This document shows, in pieces, positions 1 to 56,883 of a stretch of 56,883 nucleotides of DNA. Both the position numbers and the translations under genes were made by a program. The notes below the pieces were generated by a model. It searched no databases. It worked only from the letters and a program-made list of their open reading frames with translations, and was not told the origin of the DNA. Positions within the stretch are counted from its first letter, which is position 1. Every line of letters starts with the position of its first letter. Source of the stretch: an uncultured Ruminococcus sp. (GTDB lineage: Bacteria; Bacillota; Clostridia; Oscillospirales; CAG-272); NCBI GenBank assembly GCA_902762505.1, contig CACWOQ010000021.1, positions 1-56,883 on the forward strand, written 5' to 3'.

Positions 1-193
1 CGGCGCACATTTACCACTGTGTCACGCCCGCGACACGGCCGTGGTGCTCCGTGAAGGGACGCTCGCGCACTCAGGCAGCGAGAGCTACTCTGTTATTGTT
101 AGCGTTTATATTTAAATTGCGGCTTTTAGAGAGGTACCGCACCTCTGCTCGCTTATCAAGACTCCGGCTCCCCGTCGAAACCTTTACGTCCCC
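1..193 (-). ncRNA. ssrA: tmRNA (transfer-messenger RNA), 3' part cut by window edge
   Basis: On the minus strand the RNA begins GGGGACGTAAAGG at 193, the usual tmRNA 5' end, and continues into a tag reading frame ending in TGA (71-73). Reading GCT at 101-103 as the resume codon gives the tag ANNNRVALAA; the ALAA end is the canonical proteolysis signal. The 3' tRNA-like half lies beyond base 1. The gene starts only 3 nt after the smpB stop. No good promoter is visible in the smpB 3' end, so co-transcription with its protein partner SmpB and 5' trimming by RNase P are likely (inference). The resume codon is my assignment by analogy. Confidence 0.9.
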
Positions 194-196
194 GTA

Positions 197-673
197 TCAG
201 CCGATCGCTCTTCCGTTTGATTTCTCGGCTCTTTCTATATCGCGCGCGGCGCGCTTTTTCGCGTCGTCGTCACGCTTGTCGTAGAGCTTTTTGCCTTTAC
301 ACAGCCCAAGCTCTATTTTGACCCTGGAATTCCTGAAATATACCGATAGCGGTATCAGCGTCAGCCCCTCCTGACTGACTCTGCCAAACAGCTTCATTAT
401 CTCCTTTTTGTGCATCAGAAGACGTTTTTCCCTGTCCGGATCGCGGTTGAAGATGTTGCCCTGTTCGTAAGGCTTTACGTGTACGCCCGTCGCAAACACC
501 TCGCCGCGTTTTATATAACAGTATGAATCCTTTAAATTGACGTTGCCGCCGCGTATGCTCTTTACCTCGGTACCGAAAAGCTCGACGCCGCATTCGTATT
601 TTTCGAGCACGAAGTAGTCGTGGTACGCTTTTTTGTTTGACGCAACGAGCTTTATCCCGTCCTTTACCGCCAC
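197..673 (-). CDS. smpB: SsrA-binding protein SmpB
   Basis: SmpB binds tmRNA and places it in the A site of stalled ribosomes for trans-translation. The 158-residue product has the family length and blocks: an N-terminal NKKAYHDYFV stretch, GVELFGTEVKSIR, the NLKDSYCYI strand, and a C-terminal basic tail (KGKKLYDKRDDDAKKRAARD) that mimics an anticodon arm. The start is GTG at 673, placed by a strong AAGGAGGTGAG ribosome site just upstream. The tmRNA gene follows after 3 nt. A consensus promoter lies at 707-735, so the gene can be transcribed independently of the methyltransferase upstream. Confidence 0.97.
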   Translation of the reverse strand: MAVKDGIKLVASNKKAYHDYFVLEKYECGVELFGTEVKSIRGGNVNLKDSYCYIKRGEVFATGVHVKPYEQGNIFNRDPDREKRLLMHKKEIMKLFGRVSQEGLTLIPLSVYFRNSRVKIELGLCKGKKLYDKRDDDAKKRAARDIERAEKSNGRAIG

Positions 674-706
674 GGCGTCTCACCTCCTTTTTTCCGTCGG
701 GTATGT

Positions 707-735
707 ATTATACACCAAACGCGGCGATTTGTCAA
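707..735 (-). promoter_or_regulatory. sigma-A promoter of smpB-ssrA
   Basis: On the minus strand TTGACA (730-735), a 17-nt spacer and TATAAT (707-712) form a full-consensus promoter; the spacer ends in TTTGGTG. The -35 box lies 4 nt past the 3' end of the methyltransferase ORF upstream. Confidence 0.9.
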
Positions 736-738
736 TAC

Positions 739-1623
739 CTAAATGTACAGTCTGAGCGTGTCCTCCAGCCAGTAGGCGTACTCCGGACCGGGCGCTTTTT
801 CCGCGATCTCTTTCATTTTAAGATAAAGCCCGACGCCGTCCGACGGATCGTGCCAGATATCCGTGAAAACAAAGTCGTAATCCGACGGAAGGTTTTTTTC
901 CGCGTAAGCGAACGCGTCGTCGCAGACGATCCTGATCTTATCCCGGCATTCCATCTGAGGCAGGATGTTTTCACAAAAAAGCTTTATCACGTTTTCGTCA
1001 AGCTCGACGACCGTCACCTCGCTCACCTGCGGCAGAAGCGCGGCACGGTACGCGAAATACCCGAGCCCGAGACCGAACGTGAGCACATTTCCGTGCGCTC
1101 TTCTGACGTGCGGCAGCGTCGTTACCGTTTCGTTCGGCATAAGCGTCATCCATTCGCGCCCGTCCTGCAATACGGCGGGATATCCGAACCCGCGCTCGAA
1201 ATATCCGATTTGCGGCAGGATCCTGCCGTCCGGCATGATCTGCGGATCCCCGCATACGAAAGCCTCGTAAGGCTCGCACGACATGTTCGTTATCCTCCAG
1301 CCGCCCTCCGACTTTTCCTCAAACCGAATATTTTTGTAATACGGATCGTCCTCGAAATCGCGCGGATCGAGACGGTGCACCATCGGTATGAAATACTTTC
1401 TGTAAAGCAGCTTGTCGTCCGCGCTGTTGACCGTGTCGAGCATACAGACGGCGGCGAGCAGAGCGGCGTATGCCATTTCATCGCCGCCGGTGTTTTTATA
1501 CAGCTTTTCGTTTATGAACCGCGGAGCAAGATTCAAATACATCGACATGCATTCAAATACGCGGTTGTTGTATTTTGTGTAATCCAATCCTTCCACCCGT
1601 CCGTCCGACCGCGAAGCGGTCAT
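739..1623 (-). CDS. spermidine-synthase-like SAM-dependent methyltransferase fold protein
   Basis: A Rossmann-fold SAM-binding core is visible: VLTFGLGLGYFAYRAALL (motif I), VTVVELDENVIKLF (acidic strand-2 end), then IVCDDAFAYAE and DFVFTDIWHD. This arrangement resembles spermidine-synthase-like class I methyltransferases. The substrate cannot be told. The frame is open to 1704, but a perfect promoter (1645-1673) sits inside that extension, so I place the start at the ATG at 1623, about 15 nt after the expected transcription start and without a clear ribosome site; this gives 294 residues. A later ATG is possible. It is a single gene followed by smpB, which has its own promoter. Confidence 0.75.
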   Translation of the reverse strand: MTASRSDGRVEGLDYTKYNNRVFECMSMYLNLAPRFINEKLYKNTGGDEMAYAALLAAVCMLDTVNSADDKLLYRKYFIPMVHRLDPRDFEDDPYYKNIRFEEKSEGGWRITNMSCEPYEAFVCGDPQIMPDGRILPQIGYFERGFGYPAVLQDGREWMTLMPNETVTTLPHVRRAHGNVLTFGLGLGYFAYRAALLPQVSEVTVVELDENVIKLFCENILPQMECRDKIRIVCDDAFAYAEKNLPSDYDFVFTDIWHDPSDGVGLYLKMKEIAEKAPGPEYAYWLEDTLRLYI

Positions 1624-1644
1624 ATTATTTACAGTACACGCATC

Positions 1645-1673
1645 ATTATACACAAACCGTCCGCTTTTGTCAA
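1645..1673 (-). promoter_or_regulatory. sigma-A promoter of the methyltransferase-like gene
   Basis: TTGACA (1668-1673), 17-nt spacer ending GTTTGTG, TATAAT (1645-1650) on the minus strand. It overlaps the 5' extension of the ORF and so argues against a start at 1704. Confidence 0.88.
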
Positions 1674-1747
1674 TACCATCAAAATTAACTTTAACTTTAC
1701 ACACTTACACGACGCCGTAATTATCTATTATTATTTGTATGATATGA

Positions 1748-1776
1748 TTGACACAATAAATGTCGGGAGATATACT
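1748..1776 (+). promoter_or_regulatory. promoter-like hexamers directly abutting an ATG
   Basis: TTGACA (1748-1753), 17 nt, TATACT (1771-1776), immediately followed by the ABC transporter ATG at 1777. Used as a promoter it would start RNA near 1783, inside the gene. It may be a chance match, or it may mean the annotated start is unusual. The same stretch holds the only ribosome-site-like sequence, GGGAG at 1765-1769. Confidence 0.4.
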
Positions 1777-4479
1777 ATGCTGAAAATAAGTAACATAAGC
1801 AAGACGTACGTGACGGGCGGACTTGTACAGAAGGCGCTTGACAACGTAAGCCTTGATCTGCGCGATAACGAATTCGTTGCCATACTCGGACCGTCCGGCT
1901 CCGGAAAAACGACGCTTTTGAACGTTATCGGCGGACTTGACCGCTATGACAGCGGAGATCTTGTGATAAACGGCATCTCTACGGAAAAATATAAAGACAG
2001 GGACTGGGATTCGTACAGAAACCACACGATAGGCTTCGTGTTTCAGAGCTACAATCTTATCCCTCATCAGACGGTACTGTCGAACGTCGAGCTTGCGCTG
2101 ACGATATCCGGAGTTTCGCGTGCGGAGAGGAAGAGAAGAGCGAAAAAAGCGCTCGACTCCGTCGGGCTTTCCGAGCATATAAACAAAAAGCCGAATCAGC
2201 TCTCCGGCGGTCAGATGCAGCGCGTGGCGATAGCGCGCGCCCTCGTCAACGACCCGGAGATCCTGCTTGCCGACGAGCCGACCGGCGCGCTCGATTCGGA
2301 TACGAGCGTACAGGTCATGGAGCTGCTGAAGGAGGTCGCGAAGGACCATCTCGTAGTAATGGTAACGCACAATCCGGAGCTTGCGGAAAAATACGCGACG
2401 AGGATCGTCAACCTGCGCGACGGAAGGATCGTCGGCGACACGGCGCCGTGCGACGCGGAACAGGATGACGAGAAGATCCACAAAAACATGGGCAGATCGT
2501 CCATGTCGCTTCTTACGGCGCTTTCCCTCTCGTTCAACAATCTTCTGACGAAAAAAGCGAGGACTCTGCTCACAGCGTTCGCCGGATCTATCGGTATAAT
2601 CGGCATAGCACTCATAATGTCGCTGTCAAACGGCGTGAACACGTATATAACCGATATACAGAAGAGTACGATGACGTCGTATCCCATAACCATATCTGAG
2701 CAGACGCTCGATCTGAGCGGACTTATGGCGAATTCCGGCGCGTCGGGCGAGAAGATCGAGCACGGCAGCGACGCCGTGTATTCAAACGGTACGATGCTGC
2801 AGGCGGCGTCCGCGTTCACCTCGAGCGTGACGACGAACAATCTCACTGATTTCAAAAAATATCTTGACGATGAACAAAGCGAGATACACAAATATATAGG
2901 CGACAGCGGCATCGTGTACACGTACGCGCTCGATCTCGGAGTATACACGTACGATCCCGAGGGCACGCTGATAAACACGAATGCGCGGATGACAAACGGG
3001 ATGTATCCGCAGATGCAGATCTCCGGCGGCATGATGCCGTCCACGTACGCGCAGCTTCTTCCGTCGCCCGACGGACTTGTCAGCGAAGCGGTGAAGAAAA
3101 GCTACGAGACGGTCGGCGGCAGATGGCCCGAGAAATACGATGAAGCGGTCCTCGTCATAAACGATGACAACGAGGTCACGTACACGACGCTTTACAGGCT
3201 CGGCTTCATCAAGGGCTCCGAATACAAGGATATAATGACGGCGATAGGCAAGGGCGAAAAGACCGACGTTCCGGTACACAGATTCACGTATGAGCAGATA
3301 ATGGAAAAGGAGCTGTACGCCGTCGTCGCATCGGACAGATTCAAGGAAAACGCGGACGGTACGTTTACCGAGATCAAGGACGACAGCGAATCGTTCAAGT
3401 CGCTTCTGCCGGACGCTCTCAGGCTGAAGATCGTCGGCGTGATCAGACCCGTTCCCGGTACGACCGGGATCACGCTTACGATGAACGTCGGATATACAAA
3501 AGCGCTCACCGATCATCTGATAGCTTACACGAATGAAAGCCCCGTCGTCTCCGCGCAGAAAAAGAACGCGGACGTGAACGTGCTGAACGGACTCAGCTTC
3601 GAGCCCGCGGACGACGCACTGAAAATAGCCGACGCGAAAAAGTACGTTGCAAGCCTCGGCATAAGCGAAAAAGCGCGCCTCTGCGGCGAGCTCATCATGC
3701 TGCGCGTGATCGACGTCACGTCGATACCCGGACTCGATCCTTCATCGCTCGGCGCCGGCGGCATGACGATGGGCGAAACGCAGCTTGCCGCTTTGCTCGA
3801 CGCTTTCATGACGTCGCCTTCGGATGAGGCGATGATCACGGTATACGACAAATACGTATCAGCCGGAAGCTACGACGACAACATGACTCTGTTCGGCGTC
3901 GTCTCCGAGGACGCGCCGTCGTCGATCAACATTTACGCGGACACCTTTGAAAACAAGGACCGCATCGGCGACTGCATAAAGGATTACAACAGAGAAGCGA
4001 CCGAGGAGAACAGGATAACGTACACGGATTACGTCGGTCTGCTCATGTCATCGATCTCAACGATCATAAATATCATATCTTACGTGCTTATAGCGTTCGT
4101 CGCGGTCTCGCTCGTCGTGTCCTCGATAATGATCGGTATAATCACATATATCTCTGTGCTTGAGCGCACGAAGGAAATAGGAATACTGCGCGCGATAGGC
4201 GCGTCGAAGCGCAATATCTCCGAGGTGTTCAACGCGGAAACGTTCATCATAGGGCTGCTCTCGGGACTTATCGGCGTCGGCATAAGCGCCCTGCTGCTGA
4301 TACCGGGCAACGCGCTGATCCATCATCTTGCGGGAAGCAACGATATAAATGCGATACTGCCGATCGGCGGCGCGGTCGTCCTCGTCGTTCTGAGCGTCAT
4401 ACTGACGCTTATCGGAGGTCTTATCCCGGCGAAAAAAGCGTCGCACAGGGATCCCGTCCTTGCGCTCCGCAGCGAATAA
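1777..4479 (+). CDS. ABC transporter, fused ATPase and FtsX/MacB-type permease
   Basis: The 900-residue protein joins an ATPase to a permease. Residues 1-225 are the ATPase: Walker A GPSGSGKTT at 38-46, signature LSGGQMQR at 142-149, Walker B ILLADEP at 162-168 and the switch histidine in VTHNP near 198. A membrane helix follows at about 264-284, then an extracytoplasmic domain of roughly 450 residues, then three C-terminal helices carrying the FtsX hallmark ERTKEIGILRAIGASKRNI. This is the MacB/LolD-like mechanotransmission class, which moves peptides, lipids or antibiotics, or signals envelope stress; the cargo is unknown. The frame is open far upstream, but the start MLKISNISKTY matches the family. 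It is a single-gene unit ended by the terminator at 4484. Confidence 0.93.
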   Translation: MLKISNISKTYVTGGLVQKALDNVSLDLRDNEFVAILGPSGSGKTTLLNVIGGLDRYDSGDLVINGISTEKYKDRDWDSYRNHTIGFVFQSYNLIPHQTVLSNVELALTISGVSRAERKRRAKKALDSVGLSEHINKKPNQLSGGQMQRVAIARALVNDPEILLADEPTGALDSDTSVQVMELLKEVAKDHLVVMVTHNPELAEKYATRIVNLRDGRIVGDTAPCDAEQDDEKIHKNMGRSSMSLLTALSLSFNNLLTKKARTLLTAFAGSIGIIGIALIMSLSNGVNTYITDIQKSTMTSYPITISEQTLDLSGLMANSGASGEKIEHGSDAVYSNGTMLQAASAFTSSVTTNNLTDFKKYLDDEQSEIHKYIGDSGIVYTYALDLGVYTYDPEGTLINTNARMTNGMYPQMQISGGMMPSTYAQLLPSPDGLVSEAVKKSYETVGGRWPEKYDEAVLVINDDNEVTYTTLYRLGFIKGSEYKDIMTAIGKGEKTDVPVHRFTYEQIMEKELYAVVASDRFKENADGTFTEIKDDSESFKSLLPDALRLKIVGVIRPVPGTTGITLTMNVGYTKALTDHLIAYTNESPVVSAQKKNADVNVLNGLSFEPADDALKIADAKKYVASLGISEKARLCGELIMLRVIDVTSIPGLDPSSLGAGGMTMGETQLAALLDAFMTSPSDEAMITVYDKYVSAGSYDDNMTLFGVVSEDAPSSINIYADTFENKDRIGDCIKDYNREATEENRITYTDYVGLLMSSISTIINIISYVLIAFVAVSLVVSSIMIGIITYISVLERTKEIGILRAIGASKRNISEVFNAETFIIGLLSGLIGVGISALLLIPGNALIHHLAGSNDINAILPIGGAVVLVVLSVILTLIGGLIPAKKASHRDPVLALRSE

Positions 4480-4483
4480 TCAA

Positions 4484-4512
4484 ACCGGATCCCGCAAGGG
4501 ATCCGGTGTTTT
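4484..4512. terminator. bidirectional terminator between convergent genes
   Basis: Ten-base-pair inverted repeat ACCGGATCCC (4484-4493) / GGGATCCGGT (4498-4507) with a GCAA loop. T-rich GTTTTAT follows on the plus strand; the minus-strand side is only modestly T-rich. It serves the ABC transporter and perhaps the flavin reductase gene. Confidence 0.75.
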
Positions 4513-5089
4513 ATCTGCTCTTTTTCGTGCGTTTTTTGTTGTGCGAGTATCCGAACGATCCGATCTTTTTGCCGAGAGCGAAATACTCGCCGTGACTGTA
4601 CGCGGCAAGCCCGGCTTTTTCAAGATGAAGCTTGCCCTTTTCGTCGACTATCGACTCGTCGGCGTTGACGGCGACGATATCGCATATGAACGCGTCGTGC
4701 GAGCCGAGATGAAGCACGTCTGTGACCTTGCATTCAAGTGTCAGCGGGCTTTCCGCTATCTGCGGACACCTGATCTGCGTGCACGGTTCTTTTGTGAATT
4801 TCACCGCGTCGAATTTGTTGACGTCGCGTCCGGAGCGGACGCCGCACCAGTCGACCTTTTTGCAGAGGAGCGACGGCACGAGATTTATGCATAGCTCGCC
4901 GGTCTTCGTTATCAGACCGTGGGAATGACGCTCGGGTCTGATCGAAACGTACGTTTTCGGCGGATTCGAGGACAATATCCCGGTCCACGCGACGGTTATT
5001 ATGTTGGCTTCGTCGCCCTCTCCGCACGTGACCGCGGTCACCGGGACCGGTGCAAGCAGGGCTGAGCCCTTCCACGTTATTTTACTCAT
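4511..5089 (-). CDS. flavin reductase-like domain protein (FMN-binding split barrel)
   Basis: The 192-residue protein has the flavin reductase-like/DIM6-NTAB pattern: an N-terminal PVPVTAVTCG, then NIITVAWTGILSSNPPKTYVSIRP (FMN phosphate and ring contacts), HSHGLITKTGELCINL, and a late HLGSHDAFICDIVAV strand. Such proteins bind FMN and often act as NAD(P)H:flavin reductases or redox partners; the real partner is unknown here. Its start overlaps the end of trmB by 8 nt, so it is translated from the same message. The 3' end lies in the terminator at 4484-4512. Confidence 0.87.
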   Translation of the reverse strand: MSKITWKGSALLAPVPVTAVTCGEGDEANIITVAWTGILSSNPPKTYVSIRPERHSHGLITKTGELCINLVPSLLCKKVDWCGVRSGRDVNKFDAVKFTKEPCTQIRCPQIAESPLTLECKVTDVLHLGSHDAFICDIVAVNADESIVDEKGKLHLEKAGLAAYSHGEYFALGKKIGSFGYSHNKKRTKKSR

Positions 5090-5729
5090 TTCCGTCCTCC
5101 TTCATAACTGCTCTCAGCATATTTATCTTTTTGCCCTGCGCGCTGAAATTCCGCTCGTATTCCGTCATTACGTTGTCAGATGCGTATCCGCTTTCGTGCA
5201 GATCGCGCGTTACGTCCGTTACGGCAAAGCCGCAGGCGGGAAGCTCCTCAAGCGAGAATTCAAACAGGGCGTTGTCGTCCGTTTTCATGTATATGCCGCC
5301 GCCGGGCGCGAGTATTCCGCGATAGATCTGCAGAAATCCGCGATGTGTCAGACGGCGCTTGGCGTAGCCCTTTTTCGGCCACGGGTCGGAGAAATTGAGG
5401 TAGATCCGCTCCACGCTGTGCGCCGGCAGGCGGTTCATGAGATCCGCCGCATTCATCACGGCGAGCCTGACGTTTGACAGACCTTTTTCCTTGACCTTTT
5501 CGGCGGCGAGCATCAGCACGTCCGGTATGCGCTCGATCGCTATAAAGTCCGTTCCCGGATTTTTTTCCGCGGTGCCGCAGATGAAATCGCCCTTTCCGCA
5601 GCCTATTTCAACGTGCAGCGGCGCGTTTCTTCCGAATAACGCGGAAGGATCGGCGATCCCTTCGGGCAGAATAACGTCGCCGCAGGCGAAAAGTCTCTCC
5701 GCACCGTGCTTTTTTCTTCTCATTCTCAT
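5082..5729 (-). CDS. trmB: tRNA (guanine-N7)-methyltransferase TrmB
   Basis: TrmB makes m7G46 in the tRNA variable loop with SAM. Family motifs are clear: LHVEIGCGKGDFI (SAM motif I), DFIAIERIPDV, and the diagnostic NFSDPWPKKGYAKRRLTH block, with an ending typical of the family. The ATG at 5729 was chosen because GAGAGGAT lies 7 nt upstream and the residues beyond it are low-complexity hydrophobic translation of an AT-rich leader. It gives 215 residues, the usual size. It is first in a two-gene unit with the flavin reductase gene and has a long leader back to the promoter at 5861. Confidence 0.95.
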   Translation of the reverse strand: MRMRRKKHGAERLFACGDVILPEGIADPSALFGRNAPLHVEIGCGKGDFICGTAEKNPGTDFIAIERIPDVLMLAAEKVKEKGLSNVRLAVMNAADLMNRLPAHSVERIYLNFSDPWPKKGYAKRRLTHRGFLQIYRGILAPGGGIYMKTDDNALFEFSLEELPACGFAVTDVTRDLHESGYASDNVMTEYERNFSAQGKKINMLRAVMKEDGNE

Positions 5730-5810
5730 GATGTTTATCCTCTCGAATCGGATTGATGTGAACAGTTTTAAAATTATTTTTAAAAATCCAAAAATCATCT
5801 GTTCTTTTTA

Positions 5811-5831
5811 AAAATTGTGTGGTATAATACC
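5811..5831 (+). promoter_or_regulatory. extended -10 element for the downstream membrane-protein genes
   Basis: TTGTGTGGTATAAT ends at 5828 on the plus strand, with no good -35 box. TATAAT lies inside an 11-bp palindrome, GGTATAATACC (5821-5831). This divergent promoter sits about 110 nt before the next start. Confidence 0.45.
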
Positions 5832-5860
5832 GTAAAGAGGCGTTATACCGCTTTTTAACC

Positions 5861-5889
5861 ATTGTATCACATTTTGCGTGTTTTTGCAA
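5861..5889 (-). promoter_or_regulatory. promoter of the trmB unit
   Basis: TTGCAA (5884-5889), 17-nt spacer ending AATGTGA, TACAAT (5861-5866) on the minus strand, about 130 nt upstream of the trmB start. The leader between them is very AT-rich. Confidence 0.65.
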
Positions 5890-5938
5890 TACGCTGCGGA
5901 AAGAAAGTTTGATACTCATTAAGGAGGTCTGTCATACA

Positions 5939-6934
5939 TTGGATAATATTTTGAAAGAGATAGCCGCAAAGCTCACAGACGCCGGGATGGATGAAGCCCA
6001 CGTCAGCGCAAGCGTAACGGCGTTGAAGGACGCGTACGCGCAGGTCCCGGAAGAAGAGCTTCCGGAAAAGCTCGCAAGATCGGGCGGGACCGACGGTATA
6101 GTCGCGCAGATACTTAAAACGTACGAAAACGTTAAAACGGACGGCGCGGAGCCGGAGCCGGCTGAAACGCCCGCCGAAGAGCCCGCGGATGATCAGACGG
6201 ACGGTCCCGCGGAGGACGTCCCGGCTGACGCCCCGGAAAAGGAAGAGCTGAGCATAATCAGCCTTGACGACGATATGTTTTCGGACGAAGCGGACGCTGT
6301 TTCCGCAATGAACGAAGAGGACGTCGAGGGAGTCATCGAGACGATAGAGAATTCCGCTCCGGCGCATTCCTCCGCAGATGATTTCTTTGACGACGACGTC
6401 AAGGTCAAGCAGCCGGACGGAAAGCAAAGACCGGCTAAAAAATCAGACACTCAGTCTCATCAGAAAAGCGCAAAGAGACCGGATAAAAACAAAAAGAGCG
6501 TGAAGAATATGTCGTCGAAGGCAAAAACAACGTATTTCGTCGGGCTCGTATTCCTGATACCGCTGCTCATCGCCGTGGTCATCGTCATTACGGTGCTTCT
6601 GCTTGCGCTTTACGCCGGACTCATAGTGCTCGTCGTGGCGTTCTCGGTCGCGCTCGTGGTCGTCGCCGCCGCCGGCACCGCGCTGTCTCTGATGGCGATA
6701 ATATACGGCGTTATACAGATCGCGCAGGGATACCCGGCGCCGATCGGGATATACGAGATCGGTCTCGGCATAATCGTCGGCGGAGCAACGCTCGGCATAT
6801 CGATCATACTCTACAACTTCATCGTAAGACTGGCGCCTTTCCTTTTCAAGAAACTGTTTGTGCTATATAAGTTCCTTTTCAGACAGCTTACGAAACTTCT
6901 CAGCTTCGTGAAAGGAGCGTGCAGCAAACTATGA
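5939..6934 (+). CDS. acidic-linker membrane protein, HAAS/DUF1700-like N-terminus
   Basis: About 331 residues if TTG at 5939 is the start, chosen for AAGGAGG at 5921-5927 even though the 11-nt spacing is long. Residues 1-60 form a helical, charged segment reminiscent of HAAS/DUF1700 domains; the next 130 are highly acidic and Pro/Ala-rich, then a Lys-rich patch, then about 100 residues with three to four membrane helices and an amphipathic tail. The function is unknown. The family resemblance and the DUF4097-like gene that follows with ATGA overlap suggest an envelope-stress module of the PadR-HAAS-DUF4097 kind, but no PadR gene is present. Confidence 0.7.
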   Translation: MDNILKEIAAKLTDAGMDEAHVSASVTALKDAYAQVPEEELPEKLARSGGTDGIVAQILKTYENVKTDGAEPEPAETPAEEPADDQTDGPAEDVPADAPEKEELSIISLDDDMFSDEADAVSAMNEEDVEGVIETIENSAPAHSSADDFFDDDVKVKQPDGKQRPAKKSDTQSHQKSAKRPDKNKKSVKNMSSKAKTTYFVGLVFLIPLLIAVVIVITVLLLALYAGLIVLVVAFSVALVVVAAAGTALSLMAIIYGVIQIAQGYPAPIGIYEIGLGIIVGGATLGISIILYNFIVRLAPFLFKKLFVLYKFLFRQLTKLLSFVKGACSKL

Positions 6935-7914
6935 AACCGGTATCTGTAATTTTTCTCATTGTCTCGGTGATAATGGTCATCGTGGGACTTCTCACGTGCT
7001 CGTTCGCGATGCTTCAGGCTAAGCGGCAGGACGTCGATCTGTACGATACGAAAATAGTGAACGGTCAGTCCGAGGCGGAGTACGATTTCTCCGAGGACTC
7101 TCTGTCGAAGCTTCAGATCGAAGTCGGCGACTGTGACGTTCACATAATCTGCGGCGCGGAAGAGGACAAGGTCGTAATGAACAACTTCTCGTCCGCGGGC
7201 TATATCTGCGAGGTCAGCAACGGCGCCCTCATAGTTGAGGACACGGTCAATATCTTCAACATCACGGATATAATAGAAAACGGTAAGATCCGTTTCAAGG
7301 GCTTCCGCTACTATCTCAGAGACAGAAAGATCACGGCGGAGGGCAAGTCGCTCACCGTCTATATATCCGATAAATTCGATATCAAGATAATCGACGTAAA
7401 GGTCGGCACGGGCGACGTGGATATCAAAGGCTACACGAACAACACGGATTACAAGATCAATATCACGACAGGCAAATTCACCGCCTCCGATATTACGACG
7501 GACTCAAAGGTCTCCGTACAGGTCGGAAAAGGCTCGGTCAATCTGACGCACGTGGCGGCTAAAAATCTTGACGTCACGCTGAACGAGGGCAGTATAATGG
7601 CTGTCGTCTCCGCGAACGAGATCACCGCCGACGCGAAGCACGGCAGCGTGCGCATAGAGAGCGAAGCCGATCTGTCGAAGTACAATTTTATGCTAAAGGC
7701 TCCGGCGTCCACGATAACGCTCGAGGATCTTATAAAGAGCGGCAACTACGTCGCAAACGACGCGCAGCTCTCAAATTTCATACACGCAACGGCAGGCTAC
7801 GGGACCGTGGTCGTAAAAACGTACGTCGCGCCGATAGATATGCCGGACGTTCCCGGAGAAACCACGGCGCCGGAGACAGCGCAGCCCGATGCGGAGACCG
7901 GAGCCGCCGAATAA
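6931..7914 (+). CDS. DUF4097-like putative adhesin, single membrane anchor
   Basis: Starts at the ATG overlapping the upstream TGA, with AAAGGAG upstream; an in-frame GTG at 6919 is too close to that site. The 327-residue product has an N-terminal membrane helix (about residues 6-26) and an extracytoplasmic body of repeating short strands such as VKVGTGDVDIKG, INITTGKFTASDI, VQVGKGSVNLTHV and VTLNEGSIMAVV. This G-x-[VI]-x-[VIL] ladder is the beta-helical pattern of DUF4097 'putative adhesins'. A Pro/Thr/Glu-rich tail ends the protein. It is translationally coupled to the preceding gene and is probably an envelope partner of it. Confidence 0.8.
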   Translation: MKPVSVIFLIVSVIMVIVGLLTCSFAMLQAKRQDVDLYDTKIVNGQSEAEYDFSEDSLSKLQIEVGDCDVHIICGAEEDKVVMNNFSSAGYICEVSNGALIVEDTVNIFNITDIIENGKIRFKGFRYYLRDRKITAEGKSLTVYISDKFDIKIIDVKVGTGDVDIKGYTNNTDYKINITTGKFTASDITTDSKVSVQVGKGSVNLTHVAAKNLDVTLNEGSIMAVVSANEITADAKHGSVRIESEADLSKYNFMLKAPASTITLEDLIKSGNYVANDAQLSNFIHATAGYGTVVVKTYVAPIDMPDVPGETTAPETAQPDAETGAAE

Positions 7915-7978
7915 TTTTCCGAAAAAGCGCCATACTACTCCGCGTACGGGATGATTCCCGTCGGGAAAGGAGTATCGT

Positions 7979-8233
7979 ATGATCGTTCTGGATAAGACCG
8001 CTCTTGCGCTCGCCGTGATCGGTGCGCTCAACTGGGGCGGTATAGGCATATTCGGCTTTGACACGGTCGCGTGGATCTTCGGAGGTCAGAACTCCGTCGG
8101 CGCCCGCGTCGTTTACACGATCGTCGCGATAGCGGGTATATGGTGCATATCCCTGCTGTTCAGATCGTGGCGCGAAAGCGATGAACGGCAGAGCGCGTCG
8201 GACACCGCCGCGTTCGACGTCAAGACAAGATAA
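7979..8233 (+). CDS. DUF378 family small membrane protein
   Basis: 84 residues, preceded by GGAAAGGAG. Two membrane helices flank the family signature: TALALAVIGALNWGGIGIFGFD, then VYTIVAIAGIWCISLLF. The ALNWG and FD residues are the conserved DUF378 (COG2155/YuzA-like) core. No function is known for the family. A clean terminator follows, closing the three-gene membrane-protein unit. Confidence 0.88.
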   Translation: MIVLDKTALALAVIGALNWGGIGIFGFDTVAWIFGGQNSVGARVVYTIVAIAGIWCISLLFRSWRESDERQSASDTAAFDVKTR

Positions 8234-8240
8234 ATCAAGG

Positions 8241-8271
8241 ATCGTCCGGCAGTCGCCTGCCGGACGATTTT
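8241..8271 (+). terminator. intrinsic terminator
   Basis: A 12-bp perfect stem, ATCGTCCGGCAG / CTGCCGGACGAT, with a TCGC loop, followed by a short T run. Confidence 0.85.
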
Positions 8272-8282
8272 AAGAGGCAGAA

Positions 8283-9441
8283 ATGAAAGATCTTACCGAA
8301 AAGATACAAAACGCCGTCGATACCGGCGCGCTTCTGCGCGTCACGCTTTCCGGACGGTTTGACAAAACAGTGAAAAAATGCTCTTACGCCGTTAAATCGG
8401 TGCGCGGAAAAAACGTGATAGCATGCGAAAAGCTGATGCCGGACGGCAAGGCTCTTCACGCCAATCTGCCGACCGGGGGCTGTGCGGAGATCATCGCCGC
8501 GGAGTCCGCGTGCTATAAACAGACCGACGTTTCGGCAAAGGATTTCACCGCCGTTGTACTGCGCTCGAAAAAAGGCGCCTTACATATAAAATACGGAAAG
8601 CCCGCCGCCGACGCGTCCGTAAAGCCCGAGGGCAAAAACTATATCCTCGATCCCGGCGTCAGATACGATTTTCTCGTGATGCTCGGCATTCAGGACGGAA
8701 CGGGCAGAGTACATGATAAAAAACAAAGCAAATTCAGACAGATAAACAGATTTTTGCAGATAGTCGGCGACGTTATGCCGTCGCTGCCGGAGGACGGTAT
8801 CAGGGTGTGGGACCTCTGCTGCGGAAAAAGTTATCTGTCGTTTGCCGTTTATTACTATATGACGTACGTTCTCGGTAAGTCCGTGACGGTCTTCTGCGTC
8901 GACCGGAAAGCCGACGTGATCGCCGAATGCGCCGGATACGCGGAAGGGCTCGGCTGGGACGGACTTCATTTCATATGCGGAGATATTTTCAAATGCTTGC
9001 CCGAAGGCGAGCGCCCAGATCTGATGCTCTCGCTCCACGCCTGCGACACCGCGACTGATATGGTGCTGTCCGAAGCGGTGAAGCGCGGCGCGAGGGTGAT
9101 ACTGTCGTCGCCGTGCTGTCAGCACGAGCTTGCGTCGCAGATAGAGTGCAGGGAGCTTTCCTACGTCACGCGTGAGCCGATCCTAAAACAGAAGCTCTCC
9201 GCCATTCTCACCGACGCGCTGCGCTGCCGCCTGCTTTACGCGTGCGGCTACAAGGTCACGACGCTTGAATTCATCGACCCGGAGGACACCGAAAAATCTT
9301 ATGATCCGCGCCGAAAAGTCTCTGATCCCGGCGAAGCTCCGGATGTCCGCGCTCGATGAATACGACGCAGTCTGCGCGTCGCTCAACGCAAAACCGACGA
9401 TGCGCGCGCTTCTGTCCGATTTCTTAACAAAAACACGTTGA
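8283..9441 (+). CDS. SAM-dependent RNA methyltransferase-like protein, frameshifted near the 3' end
   Basis: The first 338 or so residues carry a methyltransferase domain: VWDLCCGKSYLSFAVYYYM (motif I), VTVFCVDRKADVI, then LMLSLHACDTATDMVL and ILSSPCCQHE, the pattern of Methyltransf_32-type RNA methyltransferases. The frame then runs ...FIDPEDTEKSYDPRR to a stop at 9357-9359. In another frame the sequence from 9297 reads LMIRAEKSLIPAKLRMSALD and on to a TGA at 9439-9441, which looks like the real C-terminus. Four instead of five A's at 9292-9296 would give ...TENLMIRAEK. So the gene carries one extra A: a true mutation, an assembly error or a slippage site. ATG at 8283 follows AGAGGCAG. Confidence 0.8.
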
Positions 9442-9466
9442 AAACCGCGCTTGCCGGTGATAGAAT
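9438..9466 (+). promoter_or_regulatory. promoter of the dehydrogenase-uvrA-rlmI operon
   Basis: TTGAAA (9438-9443), 17 nt ending GGTGA, TAGAAT (9461-9466). The -35 box overlaps the restored stop codon of the frameshifted methyltransferase. AAAGGAG at 9480-9486 then serves the ATG at 9493. Confidence 0.7.
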
Positions 9467-9492
9467 AGTCCGTACCGCGAAAGGAGCGAAAA

Positions 9493-10947
9493 ATGAGAAA
9501 TAAAGATATATCCGTAAGAGTCGTCGCGGCGCTTTCGGCGCTTTGTATGACGGCGTCGTCCGCGCTTTACTGGTTCATGAACCTGAAGTCGATATTCAAG
9601 CTTCTGCCGTCGAAACGCAGCCTCACCGAAGAAGAGATGCATCTGATGAAGGATCTGACGTATCCCACGTGGGTGAGCTATCTTCTCACGTATTTTCTCA
9701 TGCTGTTTATGATAATGGGCTGTGTCGCGCTGTGGTTTGCGGTGGTGCGTCCCGTAAAACGGGGCTCGAGCGTCGGTATGCTTTGCCAGCTCGTTTCGCT
9801 CGGCTTCCTCGCGCTGCTTTATAAGGATATGAGAGACGGGAAAAGCAAGTTTTTGTACGATGAAAAAAGGTTTCTCATCGTCGCCGCCCTCATGGCGCTG
9901 TCGTTTCTGCTGCTGCTCGTCTATTCGATTATCGCGCTGAGACGCAAAAACAAGGGGCGTCAACTTAAATCGGAACAGATAGAGGAGAAGAGAAAAGAAA
10001 CGAAGATCTCCGTGCTCGACACCTGCACGCTTACGATCGGCGACATTGACTTTTCACCGATCGAAGCGCTCGGATGTGTCGAATATCACGACGTTCTGAC
10101 AGAGGAGCAGATCATTGAAAAATGCGCCGACAGCGACGTGATACTGCTCAACAAAGCGGTGATAAACGAAAGGATAATGGACGCCTGTCCGAAGCTCCGG
10201 TACATCGGTCTGTTTGCGACCGGATACAACAATATAGACGTGAAAGCGGCGGCAGCGCACGGCATCACCGTTTGCAACGCGCCGGGCTATTCGACGGATT
10301 CCGTCGCACAGCTCGTATTCGCGTACATACTCAACCACGCGACGTCGCTTGACAAATACAACGCCTCCACGCACGACGGGGAATGGGTCAGATCGCACAC
10401 GTTCTCTTATTTCCCGTACCCGATAACGGAGCTTAAAGGAAAAACGCTTTCCGTCATAGGATACGGAGCCATCGGCAAAAAGGTCGCCGCGATCGGCGCC
10501 GCGTTCGGCATGAACGTCGCAGTTGCGACAAGAACGAAGCCCGATAACTGTCCTTACAGGCTCGTGTCCGTGGACGAGGCGTTCGCGCTCGCGGATTATC
10601 TCAGCGTTCATTGCCCGCTCACAGACGAAACGAGAGGGCTTATAAGCGCCGAAAGGCTGTCTATGATGAAGCCGTCCGCTTACGTCATAAACACGGCGAG
10701 AGGCGCCGTGGCTGACGAAAACGCCCTGCGTGACGCGCTTGACCGCGGGATCATATCCGGAGCCGCCTGCGACGTTCTGACGACGGAGCCCATGAGAGAG
10801 GATGATCCGCTCCGCGGCGCCGAAAATCTTACGCTGACGCCGCATATAGCGTGGGCGTCGTACGAGGCGAGAGTCAGACTCATTTCTCTTGTCGCGTCGA
10901 ATCTTCGCGCTTATCAGAACGGTCTTCCGGTAAATCAAGTGAAATGA
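9493..10947 (+). CDS. four-helix membrane domain fused to D-2-hydroxyacid dehydrogenase
   Basis: 484 residues in one open frame. Residues 1-150 contain four predicted membrane helices (about 8-30, 60-85, 93-110, 127-149) of no family I recognise. Residues 151-169 are a charged linker. From residue 171 the sequence KISVLDTCTLTIGDIDF begins a complete D-2-hydroxyacid dehydrogenase: GLFATGYNNIDVKAA, the NAD loop VIGYGAIGKK (321-330), NTARGAVADENAL, the catalytic Arg/Glu region and the HIAWAS histidine. It resembles glycerate/hydroxypyruvate reductases. Residue 170 is ACG, exactly where such enzymes have their ATG, and GAGGAG lies 12 nt before it, so this may be two genes joined by mutation. Its stop overlaps the next start (ATGA). 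Confidence 0.85.
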   Translation: MRNKDISVRVVAALSALCMTASSALYWFMNLKSIFKLLPSKRSLTEEEMHLMKDLTYPTWVSYLLTYFLMLFMIMGCVALWFAVVRPVKRGSSVGMLCQLVSLGFLALLYKDMRDGKSKFLYDEKRFLIVAALMALSFLLLLVYSIIALRRKNKGRQLKSEQIEEKRKETKISVLDTCTLTIGDIDFSPIEALGCVEYHDVLTEEQIIEKCADSDVILLNKAVINERIMDACPKLRYIGLFATGYNNIDVKAAAAHGITVCNAPGYSTDSVAQLVFAYILNHATSLDKYNASTHDGEWVRSHTFSYFPYPITELKGKTLSVIGYGAIGKKVAAIGAAFGMNVAVATRTKPDNCPYRLVSVDEAFALADYLSVHCPLTDETRGLISAERLSMMKPSAYVINTARGAVADENALRDALDRGIISGAACDVLTTEPMREDDPLRGAENLTLTPHIAWASYEARVRLISLVASNLRAYQNGLPVNQVK

Positions 10948-11663
10948 GCGGGATAAAATACGAGAACGTGGGCGGGGCAGCGATCGCGGAGGACGGCGGC
11001 GCGCTCATGCTGACGACGGACGCGTTTTTGCTCGAAGCGTTCGTCAAAAAAAACGGAAAGCAATCGGTCTGTGAGCTTTGCTCGGGCACGGGGATCGTAT
11101 CCGCAATGCTTTTGTCTGATAAAAAAGCCGCGACGTGCGAATGCGTCGACTTTCAGGAGAAGCTTTGCGAGCTCGCGAAAAAAAACGCGGAAAACTACGG
11201 CGGCAAAATGACCGTCGTCCGATCTGACGTGCTCGACTACAGACCGGCGCGCGTGTTTGACGCGGCGGTATGCAATCCGCCGTATTACAGGCGCGGATCA
11301 AAGCCCTCGCAAAGCCGCGAAAACGATCTTTGCAGACGTGAAAGCACCGCCGTGATCGGCGATTTTGCGGCTTGCGCTTCAAGAGCTTTGCGCGACGGAG
11401 GGGACGCGTATTTCTGCTATACGCCGGAAAGAATGCCCGAACTTATAACCGCGTGCAGGGAAAACCGGCTTGAGCCGAAGGTGCTTGTACCCGTTTATCC
11501 GGACAGGGGCCGCGGATGCGGTCTGATACTTCTGTCAGCCAAGAAAAACGCCTCGCCCGGGCTTATCATAACGCGTCCGCTCTACCTGCGGGATAACGGC
11601 AATATTACGGATGAATACGAAAAAATAACAAATAACCATACGGCAGAGTTTTTATATGAGTGA
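10944..11663 (+). CDS. TrmN6-like tRNA1(Val) (adenine37-N6)-methyltransferase
   Basis: ATG at 10944 overlaps the upstream TGA; the frame is open further back, but only as a shadow of the dehydrogenase. The 239-residue product has DAFLLEAFV, the SAM motif [30 protein letters not shown] and the N6-adenine catalytic motif NPPYYRRGS. This order and length match the TrmN6/YfiC family, which methylates A37 of tRNA(Val). A specificity for another RNA cannot be excluded. It overlaps uvrA by 8 nt. Confidence 0.87.
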
Positions 11664-14478
11664 AAAATACATTCACGCCAAGGGCGTGAGAGTCAACAAT
11701 CTGAAAAATATTGAAGTGAAAATACCGAGGGACAAGCTCGTCGTTTTCACCGGCGTTTCCGGAAGCGGCAAATCGTCCCTGGCTTTCGACACGCTGTACG
11801 CGGAAGGACACAGGCGCTTCGTCGAATCGCTTTCGTCCTACGCGAGAATGTTCCTGGGACAGATGGACAAGCCGGATATCGACTTCATCGAGGGGCTTTC
11901 TCCGTCTATCTCGATAGATCAGAAAACGACCTCGAGAAACCCGAGATCCACCGTCGGCACCGTGACGGAGATATACGATTATCTTCGTCTTATTTTCGCG
12001 CGTATAGGCATCCCGCACTGTCCCGTCTGCGGAAAAGAGATCAGGATGCAGACAACGGACACAATAATCAAAAAGATCCTCGCGCTGCCCGCCGGCACGC
12101 GGTTCGAGGTCTGCGCCCCCGTCGTCCGCGGCAAGAAGGGAATGCATAAGAAGGTATTCGAGGACGGCGCGAAAGCCGGATACACGCGCGTTCGCGTCGA
12201 CGGCAATATGTACGACGTGACGGATAATATCGAGCTTGACAAAAACGTAAAGCACGATATAGAGATCGTCGTCGACCGTCTTGTGATGAAGGACGGCATC
12301 AGACCGCGTCTGTCGGATTCGGTCGAAAGCGCTTTGAAGCTCGCAGACGGGAACCTGCTCATCCGTACGGTCGGCGACGAGGAGACGACCATGAGCTTTT
12401 CCCAGAATTACGCCTGCGACGAGCACGGCATCAGCTTCGGCGAGCTTCAGCCGAGAATGTTTTCGTTCAACGCGCCGTACGGAGCGTGTGAGAAATGCAG
12501 CGGGCTCGGTATGAGCCTGACGCTGTCGCCGGACAAAATAATCCCGAACAGAAAGCTTTCCCTGCGCGAAGGCGCCATCGCCGTAAACGGCTTCAAATCG
12601 CTTGACGACGAGACGTGGTCGGGACCTCTTTTCGAGGCGGCGCTGAAGGATTACGGAGTTGATCTCGACACGCCGATAAAGGATTACTCAAAGGACGCTT
12701 ACCGCGCTCTGATGTACGGAACGGGCGGAAAATACTATACGATAAACAGGTATTTCGATAAGACTGCGCACAGGCAGACCGTCCCGTTCAACGGCGTAGT
12801 ACCCATGATCGAAAGCAGAAGGAACACGTATCCCGACTATTACGAGCAGTTCACGGAGGAGATCCCGTGCGACGCGTGTCACGGCATGAGACTCAAGCCG
12901 GAGATTCTGAGCGTCACCGTCGGCGGAAAGAACATACACGAGGTCTGCTCGCTGTCCGTGTCAGACTGCCTCGATTTCTTCAACGACATACAGCTTGACG
13001 ATACCGAATGGCAGATCGCGCGGGAAATAATAAAAGAAATACGTTCCCGCCTCGGATTCCTCAAATCCGTGGGTCTCGAATACCTCACGCTTTCGCGCAA
13101 AGCCGGCTCGCTTTCCGGCGGCGAGGCGCAGAGGATAAGACTGGCGACGCAGATCGGCTCCTCTCTTGTCGGCGTGCTTTACATACTCGACGAGCCGAGC
13201 ATAGGTCTCCACAGCCGCGACAACGGCAAGCTGATCGCCACGCTGAAAAAGCTCCGCGACCTCGGAAACAGCCTGATCGTCGTCGAACACGACGAGGAGA
13301 CGATGCTCGAATCCGATTTTATCGTCGACGTGGGACCGGGTGCGGGAGTGCACGGCGGACGGATCGTTGCGGCGGGCACACCCGCGCAGATCATGGAAAA
13401 TCCCGACTCGCTTACAGGTCAGTATCTGTCGCGCAAGAAGTTCATTAAGGTGCCAAAGACGCGCCGACCCGGAAACGGACAGTTTCTGAGCGTAAAGGGC
13501 GGAAGAGAGCACAACCTCAAAAACGTTGACGTTGATTTTCCTCTCGGCTGCTTCATCTGCGTCACGGGCGTTTCCGGCAGCGGAAAGTCGTCGCTTGTAA
13601 ACGGAATTCTTGCGAACGCTCTTCAAAGAGAGCTGAACGGCGCGTATACGATCCCCGGCGCGCACGATTCAATCGAAGGGATCGACGCGCTCGACAAAGC
13701 GATAGTCATAGACCAGAGCCCGATAGGCAGGACGCCGCGCTCAAATCCCGCGACGTATACGGGCCTTTTCACGGATATAAGAACGCTTTTCGCTCAGACG
13801 AGAGAAGCGAAGGTCAGAGGCTACGGACCCGGCAGATTCTCCTTCAATACGAAAGGCGGCAGATGCGAGGCGTGCGAGGGCGACGGCGTTAAGAAGATCG
13901 AAATGCACTTTTTGCCGGACGTTTACGTCAAATGCGACGTTTGCCGCGGCAAACGCTACAACGCCGATACGCTTGAAATAAAATACAAGGACAAGAGCAT
14001 TTACGACGTGCTTGAAATGACGGTCGAGGAAGGCGTTGAATTTTTCTCCGCCGTGCCGAAGATCGCCTCGAGACTCAAAACCCTGTATGAAGTCGGGCTC
14101 GGGTACATAAAGATAGGTCAGTCGTCGACGACGCTGTCAGGCGGCGAGGCTCAGAGAGTCAAGCTTGCGACGGAGCTTTCGCGCCGCGCCACGGGCAGGA
14201 CGGTTTACATCCTCGACGAGCCTACGACCGGACTTCACGCTGACGACGTGAACAAGCTCATTGATATCCTCCAGCGTCTGACGGACGCGGGAAACACGGT
14301 TATCGTGATCGAGCACAATATGGATCTGATAAAAACAGCCGACTATATAATCGACCTCGGACCCGAGGGCGGGGACGGCGGCGGAACAGTTGTTGCGACG
14401 GGCACTCCGGAGCAGATCGCGGAATGTGAAAGGTCCTACACCGGTCAGTATCTGAAAAAGGCGCTTTTGCAAAGATGA
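11656..14478 (+). CDS. uvrA: excinuclease ABC subunit UvrA
   Basis: UvrA recognises bulky DNA damage and loads UvrB. At 940 residues the protein is full length. Two ABC ATPase halves are seen, each with GVSGSGKSS and an LSGGEAQR signature, and Walker B stretches [14 protein letters not shown] and [14 protein letters not shown]. Zinc-binding cysteine pairs occur at CPVC, CDACHG and CEAC...CDVC. The N-terminus, [14 protein letters not shown], is typical. No uvrB or uvrC is present in the window. It is translationally coupled on both sides. Confidence 0.98.
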
Positions 14479-14879
14479 AGGCGTACGATATTTTCTCGAC
14501 GGATAAAGGCTTTTTCATCGGCAAAAAGCGCGTGACCGGTATATACCAGACCGGCAGGCGTATCGGAATAAGAAACGGCACCGAAAAAGGCGATGAATTC
14601 CGTCTGATCCGTGATTATGAAAACAAATACGACGAACGCGCCGTAAAGGTGATCGGACGCTTTGGCGACGCGATAGGTTTCATTGAGGCGAAAGCCAACG
14701 ACGACGTGGCGTTTTATCTCGACAGCGGGTGCGAATGCCTCGGCGTCGTTACGGATATCGACAAGACCGGCGCGACCGTCGGCATCCTGCTCGACGTGTT
14801 CTGCCGCTGCGACGCGGATACTATGCAAAAGCTTTCCGCGTCATACGACGAATATATGAGATCGCAAACAAAGCTGTAA
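14475..14879 (+). CDS. HIRAN-domain protein
   Basis: 134 residues; the ATG overlaps the uvrA stop by 4 nt. The core [20 protein letters not shown] followed by [19 protein letters not shown] has the HIRAN pattern (L-x-R-E-x-N-x-Y-D-x-x-A-x-x-V, then G-x-I/L-x). HIRAN domains bind DNA 3' ends or damaged DNA in helicases such as HLTF; stand-alone bacterial copies are poorly studied. Direct coupling to uvrA makes a repair-linked role plausible, but that is inference. Confidence 0.75.
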
Positions 14880-14895
14880 CGAAAGGATGTTTGAT

Positions 14896-16587
14896 ATGAA
14901 ATTTTCCGAAATGCCCTACAAAAGACCGGACGGTGATCTGCTCATGGCAAAGACAGAGGAGCTTGCAAACCGGATAAACTCGGCGAAAAGCGCCGGGGAA
15001 ATACTCGAGGTGATAAAAGAATACGAAGAAATAAGCAGCGATTTTTCAACGCAGTACAATATCGCTTATATAAGAAATACGATCGATACGCGCGATGAGT
15101 TTTACGACGCGGAAAAGAATTTCTACGATGAATTTCTGCCGCAGTACCAGGAAAAGGATCAGCTTTTCATGCAGGCGCTCGCCGCGTCGCCGCACCGTGC
15201 GGAGCTTGAAAAGACGATCAGCCCCGTCGTTTTCAAAAACATAGAGCTTCAGCTGAAGGGCTTCGATCCGAAGATCATACCGCTTTTGCAGCAGGAAAAC
15301 AAGCTCATATCCGAATACGTGAAGCTCAACGCCGCGGCGACCGTCGAGATCGACGGAAAGACGCTTCCGCTTACAAAGCTCGGTCCGTACAAGCAGTCGG
15401 ACGACAGAGAAGTACGCCGCCTTGCATATGAAAAAGAAGGCGAATTTTTCGACGCGCACAGAGAAGAATACGACAGGATCTACGATGAGCTCGTCAAAAA
15501 CCGCACGGAGCAGGCGAAACAGCTCGGATTCGAAAACTTCCTTCCGCTCGGATACATAAGACAGATGCGCAACTGCTACGGACCGGAGCAGGTCGGCTGT
15601 TTCCGCGATCAGGTCGTGGACGTCATAGTCCCGGTGTCGGATAAGATTAAGGAAGCTCAGAGAAAGCGCATAGGCGTTGACAAACTTAAGCTCTACGACG
15701 ATCCGTATCTTTTCCCGGACGGCAATCCGAAGCCTCACGGCACGCCGGACGAGCTGCTTGCCGCGGCGAAGAAAATGTATAACGCGATGTCGCCCGAGAC
15801 CGCGGAGTTCATAAACGATATGTTCGATATGGATATGTTCGATCTGCTCGCTAAGGAGGGCAAAGCTCCCGGCGGCTACTGCACGTCCGTGCCTGACTAT
15901 AAAATGCCGTTCATATTCTCGAATTTCAACGGCACCGCGGCTGACGTGGACGTGCTCACCCACGAAGCCGGACACGCCTTCGCGTTCTACGTATCGTACA
16001 GACAGATACCGATAGGAATGATGCGGGAACCGTCGCTTGACGCCTGCGAAACGCATTCCATTTCGATGGAATTTCTGACGAGCGACTATCACAGTCTGTT
16101 CTTCGGCGACGATACCGATAAATATACGCTGTCCCACGCCGAGGACGCGATCACGTTCATCCCGTACGGCTGTATGGTCGACCACTTCCAGCAGATCGTC
16201 TACACGCACCCGGAATATACGCCGGAGCAGAGGAACGGGGTGTGGGCGGAGCTTGAAAAGCGTTACCGTCCCTATATGGACTTCGACGGACTTCCCATGT
16301 ACGGCAGAGGCGCCGGCTGGCAGAGACAGCACCATATTTACGAGGCGCCGTTCTACTATATCGACTACTGCATGGCGTATTCGCTCGCGCTGCAGTTCTT
16401 CAGCCTGTTCCTGAAGGACAAGGAAGAGGCGTGGAAGAAGTATCTTGCGTTCGTCCGTATGGGCGGAACGAAAACGTTCATCGAGCTCGCGCATGACAGC
16501 GGACTTTACTCGCCTACGGATGAGGGCGCCATCGCCGCGATCATGGGCAATATAACGAAATGGCTTTTTGAGAAGGAAAACAAATGA
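14896..16587 (+). CDS. M3 family oligoendopeptidase (PepF-like)
   Basis: A zinc metallopeptidase that cleaves oligopeptides in the cytoplasm. The HEAGH zinc motif lies in VLTHEAGHAFAFYVS, and the third ligand is the glutamate of DACETHSISMEF; GRGAGWQRQHHIYEAPFYYIDY is the conserved substrate-site block near the C-terminus. The length of about 563 residues fits M3B peptidases. ATG at 14896 was chosen over the in-frame ATG at 14887 because the latter lies within the GAAAGGATG ribosome site. It overlaps the next gene by 4 nt. Confidence 0.94.
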   Translation: MKFSEMPYKRPDGDLLMAKTEELANRINSAKSAGEILEVIKEYEEISSDFSTQYNIAYIRNTIDTRDEFYDAEKNFYDEFLPQYQEKDQLFMQALAASPHRAELEKTISPVVFKNIELQLKGFDPKIIPLLQQENKLISEYVKLNAAATVEIDGKTLPLTKLGPYKQSDDREVRRLAYEKEGEFFDAHREEYDRIYDELVKNRTEQAKQLGFENFLPLGYIRQMRNCYGPEQVGCFRDQVVDVIVPVSDKIKEAQRKRIGVDKLKLYDDPYLFPDGNPKPHGTPDELLAAAKKMYNAMSPETAEFINDMFDMDMFDLLAKEGKAPGGYCTSVPDYKMPFIFSNFNGTAADVDVLTHEAGHAFAFYVSYRQIPIGMMREPSLDACETHSISMEFLTSDYHSLFFGDDTDKYTLSHAEDAITFIPYGCMVDHFQQIVYTHPEYTPEQRNGVWAELEKRYRPYMDFDGLPMYGRGAGWQRQHHIYEAPFYYIDYCMAYSLALQFFSLFLKDKEEAWKKYLAFVRMGGTKTFIELAHDSGLYSPTDEGAIAAIMGNITKWLFEKENK

Positions 16588-17705
16588 ACAAGAGAGAAAC
16601 AGCGGAAATAAGAAGAAGGCTTTCCGTACAGAAGACCGGCGCCGACTGCATCAAAGGCGTCTATATAAATGAAAAAAGGGAGATCATATCTCAGTTCGAG
16701 CTGCCGATATCGACGCTTCCCGAGGATGAGCTTGAAAGGTACCTGCGTGTATTCAAAAAAGTGCTCTCGGGGTCTATCGGCAAAAACCTGATAAACGTCG
16801 ATTTCTCGACGAAGCAGGTGAGCGACGGGGAGGAGCAGAAGCTGCTCATGTCCCTGCGGGACGGAATAAACACGGATTCATTTGAAAAGTTCTGCACAAA
16901 AGCCGTGCCGAGCATACCGGGGGACGAAAAATGTGTGCTTCTTATGATGCACGAGACGTACGATATACCGGTCAAATTCAAGGACGGCGAGGCGATAGAG
17001 GATTCGACGGAGCAGTTCCGCTACGTTCTCTGCGCCGTGTGTCCCGTAAAGGAGAAGGACAGCGGCCTTTGCTACGAGGGCGATTCGAAGCAGTTCCGTT
17101 CAAAAGCCGCAGAGCATATAATATGCCCCGCCGAATACGGCTTCATGTACCCGAGATTCGACGACAGATGCAGCAACATCTACGGTGCGCTGTACTATTC
17201 GAAGGACGCCTCCGGTCAGAATCCGCTGACGGACGCGGTGTTCGCGTCTTCGCTTCCGATGGCGGCGGACGATCAGAGAAGCACGTTTTCCGAAATACTG
17301 CGCGGCGCCGTATGCGACGAATGCAGTTATGAGCTCGTACAGACCGTGCGCGACCATTTGAGCGACGTGATCGAAACGTACGAAAACGACAAATTCGCCG
17401 ACGAGCCGCCCGCCGTGACGAAAACTGAGCTGTGCGACCTTCTGCGCGGCTGCAACGTTTCCGAGGATCACGTCGAGGCGTTTGCGGAGGACTTTGAAGA
17501 GAGCTTCGGCAAAGGCGCGGAGCTTTCTCCTGCAAACCTCATCGAGACGAAAAAACTCGAATTCAAAAACGACAGCATAAGCATAAAAGTAGATCCGGAG
17601 CGCCCGGATCTCGTTGAAGTCAAAAATATAGACGGGGTGAAGTGTATCGTTATCAAGGTCGAGGACGGCGTTGAATGCAATGGTATCGATATCAGGATAA
17701 AATGA
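16584..17705 (+). CDS. DUF4317 family protein
   Basis: 373 residues, start MNKRETAEIRRRLSVQKTGA, which is the diagnostic N-terminus of the clostridial DUF4317 family. The rest is a cytoplasmic mixed alpha/beta protein without membrane segments, with ICPAEYGFMYPRFDDR and a C-terminal domain of about 75 residues ending IDIRIK. No activity is known. The ATG lies inside the peptidase stop (4-nt overlap), and its own stop overlaps the next start. Confidence 0.88.
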   Translation: MNKRETAEIRRRLSVQKTGADCIKGVYINEKREIISQFELPISTLPEDELERYLRVFKKVLSGSIGKNLINVDFSTKQVSDGEEQKLLMSLRDGINTDSFEKFCTKAVPSIPGDEKCVLLMMHETYDIPVKFKDGEAIEDSTEQFRYVLCAVCPVKEKDSGLCYEGDSKQFRSKAAEHIICPAEYGFMYPRFDDRCSNIYGALYYSKDASGQNPLTDAVFASSLPMAADDQRSTFSEILRGAVCDECSYELVQTVRDHLSDVIETYENDKFADEPPAVTKTELCDLLRGCNVSEDHVEAFAEDFEESFGKGAELSPANLIETKKLEFKNDSISIKVDPERPDLVEVKNIDGVKCIVIKVEDGVECNGIDIRIK

Positions 17706-18904
17706 GAGCAGCGGCAACGGCTACCGTAACCGATAAAGCGGAAAAAACGGCGCGGCAGGGTCATCCGTGGATATACGCGGACGAGGTCGTCTCTGTCGAC
17801 GGCGGATACGAGAACGGCGATATTATCGACGTACGCTCAAAAAAAGGCAAATACGTAGGCTCCGGTTTCATTAACGATAATTCAAAAATACGGATCAGAA
17901 TCATATCCCGCAACGCAAACGACGTGTTCGACCGCGCGTTCTGGGAACGCAGGGTAAAGTACGCCGTCGACTACAGGCGCACCGTTATGCCGGGCGATGA
18001 TTTCAGATGCTGCCGGCTCATATTCGGCGAAGCCGATACGTTCCCGGGGCTTACCGTCGACAGGTTTGAGGACGTTCTCGTCACGGAGGTGCTGAGCCTC
18101 GGCATCGAGCAGAGAAAAGGCGTGATATATGACGCGCTTCTGTCAACTCTGCGCTCGTACGGGCAAAATATCACGGCGATATACGAAAGAAGCGATTCGC
18201 AGATAAGACTGCTCGAGGGCATGGAGCCGCATACCGGGTTTTATTACGGCGAAGGCGGCGGAACTGTCGGAATAACCGAGAACGGGATCAAATACACGGT
18301 TGACTATATAAACGGTCAGAAGACCGGTTATTTCCTCGATCAGAAGTACAACAGAGCCGCCGTCGGAAGGATCTGTGCGGGCAAGCGCGTGCTCGACTGC
18401 TTCACCCATACGGGAGCCTTCGCCTGCAACGCTGCAAAGGGCGGCGCCGCCTCCGTCACCGCGGTCGACGTATCCGGAAAGGCGATAGAGGACGCAAAGA
18501 AAAACGCCCGGGAAAACGGGCTTGATATCGACTTCGTCTGCGCCGATGTGTTTGAATATCTGACAGAGCTTTACGAAAACAACGACAGAAGATTCGATCT
18601 TATAATACTCGATCCGCCGGCGTTCACCAAATCGCGTGATACGGTAAAGGACGCGATGAGAGGGTATAAGGAGATAAATCTCAAAGCCATGCGGCTCCTG
18701 CCGCGCGGAGGGTATCTTGCCACGTGCTCGTGCTCGCATTTCATGCGCGATTCGCTGTTCTGTCAGATGCTTCACGGCGCGGCGGAGGACGCGGGAGTCT
18801 CGCTCCGTCAGATCGAGGCGCGTCAGCAATCGCCCGACCACCCGATACTCTGGAATGTGCCCGAGACCGATTACCTCAAATTCTATATCTTCCAAATAGT
18901 ATAA
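17702..18904 (+). CDS. class I SAM-dependent rRNA methyltransferase, RlmI/RlmK-like
   Basis: About 400 residues from the ATG at 17702 (ATGA overlap). The N-terminus is PUA-like: RQGHPWIYADEVVSVDGG, YVGSGFINDNSKIRIRI. A methyltransferase core follows: VLDCFTHTGAFACNAAKGGA, VTAVDVSGKAIEDAKKNA, LIILDPPAFTKS, and the catalytic-cysteine motif LATCSCSHFM. This matches RlmI-type 23S rRNA m5C methyltransferases. It is the last gene of the operon from 9493 and is followed by a strong terminator. Confidence 0.93.
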   Translation: MRAAATATVTDKAEKTARQGHPWIYADEVVSVDGGYENGDIIDVRSKKGKYVGSGFINDNSKIRIRIISRNANDVFDRAFWERRVKYAVDYRRTVMPGDDFRCCRLIFGEADTFPGLTVDRFEDVLVTEVLSLGIEQRKGVIYDALLSTLRSYGQNITAIYERSDSQIRLLEGMEPHTGFYYGEGGGTVGITENGIKYTVDYINGQKTGYFLDQKYNRAAVGRICAGKRVLDCFTHTGAFACNAAKGGAASVTAVDVSGKAIEDAKKNARENGLDIDFVCADVFEYLTELYENNDRRFDLIILDPPAFTKSRDTVKDAMRGYKEINLKAMRLLPRGGYLATCSCSHFMRDSLFCQMLHGAAEDAGVSLRQIEARQQSPDHPILWNVPETDYLKFYIFQIV

Positions 18905-18908
18905 AAAC

Positions 18909-18952
18909 GCCCGAAGGCGCCTGATCTGTTGCAGACGCCCCGGGCTTTTTTT
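18909..18952. terminator. bidirectional terminator between rlmI-like and lacZ
   Basis: A branched stem, GCCCG...CGGGC with inner GGCG/CGCC and CTG/CAG pairs (18909-18945), followed by seven T's on the plus strand and preceded by five A's, so it works for the convergent lacZ operon too. Confidence 0.82.
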
Positions 18953-18955
18953 ATT

Positions 18956-25005
<6,050 letters not shown>

Positions 25006-25023
25006 TTCCGGTCTCCTTTGATG

Positions 25024-28000
25024 TTACTGAGTCACTCTGAACTCAAACGAATCCGCCGCATCCATATCGACGATGAACGCGAATGAATACGTGCCGTCTT
25101 TGTCATAAAACGCCTGATAGCCGTCGTAGCCATTCTCGCCCGAGATGCTGAACGGGATCCACTGATCGCCGAGCTTCATTTCTATCGAAGGCTTGACGTA
25201 GCTTTCAAATCCGCATACTCTGACAACGCCGTGATTTGCGCCGCCGGAGAAGGTGAATTCCGCTTTTCCGCCGTCCGCGCGGATCATGGGCACGAATTCG
25301 TCTTCGATCACCGTGCCCGTGCTCGCCGTAATTTTATACGGGCTGAAACAGCTGTCCTGACGGACGTTCCTGACGTTACCGTCGTCGGCGCTCTTCGTCT
25401 CGCCCCACGGCAGCAGTATGAACACGAGGTCGATGCTGTCGCCCTTCTTCAGCGTCACGGTATCGAGATCGAGCGTCAGATCGAGGTGCGTCTGGCTCGT
25501 GTAGCAGCTTTCGCGGAAAGCGACGCCCTTCGTATATTTCTCACCGCCTATCGTGATGTCCGCGCTCTTGATTATGTACGCGAAGTTCACGGCGCCGGTA
25601 TTTTCGCTGCCGGGTACGGTGTAGTTGGGCTTGTATACGGCGACGTACGGAGATTCCGTGCCGAGCTGAACGATCCGCGCGCGTCTGCGCTTCATATCAA
25701 CGTCCTCGGTGACGATCTCGTTGTTTTCGTTGACGTAGCTTATCTTCGCATACATCGCGTTGCCGTATCTGCTGTCGAATCTGTAAATGCTGAAATTGTT
25801 CTTGAAATCCTCTATCGTTATATCCTTCAGCACCTTGAGATGCATCTCGTAATACGTTCTGTTCTCGTCCGTCTGAGGAAGCTCAACGTGGCGGTAAGTC
25901 GTGTAGAACGCTCCGTCGTCGGACAGATAGTCCATCGTCACGTCGGCGTAAAGAGGTCCGGACGAGGCGATATCGGCGCTCTGAGACTCCGACATGTAAA
26001 GCGGGCTCTTGGAATCCGTCTGATGCTGCGCTATAAGAAGTCTGCCGATGGAGGTATGCTGAGGCTGGCTGTTCCACAGAGGCGCGGAATTGGCGCGGAA
26101 GTCCGGGAGGGTCCAGCCGTCCTTGCTGAATACGAAGTACGGTGCTATGCAGTTCGTCTCCGTAACGCCGATCGAAAGATGATAGTAAGGCTGGATGAAG
26201 CTGACGGAAGACAGCTGCTTCAACGGGTAATTGCCCCAGTTCTGATACAGATGGACAACGGTGATCTTTTTGCTGTCCTCAGCCTTGAGCGATATCGGCA
26301 GGTACGCTTCGCCGCAGAACGAATTGTCGTTCGGGTCGTATCTGCTCTCCTCACGCTCGCCGCCGAAGTTTTTGCTCACCTGAACGGGTATCGGCAAAAA
26401 ACGCATTTCCTGATCGAGTGCGGACGAGCATTCGAGCGCGCCGGAATTTGTCATGACGCACAGATAAATGCTGCGGTCTACCGTGCCGTCGCACGTGAAT
26501 ACTATCTCGATCTTCGGCTGTCTGTTGGGATTCTGATAATACGCGTCGACAAAGCCCGCGCCGGATACGGAGAACTTGTAGCAGCCTCTGATCTGGTCGT
26601 AGGAATTGCTCTGTCCGCCGTCGTCCTTGTACGTTATCTGAATGTCCGTGATAGGATTGCGCTCTATATAAGTCTGTTTTCTCAGATCGTTGAACTGATG
26701 GGAATCGGACGTGTAGATCCTGTGGTAAAACTGAGTCGAGCCGTAGCGGGCGAGCTTTGCGCCGATCGTTATTTCACGCGTGACGACGTAATTGCCGTCC
26801 TTCAGCTCAACGTTTATCGTGCCGTTCTTGTTTTTCGCCATGATGATGCCGAAGACGCCGGCGCCTTTTACGTCAAAGCCGACGTACTCGACCGTGGTGA
26901 AATCGAAATCCGCGGGGATCTCGGATACTTCGCCGTCGGCGTTTTTGATTATCATTTTTCTGACCGTGTCGGCGGGGATAACGTACGTTGTACCGAAATA
27001 ACCGCCGCCGGTGTAAGAATCGGTCGCCACAAGGCGAAGCTGCTCGTGCAGCTTGTCGGGGTAGGTGTGGAACGAATGCTCGAGCAGAAGCGGGAGCAGA
27101 TCGCCGCCGCGCTTGATCAGACGTATCTCCGAGATCTCTATGCGGTCGCCCTTCACGGTTTCGCCGAAATAGATCTTGAAACCGGTGATCTTCCCGTGCA
27201 GATCGTTCATGAGAGCGCCGGGGATGACTACCGTCGACTCCTCGCCCGCGTTGAATCTGTGGACGAGCTGTCTGTTCGGACTGAACATTTTTTCGCCGTC
27301 TACGCAGAGGAAAAGTCCCACGATATCGCTCACGTCGGTTTTGAACGTGAGTTGTACCGCGTCGTATTCCTCCGACGAGATGTCAAGCCCGTACATCCTT
27401 ACGTGAGCGTCGGCAACGGAGCTGACGTCGAAGGAGAGAATGCCGCCGTCGTATTTGAGATTCTTTACGCCGCTGCCGGTGATCTCGCTGCCGTGATCCT
27501 TGAGTATGTCGACCGTCGGCTCGCCCTCCGCGTACGGCTTTTTCATCTCTGCGGAGGTGAACGCCTGATCGCGGAAACGGAAATCGTAATAATAGCAGCC
27601 GAGCCTCTGGCTGTTCATTCTTCCGCTGTAAAGCGAAAGGGAAGCGAGGTAAGTGTCGCCGCCGTCGAATCTGACGTACGAATCCATCGAATTCTCAAAA
27701 TACGGAACGCCCCTGCTGTTCGTTATCGAATTGACGAGCATGGCGTCGTTTTGCAGAACGTGATACGTAAGCGACATCTGTTTGTTCGTTATCGTAAACG
27801 CGGAACGCGCGCCGTCGGTGAATTTGCCCTGAACGCCGTTCGCGTTTTCGTTTGCGTAATTTATGGAATCCGTCCAGTCCGTGCCGGAGAAGTCGATCGT
27901 CGAAACGTCGACGCGCTGACGGACCTCTTTTTCATAGAAAACGGGTTCCTCGTCGATTATCGGACCCTCTGTCTCCGCGTCGGTGACAGGCTCCGTCGTC

Positions 28001-28182
28001 TGATCGTCGCCGTCTGTCTCCGTGCCGGGCGCGGCGGGTTCGGTATCCGTGCCGGTGACGGGTGAAGCCGTAGTCTCCGGATCGGAAGAAGAATCGGTGC
28101 CGGTCGTCTCCGGTACGTTATTGCACGCCGCGGTCATAAGCATAAGCAGAACGAGCGCACAGGAAATGATGCGTTTTATCAT
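25024..28182 (-). CDS. very large lipoprotein of unknown function (paralogue 1)
   Basis: 1052 residues from the ATG at 28182, preceded by GAAAGGATGG; the in-frame ATG at 28200 lies within that site. Signal peptide MIKRIISCALVLLMLM with lipobox TAAC. A long Thr/Asp/Glu/Pro linker (TGTDSSSDPETTASP and on) ends at EEPVFYEK. The body is colinear with the next gene over its whole length: NSAPLWNSQPQHTSIGRL, SESQSADIASSGPLYAD, MDYLSDDG, HVELPQTDENRTYYE and ENGYDGYQAFYDKDGTYSFAF are all shared. The pair therefore arose by tandem duplication and diverged. It is first in the operon, with its own promoter at 28215-28243. Function unknown; a surface glycan-binding or processing role is inferred from lacZ. 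Confidence 0.8.
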   Translation of the reverse strand: MIKRIISCALVLLMLMTAACNNVPETTGTDSSSDPETTASPVTGTDTEPAAPGTETDGDDQTTEPVTDAETEGPIIDEEPVFYEKEVRQRVDVSTIDFSGTDWTDSINYANENANGVQGKFTDGARSAFTITNKQMSLTYHVLQNDAMLVNSITNSRGVPYFENSMDSYVRFDGGDTYLASLSLYSGRMNSQRLGCYYYDFRFRDQAFTSAEMKKPYAEGEPTVDILKDHGSEITGSGVKNLKYDGGILSFDVSSVADAHVRMYGLDISSEEYDAVQLTFKTDVSDIVGLFLCVDGEKMFSPNRQLVHRFNAGEESTVVIPGALMNDLHGKITGFKIYFGETVKGDRIEISEIRLIKRGGDLLPLLLEHSFHTYPDKLHEQLRLVATDSYTGGGYFGTTYVIPADTVRKMIIKNADGEVSEIPADFDFTTVEYVGFDVKGAGVFGIIMAKNKNGTINVELKDGNYVVTREITIGAKLARYGSTQFYHRIYTSDSHQFNDLRKQTYIERNPITDIQITYKDDGGQSNSYDQIRGCYKFSVSGAGFVDAYYQNPNRQPKIEIVFTCDGTVDRSIYLCVMTNSGALECSSALDQEMRFLPIPVQVSKNFGGEREESRYDPNDNSFCGEAYLPISLKAEDSKKITVVHLYQNWGNYPLKQLSSVSFIQPYYHLSIGVTETNCIAPYFVFSKDGWTLPDFRANSAPLWNSQPQHTSIGRLLIAQHQTDSKSPLYMSESQSADIASSGPLYADVTMDYLSDDGAFYTTYRHVELPQTDENRTYYEMHLKVLKDITIEDFKNNFSIYRFDSRYGNAMYAKISYVNENNEIVTEDVDMKRRRARIVQLGTESPYVAVYKPNYTVPGSENTGAVNFAYIIKSADITIGGEKYTKGVAFRESCYTSQTHLDLTLDLDTVTLKKGDSIDLVFILLPWGETKSADDGNVRNVRQDSCFSPYKITASTGTVIEDEFVPMIRADGGKAEFTFSGGANHGVVRVCGFESYVKPSIEMKLGDQWIPFSISGENGYDGYQAFYDKDGTYSFAFIVDMDAADSFEFRVTQ

Positions 28183-28214
28183 TTTACGCCATCCTTTCAT
28201 AATTACTCATTATG

Positions 28215-28243
28215 ATTCTATCACAAAGGCGGCGACAAATCAA
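28215..28243 (-). promoter_or_regulatory. promoter of the lipoprotein-lipoprotein-lacZ operon
   Basis: TTGATT (28238-28243), 17 nt ending CCTTTGTGA, TAGAAT (28215-28220) on the minus strand. Confidence 0.78.
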
Positions 28244-28337
28244 TACCTTTCAAATTTTATTTTAAATATATTTACCAAAAGACCGACCGTATACTGGGAA
28301 GGCTTGTGAAATTTTGCTGAAAATAAGGCGAAACCGC

Positions 28338-28365
28338 TTGATTTTTGAAAAATGTGTGTTATAAT
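28338..28365 (+). promoter_or_regulatory. promoter of the 75-residue protein gene
   Basis: TTGATT (28338-28343), 16 nt, TATAAT (28360-28365). A short leader leads to GAAAGGCG and the ATG at 28391. Confidence 0.75.
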
Positions 28366-28390
28366 AAAAGAAAAACGAAAGGCGAAAAAT

Positions 28391-28618
28391 ATGGAACTCG
28401 GAAATCTTTTCGGCAAAGTCAAGGATCTCGTCAGCAACACGGACGATATCAAAAAACTCGTGGATCAGCTGCCCGCGGGCATCAAAGCGAAGGTCGCTCC
28501 CCTTATAGAGAAATTCACCGGCGGCGATGCCGGCGCGGCGTCAAAAGCCGTCTCCATCCTCGAGGAGCATAAGGACAACGACATAGTAAAAAAGCTTCTT
28601 GAAAAGCTACCCAAATAA
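28391..28618 (+). CDS. small helical cytoplasmic protein, unknown
   Basis: 75 residues, start MELGNLFGKVKDLVSN, with GAAAGGCG ahead. It is charged and almost wholly helical: LVSNTDDIKKLVDQL, IKAKVAPLIEKFTGG, DIVKKLLEKL. There are no membrane segments and no cysteines. I do not recognise the family. It has its own promoter and a strong terminator, so it is a monocistronic gene expressed apart from its neighbours. Confidence 0.7.
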   Translation: MELGNLFGKVKDLVSNTDDIKKLVDQLPAGIKAKVAPLIEKFTGGDAGAASKAVSILEEHKDNDIVKKLLEKLPK

Positions 28619-28620
28619 TA

Positions 28621-28650
28621 AAAAATGCCTGCGAACGCAGGCGTTTTTTA
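28621..28650. terminator. bidirectional terminator
   Basis: Stem GCCTGC (28627-28632) / GCAGGC (28637-28642) extended by flanking A6/T6 runs on both sides, so it ends both the small plus-strand gene and the minus-strand SRP operon. Confidence 0.88.
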
Positions 28651-28887
28651 TTGGATCTCAACGGCAACTCTGTCGCCTTTGCGGTTTCCCGCGGCTCTCA
28701 TGACGGAGCGTATCGCCTTCGCGATCCTGCCGTGCTTTCCGATGACCTTTCCCATATCGTCCGGATCTGCGGAAAGCACAAGGACTATCGTCCCGTCTTC
28801 GCTTTCGCTGACGTCTACCGCGACGCCCTCGGGCTTGTCCACGATGGCGCGCGCTATATCAGCGAGCATTTTCTTATATGCTTCCAT
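28648..28887 (-). CDS. khpA: KH-domain RNA-binding protein KhpA
   Basis: 79 residues with one KH domain; the GKHG loop in DDMGKVIGKHGRIAKAIRSVMRAA is the RNA-grasping GxxG motif. KhpA pairs with KhpB (Jag/EloR) in Firmicutes to bind RNA and influence cell elongation. It follows rpsP as in most Firmicutes, but rimM, trmD and rplS do not follow: the operon ends here at a terminator. Confidence 0.95.
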   Translation of the reverse strand: MEAYKKMLADIARAIVDKPEGVAVDVSESEDGTIVLVLSADPDDMGKVIGKHGRIAKAIRSVMRAAGNRKGDRVAVEIQ

Positions 28888-28958
28888 TGTTCATTCCGTT
28901 TCTCCGACGCTGAAAAAATCCGCGTCCGCGCCGTCGGTACGGCGGACGGGATCATTCG

Positions 28959-29207
28959 TCATTTGGAGATGACGCCGCTTTTTACGAGCAGGGATTTGAC
29001 GGTTTCGGTGGGCTGAGCGCCGTTCTTGAGCCAGGTGTTGGCTTTTTCAGCGTCGATCTTTACGAGCGCGGGCTCCTGCATGGGATCGTAGGTGCCGATC
29101 TCCTCGATGAATTTGCCGTCTCTGGGATAACGGGAATCCGCGATAACTACGCGATAGTAAGGATTCTTTTTTGCGCCGATCCTCTTAAGTCTGATTTTGA
29201 CTGCCAT
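28959..29207 (-). CDS. rpsP: 30S ribosomal protein S16
   Basis: 82 residues, start [20 protein letters not shown], the universal S16 N-terminus, followed by [19 protein letters not shown]. The ribosome site GAAAGGAA precedes the ATG. It lies between ffh and khpA in the conserved order. Confidence 0.98.
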
Positions 29208-29252
29208 TTTATGTGTTTCCTTTCAAATTTTATATTGACCCTTTCAGGGGGT

Positions 29253-30584
29253 TTATCTGAATCCGAAGCGGCGGCTGAGGGATTTCCCGCCGTCGCGGTT
29301 GAACTGCTTCATAAGCTTCTGAGTCTGCTCATACTGCTTTAAAAGCCTGTTGACGTCCTCGACCTTCATACCGCAGCCGGCGGCGATGCGCTTTTTGCGG
29401 GAGGAGTTTATGATCGAGGGCTTTACGCGTTCCTTCGGCGTCATCGACTGGATGATCGCCTTCGTTCTGTCTATCTGCCGGTCGTCGATCGAAACGTCCT
29501 TCAGAGCCGCGGCGTTTGCACCCGGGATCATTTTAAGGACGTTTTCAAGCGGACCCATGCGCTTGAGCTGATCGAGCTGATCGAGATAATCGCCGAGTGT
29601 AAAGGAGTTTTCCGCAAGCTTGCGCTCCATTTCGGCGGCTTTCTTTTCGTCTATCGCCGCTTCGGCTTTTTCGATGAGCGTCAGAACGTCGCCCATGCCG
29701 AGAATGCGCTGCGCCATTCTGTCCGGGTGGAAGACCTCGAGCGCGTCCATCTTTTCGCCGACGCCGCAGAATTTGATCGGCTTCCCAGTGACGTACTTGA
29801 CGCTGAGCGCCGCGCCGCCTCTCGTATCGCCGTCGAGCTTGGTGAGGATGACGCCGGTGATGTCAAGCTTTTCGTTGAACGTCTTTGCGACGTTCACCGC
29901 GTCCTGACCGAGCATCGCGTCGATGGTGAGAAGTATCTCGTCCGGCTCGACCGCGGCTTTTATGTTCTGCAGCTCCTCCATCAGACCTTCGTCGATGTGG
30001 AGACGGCCCGCCGTGTCGATTATCACGACGTCGTTGCCGTATTTCACGGCGTGGTTTATTCCGGCTTTCGCTATGTCCACCGGGGAGAGCTTGTCGCCCA
30101 TGGTGAACACGGGCACGCCGACCGATTCGCCGACGACCTGCAGCTGTTTTATGGCGGCGGGCCTGTAAACGTCGCAGGCGACGAGAAGCGGGCGCTTTTC
30201 GTTTTTGTCCTTGAAAAGCTTTGCGAGCTTGGCGCAGTGCGTCGTTTTGCCGGCGCCCTGAAGACCTACGAGCATTATCACCGTGGGGGGATGGGAAGAG
30301 AATTTGACCTTTTCCGCCTGACCGCCCATCAGAGACGTGAGCTCCTCGTTTACGATCTTGACGATCATCTGCGAGGGCACGAGAGATTCCATGACCGCGG
30401 TGCCGACGGCGCGCTCCGAAACGGAATTCACGAATTCCCGGACGACCTTGAAGTTTACGTCCGCTTCAAGAAGCGCGAGCTTTATCTGACGCATCCCCTC
30501 TTTGATATCGGACTCGGACAGCTTGCCCTTGTTCCGGAAGACGGAGAACGCGCGCGACAGTTTTTCGGATAATGATTCGAGCAT
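29253..30584 (-). CDS. ffh: signal recognition particle protein Ffh (SRP54)
   Basis: 443 residues. N domain, then GTPase G domain with GLQGAGKTTHCAKLAK (G1), DVYRPAAIKQL, DTAGRLHID (G3), TKLDGDTRGGAALSV (G4) and FCGVGEKMDALEVFHPDR, then the Met-rich M domain (about 325-430) with the signal-peptide groove and SRP RNA-binding SRKKRIAAGCGMKVEDVNRLL. It targets membrane proteins co-translationally with FtsY and 4.5S RNA. It follows ylxM by 14 nt. Confidence 0.98.
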   Translation of the reverse strand: MLESLSEKLSRAFSVFRNKGKLSESDIKEGMRQIKLALLEADVNFKVVREFVNSVSERAVGTAVMESLVPSQMIVKIVNEELTSLMGGQAEKVKFSSHPPTVIMLVGLQGAGKTTHCAKLAKLFKDKNEKRPLLVACDVYRPAAIKQLQVVGESVGVPVFTMGDKLSPVDIAKAGINHAVKYGNDVVIIDTAGRLHIDEGLMEELQNIKAAVEPDEILLTIDAMLGQDAVNVAKTFNEKLDITGVILTKLDGDTRGGAALSVKYVTGKPIKFCGVGEKMDALEVFHPDRMAQRILGMGDVLTLIEKAEAAIDEKKAAEMERKLAENSFTLGDYLDQLDQLKRMGPLENVLKMIPGANAAALKDVSIDDRQIDRTKAIIQSMTPKERVKPSIINSSRKKRIAAGCGMKVEDVNRLLKQYEQTQKLMKQFNRDGGKSLSRRFGFR

Positions 30585-30598
30585 CTGTTACTCCTTGT

Positions 30599-30934
30599 TT
30601 AAAACGAGAGTTTTCCGAGCAGGGAAACGACGGCGGCTTTCTCGCCGTCCGGCGCGGAAAGCGACTCGACCGCAGAGACGATCTGCTTTACCGTGTTTTC
30701 GTTTTCTCTGTATTTGCCGTACAGCCCGAGCTTTGATTCATAATTTTCAAGCAGCTCAACGCCGCGCCTCAGACTGTCTCTCACTCCCTGACGCGAAATA
30801 CCGGTGTTTTCGGCGACCTCGGAAAGCGACAGATCGTCGTTGTAATAAAGGTCCACCGCATCTGCGACGGACGGGGACAAAAGCTCCCCGTATATGTCAA
30901 AAAGCACGCAGATACGCGTCTTATCACCGTCCAT
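30599..30934 (-). CDS. ylxM: YlxM-family SRP-associated helix-turn-helix protein
   Basis: 111 residues. An N-terminal sigma-70 region 4-like helix-turn-helix is evident in DLYYNDDLSLSEVAENTGISRQGVRDSLRRG, and a helical tail follows. YlxM is the customary partner gene of ffh and is reported to modulate SRP activity in Gram-positives. It is first in the operon, about 24 nt downstream of the likely transcription start; an inverted repeat (30942-30964) fills this leader. Confidence 0.93.
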   Translation of the reverse strand: MDGDKTRICVLFDIYGELLSPSVADAVDLYYNDDLSLSEVAENTGISRQGVRDSLRRGVELLENYESKLGLYGKYRENENTVKQIVSAVESLSAPDGEKAAVVSLLGKLSF

Positions 30935-30941
30935 AACACAC

Positions 30942-30964
30942 CTGTAAAGTAAATCGCTTTACAG
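30942..30964. promoter_or_regulatory. inverted repeat at the start of the SRP operon transcript
   Basis: CTGTAAAG (30942-30949) and CTTTACAG (30957-30964) form perfect 8-bp arms around a 7-nt centre. It abuts the -10 box and covers the expected transcription start, so it is placed like a repressor operator or a 5' stem-loop. Confidence 0.6.
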
Positions 30965-30993
30965 AGTATACCACAAAGCCGCCGTTTTGTCAA
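30965..30993 (-). promoter_or_regulatory. sigma-A promoter of ylxM-ffh-rpsP-khpA
   Basis: TTGACA (30988-30993), 17 nt ending CTTTGTGG, TATACT (30965-30970) on the minus strand. Confidence 0.9.
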
Positions 30994-31092
30994 TAGGTTT
31001 TTGAAAAAAAGATACGGCGACCCGTCGCGCGGCGCGTTGATGATTATCAATATGACAAAATTTAATTTTACCTTTTAACCGCGGTTGTTATT

Positions 31093-33198
31093 ATGTTGTT
31101 TTATTACGAGATCAAAAAAACGGTCGGAAACAAAATATTTACGGCAGTTATTCCGCTTGCTTCGCTGATAACCGTCTTTTTCGCGTACCGCGCGTCACAG
31201 ACGTACGTCACATCTGAAAAAACTCCCGGCGAGCTTCAGAGCGAATACGCGTCAAAGCTTTCGGCATATATCGAAACCGCCTCGGACGAGCTTGAAGATC
31301 TGCGGTCCGGCGGATTTGAAAACAGCGGCTACGGCTGGAATTACTTTTCAAACGTAAAACAGATCTATGAGACGGCGAAGGATACCGTCGTTTTCAGCCG
31401 CGGCACGACTCCCGGCTGGGATCAGCTGTTTAATTTCAATATACTGTACTTCGTGCAGCTTGTCTGCGCGGTCGCGGCGGGCGCCCTTTCTTTCTGTGAG
31501 GAGAAAAGAAAAGGCTCCGCCATGATCATCCGCCCCGCCGCGAACGGCAGAGGAAGGACAGCCGCGGCGAAGCTTTCCGCGGCTGCCGTCACCGCGCTGT
31601 CGGTATCCGTGTTTTTCTCGGTCCTCGGCGCGCTTCTGTTCGCCGTGTTTTCGGGGCTTGACGGCGCGCTTGCTCCTCTTCAGACGTCGCCCGTTTTCAA
31701 ATATTCTCCGTTTTTGTACACAAATCTTGAAGCGTATCTGATAATGTCGGCGAGAAGGGCTCTTATCGCCGTATCGGTGACGCTTGTAACGTGCCTGTTT
31801 TCCGCGCTGTTTTCGAATTATATTATCATCGTCGCGGCTTCGGCGGCGATCCCCGCCGTTGAATTCGCGCTGTTTTCGGGCAGGTACACGTCCGTGCACG
31901 TTTTTGTGAAAAACGTGAACCTTTTCGCTTACTGCGATACATATCTGCTTGAAAGATATTTTTCGGTGCGCTGGCTCGGCTGCACCCTGCCCGGACCGTG
32001 GACGGCTCTGTTCGCCGCGCTGATCGCCGCGGTATGCGCCGCGCTTGCTTACGCCGTGCATTGCGGATCGGGCGCCTCGGGCGCGGTGCGGATAAAACTG
32101 CTTCGCCTGCCGCAGCTCCGTTATCCGAAGGCGAAGAAAAGAAGCCTGTTCTCGTGGGAATTCCGAAAAAAATACGTCAATACCGGCGTTGCTTTCATAG
32201 CGGCGGCGCTGCTTGTTTTCCGCGTCGTGCTGATAATCACTTCATACCCTGTAAAAAACACCGGTTCCGAGGCAAAATACAGAGCGGTCGCCGAAGGATA
32301 CGCGCCGGTCGGCTTGCCGGCGGCGTACGCGGATTATGAGGAAGAATCCTCCCGCGTTATCGCCGAAATGGCGGACGCGTACCTGCCCGAAAGACTGCAC
32401 GCGGCGGGCGAGATAACCGAGGAGGAGTATAACGAGCTTGCGGCGCGCCGCGATGAGGATCACGGTTACTATTCGATCCTGAACAGGCTTGAAAGAAGAT
32501 TCGATTATCTGACGGCGGCAAGAGCCGAAAACGGCGACGGCGTCCGTTTCGTATACGATACGGGGCTTGAAAAGCTGTTCGGGGCTGAGGCGGACTTTTT
32601 CCTGCTGCTTATAATAATGCTTTTCACCGTAAATTCGTTCTGCTCCGACAGCGAAAGCGGAGCAGATCCGCTGATACGCGCGACGGGCGGCGGACGCGGA
32701 AAACGCTTTATTATTACGCTGTCAACGTGCGCGGGCGTATCGATGATCTCTTACGCCGTGGTCGCCGCGGCGGAGCTTTTCGCGCTGCGCGGCAGCGGAA
32801 TATTCGACAATACGGAGTATCTCGCGTCGTCTGTTGCCTCGGCGTCGGGCGCCGGGGACATGACGATAGGCGGCTTCATTACGGCGGCGGTCGTCCTGCG
32901 CGGCTGTGCCTACGTCTGCTACGCCGTCACGGCGTGCGCCGTGTCCAATCTGTCCGGCAAAACGCTTTTATCCGCCGTGATAACGGCGTCTGTTTCCGCA
33001 GTTCCGTTCTGCCTGCGTCTGCTCGGGCTCGATATGAAATACGCCGACGTTACGGGATTCATGACGGCGCACGCCGTTCTCGGACGGTACGGCACATCGG
33101 CATTCGTTATGTTCATACCGCTTCTTTCGGTCGCCGCGGTACTCACAGTTTTATCGGCTGTAAAAAGCGCTGCGACCCCGAGGAAGATACCCGTATAA
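31093..33198 (+). CDS. tandem-duplicated ABC-2-like permease, orphan
   Basis: 701 residues, about 12 membrane helices. The protein looks like two fused ABC-2-type permeases: half one begins LFYYEIKKTVGNK, half two (from about residue 351) SLFSWEFRKKYVNTG. Each has a large extracytoplasmic loop after its first helix (about 35-115 and 386-490) and the typical cytosolic loop after its second: FCEEKRKGSAMIIRP and FCSDSESGADPLIRA, both running into a Gly-Arg-rich GRGR/GRGK. No ATPase gene is nearby, so it must borrow one or do something else. No clear ribosome site precedes the ATG; a divergent palindrome, TTGATGATTATCAA, lies at 31037-31050. The substrate is unknown. Confidence 0.75.
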   Translation: MLFYYEIKKTVGNKIFTAVIPLASLITVFFAYRASQTYVTSEKTPGELQSEYASKLSAYIETASDELEDLRSGGFENSGYGWNYFSNVKQIYETAKDTVVFSRGTTPGWDQLFNFNILYFVQLVCAVAAGALSFCEEKRKGSAMIIRPAANGRGRTAAAKLSAAAVTALSVSVFFSVLGALLFAVFSGLDGALAPLQTSPVFKYSPFLYTNLEAYLIMSARRALIAVSVTLVTCLFSALFSNYIIIVAASAAIPAVEFALFSGRYTSVHVFVKNVNLFAYCDTYLLERYFSVRWLGCTLPGPWTALFAALIAAVCAALAYAVHCGSGASGAVRIKLLRLPQLRYPKAKKRSLFSWEFRKKYVNTGVAFIAAALLVFRVVLIITSYPVKNTGSEAKYRAVAEGYAPVGLPAAYADYEEESSRVIAEMADAYLPERLHAAGEITEEEYNELAARRDEDHGYYSILNRLERRFDYLTAARAENGDGVRFVYDTGLEKLFGAEADFFLLLIIMLFTVNSFCSDSESGADPLIRATGGGRGKRFIITLSTCAGVSMISYAVVAAAELFALRGSGIFDNTEYLASSVASASGAGDMTIGGFITAAVVLRGCAYVCYAVTACAVSNLSGKTLLSAVITASVSAVPFCLRLLGLDMKYADVTGFMTAHAVLGRYGTSAFVMFIPLLSVAAVLTVLSAVKSAATPRKIPV

Positions 33199-33240
33199 AA
33201 GATCCGTCAAACGCAAGGTGCTCTAAAGGACAGTAAATAA

Positions 33241-33288
33241 AAACCGACTGAGGTAAGGAAAGCTTATCCTTGTTTCAGTCGGTTTTTG
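33241..33288. terminator. intrinsic terminator
   Basis: AAACCGACTGA (33241-33251) pairs with TCAGTCGGTTT (33275-33285) and is followed by further T's, with an inner AAGGA/TCCTT stem. It ends the permease gene 42 nt after its stop. Confidence 0.85.
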
Positions 33289-33344
33289 TCGCATACGTCT
33301 GCCGACAGGAAGTTTGTGTGCCAAACGTCAAAGAAACAGTTTAC

Positions 33345-33407
33345 AGTTATGATTGCACGCGATGCGTGCAAGTTATGAGTTGAGGCTTCGCCTCAACGTT
33401 ATGATAT
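33345..33407. repeat. REP-like intergenic repeat with two short palindromes
   Basis: Two hairpins, TTGCACGC-GAT-GCGTGCAA (33353-33371) and GTTGAGGC-TTC-GCCTCAAC (33379-33397), are each bordered by TTATGA. The TTATGA-hairpin-TTATGA pattern is that of degenerate intergenic repeats common in gut clostridia. The remainder of the 315-nt gap from 33199 holds only the terminator, about 40 nt of plain sequence and the fruK promoter. Confidence 0.6.
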
Positions 33408-33466
33408 GAGTTTGGGACAGTCGGCTAACGGGTCTTTTTTTGTCGGAAGACTTTACAAATCCGTAC

Positions 33467-33495
33467 TTGACAGAGCGCGGCTCATATGTTATCAT
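33467..33495 (+). promoter_or_regulatory. promoter of the fruK unit
   Basis: TTGACA (33467-33472), 17 nt, TATCAT (33490-33495). The ATG at 33514 is only about 12 nt after the expected start of RNA. Confidence 0.8.
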
Positions 33496-33513
33496 ATTAC
33501 CGGGTACGAAAAA

Positions 33514-34401
33514 ATGATTTATACAGTAACACTGAATCCGTGCGTGGACTGTTACGTTTACACGGATAAAACCGAATACGGAAAAACGAACAGGGCGGAG
33601 CGCATCGCCGCCGTACCGGGCGGCAAGGGCGTGAACGTGAGCGTTGCACTGAAGCGTCTCGGCATTGAGAGTAAGGCGCTGCTTCTGTGCGGCGGCAGGA
33701 CCGGTCAGACCGTGACCGACGGGCTTGAATCCGAAGGCATCCCGTACGAGGCGGTCGAAACGGCGGCGGATACGAGGATAAACGTAAAGCTCGTATGCGG
33801 CGGCGCCGTCACGGAGATCAACGCCCCCGGCGGACCCGTGACGGAGGATGAGAGCCGCAGATTCACGGCGCTTCTGCATAACGTCGGCAAGGACGACGTT
33901 GTGATCCTGTCCGGATCCTGCGCACAGGGGATAAACCGCGGAGCCGTGCTCGGGGCGATCAAAGCCTCCGGCGCGTATTTCGCGGCTGATACGTCGGGCG
34001 CGTTTCTGAAGGAATGCGCCGCCGCCTCGCCGGATCTGATAAAGCCGAATTACGCGGAGCTTTGCGCGCTTCTTGGATACGAACCGGGAAAAGACGGGCT
34101 CGAAGCGGCGCTTGCGGGGATCCCGGCGAAAGCCGTGCTTCTGTCGGACGGGGAAAAAGGCGCGTATCTGTACGAAAACGGATCGCTTTGTCACCTTCCG
34201 GTAAACGGCGCCGGCTTCACCGTCAAAAACGCGACGGGCGCGGGCGACAGTATGATAGCCGGGTATCTGTACGGCAAACGGACCGGAGCCGATCCGCTCG
34301 CCTGCGCGGTTTCCGCCGGCTCGGCTACGGCTTACTGCGACGGTATATTCGATAAAGAAACGTTTGATCGCGTACTTGAAACTTACGAAGGGAGGATCTG
34401 A
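33514..34401 (+). CDS. fruK: 1-phosphofructokinase (PfkB family)
   Basis: 295 residues. Start MIYTVTLNPCVDCYV, the FruK/LacC-type N-terminus; PfkB signature 1 at PGGKGVNVSVALKRLG and signature 2 at ATGAGDSMIAGYLYG, with the catalytic Asp in GAGDS. The family phosphorylates fructose-1-phosphate; tagatose-6-phosphate kinases look almost the same, so the exact sugar is uncertain. No PTS or fructose repressor gene is adjacent. The leader is very short with no clear ribosome site, and the kinase gene next to it starts on the base after the stop. Confidence 0.9.
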   Translation: MIYTVTLNPCVDCYVYTDKTEYGKTNRAERIAAVPGGKGVNVSVALKRLGIESKALLLCGGRTGQTVTDGLESEGIPYEAVETAADTRINVKLVCGGAVTEINAPGGPVTEDESRRFTALLHNVGKDDVVILSGSCAQGINRGAVLGAIKASGAYFAADTSGAFLKECAAASPDLIKPNYAELCALLGYEPGKDGLEAALAGIPAKAVLLSDGEKGAYLYENGSLCHLPVNGAGFTVKNATGAGDSMIAGYLYGKRTGADPLACAVSAGSATAYCDGIFDKETFDRVLETYEGRI

Positions 34402-35313
34402 ATGGGATTCAAAACGGAATTTTCAGACGGTAAAAGAGTGCTTCTGATAATGAACCCGAAGGCGGGAAGAACAACGTCGAAATTGAGGATAGAGACGTTT
34501 CAGAGGACTCTTGAAAAATACGGCTTCAAACCGGAGCTGCATCTTACTGAATACGCCGGGCATTCGACCGTTATCGCAGAACAGTACGGCGAGGATTTCG
34601 ACATGATCGTCTGCAGCGGCGGCGACGGAACGCTGAACGAAGTCGTAAGCGGTATAATGAAGCTCGATAAAAAGCCCGTCCTCGGGTATCTGCCCGCCGG
34701 AACGACGAACGATTTCGCGAAGACGATAAAAGTCCCGAAGCTTATAGAGCCGTCCGTCGCGATGATGGCGAAAGGAAAGATACAGACGGTCGACTGCGGA
34801 ACCTTCAACGGAAGGACGTTCGTTTACGTCGCCTCGTTCGGCGCCTTCACAAAAGTCTCGTACGCGACCTCCCAGGACGCGAAAAACGTGTTCGGACGCG
34901 GCGCGTATATTTTCGACGGGATACAGAGCGCGTTTGAGATACGCCCGTATCACGCCCGCGTTACGACGGACGACGCCGTGTACGAGGACGATTTCATCTT
35001 CGGCGCCGTCACCAATTCGCTTTGCGTCGGCGGGGTTATGAACCTTCCGCGCGACATGGTCGGACTGTCGGACGGCAAATTCGAGGTGCTTTTGATCAAA
35101 AACGTCGAAAACCCCGAGGATCTGCCGGACACGATCCACGCGTGCATCGATCTCAATTACGACAACGACAACGTGATACTTACGCAGTCGTCGTCGGTCA
35201 CGATCGAATTCGACGAGGATACGCCGTTCACGAACGACGGCGAATACGCCGGCGCGCACAGACGCGTGGAGATCAAAAACGTAAATCCGGGATACGATAT
35301 GCTTATCCCTTGA
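34402..35313 (+). CDS. diacylglycerol kinase-like lipid kinase (YegS/BmrU family)
   Basis: 303 residues. Motifs of the DAG-kinase catalytic domain: LLIMNPKAGRTTSK, MIVCSGGDGTLNEVVSG (nucleotide loop GGDGT), LGYLPAGTTNDFAKTI, and later VGLSDGKFEVLLIKN. Members phosphorylate diacylglycerol or related lipids at the membrane. GAGGATCTG precedes an ATG that directly abuts the fruK stop, so the two are one unit. Confidence 0.92.
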   Translation: MGFKTEFSDGKRVLLIMNPKAGRTTSKLRIETFQRTLEKYGFKPELHLTEYAGHSTVIAEQYGEDFDMIVCSGGDGTLNEVVSGIMKLDKKPVLGYLPAGTTNDFAKTIKVPKLIEPSVAMMAKGKIQTVDCGTFNGRTFVYVASFGAFTKVSYATSQDAKNVFGRGAYIFDGIQSAFEIRPYHARVTTDDAVYEDDFIFGAVTNSLCVGGVMNLPRDMVGLSDGKFEVLLIKNVENPEDLPDTIHACIDLNYDNDNVILTQSSSVTIEFDEDTPFTNDGEYAGAHRRVEIKNVNPGYDMLIP

Positions 35314-35327
35314 CATCAGAGGAAGAT

Positions 35328-36815
35328 ATGAAAAAACTTATTTCAGTCATTTGTGCGGCGGTCATGCTTTTTTCACTTTGCCTTACCGCACACGGAGCAA
35401 ACGCTATGAAAAACAGTGAACAACGAGGTCTTCACGTCGAACAGGACGGCTTGATCACACTCGAGGGAAAACCGTTTTACGGCTTCGGCGTAAACTACTA
35501 CGGCGCGTACGCCAGATACGCGGAAGCGGAGGGACAGCCCGAGGAGCAGTTCAAGGCGGGCATCGCGGGACTTGCGTCCTATAATATACCGTTCATACGC
35601 ATGCCGCTTTGCGCCTATTATCCGTCGTATTACGAAATGTACGACAACGACCCCGAAAAGCTGTTTTCGTACATGAAAAAAGTCCTTGACGAATGTGAAA
35701 AGAATCACATAGGCGTCATTGGCTCTCTCATGTGGTGGGTTTCCGTCATCCCGGCGCACCTCAAAGCGAAACGCGCCGATATGGGCGTTATCGGCAGCGA
35801 GGTGCTCGAATACGCGAAGAAATATACGGCAGACGTGGTCTCCCGCTTCGCTGATCACCCTGCCATATGGGGCTGGGAGATCGGCAATGAATACAACCTC
35901 GAAGCCGATCTGTGCGACAGGAATCTTAAAATGTTCCTGTGGCCCGAAGGGATCCCCGGAATGCCGCTCGACAACGTCAACGGATACGATTATTTCACGT
36001 CCGAGGAGCTTGCGGTATTCTACGCGGAGATCGCAAAGGTCATAAGAGAATATGACGGTTACAGACTCATAACGACCGGCAACGGCGAGATGCGTCCGTC
36101 TGCTTACGCCCTTTACAAATCCGGACAGAAGAAGGACAAAAACCACGTCTGGGATCTCAGATGGGACGGAAGCACGCTCAAACATTTTGAAAAAATGAAC
36201 GAGATATACAATCCCGATCCCATAGACACGCTTTGCTTCCATCTGCAGAGCGGATCGTTCGACGGAAGCAAAAAATACGTGATGGAATTCAACGTGTTCG
36301 GAAAAACGCTTTCAAGCGAGGAATATTTCCGCGCGTATTACGACGTGGCGAAAAAGCTCGGAAAAGCGTGCTTCTTCGGCGAATTCGGCGATATGCTTGA
36401 AATGGAGACCGCGCCCGACGTGATTGAAAAGTTCAGAGAAGTGACTGACGCCATATCCGCGTCCGGCATACAGATCGCCGCGCTGTGGCAGTTCCAGGAC
36501 TACACGGACGAAGGCGTGGCGGGACAAAAGCTTGCAGTCCTGTCGGAGCTGAATAAAAAGCTGGTCGCGGACGGAAAGCAGGACACCGCCGCGGCGTGGT
36601 CTGATAAGTCGGCAGGCACGGAGGAGACGACCGTTACGGATACGGTGACGGAACCGGAAACGGTAACGGAAACGGAACCGTTCACGGAGGTCGGCGTGGA
36701 TGACCGGGGCTCGAAAAAAGGCGTTTCGCCGCTTGCGTTCATAATCCCCGCGGTCGCCGTCGCTGCTGCGGTATGCGCTGCGGTGATCGTGATAATAAAG
36801 AAAAAAAAGGCTTAA
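35328..36815 (+). CDS. secreted, membrane-anchored glycoside hydrolase family 5-like enzyme
   Basis: 495 residues from the ATG at 35328 (GAGGAAG upstream). A signal peptide (1-25, ending AHGANA) is followed by a TIM barrel: GVNYYGAYARYA, IPFIRMPL, acid/base Glu188 in WGWEIGNEYNL, then nucleophile Glu352 in CFFGEFGD and LWQFQDYTDEG. This is the clan GH-A, GH5-like layout (mannanase or glucanase type). Then come a Thr/Glu-rich spacer of about 30 residues (TEETTVTDTVTEPETVTE) and a C-terminal helix (468-490) ending KKKKA, which ties the enzyme to the membrane from outside. The substrate cannot be read from the sequence. Confidence 0.85.
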   Translation: MKKLISVICAAVMLFSLCLTAHGANAMKNSEQRGLHVEQDGLITLEGKPFYGFGVNYYGAYARYAEAEGQPEEQFKAGIAGLASYNIPFIRMPLCAYYPSYYEMYDNDPEKLFSYMKKVLDECEKNHIGVIGSLMWWVSVIPAHLKAKRADMGVIGSEVLEYAKKYTADVVSRFADHPAIWGWEIGNEYNLEADLCDRNLKMFLWPEGIPGMPLDNVNGYDYFTSEELAVFYAEIAKVIREYDGYRLITTGNGEMRPSAYALYKSGQKKDKNHVWDLRWDGSTLKHFEKMNEIYNPDPIDTLCFHLQSGSFDGSKKYVMEFNVFGKTLSSEEYFRAYYDVAKKLGKACFFGEFGDMLEMETAPDVIEKFREVTDAISASGIQIAALWQFQDYTDEGVAGQKLAVLSELNKKLVADGKQDTAAAWSDKSAGTEETTVTDTVTEPETVTETEPFTEVGVDDRGSKKGVSPLAFIIPAVAVAAAVCAAVIVIIKKKKA

Positions 36816-37020
36816 AAGACAAAAAGTAAAAGAATAAAAGTATAAAAATATTGACAAACTGCAAAGACTTTAAAAAAAATTTGTTTAGGTGTAAAAAACC
36901 GTGTTAAAAATACGTCTAATAAAGTAGAAGACGAAAAACACTTCGAAAGGAGCGTTCGGGTAAAAAAACCGTAACAAATCATCTTGCTCTGCTCGGAAAT
37001 ATGGTTAAGGAGTAACAGAT
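36816..37020 (+). other. AT-rich intergenic leader before the serpin gene
   Basis: 205 nt, strongly A/T-rich. TTGACA at 36850-36855 has no convincing -10 partner 17 nt on. AAGGAG (37007-37012) is the serpin ribosome site. I see no small gene or terminator hairpin here. Confidence 0.5.
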
Positions 37021-38352
37021 TTGGTCATGAAAAGAATTATCGCTTTGATTTTAGCGCTGCTGATTGTTTCGGCGCTTGCCGCGTCGTGCGCGCTGCGTCC
37101 CGAAGATACGCAGCCGGCTTCTTCCGGTGAAACTGAAACAAACGCCGAAACAAAAACTGAAACTGCGGCGGACAAACCCGCCGTGCCGGGACCTTCAAAT
37201 CTTGAAAACAAGCTTGACGGATTTGATTATGATCTTATGAACTACGTTGAACAAAAGCTCGGCGGGCAAAGTTATATGATCTCGCCGCTTTCGTTCAAAT
37301 ACGCACTCGGAATGCTTGTCGCGGGCGCGGACGGACAAACGCTTGAACAGCTGAAAACGGCGATCGGCATAGATTCGGTATCGGAGCTTGAAGATCATAT
37401 CAAAAGCTTCAACGGCTTCGAAGGCTGCTTCAATGAGGCGGTGAAGAAATACGCCGAGACCTACAATGCGCTCCCGGACGATCAGAAACAGTATTACGAC
37501 GAGCCGTCCGGCGCGCTCAGAGTCGCCAACTCGATCTGGAAAAGAAACGATATCCCCGATTTTCTGCATGGTTATAAAGACGCCGTTTCGTCGTATTACG
37601 CCGAATACCGCGATTTTACATTAGATAAGGTCATAGCAGACGTAAACGCTTGGGCGAACGAAAAGACCGAGGGTATGATACCGGAACTTCTTCCGGAAAA
37701 TTACGATACTACAGATCTTGCCGTGATACTTATGAACGCGCTGTATTACAAAAACGCATGGGCAAACGAATTTTTTGAAGCGCCGGACAGAGATTTCACG
37801 ACTGTAAAAAATCAGACGGTAAAAAAGAAATTCATATCTTCGACCGAAAACTACCGGTATTATTCCGACGAACAAACGACGCTCGTCGCCGTGCCGATGA
37901 AAAACGGCGTTGATATGATCTTCGTTTTGGGAAGCGCCGAAAATCTGACCGAAAAACTGTCGAAAGCCGAGCGGCGCATAGTAAGAGTTATCATACCGGA
38001 ATTTGAAATAGAGACTTCTTTATCCGATAAACAACTCGTTGATTTTCTGAAAGACCGCGGAGCGGCGGACGCTTTTTCAAGCAAAAAAGCCGACTTTTCG
38101 CGGATGTTTGATCCCGATAAGGAAACGGTCTACGTTGACGACATAGTACAAAAGGCAAAAATAAAGCTCGATAAAACGGGCGTAGAAGCCGCCGTGGTGA
38201 CCGCGATCATGATGAAAGACGAATGTGCGACGGAAGTGATAGATCCGATCGAATTTGTCGCGGATAAGCCGTTCAGATTCTTTATTATGACAGCCAAGAC
38301 CGAATGGGCGGCGGAAGGCATGGTAATGTTTGAAGGCAGACTTGCGGAATAA
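37021..38352 (+). CDS. lipoprotein serpin (serine/cysteine protease inhibitor)
   Basis: 443 residues. A lipobox, ALAASC (Cys23), after a hydrophobic signal, then a Thr/Glu-rich tether. From residue 64 a full serpin fold is visible: ISPLSFKYALGMLVAGADGQT, VANSIWKR, VNAWANEKTEGMIPELLP, ILMNALYYKNAW, VIIPEFEIETSLSDKQL, and the end ADKPFRFFIMTA...GMVMFEGRL. The hinge TGVEAAVVTAIMM (386-398) has the small residues needed for loop insertion, so it should be inhibitory; the scissile bond falls near KDEC (399-402). TTG at 37021 fits the AAGGAG spacing; ATG at 37027 is the alternative. Bacterial serpins are uncommon; in gut bacteria they block host or bacterial proteases. Confidence 0.93.
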   Translation: MVMKRIIALILALLIVSALAASCALRPEDTQPASSGETETNAETKTETAADKPAVPGPSNLENKLDGFDYDLMNYVEQKLGGQSYMISPLSFKYALGMLVAGADGQTLEQLKTAIGIDSVSELEDHIKSFNGFEGCFNEAVKKYAETYNALPDDQKQYYDEPSGALRVANSIWKRNDIPDFLHGYKDAVSSYYAEYRDFTLDKVIADVNAWANEKTEGMIPELLPENYDTTDLAVILMNALYYKNAWANEFFEAPDRDFTTVKNQTVKKKFISSTENYRYYSDEQTTLVAVPMKNGVDMIFVLGSAENLTEKLSKAERRIVRVIIPEFEIETSLSDKQLVDFLKDRGAADAFSSKKADFSRMFDPDKETVYVDDIVQKAKIKLDKTGVEAAVVTAIMMKDECATEVIDPIEFVADKPFRFFIMTAKTEWAAEGMVMFEGRLAE

Positions 38353-38425
38353 CCGTTTATTTTGTCACGGTACAGAAGTTTTGGGAGCTGATATAAAACC
38401 GAACGGAAATAAACAAATAAAAAAA

Positions 38426-38470
38426 CATCGACTCACCGCGAAAAAAACGATGAGTCGGTTTTCTTTTTTG
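38426..38470. terminator. bidirectional terminator between serpin and ruvX
   Basis: CGACTCA (38429-38435) / TGAGTCG (38451-38457), flanked by A-rich sequence on the left and TTTTCTTTTTT on the right, usable from both strands. Confidence 0.75.
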
Positions 38471-38479
38471 CCAACGCCG

Positions 38480-38899
38480 TTAAATCTGACGGCGAATGGA
38501 ATCAAGGTAAGCCTGAAGGATTATTTCGGCGGCGAGCTTGTCAACTTTTTCTTTGCGCTTTTTGCCGCGGACGTTGTTTTCGGACAGATACATATGCGCG
38601 GAAACCGTCGTCAGCCGTTCGTCATACAGGATAACGTTCACACCGCAGACCTCTTTCAACAGGTTTGCGAATTCGTGCGCTTTTTCGGAACGCGGTCCGC
38701 GCGTCCCGTTCATGTTGACGGGATCGCCGAGAACGATATGAGTTATACCGTACTGCAAAACGTATTCATTTATCTTTTCGGCGAGCTTCGGCGGCCATTC
38801 TTCTTTGATTATGCCGACACCGTTCGCCAGTATATTCGTCTCGTCCGAGACGGCTATGCCCGTACGGACGTCGCCGTAATCAACTCCGAGGTATCTCAT
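38480..38899 (-). CDS. ruvX: putative Holliday junction resolvase RuvX (YqgF)
   Basis: 139 residues from the ATG at 38899, preceded by GAAGGAG. RNase H-like fold: MRYLGVDYGDVRTGIAVSDE with catalytic Asp in VDYG, ITHIVLGDPVNMNGTRG, and VILYDERLTTVSAHMYL; the last acidic residue is in KVDKLAAEIILQAYLD. YqgF proteins act in pre-16S rRNA processing as well as being proposed resolvases. There is no stop codon between this start and the zinc-ribbon coding stretch upstream, so a fused longer product is also possible. Confidence 0.92.
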   Translation of the reverse strand: MRYLGVDYGDVRTGIAVSDETNILANGVGIIKEEWPPKLAEKINEYVLQYGITHIVLGDPVNMNGTRGPRSEKAHEFANLLKEVCGVNVILYDERLTTVSAHMYLSENNVRGKKRKEKVDKLAAEIILQAYLDSIRRQI

Positions 38900-39109
38900 C
38901 CTGTCTCCTTCGGTAAACAGCGTGCAGCCCTGACGGCGGAACTGCTCGATCTTTTCGTATAAACTCATCTGCGTCACGGAAAAGTGCTTTGACAGGCAGT
39001 CTATACAGAAGAATCCGGTCGCTCCGCGGTTCACGAGCTTTTTATGCAGGGCGGCTTCGTCATCTGAGACAGCCGCCCCGCATCCTTTACATCTTATAAC
39101 CGTACCGTT
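38900..39109 (-). CDS. small zinc-ribbon protein, in frame with ruvX and lacking its own stop
   Basis: About 70 residues read in the same frame as ruvX. VIRCKGCGAAVSDDEAALHK and GFFCIDCLSKHF give two CxxC pairs, a zinc ribbon, and the stretch ends EQFRRQGCTLF, which looks like a natural C-terminus; five more codons then enter RuvX. Possible starts are poor: TTG at 39109 inside the GH27 gene, with no ribosome site. Either the pair is a genuine zinc-ribbon-RuvX fusion or a stop codon has been lost. I believe this small protein is found alone in other clostridia, from memory only. Confidence 0.65.
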
Positions 39110-40215
39110 TTGCAAACGTATACGCGGCAGTCGTGCGCGGCGAGCTTTTCGGTGCGCGTGCGCTCGACGCTGATCTGCTCGCCCGTGAAGACGTCTCTGC
39201 CGGTCAGCCCGTGACCGCAGCCGTCCCACAGACCGACGTTCGTGAGATCGAGGCAGAGCTCGGCTTCTTCATCTGCGAAGTTGACGAACATGAGGGCGTA
39301 TTCATTGTCGGACAGATGACGGAAGAAGGTAAGACCCTTGTTCCCGTTGTCGCCGCAGACGAACGCCGTTCTGCATTCCTCGTCCTGGTTGATCCTGAGC
39401 AGATCTTTGTTTTTGAGAAGCTTCAGGGAGGTTTCGTTTACGTCGCGCAGATCGCAGCCGATCATCAGCGGAGAACCGAAAACGCACCAGACGGCGAAAT
39501 GAGTCCTGTAATCAACGTCCGTGCAGCCGCCGTTTTTGACGTTGCCGCGGTTGTACATACCGACGATGAGCATGTCTATGTCGTTGTAGCAGCCTATACC
39601 GGAGTATGCGAGCTTGTCGACCTGGGACAGAGCTATATCTCGTACCGAGGAGAAGTTGTCGTTTATATCGCCCGTGGAGCGGTACATACCGGCGCCGCAG
39701 GAGCGGATCCACGTTTCAACGTGATCGGAGCCCCAGTTGCAGGCGGAGAAGAGTATGTCGCGTCCGGATTCCTTGAGCGCAAGCCCCATGGTGTGATACA
39801 GAAGGGGACCGTTGCTGCCCTGCGGAACGTTGCAGAAATCGTATTTGAGAAAGTCCACGCCGAAGGAGGCGAAAAGCTTCGCGTCGCGGAATTCGTTGTG
39901 ATAGCTTGACGGATATCCGGCGCAGGTCTTGACGCCGGCGCAGGAATACATACCGAATTTCAGTCCCTTTGAATGGATGTAATCGGCGAGGTATTTCATA
40001 CCGTGAGGGAACTTTACCGGGTCTGTGACGATGTCGCCGTTTTCATCGCGCTCGCGCAGAGACCAGCAGTCGTCGATGACGACGTATTCGTAGCCGGCGT
40101 CCTTGAGTCCTTTTTCGACGATCATGTCGGCGGTCTGCATCAGAAGCTCCTCGCTTATGTTTTCACCGAAGGTGTTCCACGAGTTCCAGCCGAGCGGAGG
40201 TCTTTTAGTGTACAT
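39094..40215 (-). CDS. alpha-galactosidase, glycoside hydrolase family 27
   Basis: 373 residues, no signal peptide, so cytoplasmic. Diagnostic blocks: PPLGWNSWNTFGENISEE, YVVIDDCWSLRERDENGD, the nucleophile Asp126 in LKYDFCNV, and acid/base Asp183 in RSTGDINDN. The C-terminal beta domain is present. It removes terminal alpha-galactosyl units (melibiose, raffinose or galactomannan side chains). Start ATG with AAGGAGAA, 11 nt after rpiB. It sits inside a housekeeping run (tsaE-tsaB-rpiB before, zinc ribbon-ruvX after), so it seems to have been inserted there and expressed with it. Confidence 0.95.
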   Translation of the reverse strand: MYTKRPPLGWNSWNTFGENISEELLMQTADMIVEKGLKDAGYEYVVIDDCWSLRERDENGDIVTDPVKFPHGMKYLADYIHSKGLKFGMYSCAGVKTCAGYPSSYHNEFRDAKLFASFGVDFLKYDFCNVPQGSNGPLLYHTMGLALKESGRDILFSACNWGSDHVETWIRSCGAGMYRSTGDINDNFSSVRDIALSQVDKLAYSGIGCYNDIDMLIVGMYNRGNVKNGGCTDVDYRTHFAVWCVFGSPLMIGCDLRDVNETSLKLLKNKDLLRINQDEECRTAFVCGDNGNKGLTFFRHLSDNEYALMFVNFADEEAELCLDLTNVGLWDGCGHGLTGRDVFTGEQISVERTRTEKLAAHDCRVYVCKTVRL

Positions 40216-40226
40216 GTCGTTTCTCC

Positions 40227-40682
40227 TTATTTATTATTATCAAGAGCGTTCAGCATATCGACTCTCGTCTGATGTCTGCCGCCTTCGAATTCGGTGTTGA
40301 GGAACAGCTTGACCATATCCGTCGCAAGCCCGAAGCCCAAGACTCTGCCGCCGAGGCAGAGGACGTTCGCGTCGTTGTGCTGACGCGTCATGCGCGCGGA
40401 ATAAGTGTCGGAGCAGCAAGCCGCGCGGATCCCCGCGTGTTTGTTCGCCGCCATGCTCATACCGATGCCGGTGCCGCAGACAAGTATGCCTCTGTAGCAT
40501 TCGCCGCTCTGTATCGCGCGGCAGACCTTGTCCGCGTAGTCGGGGTAGTTGACGGATTCGCCGTCACAGCCGAAATCCCTGTATTCGATATTGTCTGCGT
40601 CAAGCATATCCTTGATGAATTCCTTGAGCTCGTAGCCGCCGTGATCGCAGCCTATCGCGAGTATCTTTTTTTCGTTTTTCAT
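40227..40682 (-). CDS. rpiB: ribose-5-phosphate isomerase B
   Basis: 151 residues. AIGCDHGGYELKEFIK at the N-terminus, active-site Cys in ILVCGTGIGMSMAANK, and DTYSARMTRQHNDANVLCLGGRV, all diagnostic for RpiB of the pentose phosphate pathway. AAGGAGT precedes the ATG, which overlaps the tsaB stop by 4 nt. A second, more divergent RpiB/LacA-type gene lies at 48306-48896. Confidence 0.96.
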   Translation of the reverse strand: MKNEKKILAIGCDHGGYELKEFIKDMLDADNIEYRDFGCDGESVNYPDYADKVCRAIQSGECYRGILVCGTGIGMSMAANKHAGIRAACCSDTYSARMTRQHNDANVLCLGGRVLGFGLATDMVKLFLNTEFEGGRHQTRVDMLNALDNNK

Positions 40683-41371
40683 ATTGACTCCTTTTCTTTT
40701 CTGACTCTCTCTGCCTGAGAAGGTCTTAAATATACCGGTTTGTATTTAAGATCGGAGAAATCCGATCCTTCGGGCGCGTTTTCGTATATCCGCTTCGCCA
40801 GACGGGCGACGCTTGAAGCGCGCGGATATATCAGATCGCAGGGCGTCTGTTCATAGACTCTGTCCGGCATAAGCTTTTTTGCAAGCTCATGACCGTCTCC
40901 GCATAAAAGTACGGGAGAGGAGTACGCCGAAAGCTCGGCGTCAAGCTCGGCGGCGGAGATCGCCCTGTCCTCCGTCAGCCTTTGTCCGTTTCTGAAAAGC
41001 GCGTTGTAGAACTGACCGCGCCGCGCGTCCATAACGGGACATACGAGTACGTCTTTGTATGACGAGAAGGGCAGCGCCGCCGCTTCGAGCGTGGAAACTC
41101 CAACGCACGGCAGACCCTTGCCGAACGCAAGTCCGAGCAGGATCGACGCTCCGATACGTACGCCGGTGAACGAACCGGGACCGGCAGTTCCGGCGAACAT
41201 GGTGACGTCCCCGATATTTTTGCAAGAGTACGCGAACAGCCCTTCTATCATGGGCATCAGGGTCGCGCTGTGGGTTATCCCGGCGTTGCAGAAGCTTTCG
41301 GCGACGACCCTGTCCCCGTCGAGCAGAGCGCAGGAAGCGGTGACGGACGAAGTGTCAATCGCAAGTATCAT
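40679..41371 (-). CDS. tsaB: tRNA threonylcarbamoyladenosine biosynthesis protein TsaB
   Basis: 230 residues. N-terminal ASKHA strand MILAIDTSSVTASCALLDGD and the GITHSATLMPMIEGLF and GPGSFTGVRIGASILLGLA blocks are those of TsaB, the TsaD partner in t6A37 formation. It overlaps tsaE by 17 nt and rpiB by 4 nt, with AGGAGG upstream. tsaD itself is not in the window. Confidence 0.96.
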   Translation of the reverse strand: MILAIDTSSVTASCALLDGDRVVAESFCNAGITHSATLMPMIEGLFAYSCKNIGDVTMFAGTAGPGSFTGVRIGASILLGLAFGKGLPCVGVSTLEAAALPFSSYKDVLVCPVMDARRGQFYNALFRNGQRLTEDRAISAAELDAELSAYSSPVLLCGDGHELAKKLMPDRVYEQTPCDLIYPRASSVARLAKRIYENAPEGSDFSDLKYKPVYLRPSQAERVRKEKESI

Positions 41372-41771
41372 CTGTTTCTATCCTCCTCCCGTCGCCCTGA
41401 CGGCTTATCGTTACGCGGATCGCGCCGTCCGGTACGGCGTCCGGACACTTTTCGCACCATTCGCAGAAAACGATGCTGTCTTTGAGCGGCAGATCGTAGT
41501 AGCCGGTGCTGTAAAGATCGTCGTCGTCATCGATCCTGTACAGATCGAGATGATACACGGGTATGCTGCCGCCGTAGCTGTTTATTATCGCATACGTGGG
41601 ACTGCATACCGCCGCGTCCGGGCAAAGCACTGTCGCCGCGCCGCGGACGAACGCCGTTTTCCCGGCTCCGAGATCGCCGTAAAGCGCGACGAAGGAACCC
41701 GGTGCGAGTTTTTTTGCAAGACGCGCGCCGGCGTCTTCCGTTGCCTGCGTGCTGTCTGAATATAAAACCAA
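41355..41771 (-). CDS. tsaE: tRNA threonylcarbamoyladenosine biosynthesis ATPase TsaE
   Basis: 138 residues. P-loop YGDLGAGKTAFVRGAA, then SPTYAIINSYGGSIPVYHLDLYRID and the FCEWCEKCPDAVPDGAIRV ending, as in TsaE, which drives the TsaBD cycle. The start is TTG at 41771, set by GGAGGT 8 nt upstream. First gene of the unit tsaE-tsaB-rpiB-GH27-zinc ribbon-ruvX. Confidence 0.95.
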   Translation of the reverse strand: MVLYSDSTQATEDAGARLAKKLAPGSFVALYGDLGAGKTAFVRGAATVLCPDAAVCSPTYAIINSYGGSIPVYHLDLYRIDDDDDLYSTGYYDLPLKDSIVFCEWCEKCPDAVPDGAIRVTISRQGDGRRIETDDTCD

Positions 41772-41805
41772 CGGTTTTTACCTCCAATGCTGGTCTTCTT
41801 GCGGC

Positions 41806-41834
41806 ATTATAACACATAAAGTGTAAAAAATAAA
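41806..41834 (-). promoter_or_regulatory. promoter of the tsaE unit
   Basis: Perfect TATAAT (41806-41811) with TGTGT before it and a weak TTTATT -35 (41829-41834) at 17 nt. Confidence 0.55.
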
Positions 41835-41863
41835 GTCATTTACAAAAAATTTTTTTATCATGG

Positions 41864-41892
41864 TGTACAAAACTAAAAAAATAGTGTATAAT
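41864..41892 (+). promoter_or_regulatory. promoter of the S1-protein gene
   Basis: TGTACA (41864-41869), 17 nt ending TAGTG, TATAAT (41887-41892), about 90 nt before the ATG. It is divergent from the tsaE promoter. Confidence 0.65.
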
Positions 41893-41982
41893 GGAAGGCA
41901 AAGCGCGGTTTGCGTTCTTCAGCTGCATAATTTCCGGTTTGCGGTAATAGTATTTACCAGCATTTTATCGGAGGTTATTGTT

Positions 41983-42912
41983 ATGCAGAACGTTTTCGTT
42001 CCGGAAGGCCGTCTCACGGGTACGGCGGAAAACACGGAGTATATAAGAAGCGAAGCGGCGCTCCGCGCGGCGCAGGTAAGCGGCAGGATACTTGAAAGCG
42101 GCGTGATCAGATGCGGACGGGGGCTCGAGCTTTACGTTGATCTCGGACGCGTTACCGGCATCATACCGCGCGCGGAAGCCGTATATTCGGACGGCGGACC
42201 CGTTAAGGATATCGCCGTCATATCGCGCGTCGGCAAACCCGTGTGCTTCGTCGTCAAAGATCTTGTCGACCGGAACGGCGGCACCGTCGCGATACTTTCG
42301 CGCGCTGCGGCTCAGAAAATGTGCGCAGACGGATATCTGTCGTATCTTCAGAGCGGCGACGTGATAGACTGCCGCGTGACGCGGACCGAAAAATTCGGCG
42401 CGTTCGCCGACGTCGGCTGCGGGATCCCGGCGCTTTTGCCCGTTGACAGGATATCCGTATCGCGCATCTCCTCGTCATCCGACAGACTGAGAGAAGGGGA
42501 CGATCTGCGCTGTATAGTCACGCGGGCAGACAGCTCTCCGTTGCGGATCAGCCTGTCCCTGCGCGAGCTGCTCGGTACATGGGAGGAAAACGCCGCCTCA
42601 TTCAGCCCGGGGCAGACCGTCCGCGGGATAGTGCGCGGCGTAGAACCGTACGGTATTTTCATAGAACTGGCGCCGAATCTATCCGGGCTGTCAGAGTACA
42701 GGGACGACGTCGAGCAGGGAGACGAGGTCGCCGTTTACATAAAAAGCATGGATCCGGCAAAAATGAAGATCAAGCTCGTCATAGTCGGGCGCGGAGAAAA
42801 AGCGCGTCCGGCGCCGCTCCGGTATTTCGCGCCGGATAAGCTGTGCCACGTATACAGCTTCATATATTCACCGAAAGAGAGTGCAAGACTCATCAGGACC
42901 GATTTTAATTGA
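41983..42912 (+). CDS. S1 RNA-binding domain protein (RpsA-like)
   Basis: 309 residues from the ATG at 41983, which follows GGAGGTT; the longer open frame upstream crosses the promoter. Three S1/OB-like segments can be seen: one degenerate at GLELYVDLGRVTGIIPRAEA, one at GDVIDCRVTRTEKFGAFADVG, and a classic one at GQTVRGIVRGVEPYGIFIEL with LSGLSEY. Such proteins bind RNA and are common near translation genes in Clostridia; whether this is a ribosomal S1 substitute is unknown. Confidence 0.85.
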   Translation: MQNVFVPEGRLTGTAENTEYIRSEAALRAAQVSGRILESGVIRCGRGLELYVDLGRVTGIIPRAEAVYSDGGPVKDIAVISRVGKPVCFVVKDLVDRNGGTVAILSRAAAQKMCADGYLSYLQSGDVIDCRVTRTEKFGAFADVGCGIPALLPVDRISVSRISSSSDRLREGDDLRCIVTRADSSPLRISLSLRELLGTWEENAASFSPGQTVRGIVRGVEPYGIFIELAPNLSGLSEYRDDVEQGDEVAVYIKSMDPAKMKIKLVIVGRGEKARPAPLRYFAPDKLCHVYSFIYSPKESARLIRTDFN

Positions 42913-42933
42913 CATGATCGAGAGGAAGTTGAA

Positions 42934-44028
42934 ATGAAAAAGAAGATTGCTGCTGTTGCCTCCGCGCTGATCGCGGCGCTTGTTCTGACGTCGTGCGACG
43001 CGATGGACGGTATCGTCGGACCTTTCCGCACGGAAGCGCAGACGGAAACGGAGCCTTTGACCGAAGAAGATACGCTTCAGGTCATACACGCCGAATACGT
43101 CGACCCGCTGACCGGTGATCCGGCGGACAGGGATATTTCCATGTCACGTCCCGTCGCCGTCGTCATTAAGAACGACAGAGTCGCGTCGCCGCAGCTCGGA
43201 CTTTCGTCCGCCGCCGTCGTATACGAAGCGTCGGTCGAGGGAGGACTCACGAGATTCCTCGCCGTATATTCCGATATAAGCCGTGTGAACAAGGTGGGAC
43301 CTGTCATCGACTCGCGTGCGTATTTCTATGACTTCGCCGCGAACCACAACGCGATATTCGTTCAGGCGGGCACGACGCAGGAGGGCAACAAGGTGCAGGT
43401 GAGCCGCGGTATAACCGCGCTCGACGCGATCGTCGGCGAAATGACCCCGGGCTTTTACCGTGACGAAACGCTGAGGACCACGCGCGGAGCCGAGAACAGC
43501 ATCGTGACGGACGCAAACGGCCTCCGTATCCGCGCGGATTCATTCGGCATAAAGCAAACGCTTGACGTGAGAAGCTCGCCTTACAACATCCTCGACTATC
43601 TCGAAAACAGAGATATGACGGGCGGCGGCTACTGTACTCATCTGAGCATACCGTTCTCTGCGAATATGACCGTCGAGTATTCTTATTCCACGTTAACGAA
43701 CGCCTATTCAAGAACGCAGTACGGCGAACCGCATCTTGACGCGTCGACCGGCAAGCAGCTTGCGTTCACGAATCTGATCATCATTATAGCTGATTATATC
43801 ACCGTAAACACAGCCACTGGCGAAATGACCGTCAGCAACACCGGAAAAGGCAACGGATACTACGTTTACGGCGGAAGCCGCGTTATGATCAGCTGGCAGA
43901 GAACGAACGGCGAAAATCCGATCAGACTGTACGAGGCGGACGGAGAAACGCCGCTGACAGTATCCTCCGGCAACACGTATATAGCCGTCGTCTCGCCGAG
44001 ACTTTCCGGCAAGATCAGCTTTGAATGA
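42934..44028 (+). CDS. DUF3048 lipoprotein (YerB-like)
   Basis: 364 residues with signal peptide and lipobox LVLTSC, then a Thr/Glu linker. DUF3048 core: SRPVAVVIKNDRVASPQLGLSSAAVVYEASVEGGLTRFLAVY, KVGPVIDSRAYFYDFAANHNAIFVQAGTTQEG (split here: the VGPVIDSR, then the AxxxAxxVQAG segment) and the C-terminal VMISWQRTNGENPIRLYEADG. Function is unknown; the fold recalls cell-wall-associated enzymes. AGAGGAAG precedes the ATG. Confidence 0.87.
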   Translation: MKKKIAAVASALIAALVLTSCDAMDGIVGPFRTEAQTETEPLTEEDTLQVIHAEYVDPLTGDPADRDISMSRPVAVVIKNDRVASPQLGLSSAAVVYEASVEGGLTRFLAVYSDISRVNKVGPVIDSRAYFYDFAANHNAIFVQAGTTQEGNKVQVSRGITALDAIVGEMTPGFYRDETLRTTRGAENSIVTDANGLRIRADSFGIKQTLDVRSSPYNILDYLENRDMTGGGYCTHLSIPFSANMTVEYSYSTLTNAYSRTQYGEPHLDASTGKQLAFTNLIIIIADYITVNTATGEMTVSNTGKGNGYYVYGGSRVMISWQRTNGENPIRLYEADGETPLTVSSGNTYIAVVSPRLSGKISFE

Positions 44029-44037
44029 GGTGAGACT

Positions 44038-44637
44038 GTGAAAACATATAAAATAAGGATCCTCGACCGTCCGGATTTCAGACGCGCTTACAGAGCGGAT
44101 ATATGCGAATACGTATGGGGCGGGGAATACAGACCGCGGGCGTACGCGCGTCTGTGCTTCGTCCCGGGAGACGGCTTCTATGCAAGACTTACGGCTTATG
44201 AGACGGACCCTAAGGCGGTTTATCACGAATATATGGATCCCGTCTATACCGACAGCTGCCTTGAATTTTTCGCCGGCTATAAGCCGGGCGGATACATAAA
44301 CTGTGAGATGAACGCGAACGGAGCGCTGCTTTCCGCGTTCGGAGAGGGCAGGGAAGAACGCACGCCCGTAGCCGAAATATGCGGTATGATCCCGCAGGTG
44401 ACGGCGAAAAAATACTGCGACCGCTGGTCCGTTACCGTCCGCGTCGGGCTTGAGCTTATAAAAGCCGTTTACAAGAACGCGGATTTCAAACCGGGCGACG
44501 TTATAAGAGGCAATTTCTATAAATGCGGCGACAAAACGGACGTGCCGCATTACGGAAGCTACTCGCCCGTCGGTACGCCGAAGCCCGATTTTCACAGACC
44601 CGAATTTTTTACCGAAATGATATTGACGGAGGAATGA
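44038..44637 (+). CDS. carbohydrate-binding family 9-like domain protein
   Basis: 199 residues, GTG start with GAGGTGA. It is a lone sugar-binding-type beta sandwich with YARLCFVPGDGFYARLTAYE, YTDSCLEFFAGY, YINCEMNANGALLSAFGEGR and a closing VIRGNFYKCGD...HYGSYSPVGTPKPDFHRPEFF, typical of CBM9-like proteins. No signal peptide is seen. It ends 1 nt before the GH36 start, so the two are co-translated, and it may help recognise the same sugars. Confidence 0.82.
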   Translation: MKTYKIRILDRPDFRRAYRADICEYVWGGEYRPRAYARLCFVPGDGFYARLTAYETDPKAVYHEYMDPVYTDSCLEFFAGYKPGGYINCEMNANGALLSAFGEGREERTPVAEICGMIPQVTAKKYCDRWSVTVRVGLELIKAVYKNADFKPGDVIRGNFYKCGDKTDVPHYGSYSPVGTPKPDFHRPEFFTEMILTEE

Positions 44638-44638
44638 T

Positions 44639-46534
44639 ATGAAACAGACGATGAAAGACAGACAGCTTCTGCAGACGATGACGGACAGGATACCGTTTTC
44701 CGTCACTGTGGACGGCGTAAGACACGACGGGATACCGGCTGACGCGAAATACACGCGGGACGGGTACAGGTTCGAGCTCGAAGGACTGCTCGTTTCCGTA
44801 CAGATACGAACGTACGACGATTTCCCCGTGACGGAATGGCGCGCGGAGGTCACGAACGTTTCGGACACTGTATCCGGCAGAGTCAGCGGACTTATCCCGG
44901 CGGACGCTTATTTCCCGGGTGAAGGCGCCGTGCTCGAATACAGCAACGGCGACAACTGCACCCCGTCCGGGTACAGCATCTTTTACAGCGACCTGAAAGA
45001 GCCGGTGAAGCTCTGCCCGCCCGACGGGACAAGCTGCAACGGCGCCTTCCCGTATATGCGTCTGCAATGGGATGATCACGGTGCGGCGATAGCGATCGGA
45101 TATTCCGGACAGTGGGAGGCTGAGATATCGAAGGCTGACGGCGGCGTCAGATTCAAAGCGGCGCAGCACGTGCTCGACACCGTGCTTTATCCCGGGGAAA
45201 AGATCATTTCCCCGCGTATCACCGTGATGGCGTACGAGGGCGATACGGAGCGCGGCATAAACCTGTGGCGCAGCTTTTACCGCGCGCATATCATGCCGAG
45301 ACCGGGCGGCGAGCCGATGAAGCCTTATCTCGTACTGCATCAGTTCGGCGAAGGTCCCGAGGCGTGCCGTGCAACCGAGGAGCTGCAGCTCCGCAGCATA
45401 GACACGTACATAAAACGCGGATTAAAGCCGGATATATGGTGGATCGACGCCGGCTGGTACCCCTGCGACAACAACTGGCCGACCACCGGAACGTGGTATG
45501 AAAACCCGGAAAACTGGCCGAACGGACTCGGACCCGTGGGCGAGAAATGCGATGAAAACGGGATAAAATTCCTCCTTTGGTTTGAGCCTGAGAGAGTAGC
45601 GGACGGATCGTGGCTTGCCGAAAACCATCCCGAATGGCTGCTCCGCCCGAACGACGGCGAGCCGACGATATACAACATGCTCGATCTGGGCGACCCGAGA
45701 GCGCTTTCATGGCTTACCGAACACGTAGACGCGATGATAAAACGCTGCCATATCAAAATTTACAGACAGGACTTCAACTTTTCGCCGATAGTCAACTGGC
45801 GCCGTGCCGAGACGGAGGATCGTCAGGGCATGGTCGAAAACAAGTGTATACAGGGTTACTACGCCTACTGGGACGAGCTGCTCCGCCGGAATCCCGATAT
45901 ATTCATAGATTCCTGCGCGTCGGGCGGCAGAAGGAACGACCTTGAGACGATGCGCCGCGCCGTACCGCTCCATTATACCGACGTCCTGTACGGTGTGCAT
46001 CCGGTAAAGCAGAAGCAGCACAGGCTCATGTTTGAATGGATCCCGTATTTCCGCGCCCACAATATGTCGTGGGACAACGAAGACGGCACGTACGATCCGC
46101 CGGCGAACCGCCCGCTCGACGAATTCGCGTATATGAACGCGATGGTCCCCGCGATGACGAATATGCTCAACGCGACCGATGACGACGGACAGTTCGCGCT
46201 TGCGATCAAAATGAACGCCATACATAAAAAAGCGGCTGAGTATATGCTCGACGGCGATTACTATCCGCTTACCGAGTGCCGCGCGGACGAGCACGACGTA
46301 TACGCCCACCAGTTCGATCTCGACGGAGAGGGCTTCACGCAGATAATTTACAACACGAAAGCCGAAGGACCGTTCACGCTCAGACTGAAGCATCTTGACA
46401 CGGAAGCAGATTACGCGCTGACCGACGCCGTGACGGGACAGACTTTCACCGTCCCGGGAAAGACGCTGTCCGACGGTTATGCGATCGAACTTGACCCCCG
46501 CAGCAGCAAAATATATTTTTATAAGAAGGCTTGA
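44639..46534 (+). CDS. alpha-galactosidase, glycoside hydrolase family 36
   Basis: 631 residues, no signal peptide. Clan GH-D motifs: WWIDAGWYPCDNNW, FLLWFEPERVADGSWLAENHPEW (split by residue 320), nucleophile Asp378 in IYRQDFNFS, and acid/base Asp434 in SCASGGRRNDLE. An N-terminal beta-supersandwich (1-220) and C-terminal beta domain complete it. It hydrolyses alpha-galactosides in the cytoplasm. GGAGGAATGA supplies the ribosome site. A GC-rich hairpin follows. Confidence 0.94.
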   Translation: MKQTMKDRQLLQTMTDRIPFSVTVDGVRHDGIPADAKYTRDGYRFELEGLLVSVQIRTYDDFPVTEWRAEVTNVSDTVSGRVSGLIPADAYFPGEGAVLEYSNGDNCTPSGYSIFYSDLKEPVKLCPPDGTSCNGAFPYMRLQWDDHGAAIAIGYSGQWEAEISKADGGVRFKAAQHVLDTVLYPGEKIISPRITVMAYEGDTERGINLWRSFYRAHIMPRPGGEPMKPYLVLHQFGEGPEACRATEELQLRSIDTYIKRGLKPDIWWIDAGWYPCDNNWPTTGTWYENPENWPNGLGPVGEKCDENGIKFLLWFEPERVADGSWLAENHPEWLLRPNDGEPTIYNMLDLGDPRALSWLTEHVDAMIKRCHIKIYRQDFNFSPIVNWRRAETEDRQGMVENKCIQGYYAYWDELLRRNPDIFIDSCASGGRRNDLETMRRAVPLHYTDVLYGVHPVKQKQHRLMFEWIPYFRAHNMSWDNEDGTYDPPANRPLDEFAYMNAMVPAMTNMLNATDDDGQFALAIKMNAIHKKAAEYMLDGDYYPLTECRADEHDVYAHQFDLDGEGFTQIIYNTKAEGPFTLRLKHLDTEADYALTDAVTGQTFTVPGKTLSDGYAIELDPRSSKIYFYKKA

Positions 46535-46543
46535 TCAGGATCA

Positions 46544-46570
46544 CCGCCGCCGGCTGCGTGCCGGCGGCGG
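46544..46570 (+). other. GC-rich perfect hairpin without T tract
   Basis: CCGCCGCCGGC / GCCGGCGGCGG, an 11-bp stem with a TGCGT loop. There is no U run after it, so it is more likely an mRNA 3' protector or attenuating structure than a classic terminator. Confidence 0.65.
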
Positions 46571-46595
46571 CACAACAAAATGAAAGGAGAAAAAA

Positions 46596-48014
46596 ATGGA
46601 CGTAAGGCAATTTGAAACAGAAGAAGATTATATTATTGAGGAAGAAAAAGCACCGGCTGAAAAAAACGTAATTTATTCGACGGATTCGACGTTTGATATA
46701 GTATCCAAAGTCGCGTATCTGTCCGGCGTTCCCGAAAGATTTTTTATAAATGAGGAAAAAAGACTTCAATTGAGCGTTTATACGAAGCTTGACCGTGACA
46801 AAAACGCGAGAATAATCAGAAACCTCTGCATAGTACGTACCGCGATCGAGCGCGGATTCAAAAAGATCAATAACTATATAAGATTTGAAAACAGAAGACT
46901 TTCGACGATAACGGACTGCATACCGGAAAAATCACTCAGAGAATTATCGGACGACGGGATCGTGATTGAAAAGAAAACGAGCACGAAGCTTACCCATCAC
47001 GTGATCGAAATAAACCGCCTCATCGCGGACAGGATAAACAACTGTTCATCTCTTTTTCCCATGTGGCTGAACTGGAACTACGTCAAGGATCTGTTCATTA
47101 TGCCGAACGGGCTGAGCGAGGCCGGCACGCAGGAAAGCGCGAACAGCTATTACGCCGTTATGGATAAGCTGCCTTACAGAGTATATCTTAATTATAAACC
47201 GGTCTCGGACGATTATCTGTTTTATAACGACCGTGTTTTCGTATCGAATCTGTATCAATACAATAACGATTATTTTGAAGACAAGAGCAAGGTCGCGGAC
47301 GTAAACGATTCCGTAAAGGACAACGTATACGATTTTATCGAGGACTCGGGAAAAGTAATAGTCATGGTGGACTGTGAAAACGCCGATCCTTACGCAATGT
47401 GCTCCGCTTTTCAGCAGCTTGACCGAGAATACGTCAAAAAGATCAAGAAAATAATACTTATCGACGACGTGCACGCGAATATCGCCTGGCATATCCTCGA
47501 CGATCATCTGATGATAGAGGTTGAGCATATAATGCTCGAAAGGCTGAAGGACAATAAATCACTTGCGGATATAACGCTGACGTCGCGCACGTGTCTCGAA
47601 TTTTATCAGAACGGCGTCGATTCTTTTATCATAGTGTCGAGCGATTCGGATTACTGGGCGCTGATAAAATCAATACCCGCCGCGAGATTCCTCGTTATGG
47701 TAGAGCATGATAAATGCAGCGTTGATATGAAAAATGCGCTCGCCTCGTCGGGGATATTCTACTGCTATACGGATGATTTTTACTCCGGTGATACGCAGAA
47801 GCTCAAAACCACCGTCATACTTAAAGAAATGTATAAATACATAGCCGATCACATGGATCTGAACGCAAGGGATATGTTTGAGGCGGCGGTGTCGAACGCG
47901 AGAGTCGATATGCCGGAATCGGAAAAAAACGCGTTTTACGACAGATACGTAAGACGTCTGACCGCGGAGCTTGAAAAGGACGGGACGGTCAGGATCAGAC
48001 TCGGCACGCTGTAA
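46596..48014 (+). CDS. NYN (PIN-like) domain protein, probable RNase
   Basis: 472 residues; AAAGGAG precedes the ATG. The gene is more A/T-rich than its neighbours. Residues 1-250 form a mostly helical domain I do not recognise. Residues 252-395 match the NYN fold: KVIVMVDCENADPY (Asp259), KKIILIDDVHANIAWHIL, then SLADITLTS (Asp325) and FIIVSSDSDYWALIKSIPA (Asp350, Asp352), which supply the acidic metal-binding cluster of PIN-like nucleases. A C-terminal helical tail follows. No toxin-antitoxin or defence partner is adjacent, so its target is open. Confidence 0.8.
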   Translation: MDVRQFETEEDYIIEEEKAPAEKNVIYSTDSTFDIVSKVAYLSGVPERFFINEEKRLQLSVYTKLDRDKNARIIRNLCIVRTAIERGFKKINNYIRFENRRLSTITDCIPEKSLRELSDDGIVIEKKTSTKLTHHVIEINRLIADRINNCSSLFPMWLNWNYVKDLFIMPNGLSEAGTQESANSYYAVMDKLPYRVYLNYKPVSDDYLFYNDRVFVSNLYQYNNDYFEDKSKVADVNDSVKDNVYDFIEDSGKVIVMVDCENADPYAMCSAFQQLDREYVKKIKKIILIDDVHANIAWHILDDHLMIEVEHIMLERLKDNKSLADITLTSRTCLEFYQNGVDSFIIVSSDSDYWALIKSIPAARFLVMVEHDKCSVDMKNALASSGIFYCYTDDFYSGDTQKLKTTVILKEMYKYIADHMDLNARDMFEAAVSNARVDMPESEKNAFYDRYVRRLTAELEKDGTVRIRLGTL

Positions 48015-48035
48015 CAGCCGTCAAAAAAAGCGGTC

Positions 48036-48091
48036 ATTTCGGCGCGGCGTGATAAGGAAGTATTTTGTATAAACTTTGCCGCGCCGAAAAT
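48036..48091. repeat. long-arm inverted repeat downstream of the NYN gene
   Basis: ATTTTCGGCGCGGC-type arms: ATTTCGGCGCGGC (48036-48048) against GCCGCGCCGAAA (48078-48089), about 12 bp, around a 29-nt AT-rich centre. It could act as a terminator or be the edge of an intergenic repeat. Confidence 0.6.
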
Positions 48092-48171
48092 GAAGACGCC
48101 CGCAAGCGGGCTAATGAAGAAATGAAGACGCTTCGCTAATGAAGAAATTCGAATTCAACGGGTCTTCATTA
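48089..48171. repeat. degenerate AATGAAG intergenic repeat cluster
   Basis: AATGAAGACGC occurs twice, AATGAAGAA twice, and an inverted GTCTTCATT closes the stretch; small GC stems (CCCGCAAGCGGG, GCTTCGC) lie between them. It does not code. The 290-nt gap from 48015 otherwise holds the inverted repeat and the terminator. Confidence 0.6.
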
Positions 48172-48186
48172 TACCGGTTGAATACG

Positions 48187-48221
48187 AAAAAGCAGACTGA
48201 TTTTGTTCTCGGTCTGCTTTT
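48187..48221. terminator. intrinsic terminator
   Basis: AAAAGCAGAC / GTCTGCTTTT (48188-48197 / 48212-48221), a 10-bp stem whose A/T outer part allows use from either strand. Confidence 0.75.
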
Positions 48222-48305
48222 CTTCAGTGTGCACTTACTCACCACTCGAACGTGAGGTGAAAAAACTTCCTTATGACGGTCGGGCATTATCTTACCGCGT
48301 TTTTT

Positions 48306-48896
48306 TTATTTGCCCTGCGCCTCGTCCTTTTTGTCAAAATCGAGCGTAAGCTCGTAGTCGCCGAGATGCTTCATTTTGAAGCCGTTCTTTTTGTATTCCT
48401 CGTAGTTGAACGCTTCAAGCTCGTCTATCGCAAGCTTGTGGAATTCGTAGAAGTTATGCCACCATTCCCAGCCGGAGCCGAGGGAGTTGGAAAGATATGA
48501 GTCGGCTATATCGCACGCAGTCTGCGGAGCCACGTAGAACGCGCCCATGGCAAGTACGTTGACGCCGTTGCCGGTTATCGCTCTCGTCGCCGCGGGAAGG
48601 CTCTCAACGACGCCCGCGTGGACGTGCGGACATTTGCTCGCCGCTATGTGGATGCCCATGCCGGTGCCGCAGAAGAGAAGCGCACGCTCGAAATTGCCCT
48701 CGGATATCTGCGCTCCGACGCGAAGACCGACGCGATGGAACATGTTTTCGGTATCGTTCGGGTCGCTGTCCTTGGTAACGCCCAAATCGGTTATCTTCCA
48801 GCCTTTTTTGGTAAGATGCTCGACGACGACTTCCTTGAGCGGAAATCCGGCGAAATCCGCGCCGACAACGAGATATTTGTCTTTGATGGTTTTCAT
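48306..48896 (-). CDS. RpiB/LacA/LacB-family sugar-phosphate isomerase
   Basis: 196 residues from the ATG at 48896, which follows CGGAGGC; the in-frame ATG at 48914 lies outside it. Fold and site: YLVVGADFAGFPLKEVVVEHL, active-site Cys in LLFCGTGMGIHIAASKCP, then ITGNGVNVLAMGAFYVAPQ. Longer than RpiB, with a C-terminal helical extension (WEWWHNFYEFHKLAIDELEAF). The substrate may be ribose-, allose- or galactose-6-phosphate. It is monocistronic, with a palindrome filling its promoter spacer, so probably sugar-regulated. Confidence 0.88.
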   Translation of the reverse strand: MKTIKDKYLVVGADFAGFPLKEVVVEHLTKKGWKITDLGVTKDSDPNDTENMFHRVGLRVGAQISEGNFERALLFCGTGMGIHIAASKCPHVHAGVVESLPAATRAITGNGVNVLAMGAFYVAPQTACDIADSYLSNSLGSGWEWWHNFYEFHKLAIDELEAFNYEEYKKNGFKMKHLGDYELTLDFDKKDEAQGK

Positions 48897-48927
48897 GATA
48901 TGCCTCCGTATCATTTATTCTGTACTT

Positions 48928-48956
48928 AGAGTATCACAAATTACGTGATTTGTCAA
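48928..48956 (-). promoter_or_regulatory. promoter of the isomerase gene
   Basis: TTGACA (48951-48956), 17 nt ending ATTTGTGA, TACTCT (48928-48933) on the minus strand. Confidence 0.82.
48936..48953. promoter_or_regulatory. palindromic operator candidate inside the promoter spacer
   Basis: ACAAATTACGTGATTTGT is a palindrome with one mismatched pair out of nine, centred on ACGT/TACG-like sequence between -35 and -10. The place and symmetry suit a LacI-type sugar repressor; none is encoded in the window. Confidence 0.6.
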
Positions 48957-49068
48957 CGGATGATCGTAAAAAAGAGGAGTAAAAAATGCGGATCACGCCG
49001 CCCGGACCGGCTTTGCCGACAGACCCTTCGCGGAAGCGGAATAAATTTATTTTTTTTCGCAAAACCCC

Positions 49069-49097
49069 TTGACAAAACCGCTTTTTTTTGCTATAAT
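49069..49097 (+). promoter_or_regulatory. sigma-A promoter of tRNA-Gln
   Basis: TTGACA (49069-49074), 17-nt spacer with a T8 run, TATAAT (49092-49097). Confidence 0.9.
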
Positions 49098-49116
49098 AGC
49101 GCACGCAATCGAACAT

Positions 49117-49192
49117 TGCGGCATCGCCAAGCGGTAAGGCAACGGACTCTGACTCCGTCATTACCTAGGTTCGAATCCTAGTGCCGCAGCCA
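49117..49192 (+). tRNA. tRNA-Gln (anticodon CTG), CCA encoded
   Basis: Cloverleaf: acceptor TGCGGCA / TGCCGCA, D-arm GCC...GGC, anticodon stem ACGGA/TCCGT around CTCTGAC (anticodon CTG), T-arm CTAGG-TTCGAAT-CCTAG, discriminator G and encoded CCA at 49190-49192. A terminator hairpin follows at once. Confidence 0.95.
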
Positions 49193-49253
49193 AAAATCCT
49201 GCGCGACAGCGCAGGATTTTTCCTTATTCACTATTCACTATTCACTATTCACT
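49190..49253 (+). repeat. left arm of a 64-bp inverted repeat (tRNA CCA, terminator hairpin, TTCACTA array)
   Basis: Starts at the CCA of tRNA-Gln, runs through the hairpin AAAATCCTGCGC-GACA-GCGCAGGATTTT (a good intrinsic terminator) and into four TTCACTA units (49227-49254). It matches the reverse complement of 52517-52580 at 60 of 64 positions without a gap. Confidence 0.9.
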
Positions 49254-49312
49254 AAACCTTTCCCCTTCGCCGCAGGATTTTTGCAAGGTAAGAAGTAAGA
49301 GTGAATAGTGAA
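49227..49312. mobile_element. MITE-like heptamer repeat element, left copy
   Basis: TTCACTA x4 at one end and GTGAATAGTGAA (49301-49312) at the other give 12-bp terminal inverted repeats around a 50-nt core with GGATTTTT and GGTAAGAAGTAA. The right copy at 52457-52545 has the same order: array, GGGATTTT, GTAAGAGGTAACGA, CAGTGAA. Non-coding. Calling it mobile is inference from the repeat structure. Confidence 0.6.
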
Positions 49313-49342
49313 GAAGGAGAAGTAACAAAGGAGAAAAGGAAA

Positions 49343-49414
49343 ATGACGGAAAGTCCGTTAATGATCAAGTCAAAAGAACTCGCGCTTGAAGTGATAAAGG
49401 TTTGCGTTGAATAA
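49343..49414 (+). pseudogene. truncated four-helix-bundle (S23/IVP-like) protein gene
   Basis: A well-placed ribosome site, AAAGGAGAAAAGG, precedes an ATG whose product starts MTESPLMIKSKELALEVIK and stops after 23 residues. Four-helix-bundle proteins related to 23S rRNA intervening-sequence proteins typically begin this way and run to about 115-125 residues (family knowledge). So this is the 5' remnant of such a gene; the rest is gone. Confidence 0.65.
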
Positions 49415-49435
49415 TTTGAAAATTCCTGTTATAAC
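49407..49435 (+). promoter_or_regulatory. promoter of the AT-rich unknown gene, with palindrome at -10
   Basis: TTGAAT (49407-49412), 17 nt, TATAAC (49430-49435); the -10 box lies within the perfect palindrome CTGTTATAACAG (49426-49437), a possible operator. The -35 box overlaps the stop of the truncated gene. Confidence 0.55.
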
Positions 49436-49484
49436 AGAAATGACAAATACGGATTGCATTATCAAGAAAGAAAGGAAATGATCT

Positions 49485-49895
49485 ATGAAACGCGACCGCC
49501 GAGCGGAAGAAACCGAAAACAATGGTTCGAATTATCCCGATTGGTATTGGGTAAGAGGGCTCCATGATGCACAGATCACGTCTGTTGAAGAACTTGAATT
49601 GCCATATAATTATAAACTGCGGAACCCTATTAGAAATATGTTAATAATCCGATTGGATTCAAAACAGGCTTTGTTTGATTACTTGGTCAAAGAAATCAAA
49701 TTGTACAATTATAAAATAATTACCTCCGAAATATCATCTTCGGATCTTCAAAAATCATGGTGGCTATCAGACCGGTTGACTAACGAAAACGATAAATACC
49801 GTCTTAACATTTCACTTAAACGCGTTGGGAAGCAAAGCATAGAAGATCTTGAATTTGTTGTTCAGTTTTCAACTGCCGAGGTAACAAGATCATAA
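49485..49895 (+). CDS. unknown small cytoplasmic protein, likely acquired
   Basis: 136 residues; AAAGGAAA ahead of the ATG. Contains DWYWVRGLHDAQITSVEELE, then two beta strands (NMLIIRLDSKQALFDYLV, YNYKIITSEISS) and a closing LEFVVQFSTAE. No signal peptide or membrane helix. I do not recognise the family; the size and YWVRGLHDA start recall immunity-type proteins, but that is only an impression. Its base composition is clearly richer in A/T than the flanking genes, and it lies in the tRNA-bounded island, which suggests transfer. Confidence 0.7.
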   Translation: MKRDRRAEETENNGSNYPDWYWVRGLHDAQITSVEELELPYNYKLRNPIRNMLIIRLDSKQALFDYLVKEIKLYNYKIITSEISSSDLQKSWWLSDRLTNENDKYRLNISLKRVGKQSIEDLEFVVQFSTAEVTRS

Positions 49896-49998
49896 ACGCA
49901 TTTGTTGAAATCAAAAAAATGCGATCCATTTTATACATAACATAGCCTCAAAAACCGGCTTTTTAGCATACCAGATCCGATTTGAAGCGGTAACACAG

Positions 49999-50026
49999 AA
50001 AAATCCACGCTTCGACGTGGATTTTT
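49999..50026. terminator. bidirectional intrinsic terminator
   Basis: AAAAATCCACG / CGTGGATTTTT, an 11-bp stem with a CTTCGA loop, about 100 nt after the unknown gene. Confidence 0.85.
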
Positions 50027-50049
50027 CAATTCTATTCCCATTCGACGGG

Positions 50050-50106
50050 TTATATTGCTTCGCAGTTATATTCGGCTGACGCCGGGTGATATTGCGCTTC
50101 GCGCAG
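50050..50106. repeat. REP-like ATATT-hairpin repeats, three units
   Basis: Three successive units of TTATATT or TGATATT, each followed by a short GC palindrome: GCTTCGC, CGGCTGACGCCG, GCGCTTCGCGC. This array resembles degenerate intergenic repeats found in many gut clostridia. Confidence 0.6.
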
Positions 50107-50288
50107 TTAAAAGGTGAACAGAATATCACTGAAAAAGCGTCGGAAAAGAAATACCGCATCGGTTCCGGCCTTATACCGCGGAAATAATGACACGCGGGAG
50201 AGGTTTTACCGGTTCGTTCCGTTCCTACGTCAAAGCTCGTATACACCGCACGTCAAAACGGCGTGCGCTTTTTATTTACATATAACGC

Positions 50289-50317
50289 TTGAATATTTTT
50301 GAAATATTCGTTATAAT
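50289..50317 (+). promoter_or_regulatory. promoter of the DUF3737-aminotransferase operon with a palindromic spacer
   Basis: TTGAAT (50289-50294), 17 nt, TATAAT (50312-50317). GAATATTT and AAATATTC (50291-50298 / 50302-50309) are perfect 8-bp arms filling the spacer, an operator candidate. Confidence 0.75.
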
Positions 50318-50350
50318 CATATGAAACAAATGAGAAAAAGGTAATTCGTT

Positions 50351-51229
50351 ATGATGATCTATAAACAAGGCAGATTCAAAGGAGAAAGAGCACTTTACGG
50401 AAAAACAGATATACGCGTTGAGGACAGCGTTTTCGACGACGGCGAATCCCCGTTGAAAGAATGCAAAAACGTTGAGCTTTCCTGCTGTCTGTTCCGCTGG
50501 AAATATCCGCTCTGGTACTGCGAGGGCGTCAAAGCCGAGCGCTGCACGTGGTTCGAGATGGCGCGCGCGGGTGTCTGGTACTCAAAGGATCTCGATATCA
50601 GAAACGCGGTGATCGAGGCGCCGAAGAATTTCAGACGCTGCAAAAACCTGTCGCTTACCGACGTGACCTTCCACAACGCGGAGGAGACTCTCTGGCACTG
50701 CGACGGCGTCAGACTGAAAAACGTGACGGCGGCAAAGGGCCCTTATTTCTGCATGAACAGCAAAAACATGGAGATCGACGGGCTCACGCTCGACGGGAAC
50801 TATTCGTTTGACGGCACGGAAAACGTCGTTATAACGAATTCGCGCCTGCTTACGAAGGACGCCTTCTGGAACAGCAGGAACGTGACCGTGAAGGATTCCT
50901 TCATCTCGGGCGAATATCTCGGCTGGAACGCGAAGAATCTTACGCTTATAAACTGCACGATCGAAAGTTTGCAGGGAATGTGCTACATCGACAACCTCAA
51001 AATGATCGACTGCAAACTCATAAACACTACGCTCGCGTTTGAGTATTCCGACGTCGACGCGAAAATAACCGGCGTCGCTGACAGCGTCTTCAACCCGAGG
51101 AGCGGAAGGATCGAGGCGGAGCATATAGGCGAGCTGATAATAGAGCGCGGCCGCGTCGACCCGTCGAAGACCGTAATCGTCTGCGACAGCGTCGATAAAA
51201 GATCTGACAAACCGGAGTGGATAAAATGA
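50351..51229 (+). CDS. DUF3737 family right-handed beta-helix protein
   Basis: 292 residues; AAAAAGG before the ATG. N-terminus YKQGRFKGERALYGKTDIRVEDSVF and successive turns of about 20 residues (LKECKNVELSCCLFRW, HCDGVRLKNVTA, NSKNMEIDGLTLDG, NARKN-type turns) make a right-handed parallel beta helix with stacked Asn/Asp. It is cytoplasmic by lack of signal. Function unknown. The 4-nt overlap with the PatB/MalY gene, a pairing I believe recurs in Clostridia, hints at a joint role. Confidence 0.88.
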   Translation: MMIYKQGRFKGERALYGKTDIRVEDSVFDDGESPLKECKNVELSCCLFRWKYPLWYCEGVKAERCTWFEMARAGVWYSKDLDIRNAVIEAPKNFRRCKNLSLTDVTFHNAEETLWHCDGVRLKNVTAAKGPYFCMNSKNMEIDGLTLDGNYSFDGTENVVITNSRLLTKDAFWNSRNVTVKDSFISGEYLGWNAKNLTLINCTIESLQGMCYIDNLKMIDCKLINTTLAFEYSDVDAKITGVADSVFNPRSGRIEAEHIGELIIERGRVDPSKTVIVCDSVDKRSDKPEWIK

Positions 51230-52398
51230 GATACGATTTCGATACCGTCGTCGACAGAAAGAAAACGGACTGCTCAAAATGGTCAGTCGGTGAGGACGAG
51301 CTTCCGATGTGGGTCGCCGATATGGATTTCAGGACAGCGCCGGAGGTGATCGAAGCGCTTCGGGAGCGCGTCGACCACGGCGTGTTCGGTTATACCGAAA
51401 TAAAAGACGAATGGTATGACGCTTATATAAACTGGTGGCGCGACAGGCACGGCTTCACGATGGAGCGTGAAGGTCTCATGTTCTGCACCGGCGTCGTCGC
51501 CGCTATATCGAGCATCGTCAGAAAGCTCACGACGCCGAACGAAAACGTCCTTCTGCTTACTCCCGTATACAACATCTTTTACAACAGTACCGTGAACAAC
51601 GGCTGCCGCGTGCTCGAATGTCCGCTCGTTTATGAAAACGGCGCGTATTCGATAGATTTTGACGATCTTGAGAAAAAGCTGTCCGATCCGCAGACGACTC
51701 TGATGATACTCTGCAATCCGCACAACCCCGTCGGCAAGATCTGGGACAGGGAAACGCTTCGCAGGATCGGCGCGCTCTGCAAAAAGCACCACGTGACCGT
51801 CATATCTGACGAGATCCATTGCGATCTGACCGACCCCGGGACCGGATACGTTCCGTTCTGCTCCGTCGACGATGATTGCAGAAGCAACGCGATCATGTGT
51901 ATGGCGCCGACGAAGACGTTCAACCTCGCCGGACTTCAGACAGCGGCGATATACGTCGCCGATCCGGTGCTGAGACACAAGGTCTGCCGCGGGATAAACA
52001 CGGACGAGGTGGCGGAGCCCAACGCTTTTGCGACCGTCGGAGCGATCGCGGCGTTCACGAAGGGCGGAGAATGGCTCGATCAGTTGAGAGGATATATCGC
52101 CGAAAACAAAAGGATCCTTTACAGGTACGTTGAAGAGAATATCCCGGGCGTCAGGGTCGTCCGCGGAGAGGCGACGTATTTATGCTGGATCGATATATCC
52201 GCGATCGGACCGAGCAGGGAAGTCGCCGCTTTTATCAGGAAAGCAACGGGGTTGTATATCACCGCCGGCGCCGTGTACGGAAAAGGCGGGGATGGCTTCC
52301 TTCGCATCAATATCGCCTGCCCGAGACAGACGCTTCTTGACGGTCTGCAGAGACTGAAACAAGGGATCAACGCCTATATGGCAGGAAAAAACAGATGA
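51226..52398 (+). CDS. PatB/MalY-type C-S lyase / aminotransferase (PLP)
   Basis: 390 residues from the ATG at 51226 (ATGA overlap, GGAG upstream); the in-frame GTG at 51217 is less likely. A fold-type I PLP enzyme: LPMWVADMDFRTAPEVIEAL (MalY signature), HNPVGKIWDRETL, ISDEIHCDL (Asp for pyridine N), and the PLP lysine in MAPTKTFNLAGLQTAAIY. Members are cystathionine beta-lyases or cysteine-S-conjugate lyases, sometimes regulators (MalY). A terminator follows. Confidence 0.94.
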   Translation: MRYDFDTVVDRKKTDCSKWSVGEDELPMWVADMDFRTAPEVIEALRERVDHGVFGYTEIKDEWYDAYINWWRDRHGFTMEREGLMFCTGVVAAISSIVRKLTTPNENVLLLTPVYNIFYNSTVNNGCRVLECPLVYENGAYSIDFDDLEKKLSDPQTTLMILCNPHNPVGKIWDRETLRRIGALCKKHHVTVISDEIHCDLTDPGTGYVPFCSVDDDCRSNAIMCMAPTKTFNLAGLQTAAIYVADPVLRHKVCRGINTDEVAEPNAFATVGAIAAFTKGGEWLDQLRGYIAENKRILYRYVEENIPGVRVVRGEATYLCWIDISAIGPSREVAAFIRKATGLYITAGAVYGKGGDGFLRINIACPRQTLLDGLQRLKQGINAYMAGKNR

Positions 52399-52424
52399 TA
52401 CAGCCCTCACCGGGAAAATGAAAA

Positions 52425-52458
52425 AGCCCTTTTGTCTTTTTGCAAAAGGACTTTTTTT
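52425..52458 (+). terminator. intrinsic terminator
   Basis: CCTTTTG / CAAAAGG stem, extended by AG/CT beyond one bulge, followed by T7. It ends the DUF3737-lyase operon. Confidence 0.75.
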
Positions 52459-52545
52459 CACTGTTCGTTACCTCTTACATTCCGAAAATCCCGTGCGGGA
52501 GAAAGCGAAAGTGAAAAGTGAATAGTGAATAGTGAATAGTGAATA
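52457..52545. mobile_element. MITE-like heptamer repeat element, right copy (inverted)
   Basis: TTCACTG at one end, core TTACCTCTTACATTCCGAAA and CCCGTGCGGGAG, then GTGAAAA and four GTGAATA units (52511-52545). It is the reverse-oriented counterpart of 49227-49312, nearly equal in length (89 against 86). Non-coding. Confidence 0.6.
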
Positions 52546-52580
52546 AGAAAAAATCCTGCGCTTGCGCACAGGATTTTTGG
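52517..52580 (-). repeat. right arm of the 64-bp inverted repeat
   Basis: Reverse complement begins at the CCA of tRNA-Glu (52578-52580), then the terminator hairpin AAAATCCTGTGC...GCGCAGGATTTT, then the TTCACTA array. Four mismatches against 49190-49253; two lie in the hairpin loop region, so pairing is kept. Confidence 0.9.
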
Positions 52581-52652
52581 TGACCCGTAGCAGATTCGAA
52601 CTGCTGTTACAGCCGTGAAAGGGCCGTGTCTTAACCTCTTGACCAACGGGCC
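52578..52652 (-). tRNA. tRNA-Glu (anticodon TTC), CCA encoded
   Basis: Minus strand GGCCCGT...ACGGGTC acceptor with A discriminator and CCA; anticodon loop CTTTCAC (anticodon TTC); T-arm CAG(C)AG-TTCGAAT-CTGCT. The second gene of a two-tRNA transcript, 2 nt after tRNA-Met. Confidence 0.95.
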
Positions 52653-52654
52653 GT

Positions 52655-52731
52655 TGGTAGCGGAAGTTGGACTTGAACCCACGACCTACCGGGTATGAAC
52701 CGGTTGCTCTAGCCAACTGAGCTATTCCGCC
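52655..52731 (-). tRNA. tRNA-Met (anticodon CAT), elongator type, CCA encoded
   Basis: Minus strand GGCGGAA/TTCCGCT acceptor with A discriminator, D-arm GCTCAGTTGGCTAGAGC, anticodon stem ACCGG/CCGGT with TTCATAC loop (CAT), T-arm GTGGG-TTCAAGT-CCAAC. The perfect acceptor base pair rules out an initiator tRNA; tRNA-Ile2 (lysidine) is less likely but cannot be excluded. Confidence 0.92.
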
Positions 52732-52760
52732 ATAGCGTGTTTATTTCGGATTGCTTGTGC

Positions 52761-52789
52761 ATTATATCACAAAGATTTGCTTTTGTCAA
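52761..52789 (-). promoter_or_regulatory. sigma-A promoter of the tRNA-Met-Glu unit
   Basis: TTGACA (52784-52789), 17 nt ending CTTTGTGA, TATAAT (52761-52766) on the minus strand. Confidence 0.92.
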
Positions 52790-52872
52790 CCCCTTTTCTC
52801 AAAAAAATCCGAATTCCTCGGGCAAAATTGTGACGCCAAAGTAAATACTTTTTATCAGAGCATAAAAATAAG

Positions 52873-52901
52873 TTGACAAACGCGTCCGCTTGCGCTATAA
52901 T
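52873..52901 (+). promoter_or_regulatory. sigma-A promoter of the yicC-priA operon
   Basis: TTGACA (52873-52878), 17 nt, TATAAT (52896-52901); leader of about 38 nt to the ATG at 52946. Confidence 0.92.
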
Positions 52902-52945
52902 ATATTTTGTATTACTATATTGTAACAGCGAAGAGGGATCTTGAA

Positions 52946-53833
52946 ATGCTTAAAAGTATGACGGGCTACGGCAGAGCGAGGGAAAGGATCGACAATTATG
53001 ATATAACCGTCGAGATAAAAGCGGTCAACAACCGCACGCTCGACGTATCGGTAAAACTGCCGAGAGCCTACACGTTCGCCGAGGAAAGGATCAAGCCGCT
53101 GCTTCTTTCGTACGGTATCAACCGCGGAAAGCTTGACGTTTACGTAACAGTTGACGTGCCTGAAAACGAAGGCGCGGAGCTCACGCTTGACGCGGATTAC
53201 GCCGGTCAGTACGTTGAGGCGCTCAGACGTCTGCGCGACGAATTCGGCTTGCCGGACGACATAACGACAATGAAGGTCGCCGAGAACAGGGACGTTTTCA
53301 CCGTAACGAAAAAGGAAGACGATCTTGAAGCAGACTGGGAGAGGATAAAAACAGTCCTCGTCAAAGCCGCGGAAAAATTCGACGCGGCGAGAGCCGCCGA
53401 GGGCGCGCGCCTCGTGGCGGACGTAAAAACGAAGCTCGACACCGTGGCAGGGATCGTTGACGATATCGAATCCCGCGCGGGCGACGCCGTGAAGGAATAC
53501 GAAACGAGGCTTTTGAAAAAGCTGAAGGAGACGCTTTCGGAAACCGGCGCCTCGGTCGACGAGAGCAGAGTCATAACCGAATGCGCTATCTTCGCCGACA
53601 GAGTGGCGACGGATGAGGAAACGGTCCGTCTGCGTTCTCACATAAAAGCGTTCCGTGACACGCTCGACGGCGACGGACCCGCCGGCAGAAATCTCGATTT
53701 TTGGTGTCAGGAAATGAACCGCGAGGCGAATACGACCGGCTCCAAGGCGCAGAACGCCGAGATCACCGCGGACGTCGTCGCGATCAAATGCGAGCTTGAA
53801 AAGATCAGAGAACAGATTCAGAACATAGAGTGA
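52946..53833 (+). CDS. yicC: YicC/YloC family endoribonuclease
   Basis: 295 residues from the ATG at 52946 (AGAGGG upstream); the open frame upstream runs into the promoter. MLKSMTGYGRARE at the N-terminus, VEIKAVNNRTLDVSVKLPR, and the C-terminal block GRNLDFWCQEMNREANTTGSK are the family marks. YicC/YloC proteins are reported metal-dependent RNases. It opens the classic order yicC-remA-gmk-rpoZ-priA. Confidence 0.96.
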   Translation: MLKSMTGYGRARERIDNYDITVEIKAVNNRTLDVSVKLPRAYTFAEERIKPLLLSYGINRGKLDVYVTVDVPENEGAELTLDADYAGQYVEALRRLRDEFGLPDDITTMKVAENRDVFTVTKKEDDLEADWERIKTVLVKAAEKFDAARAAEGARLVADVKTKLDTVAGIVDDIESRAGDAVKEYETRLLKKLKETLSETGASVDESRVITECAIFADRVATDEETVRLRSHIKAFRDTLDGDGPAGRNLDFWCQEMNREANTTGSKAQNAEITADVVAIKCELEKIREQIQNIE

Positions 53834-53840
53834 GGCGGCA

Positions 53841-54089
53841 ATGAAATTCATCGGTATAGGTTACGGCAGCATGGTGTCGGGCGACAGGATCATAGCTGTC
53901 TGCTCGCCCGAATCGGCGCCCGTCAAACGCATGGTGAGCGACGCCAAGGACAGCGGAAGGCTCATCGACGTGACGTGCGGCAAAAAAACAAAGGCGGTCA
54001 TAGTTACCGACAGCGATCATATAATCCTTTCGGCGCTTACCGCGGAGACGCTTTCCGAAAAGCTTGACGGAACGGAGGATGAAAAATGA
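53841..54089 (+). CDS. remA: extracellular matrix regulatory protein RemA (DUF370)
   Basis: 82 residues. MKFIGIGYGSMVSGDRIIAV and KRMVSDAKDSGRLIDVTCGKKTKAVIVTDS are the RemA signature. In Bacillus it is a DNA-binding regulator of biofilm matrix and osmoprotection genes. It overlaps gmk by 4 nt. Confidence 0.95.
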   Translation: MKFIGIGYGSMVSGDRIIAVCSPESAPVKRMVSDAKDSGRLIDVTCGKKTKAVIVTDSDHIILSALTAETLSEKLDGTEDEK

Positions 54090-54697
54090 AAAAAGGAACG
54101 GTATTCGTGCTGTCAGGTCCCGCCGGCTCCGGCAAAAGCACGGTGCGCGAGGCGCTTATGAAGCGCGGGCTGAATTTCCATTATTCGATCTCCGATACGA
54201 CGCGCAAGCCGCGCGGCGGCGAGGTGGACGGCGTAGACTACGGCTTCGTCACACGCCAGCGGTTCGAGGAAGGGATCGCTCGCGGCGATTATTACGAGCA
54301 CGCGATCTATACGGGTGAATACTACGGCACGCCCGTGTCACAGCTGACGCCTTATATCGAATCCGGCGTCAACGTCATACTCGAGATCGAGGTGAACGGC
54401 GCCATGCAGGTCAAAAAGAAGGACAAAAACGCCGTGCTCGTCATGCTTCTGCCGCCGTCTTATTCAAGTCTCGAAGCGCGTCTGCGCGGACGCGGTACGG
54501 AGACGGAGGAGAAGATCCTCAAAAGATTACAGCGCGCAAAAGAAGAAGTGCTTCTTTTCAACAAATACGATTATTTTCTGCTGAACGAGGACAACGGCGT
54601 CGACGCCTGCGTCCGTCAGCTTGAGATAATAGCGGAGGCTCAGTCCTTCAGAACGAAAAACTATCCGGATTTCACGACAAAATTCTTTAATACCTAA
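54086..54697 (+). CDS. gmk: guanylate kinase
   Basis: 203 residues. P-loop GPAGSGKSTVREAL, GMP site YSISDTTRKPRGGEVDGVDY, EHAIYTGEYYGTPVSQL, EIEVNGAMQVKKK and the lid-region RLRGRGTETEEKILKRL. It phosphorylates GMP to GDP. GGAGGATG precedes the ATG. Confidence 0.97.
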   Translation: MKKGTVFVLSGPAGSGKSTVREALMKRGLNFHYSISDTTRKPRGGEVDGVDYGFVTRQRFEEGIARGDYYEHAIYTGEYYGTPVSQLTPYIESGVNVILEIEVNGAMQVKKKDKNAVLVMLLPPSYSSLEARLRGRGTETEEKILKRLQRAKEEVLLFNKYDYFLLNEDNGVDACVRQLEIIAEAQSFRTKNYPDFTTKFFNT

Positions 54698-54708
54698 GGA
54701 GAAAGAAA

Positions 54709-54981
54709 ATGATAAAACCTTCGATCGAAGAACTCACCAAAAACAACAAATACAACCGTTACGAGCTCGTTATAGCGACCTCCAAATGCGCTCATATCGT
54801 CACCGACGAATACGTCCGGCAGAGAGAGGAAGCCGAGAGGAAGATCACCGCGAAGGAGACGGACAAACCCCTCGCTTCCATGATCGACCCCGATCTGAGA
54901 GACGAAAAGGCTGTCAAGAACGCCATAAAGATGCTTTACGACGGAGAATACGGCATAGTTGAGGAAACGAGACCCAAATAA
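54709..54981 (+). CDS. rpoZ: DNA-directed RNA polymerase subunit omega
   Basis: 90 residues, MIKPSIEELTKNNKYNRYELVIATSKCAHIV, the omega motif that helps fold beta-prime, with a helical C-terminal end. AAGGAGA ahead of the ATG. The stop overlaps the priA start by one base. Confidence 0.93.
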   Translation: MIKPSIEELTKNNKYNRYELVIATSKCAHIVTDEYVRQREEAERKITAKETDKPLASMIDPDLRDEKAVKNAIKMLYDGEYGIVEETRPK

Positions 54982-56883
54982 TGAGGATAGCGACCGTAAA
55001 GCTGCTTTCGCTCCCGTACGACTGTGAAAACGGTTACGGATATCAGGCGGGCGACGACGCGTTTGTCGGCGCCTTCGTCTGTGTGCCGTTCGGCGCGGGA
55101 AACCGCGTCAGCGTCGGTGTGATAACCGCCGTGGAAGAGGACGCGGAGCCGGAGATCGCGTATAAAAGCGTCGATCACGTTTACGGGAGATTCTATTCGC
55201 TTACACCGGATATGCTCAGGCTCGTCGATTTCATAGCCGACACGACGCTGTGTTCCTTCGGCGACGCCGTAAGAGCCGTCTTTCCTACGGCGATACTCGG
55301 CACGCTCGACGAGGCGTACGAGGTAACGGACAAACCGCTGCCGTCGCTCAACGTAAAGGTAACGGCGGTATATAATATGATCGCCGGCGGGCTCAATACG
55401 CGCAGCCGTCTCGTAAAAGAGCTCGGCGCCGCCGTATCTGATGCCGTAAATTACCTTTGCAGAAACGGATATCTGATACGCAGAAGCCTTGCGAAGGATT
55501 CCGGCAACGATTCGTTTGTCAGCTACTATACTTTTCTGTCCGACCCGATGACGAAAAGCCCGGTAATGGCGGCGGCAGCCGCGTATCTGAAAGAAAACGG
55601 CAGGACGGAAAAAAACGTGCTCTCGGCGAAGACCGGGGTAACGACGGCGCAGCTGAAATCGCTCTGCGAAAAGGGAGCGCTGAAGGTCGAGCGGCTGCGA
55701 AGCTACAGGCTTCCTCCGGTCGAACCGGGTGACGCCGCCGAATACGAGCTTACCGATGAGCAGAAAAAAGCGTCAGACGAGCTGACGGAGCTTACACGTA
55801 CCGGAAAACCGGAAGCGGCGCTTTTGTTCGGCGTGACCGGATCCGGAAAAACGCTTGTTATCAAGACCGTGTGCGACGCCGTCATCGCGTCGGGCAGGCA
55901 GGTCATAATGCTCGTGCCGGAAATAGCGCTGACGCCTCAGTCGCTTTCGGTCTTCGGATCGTTTTACGGCGACAGGATAGCGGTGCTCCATTCGGCGCTG
56001 TCGGAGGGCGAAAAGCTTGACGCATGGCGGCGTATACGCGCGGGAGAGGTCGATATGGTCATCGGCACGCGCTCCGCTTCGTTCGCACCCGTACCGAAGC
56101 TCGGACTTTTCGTGATCGACGAGGAGCAGGAAACGACTTATAAATCGGAATCCTCTCCGCGCTATCACGCGCGTGACGTCGCACGGTTCCGCTGCGCGTC
56201 GGATAACGCGCTTATGCTGCTCGCGTCGGCGACGCCGTCGGTCGAAAGCTTTTATAAAGCGAGTCAGGGCAAATACAGGCTCGTGAAGCTGTCCGGCAGA
56301 TACGGTCAGGCAAAGCTGCCGGAGGTCGTTACAGCCGATCTGAGGCAGGATTACGCCGAGGGGATCACGGATCCGCTCGGAACGGAGCTGTGCCGGATGC
56401 TTAACGATAATTACAGACGCGGCGATCAGAGCATACTGTTCCTTAACCGCCGCGGCTACAGCAATTACGTTTCGTGTAAAATGTGCGGCGAGGCGATAAT
56501 GTGTCCGAACTGCGACGTTTCGTTAACGTACCACAAGCAGAAGAACGCCTCCAAGGGCATACTTATGTGCCACTACTGCGGATACAGGATAAAGGAGCCC
56601 GACGCGTGCCCGAAATGCGGATCATCCCATATCGGAAGGATCGGATACGGTACGCAGAAAATAGACGAGCAGCTTGACGCGGCGGTCCCCGGCGCCGTCA
56701 CCCTCAGACTCGACGCTGATACTACGACGACGAAAAACGCCTACGGCAGGATCCTTTCACAGTTCCGCCGTCACGAGGCGGATATCCTGCTCGGTACGCA
56801 GATGGTGACAAAGGGACACGATTTCCCGGACGTCACGCTCGTCGGCGTCGTGAACGCCGACACCAAGGACAACGCCCGGAAGC
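54981..56883 (+). CDS. priA: primosomal protein N' (replication restart helicase PriA), 3' end cut by window
   Basis: Open through the last base, at least 634 residues. The N-terminal DNA-binding domain (MRIATVKLLSLPYDCEN) is followed by a helicase core: Walker A FGVTGSGKTLVI (residues about 283-294), VPEIALTPQ, VIDEEQETTYKSE (DEEQ in place of the usual DEEH), LLASATPSVESF. Cysteine pairs CKMCGE, CPNC, CHYCGY and CPKC bind two zincs. The last part, GTQMVTKGHDFPDVTLVGVVNAD, is motif V/VI. It restarts stalled forks. The ATG overlaps the rpoZ stop. Confidence 0.97.
   Translation, partial: MRIATVKLLSLPYDCENGYGYQAGDDAFVGAFVCVPFGAGNRVSVGVITAVEEDAEPEIAYKSVDHVYGRFYSLTPDMLRLVDFIADTTLCSFGDAVRAVFPTAILGTLDEAYEVTDKPLPSLNVKVTAVYNMIAGGLNTRSRLVKELGAAVSDAVNYLCRNGYLIRRSLAKDSGNDSFVSYYTFLSDPMTKSPVMAAAAAYLKENGRTEKNVLSAKTGVTTAQLKSLCEKGALKVERLRSYRLPPVEPGDAAEYELTDEQKKASDELTELTRTGKPEAALLFGVTGSGKTLVIKTVCDAVIASGRQVIMLVPEIALTPQSLSVFGSFYGDRIAVLHSALSEGEKLDAWRRIRAGEVDMVIGTRSASFAPVPKLGLFVIDEEQETTYKSESSPRYHARDVARFRCASDNALMLLASATPSVESFYKASQGKYRLVKLSGRYGQAKLPEVVTADLRQDYAEGITDPLGTELCRMLNDNYRRGDQSILFLNRRGYSNYVSCKMCGEAIMCPNCDVSLTYHKQKNASKGILMCHYCGYRIKEPDACPKCGSSHIGRIGYGTQKIDEQLDAAVPGAVTLRLDADTTTTKNAYGRILSQFRRHEADILLGTQMVTKGHDFPDVTLVGVVNADTKDNARK

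Follow-up and report, generated by a model that had tools for sequence, protein, structure and literature searches.

A 3′-truncated copy of a small, very probably mobile element with an S23/IVP gene and facing inverted heptamer arrays in an uncultured Ruminococcus sp.

The tRNA-Gln locus and the other arrays of the window

The window, by which we mean the whole 56,883-nucleotide stretch of DNA that was analysed, holds a tRNA-Gln gene on its forward strand (49117..49192; ARAGORN, with an Rfam tRNA match at 49117-49189), and an element with facing heptamer arrays follows immediately on the same strand. The left end of this element type is an intrinsic terminator hairpin, AAAAATCCTGCGCGACAGCGCAGGATTTTT, located at 49192..49221 (+) from aligned copies and RNA folding. 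It is followed by an array of four TTCACTA units (49227..49254, +), a 44-bp spacer (49255..49298, +) containing GCAGGATTTTT, which repeats the 3′ arm of the terminator, and an inverted heptamer array, GAGTGAATAGTGAA, of two TAGTGAA units (49299..49312, +). A ribosome-binding site, AAAGGAG, can be read from the sequence at 49327..49333 (+), and the 5′ remnant of an S23/IVP gene, comprising 23 codons and a stop (MTESPLMIKSKELALEVIKVCVE), occupies 49343..49414 (+).

A preliminary description of this DNA had delimited an 86-bp element, made up of a TTCACTA array with an inverted end. The repeats lie as placed, at 49227-49312, but the left boundary did not stand: homology between copies behind different tRNAs begins right after the CCA and includes the hairpin at 49192-49221, so the element starts further left, after the tRNA CCA. 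In the aligned copies, the same hairpin recurs after tRNA-Gln, tRNA-Ala and a third tRNA-like 3′ end. With up to two mismatches allowed, TTCACTATTCACTA occurs nine times in the window, as against 0.19 occurrences expected from shuffles. The RNA fold of 49191-49325, which contains the terminator hairpin and a long array stem, has a z-score of −7.7. A spacer that repeats the terminator 3′ arm is found at the loci L012 and L284 as well as in the window (49255-49298); in L284, the repeat pairs with the terminator 5′ arm better than the terminator's own 3′ arm does.

The short reading frame had been taken for the beginning of a four-helix-bundle gene of the S23/IVP type, and this identification proved correct: it is a remnant of an S23/IVP gene (PF05635), with its ATG at 49343 after a good ribosome site. 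Its homologue is the intact S23 protein encoded on contig C12 of the same genome (L012), with which it shares 21/23 residues (E 9e-13). The intact gene has a matching terminator, array, spacer, inverted array, ribosome site and opening codons, and the DNA homology of the remnant to intact copies stops near 49405 (match to 49400-49405). The L012 protein scores 77.9 bits against PF05635 (cut-off 33.8), a profile for which the window frame is too short, and it matches PDB entry 2rld (E 1e-22), which has the four-helix-bundle fold. A Pfam search of the intact protein returned no domain other than PF05635, and no recognised nuclease or transposase domain. Its relative XCC0516 (2gsc) assembles as a homopentamer, each subunit being a four-helix bundle (PMC4990558). 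The element in the window is a 3′-truncated copy of a small mobile element consisting of an S23/IVP gene and facing inverted heptamer arrays.

A second, inverted TTCACTA copy had been described at 52457-52545, and it is present there, behind a tRNA-Glu gene and an intrinsic terminator. This element (52457..52549, − strand) consists of the array only, with no S23 sequence left; its DNA match to the intact element ends at position 109 of the latter. Its terminator hairpin, read from the sequence, lies at 52550..52578 (−), and the tRNA-Glu gene lies upstream at 52578..52652 (−; ARAGORN and Rfam). Another intrinsic terminator, also read from the sequence (49999..50026, +), precedes a third array at about 50027..50142 (+). 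This array is of the hairpin type termed form B below, with TTATATT/GTGATATT motifs between hairpins and an inverted GAATATCAC rightmost. The Gut-1 RNA family (RF01706) matches it weakly at 50027-50097 (32.8 bits, E 0.001; gathering score 50), and no S23 sequence was seen by eye after the array (49999-50142). The 136-amino acid ORF at 49485-49895, sited between two arrays, matched no Pfam family, and it may be cargo or an old insertion. Rfam matches in the window to Leu_leader and Phe_leader fell below the gathering score and overlap terminator hairpins or arrays; they were taken as chance.

Heptamer arrays at S23 genes

The preliminary description had raised the possibility that S23-type genes and such repeats travel together in clostridial genomes, which was borne out far beyond Clostridia. 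Of the two outcomes that it named as refuting, a lack of enrichment near the arrays and a 23-residue frame with no homologue, neither was obtained. S23 homology was found within 300 bp of TTCACTA arrays at 2/25 clostridial and 3/116 other loci, as compared with one S23 match elsewhere in about 0.86 Mb. Solo arrays far outnumber those with a gene: S23 homology lies close by at only 5 of the 141 TTCACTA loci. Two further tests, on TTCACTA-bearing genomes and on GGGAATC, were fixed before looking. S23 genes occur in 46 of 50 genomes picked solely for three consecutive TTCACTA units, which, taken alone, is modest evidence, since certain phyla are generally rich in S23 (75/99 Bacteroidota; compare 86/146 relatives and 9/60 Gammaproteobacteria) and the phylum make-up of the sets differs. 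Among the relatives, nine of the ten genomes with three TTCACTA units have S23, and the reversed pattern was found in 0/146. The heptamer GGGAATC, published from Xanthomonas (PMC4692102), was sought in 369 Gammaproteobacteria and found in one genome (G700), where the single S23 gene stands behind CGGGAATCGGCAATGGGGAATCGGGAATCG. Genome G005, which is 72% complete, has frequent TTCACTA arrays (18 pattern matches, several at contig ends), and no S23 gene was found in it.

The arrays take two forms, both of which are found upstream of the S23 genes of the relatives. In form A, seen in most other phyla and some Clostridia, plain heptamer arrays flank the S23 gene on both sides. A scan of periods 3-15 upstream of S23 genes showed only 7 and its double, 14, to be raised, and the arrays peak directly before and directly after the gene and are absent within it. 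In 33 of the 47 genes for which both arrays were found, reverse-complementing the upstream heptamer gives the downstream one with no more than one mismatch; shuffling the partners gave a mean of 2.1 and a maximum of 8 in 2000 trials. The heptamer varies from element to element, whereas the two arrays of one element match. Since heptamer arrays are frequent in intergenic gaps (period-7 arrays in 32/285 other gaps of array-bearing genomes), it is this left/right match, and not the presence of arrays alone, that carries the argument.

The same bracketing was recovered with a mirror-image flank score that does not require a period of 7 and for which a pass lies above the 95th percentile of exchanged flanks. 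Mirror-image flanks were found for 62/84 S23 genes in other phyla, a set drawn from TTCACTA-bearing genomes. Most of the sequences analysed are MAG contigs. The unselected sets are smaller: only 17/30 S23 genes pass in Bacteroidota, and 8/9 pass in Gammaproteobacteria that were sampled without regard to arrays. On cyanobacterial plasmids, 3/3 pass. At a like threshold, 22 of 524 other genes in array-bearing loci pass, one of which (L118) is itself S23. This test on 524 genes replaced a control on the other noncoding gaps of the same loci, which were too few (Clostridia, p 0.04; other groups not significant).

Only close S23 relatives share heptamers, and heptamer change is rapid when set against that of the protein. 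The idea that each S23 protein has its one fixed heptamer was rejected on these grounds, and recognition of a single fixed heptamer is unlikely. A stop-codon cassette, in which a heptamer stop would end all three frames, was likewise discarded, as a stop in the sense direction is present in 32 of the 56 upstream heptamers and 32.0 are expected from shuffled letters. An S23 element with AGGTGAC arrays lies within a type I-D CRISPR operon, with cas6 on one side and cas4 on the other, on plasmid pANA02 of Anabaena sp. 90 (L409), and, as read from the flanks, others lie between genes resembling clpP and clpX (L297) and between genes resembling accB and accC (L431).

Form B, seen in many Clostridia, consists of a terminator, a motif of 7-8 nt alternating with small hairpins, and the motif inverted between more hairpins; 3′ of the inverted part there is often promoter-like sequence and then the S23 gene. 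In 72 non-redundant loci, a 7-mer occurs at least five times in 57-60% of 300-bp windows placed at the start of the gene, as compared with 0-6% of windows more than 100 bp away, where numbers were adequate. A strict terminator lies within 90 bp before 21/48 arrays, against 9/210 control stretches. Elements standing behind different terminators and tRNAs are 79-92% alike, from just after the terminator to near the S23 stop codon. Clostridial S23 genes belong for the most part to form B, and in the bracket test only 20/72 of them pass. Gut-1 scores above its gathering threshold on the form-B arrays of L010, L163, L232 and L032 (50-71 bits), and it matches both strands of one form-B array. In L009, L010, L011, L032 and L043, the 5′ arm of the first hairpin has a second complementary copy at the centre of the array, making two alternative pairings possible. 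This first-hairpin-arm repeat and the like repeat of a terminator arm in the TTCACTA spacer suggest copying by template switching.

The S23 gene and its heptamer arrays very probably form a coupled mobile unit. Solo arrays are common, heptamers change fast relative to the S23 protein, and the spacer repeats one terminator arm in a manner resembling a copying scar. These observations could be explained if slippage and template switching made and spread the arrays without a dedicated protein, S23 being a passenger, perhaps kept for a stem that protects or regulates the mRNA. Such an explanation nevertheless leaves unaccounted for both the contrast in bracketing between S23 genes (62/84) and other genes (22/524) and the fact that the two arrays match, and we regard it as unlikely.

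Movement, insertion sites and broken copies

Insertion polymorphism of the coupled unit was seen when empty and filled sites were compared in Mesorhizobium and in the genus of the window. In Mesorhizobium, an S23 gene between (GTAGGCA)n and (TGCCTAC)n arrays lies between the same two genes in 13 of the genomes listed, while ten others have only 29-35 bp there. No target-site duplication is obvious at the filled and empty Mesorhizobium sites, where the neighbouring bases have diverged. One genome has an apparent array of 8-nt units (GGCAGTAG) and a shortened insert at this site (L402). The right-hand (tRNA-Glu) site of the window is empty in genome G004, which keeps both flanks, and filled in G000, G006 and G009. 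Behind this pair of tRNA genes, arrays of other types stand in G010 and G002 and none in several genomes, the further flank being different there. At the tRNA-Gln locus of G009, another array occupies the position of the TTCACTA element. Across the tRNA-Gln and tRNA-Glu loci of G000-G011 (L220-L233), the terminators after the same tRNA differ completely between species, with an array or none.

Within the genus, broken copies of the TTCACTA element retain its left part and are cut short on the right at about positions 101, 109, 127, 145, 175, 194, 208 and 275 of 484; full or nearly full copies are also present. Dispersed non-coding copies share their sequence with a gene-bearing copy, both for TTCACTA (G000 and the genus) and for GTAGGCA (Mesorhizobium). 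The arrays and the S23 gene are one inherited, moving unit in many phyla, and copies with an incomplete gene, or with none, are common.

The unit sits in the sense orientation, either 3′ of a gene, behind a tRNA terminator or within 23S rRNA. Where the neighbouring genes are co-directional, with directions taken from open frames and not from annotation, 67 form-A elements lie sense and 6 antisense (p 4e-14). Two S23 genes lie inside 23S rRNA (L412, from Azospirillum, and L427). In their complementary ends, 7 is the best period in three of the four arms, with a clear score for the downstream arm of L427 (16) and weak scores for the others (5-8).

Sense-only insertion at terminator and rRNA sites would fit an RNA step, as expected of a retroelement of the DGR-like or group II-like kind, served in trans by a reverse transcriptase, with S23 acting as Avd does, but on the element's RNA copy. 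Avd (4DWL), a helper protein in a copying process, and S23 (2GSC) are reported to be homologous (PMC10053308). The only RVT_1 gene of G000 is nevertheless on contig C29, with the S23 genes on C12, C25, C31, C39 and C47. A resident reverse transcriptase shows no association with S23: 8 of 11 S23-bearing Gammaproteobacteria are without RVT_1, compared with 32 of 51 that lack S23 (Fisher p 0.73). The broken copies also keep the 5′ and lose the 3′ side, the opposite of what target-primed reverse transcription of a sense RNA would leave, and this origin appears improbable.

Possible mechanism and comparison with known systems

For the mobile S23/array unit, the explanation that we favour on balance is one in which the ends are folded and S23 binds them and helps. 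Either as RNA or as single-stranded DNA, the facing arrays would fold to give a long stem marking the ends of the element. An S23 ring, such as the pentamer of the solved relative 2gsc, would bind the folded end by its 7-nt spacing and shape and not by one fixed sequence, and would assist host enzymes in copying it or in joining it to new sites. Copying or correction of one arm from the other would keep the left and right heptamers alike, and the copies in the window would then be non-autonomous or dead. The binding and helping role of S23 is, taken by itself, the tentative part of this proposal. That the arrays instead bind a host translation regulator (S1, Csp or Csr, as proposed for TAACTGA), S23 being one regulated gene, is very improbable: TAACTGA repeats do stand directly before start codons in Beggiatoaceae (PMC4679880) and the arrays are close to the S23 start codon, but arrays are present just as much beyond the other end of the gene, where they are inverted and match in sequence (33/47), whole units are missing from related genomes, and promoter-like sequence separates array and gene in many clostridial loci.

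The mobile S23/array unit would connect 23S rRNA intervening sequences (IVSs), intergenic heptamer repeats, the S23 family, which has no known function, and Gut-1 RNA, all of which were previously separate. Arrays matched left and right but otherwise freely varying point to an unusual way of keeping the ends of an element alike. In its broadest form, which we put forward with some reserve, S23 could be the coding and acting part of a pan-bacterial mobile class with element-specific heptamer ends, its ring setting the 7-nt unit, and orphan heptamers, IVSs and Gut-1 could be products of this class. The mobile unit itself predicts that heptamer arrays should occur at S23 genes of the same genome, with S23 as a named candidate protein.

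Intergenic heptamers are known from TAACTGA in Beggiatoaceae, GGGAATC in Xanthomonas and cyanobacterial heptanucleotides (PMC4679880; PMC4692102), and they resemble the arrays described here in their period of 7, intergenic position and occurrence in distant phyla. They differ in that the published work found treats them without a partner gene. No connection between S23 and heptamers was found in the literature searched, most subscription literature lying outside the search. Gut-1 has been proposed as a noncoding RNA known only from human gut metagenomes (PMC2864571). Form-B arrays of four loci score above its gathering cut-off, but here it is half of a larger inverted unit, both strands match and S23 adjoins.

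In the IVSs, an S23 gene is bordered by complementary, stem-forming ends, and they have been described as selfish and of unclear origin (PMC4990558). Like those of Leptospira and Coxiella, the elements described here have an S23 ORF flanked by complementary ends that can pair into a stem, the gene being truncated in the window. Unlike the IVSs, the window copies stand behind tRNA genes, nearly all loci lie outside rRNA, and there is no rRNA fragmentation.

The preliminary description had likened the pair to REP sequences and their RAYT transposases. The coupling and mobility implied by this comparison were upheld. A RAYT-like action of S23 on the repeats is at most a possibility: PF05635 is the only Pfam domain found in the protein, and the heptamers are variable. 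As in REP/RAYT (REPIN) systems, many dispersed short copies with inverted parts have sequence in common with the few copies in the same genomes that carry the gene. The S23 partner is, however, a four-helix bundle and not a Y1/HUH protein, and the unit is a 7-nt tandem array whose sequence varies by element. The solo copies also resemble MITEs, in that inverted arrays are common to solo and S23-bearing copies, much as terminal inverted repeats are shared with an autonomous parent.
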